Origin: Treponema sp. | GTDB taxonomy: Bacteria > Spirochaetota > Spirochaetia > Treponematales > Breznakiellaceae | Length of the DNA: 43,603 nt | NCBI GenBank assembly: GCA_031283105.1 | Contig: JAITCL010000068.1 | Location: 1 to 43,603 of the forward strand | Direction of reading: 5' to 3' | Shown here: one piece after another, positions 1 to 43,603 of the stretch | How positions within the stretch are numbered: the stretch's first letter is position 1 | Layout: each line of letters starts with the position of its first letter | Made by a program: the position numbers and the translations under genes | The notes under the pieces: generated by a model | Database searches by the model: none | What the model saw: the letters and a program-made list of their open reading frames with translations, nothing else | Told to the model about the DNA's origin: nothing

Positions 1-386
1 CCCGGCGGGCTAAAGCTGGCCTCCTTTTTCCCGCCCCGGTTCCCTTGTCCGGGGGTGGGACGGGATGAATTTTCCCACCCCCCCCCCTTAACGGGGTGCA
101 GGGAATTTCCCCCCCCCCCCCCCCCATTACATAGACCAAATCAGCACGGCGGGCGCCCAACTAGTATCAGCGCCCGTAAGGGCGTTAATTGGACAAAATC
201 AACACGTTGTAGCCCCAATAAAGGTTTTCAAGACCAGAACAAGCAAGGGTTGCTTCAGCAACCCGTCAGGGCGCCGGCAAGTAACCGCACGGCGCACCCA
301 ACATATAACAAATCTTTCCCCTTTGTCACCTTTTCATTACTCAATTTTCTCATATCTCACGCAAAAAATACCACAGGAGGTAAATT
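1..386. other. Gene-free left edge with poly-C tracts and two hairpins
   Basis: I see no convincing gene here. The first 130 bases hold long cytosine runs (one of 17 C at 109-125), which may be an assembly-edge artefact. Two compact GC hairpins follow: CGCCC-GTAA-GGGCG at 171-184, with a GNRA-type loop, and GGGTTGC-TTCA-GCAACCC at 247-264. They may belong to a structured 5' leader of the lipoprotein gene that starts at 387, but that is inference. From about 364 the sequence reads into an AGGAGG ribosome binding site, and this last stretch is repeated almost exactly in front of the short copy at 2345. Confidence 0.5.
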
Positions 387-1511
387 ATGAAAAAGCAAAG
401 CTTTTTCGCGGTTTTGGCGGTTCTGGGAATTCTGTGCGCTTGCGCAAGCGGCGGTAAAACGAACACCGGAAAATCGGGTATAGTGGATTTGGATACCGCT
501 ATACAACAGGCAAGCAAGGAGATAAACGATTCTCTGGCTTCGGGAACCAAGGTGGCGCTGTTGAACTTCAGCTCTGATTCGGATGTTTTTTCCGATTACG
601 TGATTGAAGAAATGTCGATTGCTTTGGTGAAGGGCAAAAAACTTGTGGTGGTTGACCGCAAGGAGATAGACCTTATCCGCGGCGAGATGAATTTTCAAAT
701 GTCCGGCGAAGTAAGCGATGAATCCGCCCAGCAGATTGGCGCGATGCTCGGGGCACAGGCCATTGTTTCAGGTTCGATGGTCAATATGGGCGAAAGTTAC
801 CGCTTTAGAACCAAGGCGATAAATGTAATCAGCGCCGCCATTCAGACTTCATCGTCAATTAACGTGAAAGATGATTCGCAAATTAAGTACCTGTTGAGTC
901 AGGGCAAAAAGGGTTCAACACCGCAGACGGCTGCCGCAAAAGGCGGTACACAAGCGGTTCCTGCTCAGGCTGCTTCCGGTCAGGCCCAACCTGCCGCGCC
1001 CGCGGTACCGGCCTATAAAGTCGGCGACACCGGCCCTGCCGGCGGGCTTATCTTTTACGACAAGAAGAACAATTCAGGCGGCTGGCGTTATTTGGAAGCC
1101 GCGCCGGTAGAAGCGGAATTCCAAGCTGCTTTTATTATTCGTGGTACAACCGTAGAAGGTACACAAGAACTAATCGGGATCGGTAAACGGAACACACAGC
1201 TTATTGTTGAAAAATTCAGTCAAACGTCAGGGGAATGGGATACCGCGGCGCAGAAAGCCGATGACTTGGTGTTCAATAAATTTGATGACTGGTTTTTGCC
1301 CAGCAAAGCTGAATTGGATCAGATGTACGGGAACCTTAAACGGAAAAAACTTGGTGATTTCAAGGACGGGTGGTACTGGTCTTCTACAATGTATTCGTCG
1401 TCAGCTTCGAACTCGCCGTATGCGCAAGATTTCAGAGATGGAGAGATAAATACTAGAAGTTACGATAATAAATTTTACGTCCGTCCCATCCGGCAAGTTG
1501 CCGGGCAATAA
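387..1511 (+). CDS. Lipoprotein with CsgG/LpoB-like and DUF1566 (Lcl C-terminal) domains
   Basis: This is a 374-residue predicted lipoprotein. A signal peptide (MKKQSFFAVLAVLGILCAC) ends in a lipobox with Cys17 or Cys19 as the lipidated residue. Residues ~30-175 resemble the CsgG/FlgO/LpoB group (VALLNFSS, VVDRKEIDLI, GAQAIVSGSM). An Ala/Gln/Pro-rich linker covers ~180-210. The rest is the DUF1566 domain common in treponemes, starting GDTGPAGGLIFYD and ending in the WSST...FYVRPIRQV signature of a C-type-lectin-like fold. It probably acts in the periplasm or outer membrane; the ligand is unknown. The start has AGGAGG at good spacing and a strong hairpin terminator follows the gene. A remnant of a second copy, keeping only head and tail, lies at 2345-2461. 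Confidence 0.85.
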   Translation: MKKQSFFAVLAVLGILCACASGGKTNTGKSGIVDLDTAIQQASKEINDSLASGTKVALLNFSSDSDVFSDYVIEEMSIALVKGKKLVVVDRKEIDLIRGEMNFQMSGEVSDESAQQIGAMLGAQAIVSGSMVNMGESYRFRTKAINVISAAIQTSSSINVKDDSQIKYLLSQGKKGSTPQTAAAKGGTQAVPAQAASGQAQPAAPAVPAYKVGDTGPAGGLIFYDKKNNSGGWRYLEAAPVEAEFQAAFIIRGTTVEGTQELIGIGKRNTQLIVEKFSQTSGEWDTAAQKADDLVFNKFDDWFLPSKAELDQMYGNLKRKKLGDFKDGWYWSSTMYSSSASNSPYAQDFRDGEINTRSYDNKFYVRPIRQVAGQ

Positions 1512-1521
1512 GAGGCTGGTA

Positions 1522-1562
1522 ACCGCATAGAGCGCCGTACTCTATGCGGTAATTTATTTTTT
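1522..1562 (+). terminator. Intrinsic terminator after the DUF1566 lipoprotein
   Basis: A perfect 10-bp stem (CCGCATAGAG at 1523-1532 with CTCTATGCGG at 1540-1549, 7-base loop) is followed by a T-rich tract at 1553-1562. It sits 11 bases past the stop codon. Confidence 0.85.
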
Positions 1563-1575
1563 AAGGAGGATTGTT

Positions 1576-1674
1576 ATGAAAACTTATGAAGCCTTTTTAA
1601 CCAGAAATAATAATGACTTTGAATCAGGAACATGGAGTGGAGGCGTATGGGAAGCAAAATGGCAGAAACAATAA
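1576..1674 (+). CDS. Small ORF of 32 codons with a strong ribosome binding site, possibly a truncated gene
   Basis: An ATG at 1576 follows AAGGAGGA at ideal spacing and opens a 32-residue frame beginning MKTYEAFLTRNNNDFESG and rich in Trp near its end (TWSGGVWEAKW). I do not recognise the family. The good ribosome site with such a short frame suggests either a small leader peptide or the surviving 5' end of a longer gene whose remainder was lost. The AT-rich membrane protein gene starts 38 bases downstream in another frame. Confidence 0.4.
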   Translation: MKTYEAFLTRNNNDFESGTWSGGVWEAKWQKQ

Positions 1675-1712
1675 TTTATAAGATATACGCAGATATTAAA
1701 GTAAAGGTTATT

Positions 1713-2348
1713 ATGAAAAATAATAGACAAAAAGGTGATAAGCTTACAACAGTTGGTTTAATCGCATTAGTGGTATTCGGTGTTTTTAGTATTTTTATCG
1801 CAATAATACTTCATGAAAATTATAACACACATGGTTATTTTTTCTCATTATTGAGCGGTTTAATTATGGGTGGTTTTGGTCTACATTTTTTTATCATATA
1901 TTGTATAAATGAAAAATTCTACGGTTTTAAGAGGAGAATGTTAATTTCATTTGTGGTAAACTCTTTTCTTACGATAGCCCCAATAATGTTTATTTATAGT
2001 TATCCTAAAAGTTTAAGTAATTTCTGTATTCATATTTCATACTTGATTGTTATAATATTATTAATAATAATAACTTGTCGTTCCACAAAAATAGAAAATG
2101 GAGATGATATATCATTATTGAAAGCTACAAATTTGTTTCTTGTTTTTCTATTTACGGCAATAAAACTTTTAGGTAAAGATGCGAGCTTATTATATGAAAA
2201 TATAAGCATCTTAAAAAAAATAGACTCTTTAATAGACTTCCATTGTTTATTACCCATATCGGGGTTGTATGCCTTATATGAATTATTTGATAGAAAAAGC
2301 AAGGAAAAAGTACCAAAAGAAAAAAATACCACAGGAGGTAAATTATGA
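1713..2348 (+). CDS. AT-rich multi-pass membrane protein of unknown function
   Basis: A 211-residue hydrophobic protein with about five or six membrane segments (for example LIALVVFGVFSIFIAII and YLIVIILLIIITC) and a charged C-terminus. I know no family for it. I prefer the ATG at 1713 (MKNNRQKGDK, with AAAGG upstream); the frame is open back to 1632, which would add 27 residues that look like non-coding read-through. The gene is much richer in A+T than its neighbours, a sign of transfer. Its last codons (GGKL) and TGA run through the ribosome site of the next tiny gene and overlap that ATG as ATGA, so the junction may have formed when the lipoprotein fragment was fused downstream. Confidence 0.6.
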   Translation: MKNNRQKGDKLTTVGLIALVVFGVFSIFIAIILHENYNTHGYFFSLLSGLIMGGFGLHFFIIYCINEKFYGFKRRMLISFVVNSFLTIAPIMFIYSYPKSLSNFCIHISYLIVIILLIIITCRSTKIENGDDISLLKATNLFLVFLFTAIKLLGKDASLLYENISILKKIDSLIDFHCLLPISGLYALYELFDRKSKEKVPKEKNTTGGKL

Positions 2349-2461
2349 AAAAGCACGGCTTTTTCGCGGTTTTGGCGGTTCTGGGAATTCTGTGCGCTTG
2401 CGCAAGCGGCGGAAAGAAATATCGTTATTACGTCCGCCCCATCCGGCAAGTTGCCGGGTAA
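2345..2461 (+). pseudogene. 38-codon head-to-tail remnant of the DUF1566 lipoprotein
   Basis: From about 2325 the DNA nearly repeats the ribosome site, signal peptide and lipobox of the lipoprotein at 387, with identity through the codons for ACASGG. It then jumps in frame to the last ten codons of that gene (YVRPIRQVAG) and stops at TAA. The product would be a 38-residue mini-lipoprotein of which about 20 residues remain after lipidation. CsgG-like domain, linker and most of DUF1566 are missing. Either this is a deletion scar that happens to be in frame, or a small lipoprotein kept by selection. AAGGAGG of the next gene follows five bases later. Confidence 0.75.
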
Positions 2462-2478
2462 TAATTAAGGAGGATGGT

Positions 2479-2850
2479 ATGGGTGAAAATACTGTTGATA
2501 TAGGAGGCGCCCTTAAAAAGGCGTTCCCTTCGCTGGTGATGTTTGTCATTGGTTTCATTATTACCTATGAAGTTCTTGAAGAGCGTAATATATTCTATTG
2601 TGTTATATTTGGCTGGCTTTTTGGGGGAACTATATGGGGTTGGTTTCTTTCCGCAAAATGGTTTCCCAGCTCTGACACGGTTGATACCAGTTCTATGTGG
2701 TATGCAATCAGATTTTTTTTGAGGATTGCTACAGCCATTGTGGTTGGAATAGTTGCAATGCCCATAGAGATAGGCAGATTAATCATGGCTATTGTCAAGG
2801 CAAAACAAGAGAGGGATTTGGCAAAAGCCAAAAGGGCTGAAAACGAGTAG
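2479..2850 (+). CDS. Small membrane protein of unknown function
   Basis: A 123-residue protein that starts at the ATG at 2479, eight bases after AAGGAGG; the upstream open frame from 2269 is read-through. It has two to three hydrophobic segments (SLVMFVIGFIITYEV, FGWLFGGTIWGWFLSA, IATAIVVGIVAMPIEIG) and ends in a charged helix (AKQERDLAKAKRAENE). I do not recognise the family. It lies between the lipoprotein remnant and an LPP20-type lipoprotein and may be co-transcribed with one or both. Confidence 0.6.
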   Translation: MGENTVDIGGALKKAFPSLVMFVIGFIITYEVLEERNIFYCVIFGWLFGGTIWGWFLSAKWFPSSDTVDTSSMWYAIRFFLRIATAIVVGIVAMPIEIGRLIMAIVKAKQERDLAKAKRAENE

Positions 2851-2901
2851 GCGGCAGACACCATGTGCTAATTTAGGGTTTTTTACCACATATAGTACCA
2901 A

Positions 2902-2921
2902 ACAAAGACGTATGTCTTTGT
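2902..2921. other. Perfect 8-bp hairpin upstream of the LPP20 lipoprotein
   Basis: ACAAAGAC-GTAT-GTCTTTGT is a perfect inverted repeat. On the plus strand it is followed by A rather than T residues, so it is not a plus-strand terminator. It could be an operator or a structured leader for the gene at 2945. Confidence 0.4.
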
Positions 2922-2944
2922 AAAAAACGGCAAGGAGTATTGTT

Positions 2945-3565
2945 ATGAAAAAGATTATCGGAGTTACGGTAGCGCTGTGTTTTGTGTTGGGTTTTGCGGG
3001 CTGTGGTTCCAGTCCAAAAACCGCAGCTGCAACTACCACCACTACTACCACTACAACTGCGGCGAGTAAGCCCGAGCGAAGAATTGGCGGCGCTGTTCCG
3101 CAGTTTGTCAAAGATGCACTCAAGAGAACCCCGGAAGACGCGCTGGTAGGCATCGGTACCGCGCGGGCGGCGTCGCTCAGCCTTGCGCGGACTACGGCGG
3201 CAACCCGCGCTCGTGCGGAAATTTCCCGCCAGATGAATACCATGATTCAGGATATGGTGAGGGATTATTCCGCCGGCAGTGAAGTTGATCCCAAGGCGGC
3301 GCTCTCATTTCAGGAGAACATTACGGTAGCGCTTTCCAAATCAACCCTTACCGGTTCCTCTATTGTCGAGGAAGATCAGGATGATAACGGCAACTATTGG
3401 GTAGTGGTTATGCTGAGCAAAATAAATACGGTTACCGAAATCAATCAGGCTCAGGCCGCCGCCCGGCTGGCTGTTCCGGCAATGGCTTCTTTTAGCGCCG
3501 AAGACCGAATGAATGCTGCCTTTGACCGTGCCTACGCATCGGAACTCGGCGTCGGCGACCGGTAG
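2945..3565 (+). CDS. LPP20-family lipoprotein with a poly-threonine linker
   Basis: This is a 206-residue lipoprotein. The signal peptide ends in FAGC, so Cys20 is the predicted lipid anchor, and a run of Thr/Ala (residues ~26-40) tethers the folded part. Residues ~55-195 show the LPP20 pattern: ALVGIGTARAASLSLARTTAATRAR, a helix that keeps alternating Ala/Arg, then NYWVVVMLSK. Distant paralogs lie at 40779 and 41571. LPP20 proteins are envelope lipoproteins of unknown biochemical role in several Gram-negatives; that is family knowledge. AAGGAG precedes the ATG and a hairpin terminator follows the stop. Confidence 0.8.
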   Translation: MKKIIGVTVALCFVLGFAGCGSSPKTAAATTTTTTTTTAASKPERRIGGAVPQFVKDALKRTPEDALVGIGTARAASLSLARTTAATRARAEISRQMNTMIQDMVRDYSAGSEVDPKAALSFQENITVALSKSTLTGSSIVEEDQDDNGNYWVVVMLSKINTVTEINQAQAAARLAVPAMASFSAEDRMNAAFDRAYASELGVGDR

Positions 3566-3571
3566 TCGTTG

Positions 3572-3611
3572 AAAACAACAGGATGGGGCGGGACTTCATC
3601 CTGTTTGTTTT
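3572..3611 (+). terminator. Intrinsic terminator after the LPP20 lipoprotein
   Basis: AACAGGATG (3577-3585) pairs perfectly with CATCCTGTT (3597-3605), with further A/T pairing outside, and is followed by TGTTTT. Confidence 0.75.
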
Positions 3612-3650
3612 ACCCCTCACTGCCGCGTCCTGTTAGGCGATGATTGACTT

Positions 3651-3956
3651 TTATACTCTTAATAAAATCTCTTCTTTAACTCTTTTTATATTGGCTTTTG
3701 GAAATGTTTTTATTTCCAATCCCATTCCAAGACTATTTAAATATTCAATTAATGTCGATATCCTAATATCTTTTCTCTTTTCAAGTCGGGAAATTGATGT
3801 TTGACTAAAACCGTCAAATTCATTTTGTTTTTTTCCTAATTTCTCCCGTAATTGACCAAGTCTTACAGTCAATATTTCCTGTTCTGCCATCAAGCGTGAA
3901 CGGGCTACAGCTTCCGGGGTCATTTTTGATTCCATCATTTTTATTGCGTCATGCAT
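3651..3956 (-). CDS. HigA-like XRE antitoxin
   Basis: A 101-residue helix-turn-helix protein. The start chosen is the ATG at 3956 (MHDAIKMM), behind GGAGGGA; the frame is open further upstream only because it crosses the toxin end. An HTH lies in the middle (LREKLGKKQNEFDGFSQTSI, then SRLEKRKDIRISTLIEYLNSLG), as in HigA/XRE antitoxins. It overlaps the toxin gene by eight bases, typical of coupled toxin-antitoxin pairs in toxin-first order. It would neutralise the toxin and repress the shared promoter. Confidence 0.8.
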   Translation of the reverse strand: MHDAIKMMESKMTPEAVARSRLMAEQEILTVRLGQLREKLGKKQNEFDGFSQTSISRLEKRKDIRISTLIEYLNSLGMGLEIKTFPKANIKRVKEEILLRV

Positions 3957-4308
3957 TTTTTCCCTCCAATATTTCAGGATATTTATCAATCAAATCTTCT
4001 GCCTGCCTGATTAATTTTGCGTAAAAATCATCTTTATTTTTACCTTTTTTATTTCCTCCGATTATTAACCAACAATTACGATTTTTATTAAAACAAAATA
4101 GTATTCTAAAAACAGTATTTTTAAATTTTATTCTTAATTCTTTTAAGTTTTTATATTTTGAGCCATGAATAGTATCAACATAAGGTCTACCCAATTGTGG
4201 ACCAAATTCCGAAAGTAAAATGACTTTTGCATTTATAACCATTTTATTTTCATCTTCTTGAAGCGAAAACCAGTCTTCATATTCCTGGGTATATTCAATA
4301 GGCCACAC
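3949..4308 (-). CDS. HigB/RelE-like toxin (Gp49 family)
   Basis: A ~119-residue protein of the RelE/HigB Gp49-like family: IEYTQEYEDWF at the start, GPQLGRPYVDTIHGSKYKNLKELR in the centre, FRILFCFNKNRNCWLIIGGNKKG, and a charged helical end. Such toxins cut mRNA at the ribosome. There is no ATG. I prefer the GTG at 4308 because a TTGACA-N17-CATATT promoter ends seven bases before it, matching other leaderless genes here; a TTG at 4317 is the alternative but overlaps the -10. It is AT-rich relative to the neighbouring permease. Confidence 0.75.
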   Translation of the reverse strand: MWPIEYTQEYEDWFSLQEDENKMVINAKVILLSEFGPQLGRPYVDTIHGSKYKNLKELRIKFKNTVFRILFCFNKNRNCWLIIGGNKKGKNKDDFYAKLIRQAEDLIDKYPEILEGKNA

Positions 4309-4315
4309 ATGTTTC

Positions 4316-4344
4316 AATATGACTTATTGTGCATATTATGTCAA
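4316..4344 (-). promoter_or_regulatory. Promoter of the higBA pair, leaderless type
   Basis: On the minus strand TTGACA (4344-4339) is separated by 17 bases from CATATT (4321-4316). The GTG start of the toxin lies seven bases further on, so the transcript would begin at or next to the start codon. Confidence 0.6.
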
Positions 4345-4374
4345 GTTTATTTTTCCCGCTGAAAAGTCGAGATA

Positions 4375-4414
4375 CCCAGCGCCTAAATTCTTGGGTGTTG
4401 GGTTAGGTGCTGGG
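4375..4414. repeat. 12-bp inverted repeat upstream of uraA
   Basis: CCCAGCGCCTAA (4375-4386) pairs with TTAGGTGCTGGG (4403-4414) with one G-T mismatch and a 16-base loop that itself carries TTGGGTGTTGGG. There is no T tract, so it is not a normal terminator. It sits just upstream of a TATACT (4435-4440) that may serve uraA. It could be an operator, or one of the low-complexity spacer repeats found elsewhere in this window. Confidence 0.5.
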
Positions 4415-4469
4415 CATAAACTGCTTTTCTGGTGTATACTGAAAAAACTAACGAATCGGAGGTAATTAT

Positions 4470-5768
4470 ATGGCTCATAGAGAAATTCTTCGTCCAAATG
4501 ACAGACCCGACCTGGGATATTGGATACCCCTTTCCTTTCAGCATGTATTTGCCATGTTTGGGGCGACTATTTTGGTTCCCATTTTGACCGGTTTGGATCC
4601 GGCAACCGCGCTGTTTACCGCAGGAACCGGAACTTTAATCTACATTCTTTGTACCGGCGCCAAAGTTCCCGCTTTTTTGGGATCTTCATTTGCCTTTATT
4701 CCGCCTTTAATCGCTATCTCGGCAAGCCACGGGGTTTCCTACGCGCTGGGCGGCGCGGTGGTGGCAGGTTTGTTTTACTGCCTTGTCGGGTTTATCATTC
4801 GCTTTGCCGGCACCAGGTGGCTGGACAGAGCATTGCCGCCGGTGGTCATCGGCTCGGTAATCGTGGTTATCGGCCTTAATCTGGCGCCTGTTGCCATGAA
4901 CATGGCAATGTTAACAGATACGAATAATCCAAATACATACAGCCTGGCATACATTTCCATTGCCGTAGTGACGCTGGGCATAACCATTGCCGCAAATATT
5001 TTGTTTAAGGGTTTTTTCAGCAGTATTCCGATTCTGTTTGGCCTGATAGCGGGGTATGTCTTTGCCCTTATCATGGGCCGTTTCTTTCCCGCCTATGCGG
5101 TTATTAATTTTCAAATGGTGAAGGATGCCCCCTGGTTTGGGCTGCCAACTTTCCATGCTCCCAGTTTCAGTTTTGTACCAATCCTGACTTTTGTGATTGT
5201 TTCCCTTGCAACGATCTGTGAACATCTGGGCGATACGCTGGTAACGAGCAAAATTGTCGGGCAGGATTTTTACAAAAACCCCGGCCTTCACCGCACCCTT
5301 GCCGGCGACGGTCTTGCTACAACCTGGGCCGCGCTCTGGGGCGGGCCGCCCAACACCACCTACGGTGAAAATATCGGCGTTATGGCAATTACCCGCGTTT
5401 ATTCGGTGTGGGTTATTGGCGGTGCGGCGGTCATTGCCATGCTGCTTTCGTTCTTCCGAAAATTCGGCGCGCTGATTCAGACAATTCCCACGCCGGTTCT
5501 CGGCGGCATATCCATGCTGCTCTTTGGCATAATCGCCTCAAGCGGTCTGCGCACCCTTGTTGAAAGCGGCGTGGATTATCGGGACAAACGCAACCTGACC
5601 ATTTCCTCGGTCATTTTGGTGATTGGCATTGGCGGCGGCAGACTTGCTTTCAATTTTACGAAAGACCTCCGTTTTGAACTTGCCGGCATTGCCCTTGCCA
5701 CTGTTGTGGGAATAATTCTTAACCTGATTTTCCCGCTCAGCAAGAAAACGGCCAAAATGGATTCGTAA
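4470..5768 (+). CDS. uraA: Uracil permease (NCS2 / UraA family)
   Basis: A 432-residue inner-membrane nucleobase:H+ symporter of the NCS2 family, close in length to UraA (429). Seen are the N-terminal QHVFAMFGATILVP segment, the FLGSSFAFIPP motif of the substrate-binding half-helix, ATICEHLGDTLVTSKIVGQD carrying the conserved Glu of the uracil site, and GGPPNTTYGENIG in the second half-helix. These point to uracil rather than xanthine. About 12-14 hydrophobic segments are present. The ATG at 4470 follows CGGAGG. No other pyrimidine gene lies nearby, so it appears to be a stand-alone salvage gene. Confidence 0.9.
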   Translation: MAHREILRPNDRPDLGYWIPLSFQHVFAMFGATILVPILTGLDPATALFTAGTGTLIYILCTGAKVPAFLGSSFAFIPPLIAISASHGVSYALGGAVVAGLFYCLVGFIIRFAGTRWLDRALPPVVIGSVIVVIGLNLAPVAMNMAMLTDTNNPNTYSLAYISIAVVTLGITIAANILFKGFFSSIPILFGLIAGYVFALIMGRFFPAYAVINFQMVKDAPWFGLPTFHAPSFSFVPILTFVIVSLATICEHLGDTLVTSKIVGQDFYKNPGLHRTLAGDGLATTWAALWGGPPNTTYGENIGVMAITRVYSVWVIGGAAVIAMLLSFFRKFGALIQTIPTPVLGGISMLLFGIIASSGLRTLVESGVDYRDKRNLTISSVILVIGIGGGRLAFNFTKDLRFELAGIALATVVGIILNLIFPLSKKTAKMDS

Positions 5769-5825
5769 TAGTTGACTGGAAGGCGGGGGTTATTCTTCGC
5801 TATATACGTTTATCTAAGAATTTTT

Positions 5826-5905
5826 ACCACGGAGTACACGGAGAACACGGAGGAAGAAAAGATTGTCGTACCAAAACTCCGTGGTACTCCGTGACCTCCG
5901 TGGTT
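5826..5905. repeat. Inverted ACGGAG/CTCCGTG spacer repeat
   Basis: Left arm 5826-5853 repeats a 9-base unit around ACACGGAG three times. The right arm 5877-5905 is its inverted form (CTCCGTGGTACTCCGTGACC then TCCGTGG). Together they would fold into a long hairpin between uraA and pepT. Single-arm copies occur at 21339-21367 and 23781-23799. The pattern is a widespread low-complexity intergenic repeat of unknown role; here it could also act as a transcription barrier. Confidence 0.75.
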
Positions 5906-5934
5906 AATTTCTTACTTATTGGACGTACCCTTCA

Positions 5935-5963
5935 TTGAAAAAATCCCTTTTTCCAGCCATACT
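5935..5963 (+). promoter_or_regulatory. Candidate leaderless promoter of pepT
   Basis: TTGAAA (5935-5940), 17 bases, CATACT (5958-5963), then six bases to the ATG at 5970. No ribosome site is present. Confidence 0.5.
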
Positions 5964-5969
5964 GTCAAC

Positions 5970-7229
5970 ATGGAAAGCCCCGTAAAGAAAATCGCGGATC
6001 AGGAACTTGAAACGCTGCTGGTTCCCCGGTTCATGAACTATGTCCGTTACTGGACAGAAAGCGACCGCCATATTGAAACAACGCCCTCTACTTTGGGGCA
6101 GTGGGATTTGGCGCGGGCGCTGCAAGATGAATTATTGGGACTGGGCGTTAAAGAAGTTGAATTGACTCCCCACTGTTATGTAATTGCCCGCATTCCGCCG
6201 GGCGAAGGCAGGGAGCATATTCCTTCTGTTGGGTTTCTTGCCCATATTGATACGGCAAGCGATGTTTCCGGGAAAGATGTTAAGCCGCAGTTGGTGCGTG
6301 ATTATAACGGAGAGAAGATTCAGCTTTCGGGCGGTTTGATGCTTGATCCGGCGCGGGAGACGGGGTTGGCGGCGCAGAAAGGCAATGCCATCATTCACTC
6401 GAATGGCGATACCCTGCTGGGCGCTGATGACAAGGCGGGCATTGCGGAAATTATGGCAGCGATTGAGTGCCTTTTGAATCACCCTGAAATACCACACGGC
6501 CCCGTGGAAATTATTTTTTCGCCCGATGAGGAAACCGGCAAAGGGCTGCCCGAATTCCCTTTGGAAAAAATCAAGTCCGCCGTGTGTTACACTCTGGACG
6601 GCGGCCCGATGGGAGAAATTGAAACTGAATGTTTTAACGCGTGGAAGGCCGATGTTGAGTTTCGGGGCAAGGTTATCCATATCGGCGCGGCGCGGGGCAT
6701 TTTGGCGAATGCCGCGCTCATGGCCGCTTCTTTTACGGTGATGCTGCCCCGCTCGGAAAGCCCGGAGGCAACTGACGGCTACTACGGCTATTACTGTCCT
6801 ATGGAATTGTCCGGCGATTTGGAAAGCGCCCATGTGGAAATTTTTCTGCGGGATTTTGAAAGCGACGGCATTCAGTGGCGGCTTGCCGCGCTGGAAACAA
6901 TAGCCAAAACGGTGGAGGCGCAGTTTCCCGGCGGGCAGGTTATTGTTAAATCAAGCCCGCAATATTATAATATGAAGGAAAAGATTGACGGACAACCACA
7001 GGCGCTGGGGCGGCTGAAAACAGCGCTGGACAATATTGGCATTGAATGGCGGCTTAAGCCCATACGGGGCGGGACTGACGGTTCGCGCCTGACCGAACTG
7101 GGAATCCCCACCCCGAATATTTTTACCGGCGGAAGGAATTTTCACAGCCGGCTGGAGTGGGTGAGCGTCAGCGAAATGTGCGCCGCCTGTAGGGTTGTTA
7201 TAGAATTAATCAGGCTGTGGGGAGAATGA
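5970..7229 (+). CDS. pepT: Peptidase T, tripeptide aminopeptidase (M20)
   Basis: A ~419-residue cytosolic metallopeptidase that removes the N-terminal residue from tripeptides. All metal-site motifs are visible: GFLAHIDTASD, GDTLLGADDKAG, the catalytic Glu in FSPDEETGKG, YTLDGGPMGEIE, and FTGGRNFHSRLEW near the end; the dimerisation lid domain is in between. Length fits the family (about 410). I choose the ATG at 5970 because a promoter-like TTGAAA-N17-CATACT ends six bases before it and because PepT begins near LETLLVPRFMNYV; a TTG at 5919 would add 17 residues inside the promoter. The acyltransferase gene follows after two bases. Confidence 0.9.
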   Translation: MESPVKKIADQELETLLVPRFMNYVRYWTESDRHIETTPSTLGQWDLARALQDELLGLGVKEVELTPHCYVIARIPPGEGREHIPSVGFLAHIDTASDVSGKDVKPQLVRDYNGEKIQLSGGLMLDPARETGLAAQKGNAIIHSNGDTLLGADDKAGIAEIMAAIECLLNHPEIPHGPVEIIFSPDEETGKGLPEFPLEKIKSAVCYTLDGGPMGEIETECFNAWKADVEFRGKVIHIGAARGILANAALMAASFTVMLPRSESPEATDGYYGYYCPMELSGDLESAHVEIFLRDFESDGIQWRLAALETIAKTVEAQFPGGQVIVKSSPQYYNMKEKIDGQPQALGRLKTALDNIGIEWRLKPIRGGTDGSRLTELGIPTPNIFTGGRNFHSRLEWVSVSEMCAACRVVIELIRLWGE

Positions 7230-7231
7230 AG

Positions 7232-8128
7232 ATGGATACTTTGGCAACAGCGTTCCGCGAAGAAATAAAAAAGGCTATGGCCCTGACCAATGTACCCGCG
7301 GTTGTTACCGGAGAAAATGTATATCAGGAGGGTAATAACGACATTCTTCCCATTCTTGATAAAATGGCCAGACCGCTGATACTTCCCGGTTCCGGCGTAG
7401 ACGGCATGGAAAATCTTGAGGAACTTTTGGCAAAGGCGGAATCGGGAAAAGCCTGCCTGCTTCTGGTTGAGCATTACAGTAATTTTGATCTTTCACTTGT
7501 TTCCCTGCTGGTGCGGCTGGCCGGGGGCCGCGGCGACGCCATCGCAAAAGCGTTAATCGCCATTGCCGGCATGAAGCTGAACGAGGATAATCCGGTAGTG
7601 GCCGCTTTTGCCAGCGCCTATACCCGCATTGTTATTTATCCCAGCCGCTCGATTAAGGGGCTGGACGAAGAAAAAAAACGGGTGGAACTTGCCCGCAGCA
7701 ACGCCATTAACCGCGCCGCCATGAAGGCGCTTGAGCAGCTTAAAACGCAGGGACGGCTGGTTCTGGTGTTTCCGTCGGGAACCCGTTACCGCCCCTGGGA
7801 TCCCTCAACCAAAAAGGGGGTGCGCGAGATTGACTCTTATCTCCGTTCGTTTGATTATATGTGTTGTGTTGCGCTTAACGGCGAGATTCTTCATGTGCAG
7901 CAAACCGATATGCTGAATGACGTGGTGTGCAGGGATATAATACGGATAACGGCGGGGCCGGTGCAATCATGTGTGGAGTTTCGTGACAGGGCGCGGGCCG
8001 CCGCGGAGGCAGCCGGCAATGAGGATAAAAAACAGGCCGTAGTTGACGCGGTTATGGCGGAATTGGAACGGCTGCATATTGGCGCGGAAGAAAAACGTCA
8101 AAAATTGTTGGAGGAAAAACATGACTGA
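7232..8128 (+). CDS. PlsC-like acyltransferase
   Basis: A ~298-residue glycerolipid-type acyltransferase. The HX4D catalytic motif appears as EHYSNFDL (residues ~80) and the second block as FPSGTRYRPWDP, matching the FPEGTR phosphate-binding motif with Ser for Glu. The usual role is transfer of an acyl chain to a glycerol phosphate or another lipid precursor at the membrane; the exact substrate is not clear. The C-terminal ~50 residues form charged helices. I choose the ATG at 7232, seven bases behind GGGGAGA; ATG 7226 and GTG 7217 are too close to that site. The gene is sandwiched tightly between pepT and citrate synthase, overlapping the latter by eight bases, so the three are probably co-transcribed. 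Confidence 0.75.
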   Translation: MDTLATAFREEIKKAMALTNVPAVVTGENVYQEGNNDILPILDKMARPLILPGSGVDGMENLEELLAKAESGKACLLLVEHYSNFDLSLVSLLVRLAGGRGDAIAKALIAIAGMKLNEDNPVVAAFASAYTRIVIYPSRSIKGLDEEKKRVELARSNAINRAAMKALEQLKTQGRLVLVFPSGTRYRPWDPSTKKGVREIDSYLRSFDYMCCVALNGEILHVQQTDMLNDVVCRDIIRITAGPVQSCVEFRDRARAAAEAAGNEDKKQAVVDAVMAELERLHIGAEEKRQKLLEEKHD

Positions 8129-9479
8129 TGAAGAAGTTACCCAATTAATCAATGAGTACTCAAATCTGGTGCTGGAAAAAGGCGGCATCGACAACGAATT
8201 ATACACAAAGTATGAGGTAAAACGCGGCCTGCGTGATGTCAGCGGAAAAGGCGTACTGGTGGGCCTGACGGAAATTTCGGAAATTGTTTCATACATTATT
8301 GAAGACGGCGATTATGTTCCCTGCGAGGGAAAATTATATTATCGCGGAATCAATATTGAAAAAATCGTTCAGGGTTTTTTGGACGAGGGACGTTTTGGTT
8401 TTGAGGAAGCGTGCTTTCTGCTGCTTTTTGGGCATTTGCCCAACCAGAAGGAATTTACCGCGTTTTCCGGCCTTCTTGAACAATGCGCCTTTCTGCCGGA
8501 CAGTTTTCTGCGCGGCACAATTATGGACGCGCCCAGCAAGGACATGATGAATTCACTGGCAAAAAGCGTACTGACCCTGTATGCCTATGACAACAACCCC
8601 GATGATATTTCCGTTCTCAATGTTATACGTCAGTCGGTCAACCTGATAGCCCAATTTCCCCTGCTGGCGATTTACGGCTATCAATCCTATGCCCATAGCC
8701 ATCGCGGCCAGAGTCTGGTTATTCATCCGCCGATGAAGGGGCTGTCCATTGCTGAAAATCTGCTGTATATGCTCCGCCCTGACTCAAAATATTCCCAACT
8801 GGAAGCGCGGATTCTGGATATTGCTTTGGTGCTTCATGCGGAACACGGCGGCGGCAACAATTCTACTTTTACCACCCATGTGGTTTCGTCTTCCCACACG
8901 GACACTTATTCCGTCATAGCGGCGGCGCTCGGATCGCTGAAAGGGCCGCGTCACGGCGGGGCGAATATTAAAGTCGTGCAGATGTTCCGCGATATGCAGG
9001 AAAAAATCAAAGATTGGAATGATGACGAGGAAATAACCGCCCATCTTGAAAAGCTGCTCAACAAGGAAGCCTTTGACCATTCCGGCCTGATTTACGGAAT
9101 GGGTCATGCCGTGTACTCGCTGTCCGATCCCCGCGCATTAATTTTTAAGCGTTTTGTCGAGCAGCTTGCCAATGAAAAACAACGGCAAAAAGAATATCTG
9201 TTGTACTCAAAGGTTGAAAGTCTGGCCCCTCAGGTAATCGGGAAACTGCGGAAAATTTACAAAGGGGTCAGCGCCAACGTAGATTTTTATTCCGGCTTTG
9301 TCTACAGTATGCTTGATCTGCCTGAAGAATTGTACACGCCGCTGTTTGCCGTTGCCCGTGTTTCCGGCTGGTGCGCCCACCGCATTGAGGAACTGGTCAA
9401 CTCGGGCAAGATAATCCGCCCCGCTTACAAGTCCGTGTCCAAGCAGAAGCCTTACACGCCGTTACGCGAAAGGGGATAA
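8121..9479 (+). CDS. gltA: Citrate synthase
   Basis: A 452-residue citrate synthase joining oxaloacetate and acetyl-CoA. Catalytic regions are seen: LHAEHGGGNNSTFTTHVVSS (oxaloacetate-site His), GPRHGGAN, the second His in GMGHAVYSLSDPR, and the Asp in NVDFYSGFVY. The N-terminal ~100 residues fit the longer form of the family. The start at 8121 follows TTGGAGG and overlaps the acyltransferase stop by eight bases. In a fermentative treponeme it most likely feeds the oxidative branch toward 2-oxoglutarate and glutamate rather than a full TCA cycle; that is inference, since no other TCA gene is present in the window. Confidence 0.92.
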   Translation: MTDEEVTQLINEYSNLVLEKGGIDNELYTKYEVKRGLRDVSGKGVLVGLTEISEIVSYIIEDGDYVPCEGKLYYRGINIEKIVQGFLDEGRFGFEEACFLLLFGHLPNQKEFTAFSGLLEQCAFLPDSFLRGTIMDAPSKDMMNSLAKSVLTLYAYDNNPDDISVLNVIRQSVNLIAQFPLLAIYGYQSYAHSHRGQSLVIHPPMKGLSIAENLLYMLRPDSKYSQLEARILDIALVLHAEHGGGNNSTFTTHVVSSSHTDTYSVIAAALGSLKGPRHGGANIKVVQMFRDMQEKIKDWNDDEEITAHLEKLLNKEAFDHSGLIYGMGHAVYSLSDPRALIFKRFVEQLANEKQRQKEYLLYSKVESLAPQVIGKLRKIYKGVSANVDFYSGFVYSMLDLPEELYTPLFAVARVSGWCAHRIEELVNSGKIIRPAYKSVSKQKPYTPLRERG

Positions 9480-9527
9480 AACTTTTTGCCGCAAATTCTT
9501 ACTCTTGCCGGAACAGGCAGAATTTAA

Positions 9528-10478
9528 TTGGCCGCCAAAACCGCAGATGCCGTAAACAGGCAGCTTGAACGGCTGATGCCGGCGCTGACTCCTCTGGGTA
9601 TTGTTCTGGGTTTTTTTCTGTCGGGCATATTTATACATCTGCGGCCTTTTGTTCCCTGGCTTTTCGGTCTTATGACTCTTGCCGGGGCTTTGAAACTCAA
9701 GGTCACTGAATTCGGCAATACCATACGCAGCCCTGTTCCCATACTGGCGTTTTTTGTTTCCACCCACGTACTGATGCCGTATTGCGCCATGCTTGCCGCT
9801 TCCCGTTTTTTGGGCGGCAATACGGACACTGTTACCGGTTTTATTCTGCTGTTTGCCGGCCCCATAGGTGTTTCAAGTTTTATATGGGTAAGCATTTTTC
9901 GGGGAGACAAAGCCCTCTGTCTGACCCTGATTCTGCTGGACACCCTGCTTGCGCCGCTACTCGTACCGGGTACCGTTTCACTGTTGATGGGCGCGAAAGT
10001 GGCAATGGATATGAGCGGCATTGCCGTTTCCCTTGTTTTGATGGTGGTAATCCCGACAATTATCGGCGTTACGCTTAACGAAATCAGCCGGGAGAAAATT
10101 CCCGCTTTGGTCTGCCCCTATCTTAATCCGGTCTCAAAAATTTGCCTTATGCTGGTTATCGCCGCCAATACCTCGCCGGTCGCACAAACAATTCAGCTTG
10201 ATAACCCGGAGGTCTGGAAAATTGCGGGAATGTGTATTGTGCTTTCCGCCGGGGGTTTTATAGTATCAAAATTTTCTGCCATTACCATTAGGTGCAATCC
10301 AGAGAAAAGCGTAGCCATGTTTTTTTGCGGCGGACTGCGGAACATCAGCGCTGTAACTACCATCGCGGTAACTTTTTTTCCTGAATCAGCCGCCCTGCCC
10401 GCTCTGCTGGGCATTATCTTTCAGCAGACGATTTCGGCCGTTATGGGGAAACTATTGACGAATGAAGCGAAGGCTTAA
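9528..10478 (+). CDS. Bile acid:sodium symporter (BASS) family transporter
   Basis: A 316-residue membrane protein with about nine or ten hydrophobic segments. The C-terminal GGLRNISAVTTIAVTFFPES, followed by ALPALLGIIFQQ, is characteristic of the BASS family; FAGPIGVSSFIW and LDTLLAPLLVPGTV are the matching N-terminal half repeat. The substrate cannot be read from sequence; bacterial members carry organic anions with sodium. The frame opens with TTG at 9528; ATG 9576 is an alternative, and neither has a good ribosome site. It lies 48 bases after citrate synthase and may be in the same operon. It converges with the CrtO-like gene with only nine bases between. Confidence 0.75.
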   Translation: MAAKTADAVNRQLERLMPALTPLGIVLGFFLSGIFIHLRPFVPWLFGLMTLAGALKLKVTEFGNTIRSPVPILAFFVSTHVLMPYCAMLAASRFLGGNTDTVTGFILLFAGPIGVSSFIWVSIFRGDKALCLTLILLDTLLAPLLVPGTVSLLMGAKVAMDMSGIAVSLVLMVVIPTIIGVTLNEISREKIPALVCPYLNPVSKICLMLVIAANTSPVAQTIQLDNPEVWKIAGMCIVLSAGGFIVSKFSAITIRCNPEKSVAMFFCGGLRNISAVTTIAVTFFPESAALPALLGIIFQQTISAVMGKLLTNEAKA

Positions 10479-10487
10479 CCGTTAAAA

Positions 10488-10976
10488 TCATTGGTTCTTC
10501 GTTCTACCTCTTTTTAAGAGTAATTTTTCCAGTCGAAAGCGATTGTAGCGTTGAATAAATGAAAACGCCATATTACAAACCCCGATAAAAGTCGCTATTA
10601 AAATGAAAATAAAGAACCAATATTCCGGTTTATTTGTCAGTAATGTAAAAAAAACGGAAAAATAACCTAATGGTATAATTATGTAATGTACCATTTCTGC
10701 CTGACAAGTAACATTAATAAATAATTCAAGGTATTCTTTTGAAATTTCATTAGATAAATTCCGTTTATTAAAACCTTTGTTATATTGAGGTAATTTGTCT
10801 TTCCATTTTGGCAAGCGTATTTTTTTATAAAACAAAATTTCTTTTTCAGAAACAATGAAAAATTTCCTTTTATTATTAAATGTCCGTAATCTGAAATTTT
10901 CCGGCAACCTTCCGAATAAAAACGCAACTCCAAAGTGTAAAAAAATCCAAAACAAGGTATTTATTATAGTAATCAT
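10488..10976 (-). CDS. CrtO-like membrane acyltransferase (glycosyl-diaponeurosporenoate acyltransferase family)
   Basis: A 162-residue protein with an N-terminal and two C-terminal membrane segments. It shows the family pattern: YKKIRLPKWKDKLPQ, then a short helix, CQAEMVHY, and NMAFSFIQRYNRFRLEKLL at the end. CrtO in staphylococci adds a fatty acid to a carotenoid glycoside, but most relatives occur without carotenoid genes, and none are seen here, so the acceptor is unknown. It is AT-rich compared with prmC, whose stop codon lies ten bases upstream; GAGGG in that gap is the ribosome site. It is the last gene of the seven-gene operon. Confidence 0.65.
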   Translation of the reverse strand: MITIINTLFWIFLHFGVAFLFGRLPENFRLRTFNNKRKFFIVSEKEILFYKKIRLPKWKDKLPQYNKGFNKRNLSNEISKEYLELFINVTCQAEMVHYIIIPLGYFSVFFTLLTNKPEYWFFIFILIATFIGVCNMAFSFIQRYNRFRLEKLLLKRGRTKNQ

Positions 10977-10986
10977 AAATATACCC

Positions 10987-11856
10987 TCAAGGTTTCTTCC
11001 CGCTGATTACCCGCTCTTTGCCGGATAAATCCCTGCGGGTGTGTATATCGGTAAAGCCCGCTTGTAATAACCGGGAAGCTATACGCTCCATCTGGCGGGG
11101 ATCGGCTTCCAGCAGCAGACTGCCGCCGGGACACAGGAATTCCGGCGCACGGGAAATAATGCTGTTGATTATATCAAGGCCGTCACTGCCGCCGTTCAGC
11201 GCGAGCATTGGCTCCCTGCGGACTTCGGGGGAAAGGCCGGCAATTTCCGCAGTGGGGATGTAGGGTGGATTGCTTATTATCATGGGGAATAGGGAAGATT
11301 GTTGTCCGTTTGAAAAAACATCAAAAAGATTGCCGCAATAAAAATGAATTGTTTTATCCGGCAGCAAACGAAGGGCATTGGCTTTGGCGATTTCAAGCGC
11401 CTCGGCGGAAATATCCGCAGCCCAGACTTCCAGTTCCGGCATTGCGTGTTTCAGGGCAATGGCAATCGCGCCGCAGCCGGTACACAGGTCAAGTACGCAT
11501 AACGGCTGCCCACTCCCCACTCCCCACTCCCTACTCCCTATTAACGCCGCCTCTACCAGTGTTTCCGTATCAGGCCGGGGTACCAGAACCGCGGGGTTCA
11601 CCTGAAAATCAAGGCCGTAAAATTCTTTTCTGCCCACAATATAGGCGGTACATTCCCCGGCCAGCCGCCGCTTGATGAACCGGTCAAAAGCGGCGCGTGA
11701 CTCTTCGGTAAGCGGCTGAGAGGCGGCGGCCATCAGCGATGAACGGCTGATGTTAAGAACTTCGGCAAGGAGCAGGGAAGAATCAAGACCGGGGTTTTCA
11801 ATGCCGGCTGCGGCGAGGACGGCGCTTCCTTCGGCAAGGGCTTCACGAATGGTCAT
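10987..11856 (-). CDS. prmC: Release factor glutamine methyltransferase PrmC (HemK)
   Basis: A ~289-residue SAM-dependent enzyme that methylates the Gln of the GGQ motif in peptide-release factors; its substrate RF1 is encoded just upstream. The N-terminal helical domain covers ~1-85, then PRPDTETLVEAAL, the SAM motif VLDLCTGCGAIAIAL, and the catalytic NPPYIP. I use the ATG at 11856; a TTG two codons earlier is also open. Unusual: about residues 109-118 (SREWGVGSGQ) are encoded by a 7-bp tandem repeat inserted just before the SAM-binding strand. A gain or loss of one unit would shift the frame. Confidence 0.92.
   Translation of the reverse strand: MTIREALAEGSAVLAAAGIENPGLDSSLLLAEVLNISRSSLMAAASQPLTEESRAAFDRFIKRRLAGECTAYIVGRKEFYGLDFQVNPAVLVPRPDTETLVEAALIGSREWGVGSGQPLCVLDLCTGCGAIAIALKHAMPELEVWAADISAEALEIAKANALRLLPDKTIHFYCGNLFDVFSNGQQSSLFPMIISNPPYIPTAEIAGLSPEVRREPMLALNGGSDGLDIINSIISRAPEFLCPGGSLLLEADPRQMERIASRLLQAGFTDIHTRRDLSGKERVISGKKP
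11511..11540. repeat. Heptanucleotide tandem repeat inside prmC
   Basis: On the plus strand CACTCCC occurs three times in a row, followed by TACTCCC and TA. It resembles short tandem heptamers known from cyanobacteria. It lies within coding sequence and its unit length is not a multiple of three. Confidence 0.85.
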
Positions 11857-11884
11857 GGGCAAAAATGAAGATTAAAGCCGCTCA

Positions 11885-12967
11885 TCAGGAAGCGGCTTCG
11901 GAACTGGTTGTCCGTAGCAGTTCTTCACGAGCGGAAAGTTTGAGCGCGTCAAATACATCGCCGATGTCGCCTTCCATAATGCGATCCAGTTTGTACAGGG
12001 TAAGGCCGATGCGGTGATCGGTTACGCGGTTATCGGGGAAATTGTAGGTTCTTATCCGCTCGGAACGGTCGCCGGAACCGACCTGGGTTTTGCGGGCTTC
12101 GGCGCGTTCGGCGGCGGCTTTTGCCTCTTCCATTTCGTAAATACGCGCCCGCAGTATGCGCATCGCCTTGGCCTTGTTTTTAATTTGACTCTTTTCGTCC
12201 TGACAGTGAACGGTAATGCCGGTGGGCAGGTGGATAATCCGTACGGCGGAGTCGGTGGTATTGACGCATTGGCCGCCGGGGCCGCCGGCGCGCATAACAT
12301 CAATACGCAAGTCTTCCTGCTTGATGTCAATTTCGGTTTCGTCCGCTTCGGGCAGTACCGCAACCGTCACCGCCGATGTGTGGATTCTGCCGGACGCTTC
12401 GGTTGTCGGAACCCGCTGTACGCGGTGAACGCCGGATTCATAGCGCAGATTTTCGTATACATTGCTGCCGCTGATTGAAAAAACAATTTCTTTCAGGCCG
12501 CCCAATTCAGTTTCATTAGAACTCATTATTTCGAATTTCCAGCCCTTTGTTTCGGCAAAGCGGGAATACAGGCGGTATAAATCCGCGGCAAACAGCGCCG
12601 CTTCCTCACCGCCGGTTCCCGCCCGAATTTCCATAATAATATTTTTTTCGTCCAGGGGGTCTTTGGGGATAAGGAGGAATTTCAACCGGTCTTCGCAGTC
12701 CCGCAGCCTGGTTTCCAGTTCCCGAAATTCTTCCCGTGCAAGCTCGCGCATTTGGGGGTCTTTTTCTTCCTGGGCAATGAGTTTTGCTTCTTCAAGCTGC
12801 TTTGACAATTCTTCAGTATCGCCATGAATAGCGGCAATTTCGCTTAACTGCGAATATTCCTTCATGGTGGTACGGTAACGGTTCTGGTCTTTGGTAAGAT
12901 CCGGGTCTTGTATTACCAGAGATAATTCTCCGTAGCGTTTCAGCAGGGAACTGAGACGTTCATTCAT
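11885..12967 (-). CDS. prfA: Peptide chain release factor 1
   Basis: A 360-residue class I release factor recognising UAA and UAG. The GGQ catalytic loop is [17 protein letters not shown], at about residue 233. The codon-recognition region reads [19 protein letters not shown], with PTT as the RF1-type PxT motif instead of the RF2 SPF, so RF1 is clear. Length is exactly typical. The ATG at 12967 overlaps the stop of the upstream kinase gene as ATGA, and prmC follows after 28 bases, a conserved arrangement of the factor and its methyltransferase. Confidence 0.96.
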
Positions 12968-15225
12968 GAAGCTTTATTGTCCGCCGCGCCGCTTTCCAGC
13001 GGCAAGAAAACATTAAACGCCGTACCTTTGCCCCATTCGGTTTGCAATTTTATGGTTCCTTTTACATCATGTACCCGGTCCCGAACCAGATTCAAACCGA
13101 TGCCCCGTCCCGCGTGAACACCTTCGGTTTCCGCGGTACTGAATCCCGGCGCGAATATCGCTTGCAGCAAGGCGCCTTTATTGGTTACATCTTCCTTTTT
13201 AATCATTTTCATGCTCAGGGCTTTCTCGCCGATTTTCTTGAAATCAAGCCCTCTGCCGTCATCTATCAACTTGACCTGAATAATTTTTCCGTCAGTTTTA
13301 ATTGAGAGCCGTATGATACCGGTTTCATTCTTTCCTTTGGCGCGCCGTTCGTCGGGGAGTTCTACGCCATGCACAACTGAGTTACGAATCAACTGCATAA
13401 GCACTTCTTTTATTACCCGCCGCGGCCCTTTCTCCAGCGCTATGGAATCAATCTCGGTCGCGATGAATTTTACCTTTTTCCCCATATCGGCTGACGCCCT
13501 GTTGGTGGCCTTGGTCAAGGATTCAATCAGGACATATTCATTCTGCTTCTTTCCATCGGTGTTTCCGACCTTGAATGAATTAATTCTGTCTATAACGGTT
13601 TTGAATCCGTCTTTTTCTTTGGAAAGTTTTTCAAGCTCCATAGTCAGATGAAGCATATCATCGAAGGGGACTTCGGTTTCCTGTTCCCGCAGTTTTTTAA
13701 TTTGTGATTCCAGGGCATGAACCTTATCACCAAAGGTATTAAGACCCAAAATAACCGCGTTGGATTTTATGGCGTGAACCGACTGGTAAACTTCCACCAA
13801 TGCTTCATGGGCGGAAAAATCATCGTTTTTGAGGGTTTCATCAATACGGGTGAATTCATATTCCGCATCCCCCAGGAAGTCGCTGAACACCGTGGGGTCT
13901 ACCTGAATAAGCTCAAAGATGGAGCGCATCTCTTCCTGCCGTTTTGCTTCTTCTTCCGCCAGCCGCTGCTGCAATTCTACTTTGGCGGTAATATCGTAAA
14001 TGACGACCAGAACAAAGACATCTCCTTTACCCCGTTCTACCGTGACAAATTCACATTGAAATATTTTTTTGTCGCCTGTTCTGGTGCTTACATAATGCAA
14101 TTCATGAAGGGGATTAATATCTTCCAGCGTCATTTGATCAAACACGCGGTCAAAGACCATTTCAAAATAATCCTTGATAGCGTCCTGCTCTTTGGAGGTA
14201 ACCGACGCTGACAGAAGACTTATAAACTGTTTTCCGTTAAGTTCTTTTTCTGACAACAGTTCTTCCAAATACCGGGAATAGTTATCCTGTATGATACACT
14301 CCCGGTTCATAAAGAACAGGCCGATTTTCAGGTTGTCCCTCATGGCGGCAATTTCATCCCGCTCGGCGAGGTAGGTCATATCATGCAGGTTGACCAGCGT
14401 ACCTTTGGAAGTTCCGCCCAGACTGTTGGAAGCCGCCTTAAAGAACCGTTTTTGTCCGTCCAGAAAAAATTCCCAGTCAGCTTCATACAGGCCCCGCTGA
14501 CCGAGCATTTCGCTTGCCAGCAATTTAAGGTCTCTGCCGGGAAAAAGATCGATAAGGGATCGTCCGGTGGTCAGATCGGGGTCTTCAATACCGGCGAGGT
14601 CTGACAAGGGCTTGCTGACATAGATAACCTGATTTGATTTATCCACCATAGCAAGATAGTTCGCGGTAGTAGCCAAAAAGGTTCTAAAGGAATTGCCGTC
14701 GTCAAGCGCTTTATTCAGGCTGACCGTAGCGGAGCGGACAAGTATAAGCAAAACCAGGCAGGAAAATAAATAAACAGCCAGGCTGATTAACACGGTGCCA
14801 AAAGGCGCGCCGTGTCCTGCAATGGGAAAATCGAAAAAAAACAACGTGCCGACTCCGATAGCTTGCACTACGATATAAAACAACGTTAGGGGAAAATTGG
14901 CGTACAAGCAGCTAATTCCGCAGGTACACAGGCAGACGATTAAAAAGTAAACGCCTTGTCCGCCCCATATCATTACCACGGCATTAAATAAAAGTAAAAT
15001 AAAGGGAATAAAAAACGCCAACTTGGAAAAATTCTTTGTTGATCTAAAAATGGGTATTAATAATATAAGGGCTACCGCCATGCCGAAGCTCATTACGCTT
15101 TCGGAAAAACTCGGTTGCCGTATGGCTTCAATAATGGAGTTGACACCCAGGAATACAATTATAGCGACCGCGCTTATGTTGGCAATTCTGTAATGCCCCG
15201 TATTCTTGACTTCGTTCATCTTCAT
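12964..15225 (-). CDS. Membrane-bound CheA-like hybrid of PAS, HPt and HATPase domains
   Basis: A 753-residue sensor kinase. Residues ~13-170 hold about six membrane segments. A PAS domain follows ([21 protein letters not shown]) and a second PAS-like sensor ([15 protein letters not shown]), then a short coiled coil ([18 protein letters not shown]). An HPt domain has the phospho-His in [11 protein letters not shown] near residue 490. The ATPase has N-box [25 protein letters not shown] and GRGIGLNLV. The layout of HPt ahead of an HATPase resembles CheA, but there is no CheW-like regulatory domain, and it is membrane-anchored. The CheY and CheX encoded in the same operon are the obvious phosphoryl acceptor and phosphatase. 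GGGGAT precedes the ATG. Confidence 0.85.
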
Positions 15226-15227
15226 TT

Positions 15228-16175
15228 TCAGATCCCCTGATAAGTCAAATTATTTACCGCGACAACTTGTACTCCCCCAGGGACTACTTCAAAGGTCATG
15301 CTGGTATCCCGTAAGAATTCACTGTCCGTTTTTATCCACATCGGCGTATCTGACTTGAGATGTATCTTTTTGGCCTGTACGCGAATACAGTTTGAAGGTA
15401 TTTTTCCGCGGAAATATCTTTTGATGGATCTTAACGTTCTGAATGGGCCGACCGATTTGAAGAGTATCACATCCAGCAAACCATCATCCGGCGCCGCCCC
15501 TTTCAGGGCAACTTTATTGCGTCCAAAGTACGGTGAATTGACAACAAGAATCTGGCTGTAATTCCCGCTGTGATCAGCGTCGTCTATGGTAATGTGGTAG
15601 TGGTGGGCGATAATTTCTTTGTTAAACGTGGAGCTTACGTTGTTCACAAAAAACCAAAACCCCGTAAACAAGCGGCTTATACCGTGGCCCATCCTGTCCC
15701 GTATCTCTCTCTTTTTCATGGCTTTCGCGGAGTTGGCGCCTATAGAGCAGCCGTTAATCGCGCAGTTATTGCCAACTTTAATTATATCGGTGGTTACCGT
15801 ATCAGACTCGGCAAGGGAAACAATATTTTTGAATAACTCCGCTTTTCCTTCCCCAAATATGCGGATAAAACTATTCGTATCTCCGTGGGGCGATACTGCC
15901 AGTTCCATACCGGGAAGCTCCGTGATGCCGTTCAGACAGTCAAACAAAATATCATCCCCGCCTATCGCGTAAACCCGTGTCGTTTCAAATGGCTCAACTT
16001 GAGCTACCTGTTTCTGAATAATCCCTATGGCATCCCGTGGATAATGAGAAAACAGAATGGAAAAATCCGGTTTTTCCTGGTTTCTGAAATACTGCCCAAT
16101 GCTGTCAACCAGGCCGTCCATCTTCCATTGCTGGTCACGAAATACTTTGGGATCAACTACGAATACATGCTTCAT
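15228..16175 (-). CDS. Diacylglycerol-kinase-like protein with altered nucleotide motif
   Basis: A 315-residue protein of the DAGK/YegS/sphingosine-kinase fold. The ATP-binding block normally GGDGTLNEV is AIGGDDILFDCLNGI, and the next block is SPHGDTNSF instead of PLGTGND. The C-terminal half is well kept (SQILVVNSPYFGRNKVALKG, DDGLLDVILFKS). The family phosphorylates lipids; the changed motif means activity is not certain, and a lipid- or nucleotide-sensing role is possible. It lies between cheX and the kinase gene with gaps of seven and two bases, so it is likely part of that signalling unit. Confidence 0.75.
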   Translation of the reverse strand: MKHVFVVDPKVFRDQQWKMDGLVDSIGQYFRNQEKPDFSILFSHYPRDAIGIIQKQVAQVEPFETTRVYAIGGDDILFDCLNGITELPGMELAVSPHGDTNSFIRIFGEGKAELFKNIVSLAESDTVTTDIIKVGNNCAINGCSIGANSAKAMKKREIRDRMGHGISRLFTGFWFFVNNVSSTFNKEIIAHHYHITIDDADHSGNYSQILVVNSPYFGRNKVALKGAAPDDGLLDVILFKSVGPFRTLRSIKRYFRGKIPSNCIRVQAKKIHLKSDTPMWIKTDSEFLRDTSMTFEVVPGGVQVVAVNNLTYQGI

Positions 16176-16182
16176 TTGTTGC

Positions 16183-16662
16183 CTATTCCTCTGTTTTCTC
16201 CATGTCTACCAGCAAATGAAAAGAGTCATCATCATGCTTAAAGGAAATACAGAGTATCCGCGATTGTTTGCCGGGCCATGCAAATGAATGTTCGCTTCCT
16301 TTTATGACCGTCGGCAGCGAAATCACGATCTTTTCTCCGCCCGGCACTTCGTTCTTTATATTTCCGGCAATGATGTTGACTATTTCACCGACGGCGTCCA
16401 CCGCGTCATCATCCATTTCGGTGTGTGGTATCCCCACCAGCACATCGGCCAGTTTTATGGCAAAATTTTTCTTCATGGATATAACTACCGCGCCGCGAAT
16501 ACCGCCTGAAAGGCCGATTACCGCCGAAATATCCTGTTCAAAGCCCAGTGTCCGGCCTGAAAAATGGGGATTCCCCGCAATCAGATCCAAACCTACAAAG
16601 GCTTTGAAGGTATTGAGCGTCGCATTGACAAAAGGTTTTATATACATTTCCAATAAATCCAT
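16183..16662 (-). CDS. cheX: CheX-like chemotaxis phosphatase
   Basis: A 159-residue protein of the CheC/CheX/FliY group. The catalytic helix reads DAVDAVGEIVNIIAGNIKNE, with the Glu and Asn that in CheX promote hydrolysis of phospho-CheY. A single such helix matches CheX rather than CheC, which has two. CheX is the usual CheY-P phosphatase in spirochetes. The gene starts four bases after the stop of the cheY-like gene. Confidence 0.85.
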   Translation of the reverse strand: MDLLEMYIKPFVNATLNTFKAFVGLDLIAGNPHFSGRTLGFEQDISAVIGLSGGIRGAVVISMKKNFAIKLADVLVGIPHTEMDDDAVDAVGEIVNIIAGNIKNEVPGGEKIVISLPTVIKGSEHSFAWPGKQSRILCISFKHDDDSFHLLVDMEKTEE

Positions 16663-16666
16663 CTCG

Positions 16667-17059
16667 TTATCTCCCTTTAAAAGCCTTAAATAAAGGCAGC
16701 TTGGTTATTTTTTCCTTAAAAAGGTCCAAATTGATAGGTTTGGTGATATAATCAGTGGCTCCGTTTTTCAACGCCTCAATGACATTAAACTTTGCGGCCT
16801 CACTGGTAACCATAATAATCGGCAGGCTTTTGTATTTTTCCATAGACCTGACCTTTTTTAAAAAATCGATTCCCGATAATTTCGGCATATTCCAGTCAAG
16901 CAGCACCAAGTCAATGGGGTACATATCCAACTGTACCAGCGCTTCTTCCCCATCATTCGCCTCTACAAATACACAGGCAATTCCCAGCCCGGAAAATACC
17001 CCCTTTACGGTATTTCTCATAATTCTTGAATCATCAACAACCATAATCGTCGTAGCCAT
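16667..17059 (-). CDS. CheY-like single-domain response regulator
   Basis: A 130-residue receiver domain without an output domain. Acidic pocket Asp9 and Asp10, phospho-acceptor Asp55 in LLDWNMP, Thr85 (MVTSE) and Lys107 (TKP) are all present. It would take phosphate from the kinase at 12964 and lose it through the CheX next door. It is the first gene of the operon, with GGAGG before the ATG and a TATACT at 17093-17088 as possible -10; no clear -35 is seen. Whether it acts on flagella or on a different output is open, since no flagellar gene is near. Confidence 0.9.
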   Translation of the reverse strand: MATTIMVVDDSRIMRNTVKGVFSGLGIACVFVEANDGEEALVQLDMYPIDLVLLDWNMPKLSGIDFLKKVRSMEKYKSLPIIMVTSEAAKFNVIEALKNGATDYITKPINLDLFKEKITKLPLFKAFKGR

Positions 17060-17132
17060 TTATTCCTCCACTATGAACCTTAAATATAGTATAAATCAAA
17101 AAAAAAAACAACACCCCCCAAATTATTTGTAA

Positions 17133-17161
17133 TTGAAAAAAGTCCTTATTATTGCTATAAT
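17133..17161 (+). promoter_or_regulatory. Leaderless promoter of the alpha/beta hydrolase gene
   Basis: TTGAAA (17133-17138), 17 bases, perfect TATAAT (17156-17161), then five bases to ATG 17167. There is no ribosome site. Confidence 0.75.
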
Positions 17162-17166
17162 GCCTT

Positions 17167-18153
17167 ATGGTTCAGGAAAATACCTGGTTCGAGAGCAGCG
17201 ATGGAACCAAATTGTACCTGCGGCGCTGGCTGTCCGGCCCGTCCTCTGCGGCGCGGCCTCTGGCTGTACTGCATATCGTGCATGGTATGGCGGAACATGG
17301 GGCGCGTTATGGGCGGCTTGCGGACAAACTGTGCGGGGCTGGCATTGAAATTTGGGTTGCCGACCAGCGGGGGCATGGAAAAACAGCGGATTTAAGCGTC
17401 AACGGCCCCGGTAAGGGCGGACTTTTGGGCCACTGCGCCGATAAAGACACTTTTGGGCGGGTAACCGCCGATATTGACGGCATCAACCGGGAAATACGGA
17501 AAATCTATCCTGATGTACCTCTTTTCCTTTTGGGCCATTCATGGGGCTCTTTTATCGTACAGAACTATATTGAAAACGACGATGGCAGGGAAATTGCGGG
17601 CTGTATCCTCTCCGGCACCAGGGGGCCGGGGGGCTTGAGGATTAAGACCGGAAAGCTGTTTATGACCCTGTTGGCATTTGTCTACGGTCATCGCCGGAAA
17701 TCGTCCCTTGCCCGCGCCGCGGCAGACGGCCCCTATGACCGGCCTTTTCGTCCCATCCGCACTTCTTTTGACTGGATTTCCCGCGATGAAGCGGAAGTAG
17801 ATGCTTATGTTGACGATCCGTTCTGCGGATACCTTTGTTCCGCCGGTTTTTACCGCGACCTTGCCCTGGGCCTCAGCCAGATACACCAGCCTGAAGCAAT
17901 GTCCCGAATCCGGCGGGATATGCCCATTTATATTTTTTCCGGCAGCGCCGATCCGGTCGGTGAAATGGGAACCAGCCCTACCGCGCTGGTCAATGCGTAC
18001 CGTTCCCTCGGCGTTAAAGACCTGGAATTTGTCCTGTACCCCGGCGCCCGGCATGAAACCCTCAATGAAACCAACCGCGATGAAGTGATGAACAACCTCC
18101 TTTCGTGGATATGCCGCCATATTGATTCCGGGCAAGCGGCGGGAAAGGAGTAA
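17167..18153 (+). CDS. Monoglyceride-lipase-like alpha/beta hydrolase
   Basis: A 328-residue serine hydrolase of the Hydrolase_4 / monoacylglycerol lipase group. The oxyanion region is HIVHGMAEHGARY, the nucleophile elbow GHSWGS, the acid lies in FSGSADPVGEMG and the His in YPGARHETLNE. ADQRGHGKT is the usual family strand-loop. No signal peptide is present, so it should be cytosolic, acting on monoacylglycerols or lysolipids; the substrate is inferred. The start has a promoter right in front and no ribosome site. pcnB follows after nine bases. Confidence 0.85.
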   Translation: MVQENTWFESSDGTKLYLRRWLSGPSSAARPLAVLHIVHGMAEHGARYGRLADKLCGAGIEIWVADQRGHGKTADLSVNGPGKGGLLGHCADKDTFGRVTADIDGINREIRKIYPDVPLFLLGHSWGSFIVQNYIENDDGREIAGCILSGTRGPGGLRIKTGKLFMTLLAFVYGHRRKSSLARAAADGPYDRPFRPIRTSFDWISRDEAEVDAYVDDPFCGYLCSAGFYRDLALGLSQIHQPEAMSRIRRDMPIYIFSGSADPVGEMGTSPTALVNAYRSLGVKDLEFVLYPGARHETLNETNRDEVMNNLLSWICRHIDSGQAAGKE

Positions 18154-18162
18154 GCGGCCTTC

Positions 18163-19365
18163 ATGCGTTTCCGGTACTCCGCCGAAGAAAACGGTAAGTT
18201 AGTCAAAAAAGCGATAGTCTATACCCGTGATGAACATGGAATCAATTTTGAAGATGTGGATATAGAGGCAATCGGCATAGTACGGCGGCTGAAAGACGCG
18301 GGCTACGAAAGCTACATTGTCGGCGGCGCGGTGCGGGACTTAATCCTCAAGAAAAAACCCAAAGATTTTGATATTGCCAGCGAGGCAAACCCCTCCCGGA
18401 TTAAAAAGATTTTCCGTAATTCCCGTATCATCGGCAGACGTTTCAAACTGGTTCATGTTTATTTTGGCCCCCGCATTTTTGAGGTTTCAACTTTCCGCTC
18501 GCTTAAAGACGGGCTTACCAGCAATACTTTCGGGACTATCGACGATGATGTACTGCGCCGCGATTTTACCATGAACGCGTTGTTCTACGATCCGGAGCAG
18601 CAAATAGTGGTAGATTATGTAGGCGGCATGAAGGACATTCGCGCAAAACTGGTCAAGCCGATTATTCCCCTTGCGACAATTTTTAAGGACGATCCGGTAC
18701 GCATGATCCGCGCCATTAAATACAGCGCCGCCACGGGCTTTACCCTGCCCCTGTCCCTCAAGTGGAAAATAAAAACGGATTCGCCGCTGCTTGCTTCCAT
18801 TTCACCATCGCGGCTTACCGAAGAAATTTTCAAGATTATCCATTCACCCCAGGCAGCCCGCATTGTAGAAGCGTTAGACGACATGGGGCTGTACGCGTAT
18901 CTTCAGCATCAGGCCGCGCAATTAATGAAGGACAATCCCCTGTTCCGCAGCCGCTACCTGCGCAGTATGGCCGCTCTGAATCAAGCGGCTTATAAAAACC
19001 TGCCCGGCGAAGCGCTGGGGGCGCTGGTAAACGACTACATAGAGGACATCGCCGACTGGGAACAGGGCATCACCGAAAATTACCGGGCATGTTATACCGC
19101 AGCCCGGCGTTTTATTCGGCCGATGAATCCCCCCCGTTTCCAGCTTGATTATGCGGTACGCCGTTTCTTTGCCGCCCACGGCATAACCATACGAAAATCC
19201 CATCTGGTAGACCGGGTTACCCGCAGCCGGCCTGCGGCGCAAGAAACCGAAAACAACGCTGTGGACGCCCCTGCGGGAGTCACTCACGGCAGCGCTCATA
19301 GCGGCGCGCAGCGCAAACGCCGCAGACGCAGAAAAAAAAGGGAACCGGTAACAGAGAACAAGTAA
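18163..19365 (+). CDS. pcnB: Poly(A) polymerase PcnB / tRNA nucleotidyltransferase family
   Basis: A 400-residue class II nucleotidyltransferase. GGAVRDLILKKKPKDFDIA carries the catalytic Asp pair, and RRDFTMNALFYDP and DDPVRMIRAIKYSA follow. The long Arg/Lys-rich tail (RKRRRRRKKR) after ~370 and the KPKDFDIA motif favour poly(A) polymerase over a CCA enzyme. It would add 3' adenines to RNAs for decay. The ATG at 18163 lies 13 bases after GGAG, a wide gap; coupling to the hydrolase gene is possible. Confidence 0.85.
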   Translation: MRFRYSAEENGKLVKKAIVYTRDEHGINFEDVDIEAIGIVRRLKDAGYESYIVGGAVRDLILKKKPKDFDIASEANPSRIKKIFRNSRIIGRRFKLVHVYFGPRIFEVSTFRSLKDGLTSNTFGTIDDDVLRRDFTMNALFYDPEQQIVVDYVGGMKDIRAKLVKPIIPLATIFKDDPVRMIRAIKYSAATGFTLPLSLKWKIKTDSPLLASISPSRLTEEIFKIIHSPQAARIVEALDDMGLYAYLQHQAAQLMKDNPLFRSRYLRSMAALNQAAYKNLPGEALGALVNDYIEDIADWEQGITENYRACYTAARRFIRPMNPPRFQLDYAVRRFFAAHGITIRKSHLVDRVTRSRPAAQETENNAVDAPAGVTHGSAHSGAQRKRRRRRKKREPVTENK

Positions 19366-19410
19366 CAAAGGGTAAAAAATTCTTTTTGGACAACCCCTAA
19401 CGCCCCTAAT

Positions 19411-19749
19411 TCAATATTCCTCAAGCATTTCTCTGATTAGTTCATTTATTGAAAAGTTCAATTTACTTCTTATTTCATTTTGCATTGATCTTGGCAGTTT
19501 AGGATAGATATTTCCGGTATTTGTATCGGTGTTTTGTTCCGTACGGTCTATAAAAAAATGGTAGGGCTTTATCTTCAGAATCACGGCTATTTTTTCAATC
19601 ATGTCCATAGAAGGAAATTTCTTCCCAACTTCTATTTCTCCAATGTAAGTAGGTGATGTATTTAAATTTTCCGCCAGTTTCATCTGGGATATGCCTTCTT
19701 TTTTGCGGAATTCTTTCATATTGCTAATAAAAATCTGCTTTAAGGTCAT
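19411..19749 (-). CDS. XRE-family transcriptional regulator
   Basis: A 112-residue protein with an N-terminal helix-turn-helix (EGISQMKLAENLNTSPTYIG, then EIEVGKKFPSMDMIEKIAVIL) and a C-terminal segment ending in a helix (LNFSINELIREMLEEY). It is AT-rich. It reads away from the MORN gene; the palindromes at 19795-19824 in the shared spacer are a plausible binding site, so it may control itself and the MORN gene. No clear ribosome site is seen. Confidence 0.8.
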   Translation of the reverse strand: MTLKQIFISNMKEFRKKEGISQMKLAENLNTSPTYIGEIEVGKKFPSMDMIEKIAVILKIKPYHFFIDRTEQNTDTNTGNIYPKLPRSMQNEIRSKLNFSINELIREMLEEY

Positions 19750-19794
19750 TTCTTATGCTAATAGCCTTTATTTTCTCCATACAACCAGCCTATT

Positions 19795-19839
19795 GAGTGT
19801 TAATTTAACTTGACAACAACACTCTACTGGCGCTATATT
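19795..19839 (+). promoter_or_regulatory. Promoter with overlapping palindromes between the XRE and MORN genes
   Basis: TTGACA (19810-19815), 18 bases, TATATT (19834-19839). GAGTGTT (19795-19801) and AACACTC (19818-19824) flank the -35 as an inverted repeat, and GTTAATTTAAC (19799-19809) is a perfect odd palindrome next to it. This is the layout of a repressor operator. Confidence 0.6.
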
Positions 19840-20015
19840 AAAGGATAAATGTTTCATCAGGCAATTTTCCTGTGTTTTTTACCTATTGTTTGGGAGAAAT
19901 TCAGGAAAAAGCCAAAAATAAATAAAGAGGAAACAATGTAAATAAATTTCCGTATGGAAATTTAAAATATGTCGGCGGCGACATTAACACCGTAAAAACA
20001 CATAAGGAGATGATT

Positions 20016-20600
20016 ATGAGTAACAGTGAAGGAACTTTAACCGGAAAAACTGACGACGGGGTAACATGGACACACACTGGTGGTATTCTTAACGGACTGA
20101 GGCACGGCAAAGGAAAATGTACGTATGCAGATGGCCGTGTTTACGAAGGCGATTTCGTTAACGGAAAATGCGAAGGCAAAGGAAAATTTACATGGGCTGA
20201 CGGCGATGTTTACGAAGGCGGTTGGGTTGACGGTAAGTGTCACGGCAAAGGAAAAAGGACATTTGATGGCAATGTTTACGAAGGCGATTGGGTTGACGGC
20301 AGGTGTCACGGAAAAGGAAAAATGACATTTGTAGACGGCGGTGTTTACGAAGGCGATTTTATTAAAAATGAAAATCATGGCAAAGGAAAAATGGCATACC
20401 CTAATGGCTGTGTTTACGAAGGCGATTGGGTTAACGGCAAATGGCACGGGAAAGGAAAATGGACAACCCCTGACGCCGGTTTTTACGAAGGCGATTATGT
20501 TGACAACAAGAAGAACGGAAAAGGGAAAATGACACTTCCAGACGGCTATGTTTACGAAGGCGATTGGGTTGATGACAATTTCCAAAAGAAAGGAAAATGA
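20016..20600 (+). CDS. MORN-repeat protein, truncated by a frameshift
   Basis: A 194-residue product made of about seven MORN repeats (pattern YEGDWVDGKCHGKGKMTF, then a DG turn). No signal peptide is visible. MORN arrays usually bind membranes or partner proteins. The start at 20016 follows AAGGAGA; ATG 20010 overlaps that site. The last unit breaks at 20594-20600: earlier units read GGAAAAATGACATTT, here one A is missing, giving TGA. In the restored frame the protein continues MTFTNGVIYEGNFVGG and stops at 20719, adding about 40 residues. So this is either a recent mutation or a sequencing error in a homopolymer. Confidence 0.85.
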   Translation: MSNSEGTLTGKTDDGVTWTHTGGILNGLRHGKGKCTYADGRVYEGDFVNGKCEGKGKFTWADGDVYEGGWVDGKCHGKGKRTFDGNVYEGDWVDGRCHGKGKMTFVDGGVYEGDFIKNENHGKGKMAYPNGCVYEGDWVNGKWHGKGKWTTPDAGFYEGDYVDNKKNGKGKMTLPDGYVYEGDWVDDNFQKKGK

Positions 20601-20676
20601 CATTTACAAACGGCGTCATTTACGAAGGCAATTTTGTTGGCGGTTTATCGGAAAACGAATGGGTAAAAGGGGTTAT

Positions 20677-20689
20677 GGTGACAGTCACC
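20677..20689. repeat. Palindrome, left member of an inverted pair around the DUF433 module
   Basis: GGTGACAGTCACC is a perfect palindrome. A related 13-mer at 21302-21314 (AGTGACTGACACC) reads GGTGTCAGTCACT on the other strand, 11 of 13 matching. The pair brackets the DUF433/DUF5615 genes. Confidence 0.45.
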
Positions 20690-20696
20690 AAGTCCC

Positions 20697-20725
20697 TTGT
20701 CATTGCCCGCCAGTTATGATAATTT
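20697..20725 (+). promoter_or_regulatory. Candidate leaderless promoter of the DUF433 gene
   Basis: TTGTCA (20697-20702), 17 bases, TAATTT (20720-20725), then seven bases to ATG 20733. The -10 is weak. Confidence 0.35.
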
Positions 20726-20732
20726 ATGTTGT

Positions 20733-20972
20733 ATGAATGAATTGCGGGCGCATATTGTTGTTGATCCTGAAGTACGATTCGGTAAACCCTGTATAAAGGG
20801 AACACGAATAACCGTCGGAGATATTCTACAGTGGCTTTCAGGGGGAATGACTGAGCAGGAAATAGTAGCAGATTATCCCGAATTACAGAAAATCCACGTC
20901 AGGGCGGCGCTTGCCTTTGCGGCAGAACGAGATGCAATGACCAAAGTGGTTGCGCATGAAATTGTTGCTTGA
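20733..20972 (+). CDS. DUF433 antitoxin
   Basis: A 79-residue DUF433 protein: VDPEVRFGKPCIKGTRITV, then GDILQWLSGGMTEQEIVADYPEL, a small HTH-like fold typical of antitoxins paired with DUF5615 PIN-like proteins. The ATG at 20733 is chosen over the TTG at 20697 because the added residues match no family member. It overlaps the next gene by 17 bases, as expected for a coupled pair. Confidence 0.85.
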   Translation: MNELRAHIVVDPEVRFGKPCIKGTRITVGDILQWLSGGMTEQEIVADYPELQKIHVRAALAFAAERDAMTKVVAHEIVA

Positions 20973-21287
20973 CGCAAATTTATCGTGGCGTTTGACATCT
21001 GTATTGTCGGAACATTTTGGTGAATGCGTTCATGTAAATAAGACAAATCTTCCCAAACCCGCAAAAGATACAGAAATATGGAATTATGCCGCTGCCAATG
21101 GATATACTATTATTACTCAAGATTCGGATTTTTGAATTTTTTCGAGACAAAAGGATTCCCACCAAAAATAATCCTGTTGCGGGTAGGAAACATAGATATA
21201 AAAACAGCAGAAAGAATATTGTTACAAGCCAAACCATCTATTGTCGATTTAGAAAATAGCGATTATGGCTTACTGGAGATTATATAA
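20956..21287 (+). pseudogene. DUF5615 PIN-like toxin split by a one-base deletion
   Basis: The first frame (20956-21135) reads MKLLLDANLSWRLTSVL...GYTIITQDSDF, with the acidic residues of the Mut7-C/DUF5615 PIN-like fold (LLLDANL, QDSDF), then TGA. The rest, LNFFETKGFPPKIILLRVGN and on to GLLEII, is in the next frame and ends at 21287. A run of five T at 21129-21133 would need six to join them. With one T restored the product has normal family length (~110). As drawn, the toxin lacks its C-terminal half and is probably inactive, unless the loss is a sequencing error. Confidence 0.8.
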
Positions 21288-21301
21288 AGAGGGCAGTAAA
21301 A

Positions 21302-21314
21302 AGTGACTGACACC
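21302..21314. repeat. Right member of the inverted pair around the DUF433 module
   Basis: AGTGACTGACACC, near-inverse of the 20677-20689 palindrome. Confidence 0.4.
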
Positions 21315-21338
21315 CAATTTGATTTTCCTTTTTCTCTT

Positions 21339-21367
21339 CCTCCGTGTTCTCCGTGTCCTCCGTGGTT
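21339..21367. repeat. CTCCGTG spacer repeat
   Basis: Three tandem 9-base units around CTCCGTGTC, ending CCTCCGTGGTT. It is the same repeat as at 5826-5905 and 23781-23799 and lies just past the 3' end of pncB. Confidence 0.75.
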
Positions 21368-21420
21368 AAAAATTCTTCTTTCTTCCTTTGTGAGAGATAG
21401 CGCGAATAAAACCTCGGTTT

Positions 21421-22884
21421 CTACAAATCACTCAAATGGCTGGTTATCAATTCCAGTTTTAAGTCGCGGAGTTTTTCGGTAATGGAAACCTTGTACACAT
21501 GGGGGTTGAGCAGGCGCTTGTAAGTGGAATCAAACGTTTCAAGATCGGCGGCGGAATGGGCGCGAATCTCATCCAGCGAGGGCTGCGGGACGCAGGGTTT
21601 GCCGTTTGTGACGTATTTTTTCAAAAGCGGCTGCGGCGGCCATTCAGTGATATGGTAAAAGTGGCGGTAGTCCGCCGAAGGATGCCAGAAACAGTATCGG
21701 TATCCTGTTTCAATTTTTTCGGCATCGGCGGAATTGTCCAAAGCCAGCACATCGGCGATAGCGGCGCCCTGACTGTCCTTTATCCGCCATACCTGTTTGG
21801 GGCCGGGATTGGTGATTTTTTCAGGATTGTCGGAAACTTTCATCACCGGCGTTATTTGTGCAGCCGCATCTTCGCAGGCAGTCATTTTGTACACGCCGGT
21901 AAAGGCGGAGTCATTGCCTCCGGTAACCATCCGCGTTCCTACGCCCCACATATCAACCGGAACGCCGGCATTCACCAGAGTTTCAATAATTGATTCATCC
22001 AAATCGTTGGACGCGGTAATGGCAGCTTCGTTAAGCCCCGCTTTATCCAGCATCTTTCTGACCTCGGTAGAAAGATACTGAATATCCCCCGAATCCAGAC
22101 GTATTCCAAAATTCTTTCCCTGCTTCTTGAGTTTTTTCCCCACGTTTATCGCGTTGACGATTCCGCTTTTCAGGGTATCGTAAGTGTCGAGAAGAAATAT
22201 CGTTTTGTCCGGGTACATTTCGGCGTATGCGTTAAAAGCGTCCTCCTCGGAAGGAAAAGCCATAACCCATGAATGGGCCATAGTTCCCAGCACCGGTATG
22301 CCAAATACTTTTCCCGCCATGGCATTGGAAGTTCCCATTGCGCCGCCTATATACGCCGCCTTTGACGCGGACAATGCCCCATCCGGCCCCTGTGCGCGGC
22401 GCAGTCCGAATTCCATAATCGAGCCTTTCCCTGACGCAACCCAGACACGGCGGGTCTTGGTGGCGATAAGGCTCTGAAAATTAATGATATTGAGCAGCAT
22501 CCCTTCGATTATCTGACATTCAATCAGGCTGCCCTCGATTCTGATTAACGGTTCCTGCGGAAAGACCACGGTTCCTTCGTCCATCGCCCACAACGAGCCT
22601 GAAAACCGGAAATTTTTAAGGTATTCGGTAAAAGCGTCTTCAAACATTCCCAGGCTTTTCAAATAGCCGATGTCTTCATCAGAAAATGAAAATGACGCAA
22701 GATTATCCAGCAGGGTTCCCAATCCGGCAAATATCGCATAACCGCCGCCGAATGGCTGCCATCGGAAAAACATCTCGAATATCGCCTTGCGGTTCGGGTT
22801 TTGTTTCCAGTAGCCCTGCGCCATAGTCAGGGAATAAAGGTCGGTGAACAGGGCGGAATGGGATATGTCATGAACGGCGGCCAT
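21421..22884 (-). CDS. pncB: Nicotinate phosphoribosyltransferase
   Basis: A 487-residue enzyme that makes nicotinate mononucleotide from nicotinate and PRPP. Seen are LFTDLYSLTMAQGYW, FEMFFRWQPFGGGYAIFAGL, the active-site EFGLRRAQGPDGALSASKAA, MAHSWVMAFPSEEDAF, FGIRLDSGDI and WGVGTRMVTGGND. Length and motifs fit the larger bacterial NAPRTase. It overlaps the pncA stop codon by one base, so the two steps nicotinamide to nicotinate to NaMN are made together. Confidence 0.95.
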   Translation of the reverse strand: MAAVHDISHSALFTDLYSLTMAQGYWKQNPNRKAIFEMFFRWQPFGGGYAIFAGLGTLLDNLASFSFSDEDIGYLKSLGMFEDAFTEYLKNFRFSGSLWAMDEGTVVFPQEPLIRIEGSLIECQIIEGMLLNIINFQSLIATKTRRVWVASGKGSIMEFGLRRAQGPDGALSASKAAYIGGAMGTSNAMAGKVFGIPVLGTMAHSWVMAFPSEEDAFNAYAEMYPDKTIFLLDTYDTLKSGIVNAINVGKKLKKQGKNFGIRLDSGDIQYLSTEVRKMLDKAGLNEAAITASNDLDESIIETLVNAGVPVDMWGVGTRMVTGGNDSAFTGVYKMTACEDAAAQITPVMKVSDNPEKITNPGPKQVWRIKDSQGAAIADVLALDNSADAEKIETGYRYCFWHPSADYRHFYHITEWPPQPLLKKYVTNGKPCVPQPSLDEIRAHSAADLETFDSTYKRLLNPHVYKVSITEKLRDLKLELITSHLSDL

Positions 22885-23540
22885 CAGCGCATCTCCCCTA
22901 ACAATTTTTCAGAATCGGAAAAAATGATTCCCGAGTCCCGCATCTGCGCTACCGCTTTTTCTACCGAGCCGGAAGGGTAGCCCACTCCCCGCACCGCGTC
23001 TTCGACGATTATCGTATTGAAGCCCAATCTTCTGCAATCCATCGCGCTGTAAAACACGCAGTAGTCGGTTGCCAGTCCGCCCATGATGACCGTTTGAATG
23101 TTCATCTGCTTAATGCCGCCTTCAAGGCCGGTGGCGGTACAGCGGTCATTTTCAAAAAAAGCCGAATAGGAATCCAGCCCCGCGCGAAACCCTTTGCGGA
23201 TAATCAGGCTAACCGGGTCAAGGTTAAGTTTATCGTGAAAAGCTGCGCCCTTAGTTCCCCGTACGCAGTGATCCGGCCAGAGAACCTGCCCCTGAACAGT
23301 GTCAAGGTCAATAATATCCCCCGGATTTTTACCGCTATGCGAGGAAGCGAAGGAAATATGCCCCGCCGGATGCCAGTCCTGTGTAACGGCAACACGCCCC
23401 CCCGCCGAGGCAAAAGCGGCGGCCAGCTTGTTAAGCGGGGCAATAACCCCGTCGCCGTCCTGAACGGCCAGTGCGCCGCCCGGGCAAAAATCGTTCTGCA
23501 CGTCAATTATCAACAACAGTGTCGTCTGAATATTAAACAT
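22884..23540 (-). CDS. pncA: Nicotinamidase
   Basis: A 218-residue isochorismatase-fold amidase that hydrolyses nicotinamide to nicotinate. Catalytic Asp is in LIIDVQNDFCPGGALAV, the metal site in TQDWHPAGHISFASSH, the Lys in IRKGFRAGLDSYSAF, and the nucleophilic Cys in GGLATDYCVFYSAMDC. The ATG at 23540 is chosen because a TATAAT ends six bases before it and because family members begin just before LLIIDVQNDF; the longer frame adds 17 residues that run through the promoter. No ribosome site is present. Confidence 0.93.
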   Translation of the reverse strand: MFNIQTTLLLIIDVQNDFCPGGALAVQDGDGVIAPLNKLAAAFASAGGRVAVTQDWHPAGHISFASSHSGKNPGDIIDLDTVQGQVLWPDHCVRGTKGAAFHDKLNLDPVSLIIRKGFRAGLDSYSAFFENDRCTATGLEGGIKQMNIQTVIMGGLATDYCVFYSAMDCRRLGFNTIIVEDAVRGVGYPSGSVEKAVAQMRDSGIIFSDSEKLLGEMR

Positions 23541-23546
23541 AGAAGC

Positions 23547-23575
23547 ATTATATTGTTTATAAGGCAAAATATCCA
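23547..23575 (-). promoter_or_regulatory. Leaderless promoter of pncA-pncB
   Basis: On the minus strand TGGATA (23575-23570), 17 bases, perfect TATAAT (23552-23547), then six bases to the ATG. Confidence 0.6.
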
Positions 23576-23824
23576 GATGGGGGGCAAACAATGCACGGCA
23601 AAGCCGTGTGGATGAATAAATTTATCATGCCCCAGCGCCGGACAAGGTAACCAAGATGAGTAAAAGGAGGTGAGCTTTAGCTCACCGTCCGCGCTGCGGT
23701 CAAAGGGAGGTATGTAGCGGGTCAGAGAGAAGTTTATTAAACATGGGACAATGCGAGATGAGAAAGCAGGGAAGAATTTAACCACGGAGGACACGGAGGG
23801 GAAAGCTCTCCCCCTCTACCATCA
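23576..23824. other. Gene-free spacer with hairpins
   Basis: No gene is seen. CACGGC-AAA-GCCGTG (23594-23608) and GGTGAGC-TTTA-GCTCACC (23669-23686) are perfect small hairpins. The mobile-like element A begins at the right edge. Confidence 0.55.
23781..23799. repeat. ACGGAG spacer repeat
   Basis: ACCACGGAGGACACGGAGG, two units of the 9-base ACACGGAG repeat, preceded by TTTA as in the other copies. Confidence 0.7.
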
Positions 23825-24145
23825 CAGGGCAACAGCATTTACTGTGATAGATAATATAATCAGCCAAGCCGCCTGAGAGAGGTCGGCGGGGCGGCAAAAA
23901 AATTCCGGGAATTCTCTGCCGGAAGAGACCAGAGAGTAAAAGCAAAAACTAGGTGTACAGTAACAGCCCAGCACTTAAATACGACATGATTTCATAGTAA
24001 TTACGATATGCTTAGTAATTTAAGTGCTGGGGGGCTCTGTAGGCAGATTCTCCCGGTTTTTTGCCGCCCCGCGCGGCCTTCTCAGGCGGATTTCTGCCTT
24101 ATGTGATAACTTATTATAGAATAAAAAAGTACATGCTGTTGCCCT
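23825..24145. mobile_element. Element A: strongly self-complementary MITE-like element
   Basis: About 320 bp with no coding potential. The ends are inverted: AGGGCAACAGCATTTAC (23826-23842) against the complement of 24129-24145, 16 of 17 matching. Inside, arms of about 55 bp (23866-23920 and 24042-24099) pair through CCGCCTGAGA, CGGGGCGGCAAAAAA and CCGGGA. Between them lie a 42-base block (23927-23968) shared with the element at 25131 and a perfect 14-bp stem (AGCACTTAAAT with ATTTAAGTGCT and flanking C/G). I see no target duplication around this copy, which may be old or not inserted by transposition. Confidence 0.65.
23866..24099 (+). ncRNA. Candidate structured RNA within element A
   Basis: If transcribed, this part folds into a long basal stem, a central block containing AAAAGCAAAAACTAGGTGTA then CAGTAACAGCC, an internal hairpin (23968-24029) and a downstream GGGCTCTGTAG. 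The copy at 25178-25416 has the same order with different stem sequences. Strand is set by the block orientation and is a guess; transcription is not shown. Confidence 0.35.
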
Positions 24146-24156
24146 TAGCGGGGTAC

Positions 24157-24185
24157 TTTACACATTCTCAAAAATTGGCTATATT
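24157..24185 (+). promoter_or_regulatory. Promoter of the outer-membrane-like protein gene
   Basis: TTTACA (24157-24162), 17 bases, TATATT (24180-24185); the start codon is at 24204 behind AGGAGA, giving a leader of about 12 bases. It begins 11 bases after the end of element A. Confidence 0.65.
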
Positions 24186-24203
24186 CTTGACAGGAGAAAT
24201 ATA

Positions 24204-24815
24204 ATGCAAAAGAAAGTAATATTGGCGTTGCTGATGGCGGCGTTGCTGGCGGGTGGTGCATTCGCCCAAGGATTTTCGATGAGCGCCGGCGCCGGTATGC
24301 TCTTTGATTTGAGCAGCAACAACGGTGTCAAGTATGATGGCGGGTATAGCGGGATGCGGATACTGAGTCTTGGCTTTTTCGGCTTTTTCGACGCCACCTA
24401 TGCGGAGGTTGATGTCAGCTTCGCCTATGGAAATATAAGAGGTATGGGGGATGGTGATGTCAGAGGCTATGACAGCCGAGTGATGCAGCTCGGTTTTACC
24501 TTCCTGGGCAAGTATCCCTTTGAAGTGGGTGATTTTATCATCTTCCCCCTCTTGGGGTTTGATTACAACATGGTTGTTTCCCACACGGTGGCCGGCTATG
24601 CTGACCCTCACTACGCAAAATTAAGCCAGCTTGGCGCACTTGCCGGCGTGGGCGCCGACTTTTATATGACCGATTCCCTGTACCTCAGAGGGGAAGGTAT
24701 GTTCCATCTGCGTTTTCCTTCCACGGCCATGAGAGAAGCAGCATCTGCAATAGATGGGGCAGCCACCTTTGGTATGGGCCCCCGTTTAAAAGCTGCTGTA
24801 GGCTACAAGTTCTAA
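24204..24815 (+). CDS. Outer-membrane beta-barrel-like protein
   Basis: A 203-residue exported protein. A clear signal peptide (MQKKVILALLMAALLAGGAFA, cut before QGF) is followed by alternating amphipathic strands rich in Gly, Tyr and Phe (ATYAEVDVSFAYG, QLGFTFLGKYPFEV, LYLRGEGMFHLRF) and a terminal Phe (VGYKF), the usual signal for barrel insertion. It resembles the OmpA-like or OmpW-like small barrels common in treponemes, but I cannot name a family. The gene has its own promoter and ribosome site and stands alone between repeat elements A and C/B. Confidence 0.8.
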   Translation: MQKKVILALLMAALLAGGAFAQGFSMSAGAGMLFDLSSNNGVKYDGGYSGMRILSLGFFGFFDATYAEVDVSFAYGNIRGMGDGDVRGYDSRVMQLGFTFLGKYPFEVGDFIIFPLLGFDYNMVVSHTVAGYADPHYAKLSQLGALAGVGADFYMTDSLYLRGEGMFHLRFPSTAMREAASAIDGAATFGMGPRLKAAVGYKF

Positions 24816-24852
24816 GAACCGGACTACTTAATTGTAAAAAGGAGCTGTCCAT

Positions 24853-24861
24853 TGGGCGGCT
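24853..24861. repeat. 9-bp direct repeat, left flank of elements C+B
   Basis: TGGGCGGCT here and at 25465-25473, exactly flush with the CAGGG and CCCTG ends of the segment between them. This looks like a target-site duplication. Confidence 0.7.
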
Positions 24862-25464
24862 CAGGGTAACAGCATTTAGTTTTGACCATATAAACCACAG
24901 CCGAAGGGGGCGCTACGGGGTAGCGGAAACGCTTGTAGAGTTCCGCGGCGCACTCGGCTTGCTAAAGCAAACCGGCATTAGTGTAATGCAGTGGAATTTA
25001 TTGTGCGCCGGAACCGGTCGCATTAGTCCGTCAACGCCCCTTGGCGGGACGCTTTTTTCTGTTCCCACCTACGGAGCATCACAAATGTTTCCGCTACCCG
25101 CCCACCCCCTCCGGCTGGTGTCTATTGTTACAGGGCAACAGCATTTACCCTGTTACATCGGTTATAGGGTAGAATAAGGCGGCACAGGGAGACAGTGCGG
25201 GGTTGCCAAAACATTATGGGATTCTTCGACGGAGCAGACCAGGGAGGAAAAGCAAAAACCAGGTGTACAGTAACAGCCGCACGGCACGAGAAACAAGAGA
25301 ACACGCTGATAATGGAATTACCCATAGTTATCAATGATGCACAGAAACCGTGCGGGGGCTGCGTAGTTGAATTCCCCCATCTGTTTTGGCAGCCCCGGCG
25401 CTGTTCCCTGTGCCGGTTTACGCACTATAGGTATGTAAATACAAAAGTAAATGCTGTTGCCCTG
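24862..25464. mobile_element. Elements C and B: 603-bp double MITE-like element
   Basis: The segment starts CAGGGTAACAGCATTTA and ends with the inverse TAAATGCTGTTGCCCTG, and is bracketed by TGGGCGGCT direct repeats. It contains two folded modules. C (24862-25130) has arms 24896-24955 and 25054-25117 sharing GGGTAGCGGAAAC. B (25131-25464) has perfect 19-bp ends (25130-25148 and 25447-25465), arms with GGCACAGGGA (25181-25190) against 25405-25414 and GCCAAAAC (25205-25212) against 25383-25390, and the conserved core at 25237-25278. No reading frame is convincing, so it would be non-autonomous. Confidence 0.7.
25178..25416 (+). ncRNA. Candidate structured RNA within element B
   Basis: Same plan as 23866-24099: long basal stem, core block AAAAGCAAAAACCAGGTGTA then CAGTAACAGCC, an internal stem (CCGCACGG 25277-25284 with CCGTGCGG 25348-25355), then GGGCTGCGTAG. 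The stems differ from element A yet remain paired. Function unknown. Confidence 0.35.
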
Positions 25465-25482
25465 TGGGCGGCTCCTTTTTTG

Positions 25483-25512
25483 TTGACAAAAACCGCCTTT
25501 ATCGGCTATAGT
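25483..25512 (+). promoter_or_regulatory. Promoter of the sugar ABC ATPase gene
   Basis: TTGACA (25483-25488), 18 bases, TATAGT (25507-25512), ahead of a 55-base leader with GGGAGG. Confidence 0.65.
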
Positions 25513-25573
25513 ACCAATTACCGTCTTTTCCTGTGAAAAGGCTGATAAAATAACCCTTTAGGGAGGCCAGCGT

Positions 25574-26680
25574 ATGGCAAAAGTAGAATTGAAAAGCATT
25601 TCGAAGGTGTATGATGGCAATGTTCGGGCGGTGGAAAACGCCAACATTGTGGTTGAGGACAAGGAATTTGTCGTTTTGGTAGGGCCGTCGGGCTGCGGTA
25701 AGTCCACCACCCTCCGTATGGTAGCCGGACTTGAGGAAATCACCGAAGGCGAACTGTACATTGACGGCGAACTGATGAACGATGTTCCCCCCAAAGACCG
25801 GAACATCGCCATGGTATTCCAGAATTACGCCCTGTATCCCCACATGAGCGTTTATGAAAACATGGCGTTTGGTCTGCGGATTAAAAAAGTCCCCAAAGAC
25901 GAAATCGACCGGCGGGTCAAAGATGCGGCAAAAATCCTCGATATCGAGAAATTGCTGGATCGCAAACCGAAGGCCCTTTCCGGCGGTCAGCGGCAGCGTG
26001 TCGCGGTAGGACGCGCCATTGTCCGCAACCCCAAAGTCTTCCTCTTTGACGAACCCCTTTCCAATCTTGACGCCAAACTGCGCGTGCAGATGAGGGCGGA
26101 ACTCTCCCGCCTGCATTTGGGCCTGAATGCCACCATTATCTATGTTACCCACGATCAGGTGGAAGCCATGACTATGGCCAACAAAATCGTCGTAATGAAA
26201 GACGGCCTGGTGCAGCAAATCGGGTCGCCCCTGTATCTGTACAATCATCCGCACAATAAATTTGTCGCCGGTTTCATCGGTTCTCCGCCCATGAACTTCC
26301 TCACCGTTAAAGTAGAGGAAGACGGCGGCTTGTTACTTTTGGACGAAGGGTCTTTCAAAATCAAGCCGGATCCGTCCCATGCCGACTACATTAAAAATTA
26401 CATCGGCAAGGAAGTTTTCTTCGGTATTCGTCCTGAGGACATGAATTTTGTCGAAAACGAAGAACATAACAGTTTTGCCGTAAAAGTAACCGTGGTTGAA
26501 CCGCTGGGCGCGGATATTCACCTTTGGCTTACCACCGGCACCCAGCCGATGGTCGCCCGGACAGAGCCCCACCATAATTTCACGGTCGGCGACACTGTCC
26601 GATTCTGTCCCCGCATGGAAAAAGCCCGTTACTTTGACAGGGAAACAGAACAGGCAATCCTGCCGGGCCCGAACAACTAA
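25574..26680 (+). CDS. ugpC: Sugar/glycerol-3-phosphate ABC transporter ATPase (UgpC/MsmK/MalK type)
   Basis: A 368-residue ATPase of the CUT1 carbohydrate importer group. Walker A GPSGCGKST, Q-loop VFQNYALYPHMSV, signature LSGGQRQRVAVGRAIVRNP, Walker B VFLFDEPLSNLDAKLR and the switch His in VTHDQVEAM are complete. The C-terminal ~120 residues are the TOBE/OB regulatory domain (FFGIRPEDMNF, VVEPLGADIHLWL). No permease or binding protein is near, so it may serve several sugar importers, as MsmK does in Gram-positives; that is inference. Confidence 0.92.
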   Translation: MAKVELKSISKVYDGNVRAVENANIVVEDKEFVVLVGPSGCGKSTTLRMVAGLEEITEGELYIDGELMNDVPPKDRNIAMVFQNYALYPHMSVYENMAFGLRIKKVPKDEIDRRVKDAAKILDIEKLLDRKPKALSGGQRQRVAVGRAIVRNPKVFLFDEPLSNLDAKLRVQMRAELSRLHLGLNATIIYVTHDQVEAMTMANKIVVMKDGLVQQIGSPLYLYNHPHNKFVAGFIGSPPMNFLTVKVEEDGGLLLLDEGSFKIKPDPSHADYIKNYIGKEVFFGIRPEDMNFVENEEHNSFAVKVTVVEPLGADIHLWLTTGTQPMVARTEPHHNFTVGDTVRFCPRMEKARYFDRETEQAILPGPNN

Positions 26681-26704
26681 GGCAAAAAGGCAATTAGTAG
26701 GAAA

Positions 26705-26799
26705 CAATTAATAATGAGCCATGAGTAATGATAAGTTTTGGATTATTTCAGTACTTAATCGTTATTCATTGCTCATTGTTTATTCCTCATTGCTCATTG
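26705..26799. repeat. AATGAG-type inverted spacer repeat
   Basis: AATAATGAGCCATGAGTAAT (from 26709) and the inverse TCATTGCTCATTG (26767-26779, repeated at 26787-26799) form an AT-rich inverted, partly tandem repeat filling the gap before the helicase gene. Confidence 0.65.
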
Positions 26800-26806
26800 G
26801 TATTGC

Positions 26807-28756
26807 ATGGTAATTGACGAAAATCATCCTTTTTCCTCATTTGGGCTGTCCGATGCCATGCTTCAGGCTATTGCCCGGAAAGGCTGGACAGCCCCCAGCT
26901 CCATTCAAAGTATAGCCCTGCCCCGGCTGCTGGCCGATGAAGGTCATTGTATTGTCAAGGCCCGCACGGGAACGGGAAAAACCGCCGCTTTTGGCATACC
27001 GTTAATTGAACGGCTGACTCAGGCCGGCCATACCCCCCGCGCATTGATTCTGACTCCTACCCGCGAGCTTGCCCTCCAGGTGTCCAGAGAAATCGCTTCG
27101 CTGGTTTCCGGCCATTACCCGCGGGTAACCGCCGTGTATGGCGGCGCTTCTATCAGAAACCAGATACTTGATTTGCGGCGGGGAACGGAAATTGTCGTGG
27201 GAACTCCGGGGCGTATTATGGACTTAATGGAACGCAAGGCCCTTGATTTAGCCGCGGTGGACTGGTTCATTCTGGACGAAGCCGATGAAATGCTCGATAT
27301 GGGTTTTTTTGAAGATGTGGAAAAGATAATGGAAGCGGTCAAGGCCCATGAACGTGAACAGCCCGCGGGCGCCCGGAGCGCCTTGCATATCGCCCTGTTT
27401 TCCGCCACCATGCCCGAACCCATCTTAAAAGTAGTCCGCAAACATATCGGTGATGTTGAGATTATTGTCGATGCCGCGCCGGATGATGAAAAGCCGCTGG
27501 TGGATCAGTTATGTGTAATCATAAAACGTGAAGACAAGCTGGAAGCCCTCAGGAGAATTATCGACAGCGCCGCCGAATTTTACGGGCTTATCTTTTGCGC
27601 CACCAAGGTGGAAACTGATGAGCTTGCCCGCCGCCTGATTGAGGCGGGTTACCATGCCGAAGCCCTGCACGGCGACCTGTCCCAGGAAATTCGGGAACGC
27701 ACTTTGCGGCGTTTCCGTCTGCATCGCGCCGCCGCCGTCAACTCAACCGGCGCGGGCGGAGAGCCGGCGATTCTGGCTGCCACCGATGTCGCGGCGCGGG
27801 GGCTGGATATTGAAAATTTGAGCCATGTCATTAACTGGGACTTGCCCAACGACCGTGAAACCTACCTTCACCGCATAGGCAGAACGGGCAGGGCAGGGCG
27901 GCGCGGTATTGCCATAAGTCTGGCAACGCTCGCCGAACGGGGCAGGATACACCAGTTTTCCCGCATGATGGAAAAAAATCTGGGAATCGGCGCTCAGGGC
28001 GGCATCCTCTGGCTGAAAGTTCCTTCGGTCAAGGCGGTTATGAAAGCCCTGCGCCGCCGCATTACCTCCGCGGTAATTGCCGCCCTGCCCGAACAGGAAT
28101 TGATTTCGCTTGACGGCGCACCGGCGGCGGAAGCGGAATCATCGCCTTCTGCCGATGAAAACGCCCATTTAGCCCCGTTCCCGGTTGCGCCGGAAGCGCC
28201 CTTGGCGGCGCCCCCTGTTTCGCCTTTTCTTGACAAGGTTTGCCATACTTTAATTGAACGGCTGGGCGCGGAAAAGGCGGTTGAGGCGCTGGTTTCGCTG
28301 AATTTCGGTGATTTTTTGGATCCTGCCCGCTACGGCCCCATAACCGAGTTCTCCGAAGAGGATTTTAAGGACACCGGCAGGGGTATGGGCAGGGGCCGGG
28401 ACGATAAAAGGCGGGGAAGATCGTTTGCGGAGGGCAGAAAACACCCTTCGGCTTTCAGAGAAGGCCGCGGTTTTGGAGAAAATCGCCGCTCGGCGGGCGG
28501 CGGACGGCAGAATCGTTCAGTTACGGGGGAATTTACCCGGCTGTATGTGGGTCAGGGGCGGCAGCACGGCCTGGGAGCCAGAGATATAGCCGCTCTTTTG
28601 ATGCGGGCAGGCGGCATTCCGGGGCGCTTGGTAGATGAAATTGAGGTAAAGGACTACTGTTCCTTTGCAACCCTTCCGGCGGATGCCGCCCGCAAAGCCT
28701 GCGCCTATTCACGCACAGAGCGACAGGAACCGATCATACGCATCGCCAACCGGTAA
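26807..28756 (+). CDS. DEAD-box RNA helicase with DbpA-like RNA-binding domain
   Basis: A 649-residue ATP-dependent RNA helicase. Motifs in order: Q motif (GWTAPSSIQSIALP), I ARTGTGKT, Ia PTRELALQ, Ib TPGR, II DEAD, III SATMP, V ATDVAARGLDI, VI HRIGRTGRAGR. A Pro/Ala-rich region (~430-480), a helical module, and an Arg/Gly-rich stretch (~525-570) lead to a DbpA-type RNA-binding domain (TRLYVGQGRQHGLGARDIAA). This resembles CsdA/DeaD and DbpA helicases used in ribosome assembly or cold growth. A short insertion of about 12 residues (AAAVNSTGAGGEP) precedes motif V. No ribosome site is visible at ATG 26807. Confidence 0.92.
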   Translation: MVIDENHPFSSFGLSDAMLQAIARKGWTAPSSIQSIALPRLLADEGHCIVKARTGTGKTAAFGIPLIERLTQAGHTPRALILTPTRELALQVSREIASLVSGHYPRVTAVYGGASIRNQILDLRRGTEIVVGTPGRIMDLMERKALDLAAVDWFILDEADEMLDMGFFEDVEKIMEAVKAHEREQPAGARSALHIALFSATMPEPILKVVRKHIGDVEIIVDAAPDDEKPLVDQLCVIIKREDKLEALRRIIDSAAEFYGLIFCATKVETDELARRLIEAGYHAEALHGDLSQEIRERTLRRFRLHRAAAVNSTGAGGEPAILAATDVAARGLDIENLSHVINWDLPNDRETYLHRIGRTGRAGRRGIAISLATLAERGRIHQFSRMMEKNLGIGAQGGILWLKVPSVKAVMKALRRRITSAVIAALPEQELISLDGAPAAEAESSPSADENAHLAPFPVAPEAPLAAPPVSPFLDKVCHTLIERLGAEKAVEALVSLNFGDFLDPARYGPITEFSEEDFKDTGRGMGRGRDDKRRGRSFAEGRKHPSAFREGRGFGENRRSAGGGRQNRSVTGEFTRLYVGQGRQHGLGARDIAALLMRAGGIPGRLVDEIEVKDYCSFATLPADAARKACAYSRTERQEPIIRIANR

Positions 28757-28813
28757 AAACAGGTAAAAAAGGGTTTTTTTGCTAAAATTTGTTGGTTTTT
28801 TTCCAGTAACCAC

Positions 28814-28842
28814 TTGACATTACCTACATTTTTTTATAAAAT
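28814..28842 (+). promoter_or_regulatory. Promoter of the M23-bactofilin operon
   Basis: TTGACA (28814-28819), 17 bases, TAAAAT (28837-28842), followed by GAGGAGGAG before ATG 28872. Confidence 0.7.
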
Positions 28843-28871
28843 TATAGTACTTTTGTGAGGAGGAGCAAGGA

Positions 28872-29897
28872 ATGGGTTCGGTTCACGAATATAAACGACT
28901 TGAAAACAGTATTGTACAAAAGACAAAAAGCGTCGTTATTGTTGCCGGACGTGGAATAGGCGGAACTTTACAGGCAATAGGGCGTTTTCTTGCCCGCCGT
29001 TATACCGTTGTTTTTGTCCCCCATTCGGAAGAAAAGGTCTATAATTTTCAAATAACCGTCCTTTCTTTAATTTTGTTTTTGTTGGTAGCGGGGAGTATTG
29101 CGGGCGCTTCTGTGTGGTATAGACTCTCCTATAATTCAACCCAAAGCGTTCTTGTCGGCAAGGATAGCCGCTTAAAAGAGGTTCAGGCCAGCCTAGATCA
29201 ACTCCGCGATGAAACGGCATTGTTGTTGCGGGAGGCGCGGGGCTTTGAAACAGCCTTTTCCGGCGCCCTGTCCGCATTAAGCCCTGATTTTAAGGCCCAA
29301 AAATCGCCCAGCGGCGACTTGGGGTCTTTCTTTAATATCCGCGAGACTCCGGAAGGCATGCTGCAGGAAGTTGACGATGTCCGGCGGCTTGCCGCTTATC
29401 TTTATTCGGTGGCGGGGCCGGTTAAAGAAATTGGCGCTATACTCAATTCCCAGAGCGCCCTCCTCACCGAGATTCCCAGTATATGGCCTATTAAAGGCGG
29501 ACAAGGGCATGTTTCCATGTACTTTGGCCAGAACGAAAATCCTTTTAACGGACAGCAGTATATTCACAAGGGGATTGATATTTCCACCTACCGTTCCGGC
29601 GATCCGGTTGTCACCACTGCCGACGGGCAGGTGGTCACCATTGACTATACCGAAGACTTTGGCAATTATGTGCTTATAAAACACAAACACGGTTATTATA
29701 CCCGTTATGCACATTTACTCTCCGCGCGGGTCAGACTGGGACAAAGGGTGCAGCAGGGTGATGTTATAGGCTATATTGGCAATACCGGTCTTTCTACCGG
29801 CCCTCACCTGCATTATGAGATTCGTATCGGGTCGGATGTTGTTGATCCTTACCGGTACATTAATATCCGTTCCAGTATCGCCAAGCAGGGGCGATAG
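28872..29897 (+). CDS. M23 (LytM) family peptidoglycan endopeptidase
   Basis: A 341-residue membrane-anchored protein. One transmembrane segment (ITVLSLILFLLVAGSIAGAS, residues ~57-77) precedes a coiled-coil stretch (KEVQASLDQLRDETALLLRE) and a C-terminal LytM domain. Zinc and catalytic residues lie in YIHKGIDISTY and GPHLHYEIRIG, with YTRYAHL between; they look intact. It would cleave cross-links in periplasmic peptidoglycan. The next gene is a bactofilin; M23-bactofilin pairs shape cells in Helicobacter and Leptospira, so a role in cell form is likely. Confidence 0.9.
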   Translation: MGSVHEYKRLENSIVQKTKSVVIVAGRGIGGTLQAIGRFLARRYTVVFVPHSEEKVYNFQITVLSLILFLLVAGSIAGASVWYRLSYNSTQSVLVGKDSRLKEVQASLDQLRDETALLLREARGFETAFSGALSALSPDFKAQKSPSGDLGSFFNIRETPEGMLQEVDDVRRLAAYLYSVAGPVKEIGAILNSQSALLTEIPSIWPIKGGQGHVSMYFGQNENPFNGQQYIHKGIDISTYRSGDPVVTTADGQVVTIDYTEDFGNYVLIKHKHGYYTRYAHLLSARVRLGQRVQQGDVIGYIGNTGLSTGPHLHYEIRIGSDVVDPYRYINIRSSIAKQGR

Positions 29898-29909
29898 CCT
29901 AATTCGTTT

Positions 29910-30368
29910 ATGTCCAATAGATACGAAGATTTCTCCATTAATAGTATTATAGGTCCCAACACCAGCCTGAAAGGAAATATTGAAACCGGGGGCTTTACCC
30001 GCATTGACGGCAGTATTACGGGAAATGTAAATGCCCGCGGCAGGGTGGTGATCGGCGAACGTGCGCGGCTAAAAGGCAATGTTTCCGGCACCGCGATTAC
30101 CATTGGCGGGGTGGTATACGGCAATGTCATTGCCGAAGAGTCTCTGGTGATTCTTTCCACAGCGCTGGTATTAGGCGACATTATTACCCGCCGCATTCAG
30201 GCGGACGATGGCTGCCTTATTCACGGCAAGGTGCTGGTATGCCCGGACGAAGAAAGCTGGTCTCATGCCGTCAGCGAATACCGTGATGACCAGAGGGTAA
30301 AGTCGGCGCTGCCGGTGTTTTCCAAAAACACGCCGTCTCTCGCCGAATTTATTACCAACGGGGTTTGA
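29910..30368 (+). CDS. Bactofilin, polymer-forming cytoskeletal protein
   Basis: A 152-residue bactofilin. The central right-handed beta-helix runs ~15-110 with typical short turns (SIIGPNTSLKGNIETGGFTR, IDGSITGNVNARGRVVIGE, KGNVSGTAITIGGVVYGNV), and the tails are disordered. Bactofilins form filaments without nucleotide and place cell-wall enzymes. It follows the M23 gene by 12 bases and YaaR starts three bases after it, which fits one operon for envelope shape. No strong ribosome site is seen. Confidence 0.9.
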   Translation: MSNRYEDFSINSIIGPNTSLKGNIETGGFTRIDGSITGNVNARGRVVIGERARLKGNVSGTAITIGGVVYGNVIAEESLVILSTALVLGDIITRRIQADDGCLIHGKVLVCPDEESWSHAVSEYRDDQRVKSALPVFSKNTPSLAEFITNGV

Positions 30369-30371
30369 GTT

Positions 30372-30923
30372 ATGGCGAGGGTTGACGGCGATGTGCCGTC
30401 TTTCTACATGAATCCCGCAGCGTATACCCACGTAAAAGATGAAAACAAAAAAACGAAAGGCATCAGGCACGGCGGCAAAACCGAATTTTCCCGCATTTTC
30501 GAGGGACTCCGCAGTACAACAGCCGGAGAACTCGGCCCGTTCCAGAATTTGCCGGTATCAGAAGAAACCCTTGATTTATTAATGGACGAAGTGCGCAGTA
30601 CCGGCGATATTCTGCGCAGCCGTCCCTTCCCCGATGAGATTATCCGCTACAAACAGGCAGTGCGCAATTTTATGCATTATGTGGTAGAGAACAGCTATAC
30701 TCTGGATCATGAAACGGGTATTCCCAAATTCCTCAAACCGGGTTATAAAGGAGTACGCGGTACTCCCGAAGCGATGAAACAGATCACCTACACTAAAATC
30801 AAGGTCATCGACAAAAAGCTGGAAGACATGGCGGCGTTGCTGCTTTCCAGCCAGATGCCGCAGTTGGAGCTTGCCTCCCGTCTTGAGGAAATCAAGGGAC
30901 TTTTGATAGACTTGTTTCAATGA
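30372..30923 (+). CDS. YaaR family protein (DUF327)
   Basis: A 183-residue DUF327 protein. A variable N-terminal ~50 residues lead to the family core (PVSEETLDLLMDEVRSTGDI, PFPDEIIRYKQAVRNFMHYV, then KIKVIDKKLEDMAALLLSSQ). The biochemical role is unknown. In Bacillus the homolog lies near yaaT, as here, which supports the assignment. It starts three bases after the bactofilin stop. Confidence 0.85.
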   Translation: MARVDGDVPSFYMNPAAYTHVKDENKKTKGIRHGGKTEFSRIFEGLRSTTAGELGPFQNLPVSEETLDLLMDEVRSTGDILRSRPFPDEIIRYKQAVRNFMHYVVENSYTLDHETGIPKFLKPGYKGVRGTPEAMKQITYTKIKVIDKKLEDMAALLLSSQMPQLELASRLEEIKGLLIDLFQ

Positions 30924-30932
30924 AGGATAAAC

Positions 30933-31847
30933 ATGAGCGATTTTGAAGAAGAAGATATTTCCCTTCTTGAGGACAGACCGGAAGAAAGGGAAACTACATC
31001 GGTTATCAGTCAGGGGATTGAATCCCTGGCGCCTGATACGCCTATTTACCGTCTGCGGCTTTCTTATTCCCACGAGACTTTTTTGGCGATATACCGTGAG
31101 GATACCCTCAGCCCCGGTTCTATGGTGATAGTTCCCACCCGCTACGGCAAAGACCTTGCCCAGGTGATGGGGCCGGTAAGGTGCAGGCACGATGTTTCCG
31201 ATATTGCATGGATTGAGCGTTCCGCAAGCAAAGAAGATATTGAAAAGGCGGAGAACAATCATACTCTGGAAGAAGGGGCCTTTAAGATATGCAAGGAAAA
31301 GATTGAAAAACATCAACTGGAAATGAAACTGGTCAAGGTTCATTATTTGCTTGATGAGCCCAAGATACTGTTTTTCTTTACCGCGGATAATCGCGTAGAT
31401 TTTCGGGAACTGGTCAAAGATTTGGTAAGCGTTTTTAAGACCCGCATTGAGCTACGCCAGATCGGAGTCCGTGATGAAGCCAGAGTAGTCAGCGGTCTGG
31501 GCATTTGCGGGCGCGGTTACTGCTGCCATGCGGTTTCCGATAAAATCAAACCGGTATCCATAAAAATGGCAAAAGACCAAAACCTCTCATTTAACTCAAT
31601 GAAAATATCCGGCCCCTGCGGGCGGCTGCTCTGCTGCCTTTCCTATGAATACGGTTTTTACTGTGAACAGATACGCCATGTTCCCCAGGCGGGCGCCCGC
31701 GTCAGTTACAGCAATGAAATATGGACAGTAACCGAATCAAACATGGTTACCGGACAGGTCAAAATGACGAATAACGACAGCCGCGTGGTCACGATACCCG
31801 CCGGTAATTTTGAGAATGTCGAGAATCGCTGGCGTGTTAAGGGTTAA
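30933..31847 (+). CDS. PSP1-domain protein YaaT/RicT
   Basis: A 304-residue PSP1-domain protein. The Cys-rich signature GLGICGRGYCCHAVSDKIKP and PCGRLLCCLSYEYGFYC is intact; in the Bacillus Ric/Y-complex these Cys help hold iron-sulfur clusters with partner proteins, which stimulate RNA processing. Partners are not in the window. GAAGGA precedes the ATG. Its stop codon directly abuts the stop of cheB on the other strand with no bases between. Confidence 0.88.
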   Translation: MSDFEEEDISLLEDRPEERETTSVISQGIESLAPDTPIYRLRLSYSHETFLAIYREDTLSPGSMVIVPTRYGKDLAQVMGPVRCRHDVSDIAWIERSASKEDIEKAENNHTLEEGAFKICKEKIEKHQLEMKLVKVHYLLDEPKILFFFTADNRVDFRELVKDLVSVFKTRIELRQIGVRDEARVVSGLGICGRGYCCHAVSDKIKPVSIKMAKDQNLSFNSMKISGPCGRLLCCLSYEYGFYCEQIRHVPQAGARVSYSNEIWTVTESNMVTGQVKMTNNDSRVVTIPAGNFENVENRWRVKG

Positions 31848-32990
31848 CTACCGGGGAGTTTTTGCGACATCGCAGATGCGGCGGGCCATTTTTTGCAGGG
31901 AAACCTGCTCCATGACATGACCCAGTTCATAGGCAACGCGGGGCATTCCGTAGACAACGGCGCTTGCCTCGTCCTGACCCAGGGTCATGCCGCCTTCTTT
32001 GTAAATAGTGCCCAAATGCTGTGCGCCGTCACGCCCCATACCGGTCATAATGACGCCTAAAACATGATTCTGATAAGCCATAGCTACCGACGCAAAGAGA
32101 ACATCGGCGGAGGGGCGGTGGCCGGAAACGAGGGGAGCGTCGGAAAGCCGGGCTACGGGATGGTTTAAGGCTTTTCGTTCTACTTCCAGATGTTTGTTCC
32201 CTTGCGCAATCAGGACTCTGCCGGGCAGGATAGCATCGCCGTCTTCGGCTTCTTTTACTTCCAGCGGGCAGATACGGTCGAGGCTTTTGGCAAATTCGTT
32301 GGTAAAGCCGGGGGGCATATGCTGAACTACCATAATGGGAATTTTCAAGTCGGCGTCCAGTTGGGAGAAAACCACCCTCAAGGCATCAGGACCGCCGGTA
32401 CTTATGCCAATGGCGATAATTTCGGTATTGGCGGGTTTGCGAACCGGGGTCGGCGACTTGGCAGGTTCGGTTACCGCAGGGCTTAAATTAAAATGAACCA
32501 GAAGATCCGGGCTGCTGGTAGCCTTCGCCGGCTTTTCTTTGTATTCCGAAGGGGAAAGAAGTTTCCGGCCCTGAGATTTGCGATATGAGCCGCCATAGCC
32601 GAACAACATTCCTACCAGGGTATCCTTAACCAGATGAATATCCTCCGATACCGAACCGGAAGGTTTCTGTATAAAATCACTGGCCCCCAGCGACAGGGCC
32701 TCCATAGTAATTTCCGCGCCCCTGCGGGCAATGGATGAAAGGATTATTACCGGAATGGTAATGCCCTGTTTTTTTCGTTCCTTCAGGAATTCAATGCCGT
32801 TCATCTCCGGCATTTCCAGGTCTAAAACAATAATATCGGGATTAACCCGGGGAATCTTGTCCAATGCAAATTTGCCGTTCATTGCCTTATCGGCTACTGC
32901 CAGACCGGGCGTGTCATCAATCATGTGACCGATAAGGTTACGCATCAACGCAGAGTCATCAACGACTAGTACAGCAATTTCATCAGACAC
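31848..32990 (-). CDS. cheB: CheB protein-glutamate methylesterase
   Basis: A 380-residue two-domain enzyme that removes methyl groups from chemoreceptors. The receiver domain has VVDDSALMRN, phospho-Asp in VLDLEMPEMNG and a Lys in IQKPSG. A ~60-residue linker leads to the methylesterase with Ser in GISTGGPDAL, His in VVQHMPPGFT and Asp in TGMGRDGAQ. It starts with GTG at 32990 behind GGAGG, 12 bases after the cheR stop, so cheR-cheB is an operon. Confidence 0.95.
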   Translation of the reverse strand: MSDEIAVLVVDDSALMRNLIGHMIDDTPGLAVADKAMNGKFALDKIPRVNPDIIVLDLEMPEMNGIEFLKERKKQGITIPVIILSSIARRGAEITMEALSLGASDFIQKPSGSVSEDIHLVKDTLVGMLFGYGGSYRKSQGRKLLSPSEYKEKPAKATSSPDLLVHFNLSPAVTEPAKSPTPVRKPANTEIIAIGISTGGPDALRVVFSQLDADLKIPIMVVQHMPPGFTNEFAKSLDRICPLEVKEAEDGDAILPGRVLIAQGNKHLEVERKALNHPVARLSDAPLVSGHRPSADVLFASVAMAYQNHVLGVIMTGMGRDGAQHLGTIYKEGGMTLGQDEASAVVYGMPRVAYELGHVMEQVSLQKMARRICDVAKTPR

Positions 32991-33002
32991 GATAACCTCC
33001 GG

Positions 33003-33824
33003 TTATATAAATTTACGGTATAGGGTCGCCCATTCGGTTTTCAGGAATTCAAATTTGGTATCCATACCAAAAAGGGACTCTGAATGTCCAATGAACAGGA
33101 ACGATTTTGACGACATAGCGTCCCAGAACCGGCTCATTACTGCGGTTTGGGCTGCTTCATCAAAATAAATAATCACATTCCGGCAGAATACCACATCCAA
33201 GCCGCGCTGTCCGGAATCATTTTTAAGGTTGTGGTAGTCAAATTTAATCTTCGACTGAATATCCGAATGGATATGGTAGCCGCCATCCACCTTGTCAAAA
33301 TATTTGGTAAGGTAGTTGGGCGGAATGCCGTCCAACCGGGTATCCGCATAAAAACCTTCTTTGGCGGTCATAAGGCATTTAAGGCTTATATCGCTGGCCA
33401 GTATCTCGAATTTCCAAGGCGGCGGCAGTATTTCGTTCAACAGCATCGCTAAACTATAAGGTTCTTCCCCGGTGGAACAGCCCGCGCTCCATATTTTAAT
33501 GGTGTTATTGGCGCCGCCTTTTTTGATATTTATCAGTTCGGGGATTACATGCTTCTCAAATGCGTCAAATTGGGCCTGATTTCTGAAAAATCGGGTCAAA
33601 TTGGTGGTTATTGCATCAAGAAAGCCCTTTAATTCTTCCTTATTGGTGGAAATGGTAGAAAAATAAGCTCTTACGGAATCAACACTTTTTTCCCTAAGCC
33701 GCTCTTTCAGCCTGCTTTCCAAAATTGACCTGTTTGCTGGAGTGAACGTAATACCGCTCTCAGCATAGATAAAGGAACGATATAGCTCAAAATCAGCGTC
33801 ACTAAAAAATTCGGCGTCTGCCAT
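33003..33824 (-). CDS. cheR: CheR chemoreceptor methyltransferase
   Basis: A 273-residue SAM-dependent enzyme that methylates receptor glutamates. The N-terminal helical domain (YRSFIYAESGITFTPANRSI) is followed by TTNLTRFFRNQAQFDAF, IWSAGCSTGEEPYSLAMLL (SAM site), ILASDISLKCL, and DVVFCRNVIIYFD. The C-terminus lacks a pentapeptide-binding extension. The ATG at 33824 has no ribosome site; a TTGACA-N17-TATCAT promoter ends seven bases before it. Confidence 0.95.
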   Translation of the reverse strand: MADAEFFSDADFELYRSFIYAESGITFTPANRSILESRLKERLREKSVDSVRAYFSTISTNKEELKGFLDAITTNLTRFFRNQAQFDAFEKHVIPELINIKKGGANNTIKIWSAGCSTGEEPYSLAMLLNEILPPPWKFEILASDISLKCLMTAKEGFYADTRLDGIPPNYLTKYFDKVDGGYHIHSDIQSKIKFDYHNLKNDSGQRGLDVVFCRNVIIYFDEAAQTAVMSRFWDAMSSKSFLFIGHSESLFGMDTKFEFLKTEWATLYRKFI

Positions 33825-33831
33825 GTTGATT

Positions 33832-33860
33832 ATGATATGCTATTTACGATTTTCTGTCAA
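33832..33860 (-). promoter_or_regulatory. Leaderless promoter of cheR-cheB
   Basis: On the minus strand TTGACA (33860-33855), 17 bases, TATCAT (33837-33832), then seven bases to ATG 33824. Confidence 0.75.
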
Positions 33861-33885
33861 GAGACCAATAATGAAAAAGCGGCTA

Positions 33886-33914
33886 TTTACCCTTCAACCG
33901 GGAATAGGTATAAT
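33886..33914 (+). promoter_or_regulatory. Promoter of ackA
   Basis: TTTACC (33886-33891), 17 bases, perfect TATAAT (33909-33914), with a normal 20-base leader containing AGGCGG. Confidence 0.7.
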
Positions 33915-33943
33915 ATGAGAATAAACCAAAAGGCGGTGAATTT

Positions 33944-35281
33944 ATGGTAATTTTGACCTTGAATTGCGGTTCCTCATCGGCAAAATATCAGGTGTATAAC
34001 TGGGAAACGAAGGACATTATGGCGGTCGGTATTGTGGAAAAAGTGACTTTTCCCGGTTCTTTTATTAACCACCATGTAAAAGGCAGGGAAGAGATTACCC
34101 TGCAGCAGGACTGCCCCACCCATACCGACGCGGTAGAACTGATTATCAAGACCCTGACCAGCAAGGATCAGGGGGTTATCAGCGATATGTCGGTGATTAA
34201 GGCGGTAGGCCACCGCGTACTGCATGGCGGCATGAAATTTACCAAAAGCGTCATTGTGGACGATGCGGCAATGGCCGCCTTTAACGAGGTAAAAGACCTG
34301 GGGCCCCTGCACAATCCGGCAAACATCATGGGAATTGAGGCGGCGCAAAAAGTGCTGCCCCATGTGCCGCATTGCGCCATTATGGACACCGCCTGGCATC
34401 AGACCATGCCCCCTGAATCGTACCTGTACGCGATTCCCAAAGAATGGTTTGAAAAATATCAGGCGCGGCGCTACGGTTTCCACGGCACGAGTTTTCTGTA
34501 TACGGCGAAACGGGCTGCGGTACTGCTGGGGCAAGACCCCTTCAAAACGAATCTGATTATCTGCCATTTGGGGAACGGCGCTTCGGTGAATGCCGTAAAA
34601 GACGGCTGTTCCTTTGACACGAGCATGGGTATTACCCCGCTGGAAGGTCTGGTGATGGGAACCCGCTCCGGCGATATTGACGCGGCGCTTCCCTTTTATA
34701 TTATGCGCAAAACCGGCATGAACGACGCCGAAATGGAAAATGCCCTGAACAAGAAATCCGGCCTTTTGGGGCTGACGGGGCAGTACACCGACCGCCGCGA
34801 CATTCAGGCCGCCGCAGTCAAAGGGGATACAGAAGCCCTGCTTGCCCAGCGCATTGAAGCGCAACGGGTAAAAAAATATATCGGCGCATATCAGGCGACA
34901 CTGGGCAGGGTTGACGCGCTGGTCTTTACCGCCGGCGTGGGGGAATTTGCATGGTTTATGCGGAACAAGATACTCGACGGGCTTGAAGGCATAGGCATAG
35001 TGTATGATCCCCGCAGAAATGAAATGTCTCATACCCGCAATACCGAAACGATAATCAGCAAACCTGAATCAAAAATACCCGTTTTTATTATTCCCACCGA
35101 TGAAGAATTGGTAATGACCGAAGACGCTTTTGCCCTGATGCAGGGTACTTACGACATCCACACCAAATTTACCTATTCTTTCCAGAGCAGGGACTACGTG
35201 AACAAGGGCCGCGCCGAAGGTCTGGAACACGAACTGGCAAAAACTCCCGAACTGGCGGAAATTATTGCAAAACCCAGATAA
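33944..35281 (+). CDS. ackA: Acetate kinase
   Basis: A 445-residue enzyme making ATP and acetate from acetyl phosphate. Seen are [24 protein letters not shown], the catalytic Asp in [34 protein letters not shown] and FTAGVGEF. It is about 45 residues longer than the E. coli enzyme, owing to a C-terminal extension after [17 protein letters not shown] ([13 protein letters not shown] and on). A final ATP-yielding step of fermentation is expected. No phosphotransacetylase gene is adjacent; a PfkB kinase follows after ten bases. Confidence 0.95.
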
Positions 35282-35291
35282 GGGGAGTTTT

Positions 35292-36332
35292 GTGAACGAA
35301 CTGCTTTGTTTTGGCAACGCGATTGTCGATGTATTTGCCTGTGCCGATTCCGCATGGCTTGAAAAACAGGGAATAACAGCGCCGGTACAACACATTCCCC
35401 GTGAAAAAGCCCAGCGGCTATGGGATGAATTGGACGATGCGACGGCGGACATAATGGTCAGCTCCGGGGGTGTTGCGGCAAATGTAGCAAAAATCGCCGC
35501 CATGCTGAACATCAACGCGGCTTTTGCCGGCTGCGCGGGCGGCGACGATTTGGCCGCCATTTTTGAAAAAGAACTGCGAACTGCGGGTGTTGTTCCCTTC
35601 CTGAGTACCGGCAAAGAAAAAACCGGCTTATGTTTTACCTTTAACTGCGGCGGCGAAACCCGCACTGCCGCCTCGCCCGGCGCCGCCCTTGAATTCACCG
35701 AAGCCGATGTACAGGAAGACCTGATCGCCGGCGCGGAAGCGGTAGTACTGGACGGTTATATGCTTGACCGCCGGCCTTTGGTACAGCGCATATTGCAGCT
35801 TGCCAGCCGCCGCGGAATTCCCATTGCGCTGGACGCCGCTTCGGTATTTCAGATTCGGGAAAAAACCGAAGAAATTTTACACTATAGCCGTAACTACCCG
35901 CTGATTGTTTTTATGAACGCCGATGAAAGTATCGTTTTTTACGATACCATCAGGAAAGGCAGCAAAAAAACTGAAGTTACCGGAGAGCAGGAAAAAGAAA
36001 CGCTGATCTTGCAGGAAATCTGCCCGGTACTGAAATGTATCACCGAGGGGGAAATTTTTCCCATTATCGTTATCAAGCTGGGGGGACGGGGGGCGGTAGT
36101 TTTGGCGGGGGGTAACATCTACCGCGAAGAAACTTTTACAATTATTCCCCGGAACACCGTCGGCGCGGGGGACGCTTTTTGCGCCGCCTTTCTTGCCGCC
36201 TGGATTCGGGGCAAACCGATACGGGAATGTGCCGCCCTGGGGAATAAAGTCGCCCGCAAAATCCTTGAGGTGCCCGGCACCAGAATCAAAAGTAATAAGT
36301 TAAAATCGTTTGCAAAAATGCTGCGTAAATAG
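35292..36332 (+). CDS. PfkB-family sugar/nucleoside kinase
   Basis: A 346-residue ribokinase-fold kinase. Early GNAIVDVF, GGVAANVAKIAAML (substrate loop) and the C-terminal NTVGAGDAFCAAFLAAW with the catalytic Asp are clear. The substrate, a sugar or nucleoside, cannot be told from sequence; an internal insertion (~225-260, charged) is unusual. The start is GTG at 35292 behind GGGGAG; the frame extends upstream into ackA. It is co-transcribed with ackA. Confidence 0.85.
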   Translation: MNELLCFGNAIVDVFACADSAWLEKQGITAPVQHIPREKAQRLWDELDDATADIMVSSGGVAANVAKIAAMLNINAAFAGCAGGDDLAAIFEKELRTAGVVPFLSTGKEKTGLCFTFNCGGETRTAASPGAALEFTEADVQEDLIAGAEAVVLDGYMLDRRPLVQRILQLASRRGIPIALDAASVFQIREKTEEILHYSRNYPLIVFMNADESIVFYDTIRKGSKKTEVTGEQEKETLILQEICPVLKCITEGEIFPIIVIKLGGRGAVVLAGGNIYREETFTIIPRNTVGAGDAFCAAFLAAWIRGKPIRECAALGNKVARKILEVPGTRIKSNKLKSFAKMLRK

Positions 36333-36340
36333 GCAGGTAC

Positions 36341-36658
36341 TATTAGCCGTAAAAATATGCATCAATGTACCAATATTCGCCGTATTAATATGCATTTATA
36401 TATTGATATTCGCAGTAAAAATCTGCATATACATAGCAATATTCAGCGTAGAAATATGCATCAATGTACCAATATTCGCCTTATAAATATGCACTTATAC
36501 GATAATATTCACCGTAAAAATATGTATCATGTTCCCAATATTCGCCGTATTAATATGCGTTATAATGATAATATTCGCAGTAAAAATCTGCATGATAGCA
36601 TTGATATTCACCATAAAAATATGCACTAACCTCTTGACATTCGCCGTAAAAATATGCA
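36341..36658 (+). repeat. Array of ten 21-bp blocks at exact 33-bp spacing
   Basis: Blocks start at 36341, 36374, 36407, 36440, 36473, 36506, 36539, 36572, 36605 and 36638. The consensus is TATTCGCCGTAAAAATATGC followed by A. Between blocks are 12 variable bases ending in A, two of them identical (36362-36373 and 36461-36472). Because 33 is divisible by three, long frames stay open on both strands, but they look like repeat translation. The final block forms the spacer of the promoter of the AAA+ gene. The unit is not a CRISPR: repeats are degenerate and gaps too short. Confidence 0.9.
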
Positions 36659-36662
36659 TATT
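36634..36662 (+). promoter_or_regulatory. Promoter built into the last repeat block
   Basis: TTGACA (36634-36639), 17 bases (TTCGCCGTAAAAATATG), CATATT (36657-36662), then six bases to ATG 36669. The first base of the last block is C instead of T, which completes the TTGACA. Confidence 0.7.
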
Positions 36663-36668
36663 TAAGTT

Positions 36669-37982
36669 ATGCTGCACAGAAAGGCTTATAACCAACTATT
36701 GGAGTGGAAAAATCGTCCTTCCAAGATGGTTCTTTTGGTTAAAGGCGCCCGACAAATAGGCAAAACCTTTACCATTGCGCAATTTGCCGAGGAACAATAC
36801 CAGCGCTATGTCCGTATCAATTTTGATGAGAATCCGGCTTACAAAGTTATCTTTGACGGCGATTTGGACATGGATACCCTTATCAAACAAATTTCCCTGC
36901 GTGTTCCTTCTATAAAGATGATTCCCGGTGAGACGCTGATTTTTTTCGATGAGATTCAAGACTGTCCGAAAGCGCAAACCGCCTTAAAATTTATAACCCA
37001 GGATGGGCGCTTTGACTGTATTGCTACCGGTTCACTGTTGGGTATAAACAACGGGCGCTTTTCCGCAAGCGGGGAAATCCCTTCATATCCTGTGGGCTAT
37101 GTGGAGCATCTTGATATGTATTCTTTGGATTTTGAGGAATACCTTTGGGCACGGGGCGTTTCGGTACAATCCATCGCGGATATTAAAGAATACTTTGACC
37201 GGAAAAAAAAGGTTCCCCCCGCCATGCATGACCGCATGATGGAACTTCTTAAAGAACATATTGTCGTTGGCGGCATGCCGCGGGTTGTGCAGGAATTTGT
37301 TGATACCGGTAATTTTAGCGCGGTTCTCAAACTGCAACGGGATATAATCAGCGACTATGCAAGTGATATTGCCAAATATGCGGAAGGCTCCGAAAAGGTT
37401 AAAGCCCGCTCCTGTTTTTATGCGATTCCCAAACAACTCGCAAAGGATTACAAAAAATTCCAGTACAGCATTGTTGAAAAAAAGGGAACGTCCCGGAAAT
37501 TCGGAGGCAGTCTGGAGTGGCTGTACGACGCGGGCATAATCAATTTTTGTTACAACCTTCGCTGCCCGGAACTTCCCCTTGAAGGCAACGCCGCGGATGA
37601 CATTTTCAAAGTCTATATGCGGGATACCGGACTTTTAACAGCCATGCTGGAAGACGGTTCTCAGGCTGATATTATTGACGGCAAATTGGGTATTTATAAA
37701 GGCGCACTTTATGAAAACATTATTGCTGATATTTTTGGCAAGCTGGGGAAAAAATTATTTTATTATGAATACCGCGGGCAAATGGAAATAGATTTTTTTA
37801 TTCGCCGCAATTCACAGGCCCAGGCAGTTGAAGTAAAATCCGCCGGAAATACCAAATCAAAATCGCTGGACAATATCATCAAAAATTACGGGGTTGAACA
37901 CGGGATAAAACTATCGTCAAACAATATAAGCATATCAGAAAAAATTGAGCATTTTCCCCTGTATATGGCGATGTTTTTATAA
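36669..37982 (+). CDS. AAA+ ATPase with DUF4143 domain
   Basis: A 437-residue protein. The AAA_14 ATPase domain has Walker A KGARQIGKT at residues 25-33, Walker B ETLIFFDEIQDCP and the sensor region CIATGSLLG. The C-terminal DUF4143 domain (~220-430) ends in a nuclease-like core (YYEYRGQMEIDFFI, then AVEVKSAGNTKSKS) similar to the PD-(D/E)XK pattern. The family is abundant in anaerobes and its role is unknown. There is no ribosome site; the promoter ends six bases before the ATG and is part of the 33-bp array, so expression is probably controlled through that array. Confidence 0.88.
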   Translation: MLHRKAYNQLLEWKNRPSKMVLLVKGARQIGKTFTIAQFAEEQYQRYVRINFDENPAYKVIFDGDLDMDTLIKQISLRVPSIKMIPGETLIFFDEIQDCPKAQTALKFITQDGRFDCIATGSLLGINNGRFSASGEIPSYPVGYVEHLDMYSLDFEEYLWARGVSVQSIADIKEYFDRKKKVPPAMHDRMMELLKEHIVVGGMPRVVQEFVDTGNFSAVLKLQRDIISDYASDIAKYAEGSEKVKARSCFYAIPKQLAKDYKKFQYSIVEKKGTSRKFGGSLEWLYDAGIINFCYNLRCPELPLEGNAADDIFKVYMRDTGLLTAMLEDGSQADIIDGKLGIYKGALYENIIADIFGKLGKKLFYYEYRGQMEIDFFIRRNSQAQAVEVKSAGNTKSKSLDNIIKNYGVEHGIKLSSNNISISEKIEHFPLYMAMFL

Positions 37983-37988
37983 TATAAT
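37960..37988 (+). promoter_or_regulatory. Candidate leaderless promoter of the GATase-TrpE fusion
   Basis: Perfect TATAAT (37983-37988) ends six bases before ATG 37995 with no ribosome site. The -35 (TGTATA, 37960-37965) is poor. Confidence 0.4.
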
Positions 37989-37994
37989 AACAGC

Positions 37995-40016
37995 ATGAAA
38001 ATTTTATTGATAGACAATTACGACTCGTTTGTGTTTAACGTTAAGCAATATCTGCTTGAACTGGGTTTTGACGTGGTGGTTTTCCGCAACGACAAAATCA
38101 CTACCACTAGAATTGAAAAAATGGATATTGACGCGATTGTTTTGTCGCCCGGCCCCAAGGCCCCCCGCGATGCGGGAGTCTGCCTGGACATTTTGCGAAC
38201 CTTTGCGGGGAAATTGCCCATTCTGGGAATCTGTCTGGGACATCAGGCAATCGGCGAGGCTTTTGGCGGAAAGATTGTCCATGCCAAAAAATTGATGCAC
38301 GGAAAAATAGCGACCATACACTCGCTGAAAAAGGGAATGTTTGAAAAGTTCGGCGATTTTAAGGCGACCCGCTATCATTCGCTGGCGATAGAACGCGCTA
38401 CATTACCTGATTGTCTGGAGGTAACTTGCGAAACCGATGACGGCGAAATTATGGGGGTGCGCCATAAGGAATATTTAATAGAAGGTGTGCAATTTCATCC
38501 CGAATCCATTATGACCGAAGACGGCCACCGTATGTTCAGGGCGTTTTTTGACCGTATAGAACAAAAATGGCAGGAAGTTGAAACCGTTAAACCCAAGCTG
38601 GAATTTTTTGACCTGTTCCGTGAGTTTTATCTGCATTTCGGCGGCGAAAATGTGTGTATTCTGGATTCGGCAAAAGGGCCCGACCTTGACCGGAATAGCA
38701 GCGTCATCGGCCTGTTTCCGAAATTCGATATAACCATCGACCGGGGCCTTATGCGTTTTGAAACCGCTTATGATGAAATGAAGAACAGATTCCTGACGGA
38801 ATTTTCTGAAATCTACGATAAACAAAAGGGCGGGGTTTTACTGGGCGATTTGGTTTTTTCGGATATTTTTCCGCGCTTGCAAAAAATGTTCAGGGTTGAA
38901 AAAAAGCACGATGTAAAGATGGATTACGGCAACGGTTTAATCGGGTATTTTAGTTATGAATTTTTGCATTATCTGGAAAAAATTGAGCGTAAAAATATTT
39001 CCGATTTAAGAATGCCCGATGTTCATTTAACCTTTTATTCAAACCTGCTGATTCATACTACCAAAGACAATGCGGTAAAGCTGGTGTCAAATTTTATTAC
39101 CGGCGATACCGGAGATGACAAGAAAAAAATTCTTGATTTTATTGCCCACAAAACCACAGTTACCCCGCCGGAATCTTATGAAACAAAAATCAGCGGCATT
39201 GAAAATTCAGTTGAAAAAAATGATTTTTTGAAAAATGTTGAAATCGCCAAAAAATACATTGTGGACGGCGATATTTTTCAGGTTCAACTGGGAAACCGCA
39301 AAAAAATGACGACTAATGCGCGGGCGATTGATATTTATACCAAAATCCGCAAGGTAAATCCCTCGCCCTATATGTTTTTCTGGGAAAGGGGCGGTGCCGC
39401 GCTGATAGGGAATTCCCCTGAATTGCAGATAAAGGTTGAAAATCAGTATGTAGAAATCCGTCCCATAGCGGGAACGTCCAAAGGAAAGGGAAAGGACGAA
39501 GCCGAACGCAAGAAAATTTTGGACGAACTGATAAACAGCCCCAAAGAACGGGCGGAACATATTATGCTGGTTGATTTGGCGAGAAACGACATCGGCGCCC
39601 ACGCAAAGGCCGGCAGCGTTAAAGTTAAAAATCTGCTGGGTGTTCAGGAATATTCCAATGTGTTTCACATCGTGTCGATTGTCAGCGGTGAAGTTCACGA
39701 AAACAGCAACACGATGAAAATTTTTGAGGCGTCATTTCCGGCGGGCACGCTGACCGGAGCGCCGAAAGTCCGCTCAATGGAAATTATTCAGGAGTTGGAA
39801 CATTATGAACGGGGCGTGTATGGCGGGGCGTTCGGATTTTTTGATTTTAACGGCAACATTTTAAGTTCCATAGTGATTCGTACCGCCGTAAAAATCGGCG
39901 ATAATGTATATTTTCAGTCATCGGCGGGCATTGTCGCGGATTCCAACCCTGAAGATGAATGGAACGAAACGCACTTCAAAACAATGGCGATAAAAGCGGT
40001 TATCGAGGGGGAGTAG
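37995..40016 (+). CDS. GATase-chorismate-binding fusion (anthranilate or aminodeoxychorismate synthase)
   Basis: A 673-residue fusion. Residues ~1-190 are a class I glutamine amidotransferase (LLIDNYDSFVFNV, nucleophile in GICLGHQAIGE, His and Glu in GVQFHPESI). From ~200 on is a TrpE/PabB component: DGDIFQVQLGNRKKM, PIAGTSKGKG, MLVDLARNDIG, PAGTLTGAPKVRSMEII, YGGAFGFF. PIAGT without the Lys of E. coli PabB favours anthranilate synthase, but PabB enzymes of that kind exist. GATase-first order is opposite to rhizobial TrpEG and like eukaryotic ADC synthase. No other tryptophan or folate gene is nearby. It overlaps the convergent gene by 17 bases. Confidence 0.85.
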   Translation: MKILLIDNYDSFVFNVKQYLLELGFDVVVFRNDKITTTRIEKMDIDAIVLSPGPKAPRDAGVCLDILRTFAGKLPILGICLGHQAIGEAFGGKIVHAKKLMHGKIATIHSLKKGMFEKFGDFKATRYHSLAIERATLPDCLEVTCETDDGEIMGVRHKEYLIEGVQFHPESIMTEDGHRMFRAFFDRIEQKWQEVETVKPKLEFFDLFREFYLHFGGENVCILDSAKGPDLDRNSSVIGLFPKFDITIDRGLMRFETAYDEMKNRFLTEFSEIYDKQKGGVLLGDLVFSDIFPRLQKMFRVEKKHDVKMDYGNGLIGYFSYEFLHYLEKIERKNISDLRMPDVHLTFYSNLLIHTTKDNAVKLVSNFITGDTGDDKKKILDFIAHKTTVTPPESYETKISGIENSVEKNDFLKNVEIAKKYIVDGDIFQVQLGNRKKMTTNARAIDIYTKIRKVNPSPYMFFWERGGAALIGNSPELQIKVENQYVEIRPIAGTSKGKGKDEAERKKILDELINSPKERAEHIMLVDLARNDIGAHAKAGSVKVKNLLGVQEYSNVFHIVSIVSGEVHENSNTMKIFEASFPAGTLTGAPKVRSMEIIQELEHYERGVYGGAFGFFDFNGNILSSIVIRTAVKIGDNVYFQSSAGIVADSNPEDEWNETHFKTMAIKAVIEGE

Positions 40017-40779
40017 ACTCCCCGCCTTGCGCCACGGCCAGAGTCCAAACCGACAGGTTTTTCGGATCGGTCCAGCTTTCGATAATATAAAAATTTTTCA
40101 ATTTACCTTGTGCGCCTGTTTCATTTGATGAGTCCAGATAAGAATCAAACGCGCCGGAATTATTTTGATAGTTTTTTTGTCCACCGTTTACATGACTCTT
40201 CATGTTTTCAATTATTCCAATGACCGCGTTTTCATAAGACTTAATCACGGTGTCACTATGAGAGGACAGGCGGGATGATAATCCTGTGCCGGCGATGAAA
40301 CCTTCGATTTCGGCGGGCGGCGTGTCTATCCAGCGGGGGCGTTCATTTCTGAAAGAATGTCCCCGAAACCGGGGCATGGGGATGTCGGATTTTATATGGG
40401 TAATGACAAACAGGGCGTTGTTATGTTCAAAAATATCGGTATGAGGATTGAATTCAAGCGCTTCCACAAATTTTTCCAGATCATTGTCATACTGTAACCG
40501 GTATTTTGTTTCAATACGAAAATCAAATGTTTTTCCGCCGATGTGTTCCCAACTGATTATATAACCGCTTACCGAGTGAAAAAATGACAAGCGGCGGGCG
40601 GCGTCCCTTAGGGCGGCCTGAATGGTATCTTCGCGGCGGGAAAGTTTTCCCGATACGCCGATGAATAAAAGTTCGCCGGTCTGTACGTTGATTTTCTGTT
40701 CCTGCATTCCGTTTCCATGACAGGGAACGGCGCACAGAACGACCGCGCAGACCAGCGAAAAAAATACTTTAACGCGCAC
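40000..40779 (-). CDS. Secreted protein of unknown function in the LPP20 cluster
   Basis: A 259-residue protein with an N-terminal signal peptide (MRVKVFFSLVCAVVLCAVPC, possibly lipidated at a Cys in this stretch). The mature part has LLFIGVSGKLSRREDTIQAA, then LRDAARRLSF, and later IAGTGLSSRLSS, which recalls the repeated alanine-rich helix of its LPP20 neighbours. I know no family for it. It starts with GTG at 40779, overlapping the upstream stop as TAGTG, so translation is probably coupled. Confidence 0.7.
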   Translation of the reverse strand: MRVKVFFSLVCAVVLCAVPCHGNGMQEQKINVQTGELLFIGVSGKLSRREDTIQAALRDAARRLSFFHSVSGYIISWEHIGGKTFDFRIETKYRLQYDNDLEKFVEALEFNPHTDIFEHNNALFVITHIKSDIPMPRFRGHSFRNERPRWIDTPPAEIEGFIAGTGLSSRLSSHSDTVIKSYENAVIGIIENMKSHVNGGQKNYQNNSGAFDSYLDSSNETGAQGKLKNFYIIESWTDPKNLSVWTLAVAQGGESTPPR

Positions 40780-41396
40780 TAATCTTCAAAAACGCCCGTG
40801 GGTTTTGCCTGATACTTGTTCAATTCAAAGTCCAGCATTTTTAGGGCTTCCCGCGCTTTAAATTCCGCAAAACGCGCCGCTTCACTGTCATAAGTATCAG
40901 TGATAACTTTTTTTGCGTCGGCTTTCTTTAATGAAACGCGCACCCAATACGCGCCGTCATCCATTCGTTTGCGGGTATTCGGGGCCGCGCCGACAAGGTT
41001 GGCATTGACCAAACCCCTGCCTATATTTTCTATAAACGCGGTTGTGTTTGGCTTGTCCAATGTTCCCGCTTGCCGGTAATGATCAATCAACATACCTTGA
41101 ACCACTGTGCTTAACTGTTCCGCGACATCGCGCCGTGCGCGGAAAGTAGCCACTTGCAGGCTTTGGCTTTCATCTTCTAGTTTTGCCCTGCCTATACCCC
41201 AAAAGGCATCGTCCGGCGGCATATCTTCAAACCAGTCCGGCGTACCTGACGGTCTTGCACTTGCCGGTTTCGTACCGGAATTGTTTTGCGCCGCAGCCGC
41301 CGGGGCTGCCGTGGTTTGTTGAGCGGGTGATGATCCGCACCCCATTACCAATGCCGCGATTATAAGCGCAGCAAACAGAACACTCAGTTTTTTCAT
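40779..41396 (-). CDS. LPP20-family lipoprotein
   Basis: A 205-residue lipoprotein. The start is ATG 41396 behind ACGGAGG; the frame opens 11 codons upstream without a ribosome site. The signal peptide ends VMGC, giving Cys20 as lipid anchor, followed by an Ala/Gln linker. DAFWGIGRAKLEDESQSLQV and the Arg/Ala helix (ATFRARRDVAEQLSTVVQGM) match the LPP20 domain, and YWVRVSLKKADAKK follows. It is a paralog of the gene at 2945. The MITE at 41450 now separates it from the two upstream genes of the cluster. Confidence 0.85.
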   Translation of the reverse strand: MKKLSVLFAALIIAALVMGCGSSPAQQTTAAPAAAAQNNSGTKPASARPSGTPDWFEDMPPDDAFWGIGRAKLEDESQSLQVATFRARRDVAEQLSTVVQGMLIDHYRQAGTLDKPNTTAFIENIGRGLVNANLVGAAPNTRKRMDDGAYWVRVSLKKADAKKVITDTYDSEAARFAEFKAREALKMLDFELNKYQAKPTGVFED

Positions 41397-41449
41397 AAAA
41401 AACCTCCGTAAAATATTTAAGTTTCTCAAGAAACTTGTTTCCCATTATC

Positions 41450-41573
41450 TAGAGTCTGTCTATAATGTGGACACATTATAGACAGACTACTTTATAAATC
41501 GCATTTTCGTAGCCTTTAGGCGAGAAAATGCAAGATCTGTCCACAAAGTAACCGACTTTGTGGACAGACTCTA
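41450..41573. mobile_element. 124-bp MITE with TA target duplication
   Basis: The element reads TAGAGTCTGTC... from the left, and the same from the right on the other strand, with TA at both edges (41450-41451 and 41572-41573), as for Tc1/mariner or IS630-type insertions. It contains three hairpins: a perfect 17-bp stem (41453-41469 with 41472-41488), GCATTTTC (41501-41508) with GAAAATGC (41524-41531), and a perfect 13-bp stem (41537-41549 with 41555-41567). No transposase is encoded. Its right edge supplies the stop codon of the gene at 41571. Confidence 0.8.
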
Positions 41574-42707
41574 TTTTTGCGGCAGCAAAGCCGCAACATC
41601 GCGCCGTAAAGCGGCGGGATACTGTTCGTTTATTGATTTTTCAATCATGGCGACAGCCCTGTCCGCCGCTCCCCTATACGTCAAATGGCTTGCCCTGTCG
41701 GTACAGTTAAACTGAGACACTATTAAACCGGTAGCGCTTTCAACCAGATTTGCCTGAACCGTAAAATCACAAAATTTATTTTTATTATTCGGAAAAGTAA
41801 CTTCATTCAGATTAACAGTAACTTTTAATGTATAGGGAGAAATGTTTTCCTGTATCCGCCATCCTTCTCCATTTAATATTTTGGCAAATGTATACCGGAT
41901 ACGGTTATTGCGGTCTCCGTCAATATTTATATAAACCGCAAGACTCTTATAAATATTTTCCGCTTCAAGGTTAATCGCGTCCGCAGTGTCCAGATTTAAT
42001 GAAGACACTTGCCCTCCGGCCTGCGCGATTATATTGGCGTATTTCGCGTTAATTGCGGCGATGAGCGCGGCAATTTTATAACGCGCATAACCATCAAAGG
42101 TATACTTTTGCGCGTCTTTAATCATGGTAAGCCTGTCGATATTCGTCTGGTTCATACGGATTATTTCCGTATATACGGCAATCGCTTTTTCCTTATCCAT
42201 GTACGCCGCCGCGTATACAATCCCGCGCCCGTCCTCCCAGACATTACCGATTTCCGCCCCGACAAGCGTATCCAGAGAAGCGGCGGCAACAATGGCATCC
42301 CGCACATTGGTATTGTCAGAAACAACGATGACGCCTTTTGAAACCGCTTCCGAGTAAACAGTGGCAACTGAAAAATCAGATTGTATTTTTTGGCCAAAAA
42401 TGGCAGCTAACTCAGCCAGAGCCTTTTTTTCCGCTTCATCGCGGTTTTTCGCAAACCCTACCGCGGCTATATAGCGGCTGCGGGAATATGCCTGATACGG
42501 GTCGGTTACCCACGCCGGTTCCGGCCCGCCTTGTGACGCCTGTACCTGTGCCGGCTGTGTTCCACCGCCGGAAGTTTTACCGTCCAGTATTTCATCAAGC
42601 CTGCGGGCGGCTTCCCGCGCCGCCGTTTCCGCGTTCCCCGCTGATTGGGCGCACACAAAACCGGAACCCGCAATAAAAAGTGTCAATAATAATAACAACT
42701 TATTCAT
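41571..42707 (-). CDS. LPP20-domain secreted protein, 3' end set by a MITE
   Basis: A 378-residue exported protein. The signal peptide (MNKLLLLLTLFIAGSGFVCA, cut before QSAG) leads to a Gln/Gly linker and an LPP20-type domain (WVTDPYQAYSRSRYIAAVGF, then AEKKALAELAAIFGQKIQSD). The second half has NIYKSLAVYINIDGDRNNRI and VTVNLNEVTFPNN. Function is unknown. The stop TAG is made of the target TA plus the first G of the MITE, so the original protein may have been longer. It overlaps the upstream gene by eight bases. Confidence 0.75.
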   Translation of the reverse strand: MNKLLLLLTLFIAGSGFVCAQSAGNAETAAREAARRLDEILDGKTSGGGTQPAQVQASQGGPEPAWVTDPYQAYSRSRYIAAVGFAKNRDEAEKKALAELAAIFGQKIQSDFSVATVYSEAVSKGVIVVSDNTNVRDAIVAAASLDTLVGAEIGNVWEDGRGIVYAAAYMDKEKAIAVYTEIIRMNQTNIDRLTMIKDAQKYTFDGYARYKIAALIAAINAKYANIIAQAGGQVSSLNLDTADAINLEAENIYKSLAVYINIDGDRNNRIRYTFAKILNGEGWRIQENISPYTLKVTVNLNEVTFPNNKNKFCDFTVQANLVESATGLIVSQFNCTDRASHLTYRGAADRAVAMIEKSINEQYPAALRRDVAALLPQK

Positions 42708-43122
42708 TAATCCACCTCATAACCTTTTCAAAGGAAATTCTTGTCTGCGTACTGCCGCCCGGCGGCGTCACCAGCATATTAAAAGCGCTATTATCGCTAT
42801 TGTTGAACGTATACACGCTTCTCCAGTTAATCCGCGTAAACCCCTTTATTTTTGAATGAGGGAAACTTCCGTTTATCCTGATAATATCTTCATCGCACGA
42901 CCATGTTCCGTTGGCGTCTTCGGTAACTTCCCTGCCGTCCTGTTCGGTTTTAACGGTGATGATGCACGTATTGGAATGCATGAGCACAATATTGATGTCG
43001 TATTCCCCCGCGCTGCCCTGCCACTCGCCGATAAAATATTCAACGACTGCTACGGGAGGTGCGGCGTGAATGGCGGCAATACCAAAAATTGCCATTCCAA
43101 ATAAACAGATGATTTTTTTCAT
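42700..43122 (-). CDS. Small secreted beta-rich protein
   Basis: A 140-residue protein with a signal peptide (MKKIICLFGMAIFGIAAIHA) and a body of short beta strands (YFIGEWQGSAGEYDINIVLM, NTCIITVKTEQDG, ANGTWSCDEDIIRINGSF, TRISFEKV) that resembles small lipocalin-like folds. I do not recognise the family. It is the first gene of the secreted-protein operon, with AAGGAGGAG before the ATG. Confidence 0.7.
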   Translation of the reverse strand: MKKIICLFGMAIFGIAAIHAAPPVAVVEYFIGEWQGSAGEYDINIVLMHSNTCIITVKTEQDGREVTEDANGTWSCDEDIIRINGSFPHSKIKGFTRINWRSVYTFNNSDNSAFNMLVTPPGGSTQTRISFEKVMRWINE

Positions 43123-43138
43123 AATTTACTCCTCCTTA

Positions 43139-43167
43139 TTGTTCCCTGTTCCGTTTCATGCTATAAT
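43139..43167 (+). promoter_or_regulatory. Leaderless promoter of the terminal toxin-antitoxin pair
   Basis: TTGTTC (43139-43144), 17 bases, perfect TATAAT (43162-43167), then six bases to ATG 43174. Confidence 0.6.
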
Positions 43168-43173
43168 GTCTCC

Positions 43174-43440
43174 ATGACTATTGAACAAACGGTTGAAATT
43201 CCGGCTGACCACAGGATATTTTTTGAGTTTTTTGCTCCAAAGGAAATTCCGGCAGGGCTTGCGCGGGTTGAACTGAAAGTAACTCCGGTTATTGAAAAAC
43301 AGTGGAGAGTTGCGGCAAAAAGAGAAAGTACTGACCAGGCAACGCCCCGCGCCGACCGGCTTCTGGGTGTAGCGGCCCATCTGGGCGACATAAGCCTTGA
43401 GGAAATTCGTGCGGAAAGGCTGGCAAAATACCTAAAATGA
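43174..43440 (+). CDS. Putative antitoxin of a PIN-type module
   Basis: An 88-residue protein beginning MTIEQTVEIPADHRIFFEFF, with the short beta hairpin seen in AbrB-like antitoxin starts, a strand KEIPAGLARVELKVTPV and a charged helical tail (LGDISLEEIRAERLAKYLK) that would bind a toxin. Such pairs are frequent in treponemes. It overlaps the PIN remnant as ATGA. Confidence 0.7.
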   Translation: MTIEQTVEIPADHRIFFEFFAPKEIPAGLARVELKVTPVIEKQWRVAAKRESTDQATPRADRLLGVAAHLGDISLEEIRAERLAKYLK

Positions 43441-43598
43441 AAGTTCTGGTAGATACCAATGTAGTTCAATATGTTGCTGCCGGAGAGAACGGCGTTACCC
43501 AAATAATTACCCGAAATAAATCTGATTATGAAATCTCCGATATCCCTTGTGTAAGTCCTGTAGAATTTACAGAAAGCACATTGATTTCCGGCGATTAG
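43437..43598 (+). pseudogene. PIN-domain toxin reduced to head and tail (53 codons)
   Basis: The frame starts MKVLVDTNVV, the first strand of a PIN domain with its first catalytic Asp, and continues at once with QYVAAGENGVTQIITRNKSD, then YEISDIPCVSPVEFTE, which is the C-terminal end of PIN toxins (ITRNKxDF ... ISPxEF). The middle of about 80 residues, with the other acidic residues, is missing, yet the frame is kept. The product cannot be a working nuclease. It parallels the lipoprotein remnant at 2345. Confidence 0.7.
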
Positions 43599-43603
43599 TA
43601 ACA

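Follow-up and report, generated by a model that had tools for sequence, protein, structure and literature searches.

Results

Genes and folded elements in the window

The window, that is, the whole stretch of 43,603 nucleotides analysed here, corresponds to contig C116 of a draft host genome of 2.79 Mb (167 contigs, 94.6% complete, 7.1% contaminated). Element A (23825-24146, plus strand) is a hairpin bounded by inverted repeats, with an arm of type a and an inner hairpin of type I, and is flanked by an isochorismatase-domain gene (22887-23591, minus strand) and by a gene for a 203-aa protein without a Pfam match. On the other side of the 203-aa gene, elements C and B adjoin in a block of 603 bp (24862-25464), which is flanked by this gene and by a MalK-type ABC transporter ATPase gene (25574-26677). 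Element B (25131-25464, plus strand) is a hairpin with an arm of type b and an inner hairpin of type II, while element C (24862-25130, minus strand) is a type-c arm shell in reverse orientation and without the core of A and B.

The end sequence CAGGGCAACAGCATTTAC starts at 23825 in A and at 25131 in B, and the end of C at 24862, CAGGGTAACAGCATTTAG, differs from it at 2 of 18 bases, in agreement with the common end that the first-pass annotation had described for the three elements. The inverse ends lie at 24129-24146 and 25447-25464, so that A ends at 24146 and not at 24145 as annotated.

The conserved module of A (23908-24050, plus strand) matches our covariance model R1 with 157.1 bits. Its 5' side (23916-23927) consists of the 5' strand of helix P2 (CTGCC, 23916-23920), the internal loop GGA (23921-23923) and the 5' strand of P3 (AGAG, 23924-23927); its 3' side (24035-24046) consists of the P3 strand CTCT (24035-24038), the internal loop GTA (24039-24041) and the P2 strand GGCAG (24042-24046). 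Between them lie a 42-base core (23927-23968) with AAAAGCAAAAACTAGGTGTACAGTAACAGCC, most of which is left unpaired in the predicted fold, and the hairpin P4 (23967-24031), whose arms are CCCAGCACTTAAAT (23967-23980) and ATTTAAGTGCTGGG (24018-24031). The module of B (25218-25374, plus strand; 96.9 bits) has the same arrangement, with TCGAC (25226-25230), GGA (25231-25233) and GCAG (25234-25237) on the 5' side (25226-25237), and CTGC (25359-25362), GTA (25363-25365) and GTTGA (25366-25370) on the 3' side (25359-25370). Its core (25237-25278) differs from that of A at 3 positions, where about four had been counted before, and its P4 (25277-25355) pairs CCGCACGG (25277-25284) with CCGTGCGG (25348-25355). 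Both internal stems thus lie where they had been annotated, and GGGCT..GTAG comes next in A as well as in B.

The claim that the three elements follow one plan and form one family stood in part. R1 recovers both A and B, and C has the same kind of shell; however, R1 gave no match to C, neither in the genome scan nor in locus L001 covering C, and in place of the core C carries a different folded insert of 122 nt (payload D, GGGAAC...GCGCCGC; 24945-25066, minus strand), kin to a separate repeat family. Compared with dinucleotide shuffles, fold z-scores were -11.8 for A and -9.7 for B on the core strand, and -8.1 for C on the minus strand; no shuffle of any of the three reached an equally good fold.

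A promoter scan of 23600-25700 returned 5 sites, against 2.4 expected. In neither A nor B is the core strand read from any of them, and the sole promoter-like site inside an element is a minus-strand site of B (25451-25424). Two others are found directly 3' of the elements, at 24157-24185 (TTTACA-17-TATATT) after A and at 25483-25512 (TTGACA-18-TATAGT) after B, so that both elements may stand just upstream of gene promoters.

Copies in the host genome combine different arms and inner hairpins

When the host genome was searched by blastn, A, B and C each gave dozens of matches, many of which are incomplete or fall on the opposite arm. If up to 3 mismatches are allowed, the genome contains the core pattern 66 times and the reversed control 0 times. 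R1, which was built from 39 of 49 dereplicated modules (A3 was drawn from 40 selected loci), found at least 101 matches there with 150 of 1117 candidates scored, the weakest being partial. By reading, we could tell apart arms of types a, b and c and inner hairpins of types I, II and III, which the copies combine in various ways; further core variants occur within the same frame.

Several copies depart from this scheme. The type-b copies L069 and L086 (contigs C88 and C161) have an extra hairpin within the core, between ACC and GGAAC, and thus nested palindromes. L161, L162 and L164 are shells with the same ends in which the core is lost or shortened, including a form of 119 bp, and in L159 and L162 a type-c-like shell surrounds another palindromic payload around CACAAGCC...GGCTTGTG. 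In L080, L081, L082 and L084 the tip of a type-b shell is occupied by a type-c element with the right border GTTGAG, which by eye we read as replacement of the tip by a nested element.

The elements have features of MITEs

Ends of type CAGGGCAACAGCATTTA (up to 2 mismatches) occur 101 times in the host genome, against 0 for the control, and were present in 18 of 20 fetched regions. Like MITEs, the elements are small, occur in many copies and contain no coding gene, and A, B and the C+B unit have terminal inverted repeats of 18 bp. Among 49 inverted-end pairings drawn from the fetched loci, some of which have an end in common, five are surrounded by 9-bp direct repeats with at most 1 mismatch, two of them exact, where 0.04 would be expected. 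One of the exact duplications, TGGGCGGCT, flanks C+B (24853-24861 and 25465-25473), whose inverted ends are CAGGGTAACAGCATTTAG and GTAAATGCTGTTGCCCTG. This indicates that C and B, two divergently oriented hairpins, moved as one unit of 603 bp. Composite forms of similar size recur: 11 of the 49 pairings span 513-613 bp, and L006, L044 and L052, which are among them, combine a type-c module with an a- or b-type module in the opposite orientation. A itself has no clear target duplication. In the regions read, which cover part of the host genome and six ORFs inspected by eye, we did not find a transposase between such ends; one end pair lies about 1.1 kb apart around a gene that, on inspection by eye, does not encode a transposase (L150; its right end is weak). 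Based on these findings, A and B are very probably copies of a mobile, MITE-like element.

The outer repeats themselves are of several kinds. By reading, we found CAGGGCAACAGCATTTACC in the host genome and in Coa324, CTMAACTTGACCCACAG in Coa324 with its reverse complement flanking host type-c copies (e.g., L047, L079 and L083), and GGTTTGATCTCGCCAC in Th196; the same core is therefore carried by several shells with unrelated outer repeats. We take these repeats for shell ends, target duplications having been examined for the CAGGGCAACAGCATTTACC kind alone.

The elements show no preferred orientation towards their neighbours. Using a crude ORF caller, 111 of 185 elements had both neighbours (the other 74 were set aside), with the upstream gene in the same or the opposite direction in 57 and 54 cases and the downstream gene in 62 and 49. 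These near-even counts make a cis-regulatory role unlikely, and we rejected a cis-acting UTR element on the same grounds.

A conserved frame is shared among related genomes

Across genomes the elements converge on a frame that is approximately 5'-GGAATTC-YCYGCC-GGA-GNAG-AC-[tip]-CTNC-GYA-GGCRG-AYTC-TACA-3'. It forms a module of 140-160 nt, made of an outer arm, the internal loop GAATTC/AYTCTA, P2, the internal loop GGA/GYA, P3 and a replaceable tip, which ranges from a few bases (L191) to about 120 nt and consists, in the long forms, of the core of about 40 nt followed by hairpin P4. Outside the frame, the arms extend over tens of paired bases and are often common to the copies within a genome but not to different families, 160 elements giving 76 arm clusters. 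Over 73 clusters, three bases of the loop GGA/GYA are kept in 97-99%, and the others in 85%, 86% and 41% (the T of GYA), although the search by letter patterns that supplied the elements for this set, and for the outer-arm wobble count over 76 clusters below, is itself biased towards conserved letters. Some copies have lost loops: L215 has a perfectly palindromic tip, and in L211 and L221 GGA stands opposite TCC. A fixed centre with free ends is the reverse of the plain MITE pattern.

With up to 16 candidates per genome scored, R1 matches were found in at least 30 of 196 genomes, the host genome included, and in at least 10 of 88 genera; a covariance model, the kind of check proposed in the first-pass annotation, thus does match homologs in relatives. 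A first reading of the frame in relatives took in 26 of 30 matches, and the frame has been read in elements of seven genera (g1, g3, g7, g16, g39, g40 and g47), of which g16 and g40 were assigned through identical contig positions in two of the motif searches. A 22-base frame motif (up to 2 mismatches) is present in 43 of 389 genomes, by our own count 37 of them among the 195 inside the family of the window and 6 among the 194 outside; the latter six are single hits, like those of the control (4 hits in 389 genomes). Three or more motifs are found in 16 genomes of eight genera (again our own count); G076, a genome of 4.1 Mb in a single contig, carries 42 of them. The spread is patchy, from 0 to 56 motif copies inside one genus, in genomes many of which are incomplete MAGs.

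The exact motif, searched in 84,980 species (a search that may leave out records very near the window), was found in 65 stretches, and the title of each names Treponema, Spirochaetaceae or Spirochaetia. It was absent from 2.9 million viral contigs, and B had no match among the phages and plasmids searched. Judging by isolate names, the carriers would come from termite or cockroach guts, and record names, together with PMC13067680, point to Breznakiellaceae as their family.

Pairing is preserved through changes on both sides

In the set used for P2 and P3 (164 elements found; one per arm cluster, leaving out clusters whose first member had a flank below 40 nt, hence 73), 98.3% of the cells of the nine pairs are standard, against 86.3% in shuffles. 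Both sides are changed in 76 cells, whereas 1000 shuffles yielded 17.7 such cells on average and never more than 30. The R1 alignment of 56 matches gives a similar result, although it was fitted to the structure and kinship remains in its shuffles: 94.1% of 1328 cells pair, against 68.7% in shuffles and 30-48% in slid-structure controls, and 331 cells are changed on both sides, against 91.7 in shuffles. Within families of copies, such changes are about three times more frequent than expected under independence (911 against 269, 1006 against 319 and 1631 against 559). Pairing with changed bases, as described in the first-pass annotation, thus far exceeds what shuffles and slid controls show.

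On the other hand, only 29 of the 1328 cells are G-U pairs, and double changes with few G-U can arise by template switching; covariation alone is therefore no proof of an RNA. According to PMC8794818, template switching during replication can give rise to compensatory changes in RNA genes, and it could have made part of the covariation that we observe.

Wobble pairs lean to the core strand in part of the module. On this strand, P2 and P3 contain 14 G-T against 2 A-C (73 clusters), and the outer arms, with one element per cluster, 73 against 45 (p = 0.006; 160 elements in 76 clusters, flanks below 60 nt or weak arm alignments being left out). In relatives alone the outer arms give 78 against 49 over 85 elements. 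By contrast, P4 has no strand bias (15 against 14), and over all 25 pairs the count is 29 against 25. In host-genome families, the ratios are 25:6 for P2/P3, 103:50 for the outer region, 35:42 for the element ends and 57:39 for the apical helices (13:18 in family cI alone). A cruder count that includes loops gives 219:207 in relatives and 658:407 in the host genome. The bias in P2/P3 and the outer arms, along with internal loops that are retained in most cases, speaks for selection on a strand-specific fold, but P4 gives no such sign.

Known RNA classes and protein partners

At the Rfam 15 gathering score, neither A nor B nor the tested elements of relatives had a match, in line with the initial remark that no known RNA class was recognised. 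Relaxed E-values added three hits with E of 1 to 3.7, none acceptable. In relatives, below threshold, long-hairpin miRNA families were reported over the elements of L109 and L115, and two tRNAs in L106 lie outside the element. With regard to IS110 bridge RNAs and OMEGA RNAs, we observed neither a recurrent protein beside the elements nor a match in Rfam, which includes HEARO. We also considered a reprogrammable guide in the core, whose middle differs between copies, and rejected it: many copies at different sites have one core, and by eye those of relatives drift around a GGNTACARTAAAAGCC-like string.

No recurrent neighbouring protein was found beyond frames of the repeats themselves: 128 of the 129 members of the large neighbour-protein cluster overlap element motifs, and across genomes no cluster exceeds 4 members. 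This overlap, together with the 113-aa frame that runs across B and is open over 80 codons in only 17 of 31 type-bII copies, led us to reject a coding element. Searches for RVT_1 and Y1 transposase covered 117 genomes, with G076 and G084 apparently outside. In the element-rich genomes G001, G016 and G025 (incomplete MAGs, 67-83% complete) neither was matched, while G000 has one RVT_1 match, and Y1 transposase is matched three times in G000, twice in G034 and once in G044. Within the limits of these incomplete MAGs, three element-rich genomes without either make RVT_1 or Y1 unlikely as a necessary partner. Neither the neighbouring genes nor RVT_1 in these three genomes supports a retron or another RT-linked RNA.

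Discussion

Our results suggest that a structured RNA, or a folded DNA strand, is preserved inside several kinds of mobile elements. The best explanation that we can offer, on which our confidence as a whole is evenly balanced, is that A and B represent a mobile, non-autonomous element of the MITE type in termite-gut spirochetes. A transposase acting in trans would move the shells, and the single strand 5'-GGAATTC...CTCC-3' would fold into a rod, whose internal loops might be bound by a factor, also in trans. Such binding may help the element to persist, and the module would be kept for this reason. The folded strand would most likely be an RNA, produced when transcription from the surroundings runs through a copy; alternatively, it could be a single DNA strand folded at replication. 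The parts of this model differ in strength. That the module has a selected, strand-specific fold is likely. That the strand is RNA rather than single-stranded DNA seems to us somewhat favoured, and as to which of the two profits, we lean only slightly towards the element over the host. The early proposal of selection on RNA structure hence survives in modified form: the pairing excess is real, and a selected fold agrees with the strand bias of P2/P3 and the outer arms and with the mostly kept loops, if not with P4; yet the elements are mobile MITE-like repeats and not stand-alone RNA genes.

An alternative view, unlikely to our mind, is that of a plain DNA palindrome, in which template switching (quasipalindrome correction) and recombination keep the arms of a MITE complementary and the folded strand has no function. 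It would account for double changes being common and one-sided G-U changes rare, for tips that are loop-free or perfect palindromes (L211, L215 and L221), for the exchange of arms and inner hairpins between copies and for the lack of wobble bias in P4, and template switching is published for RNA genes (PMC8794818). However, correction should also erase the internal loops, and three bases of GGA/GYA are 97-99% kept over the 73 clusters. Nor would it predict that the wobble bias of P2/P3 and the outer arms is strand-specific, or that a largely unpaired core is kept at 66 places with at most 3 mismatches. These observations speak for the selected fold, which a single DNA strand recognised during replication or transposition could also display, as attC sites, REP/RAYT hairpins and single-strand origins do. 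Such a DNA hairpin would fit the many copies in near-even orientation, a fold that is biased to one strand, retains its loops and leaves the tip free, and the lack of promoter-like sites directed at the core strand in A or B; but Y1 transposase was unmatched in G001, G016 and G025 (MAGs 67-83% complete) and no neighbouring gene recurs, and we regard this alternative to RNA as quite unlikely.

If the strand is RNA, it may still serve the host, as a family of regulatory RNAs (sRNA or mRNA element) spread by MITEs. A frame kept in many genomes is what one would expect from it. We nevertheless consider it very unlikely, given that the flanking genes show no orientation bias, that the short forms have had their tips replaced or lost, and that the distribution is patchy, with 37 of 195 genomes of the family and 0 to 56 copies in one genus, though many of these MAGs are incomplete. 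Conversely, in a bolder version of the element-serving model, which we think rather unlikely, the module would be a mobile structured RNA that lives on DNA transposons as a hyper-parasite or serves them as a common cofactor. A single core would sit in several unrelated MITE families (CAGGGCAACAG..., CTMAACTTGACCCACAG..., GGTTTGATCTCGCCAC...) of one bacterial family and, by way of its loops, act in trans in favour of the carrier elements, for example by bringing in a host protein or by damping the cost that these elements impose.

Several known elements resemble those described here. Integron attC sites are imperfect palindromes as well: certain bases always stay unpaired, the tip varies and the fold is specific to one strand; unlike our elements, they have much shorter arms and are tied to an integrase and gene cassettes. 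NEMIS are MITE-type palindromes with folding transcripts and, like Correia and ERIC, are defined by their ends; we know of no loop-bearing core with freely varying arms among elements of this type. The bcr1 repeats, in turn, belong to one lineage with one kind of end, and no core is known to be common to several shells.

As described in PMC10969869, Correia and ERIC are likewise MITE-type palindromes with folding transcripts, those of Correia being cut by RNase III, and bcr1 of Bacillus cereus is a stem-loop repeat of 147-167 bp with traits of a mobile element (PMC2267715). The pneumococcal BOX, RUP and SPRITE, present in 125, 110 and 30 copies in one genome, are also small, interspersed and non-coding; according to PMC3049150, they have predicted stable RNA folds and are thought to be mobile and MITE-type, and BOX is modular (boxA/B/C). 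Compared with them, the elements of the window belong to another lineage, their centre is conserved within different outer repeats and their pairing is backed by both-side changes across genera. Our repeats thus belong with structured small interspersed MITE-type repeats such as BOX, and their unusual trait is the folded core common to different shells. Among the papers found by our searches, no title or abstract describes them.

Small bacterial repeats are usually seen as passive transposon remnants that are recognised by their ends, whereas here the centre is kept and ends and arms are free, within different shells and in several genera. Should the fold work as RNA, it would define an RNA family outside the present classes, rich in natural variants, and would offer a test case in which to study the mutual dependence of structured RNAs and transposons. 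The repeats also constitute a natural data set for telling selection on RNA structure from palindrome repair by template switching.

A further observation concerns the insert of C. At up to 3 mismatches, payload D is present at 14 places in the host genome and at none in 116 other genomes. It measures 123 nt in each of 10 pattern-matched copies (L026, L028, L029, L049, L077, L082, L089, L090, L093 and L098), against 122 nt in C, and by eye its hairpin tips carry paired changes. Several copies lie within ACCACGGAGGACACGG repeats. Another repeat, AACCACGGAGGACACGGAG, located at 23780-23798 in the window and found again next to several elements at other loci, is the landing site of some payload D copies.
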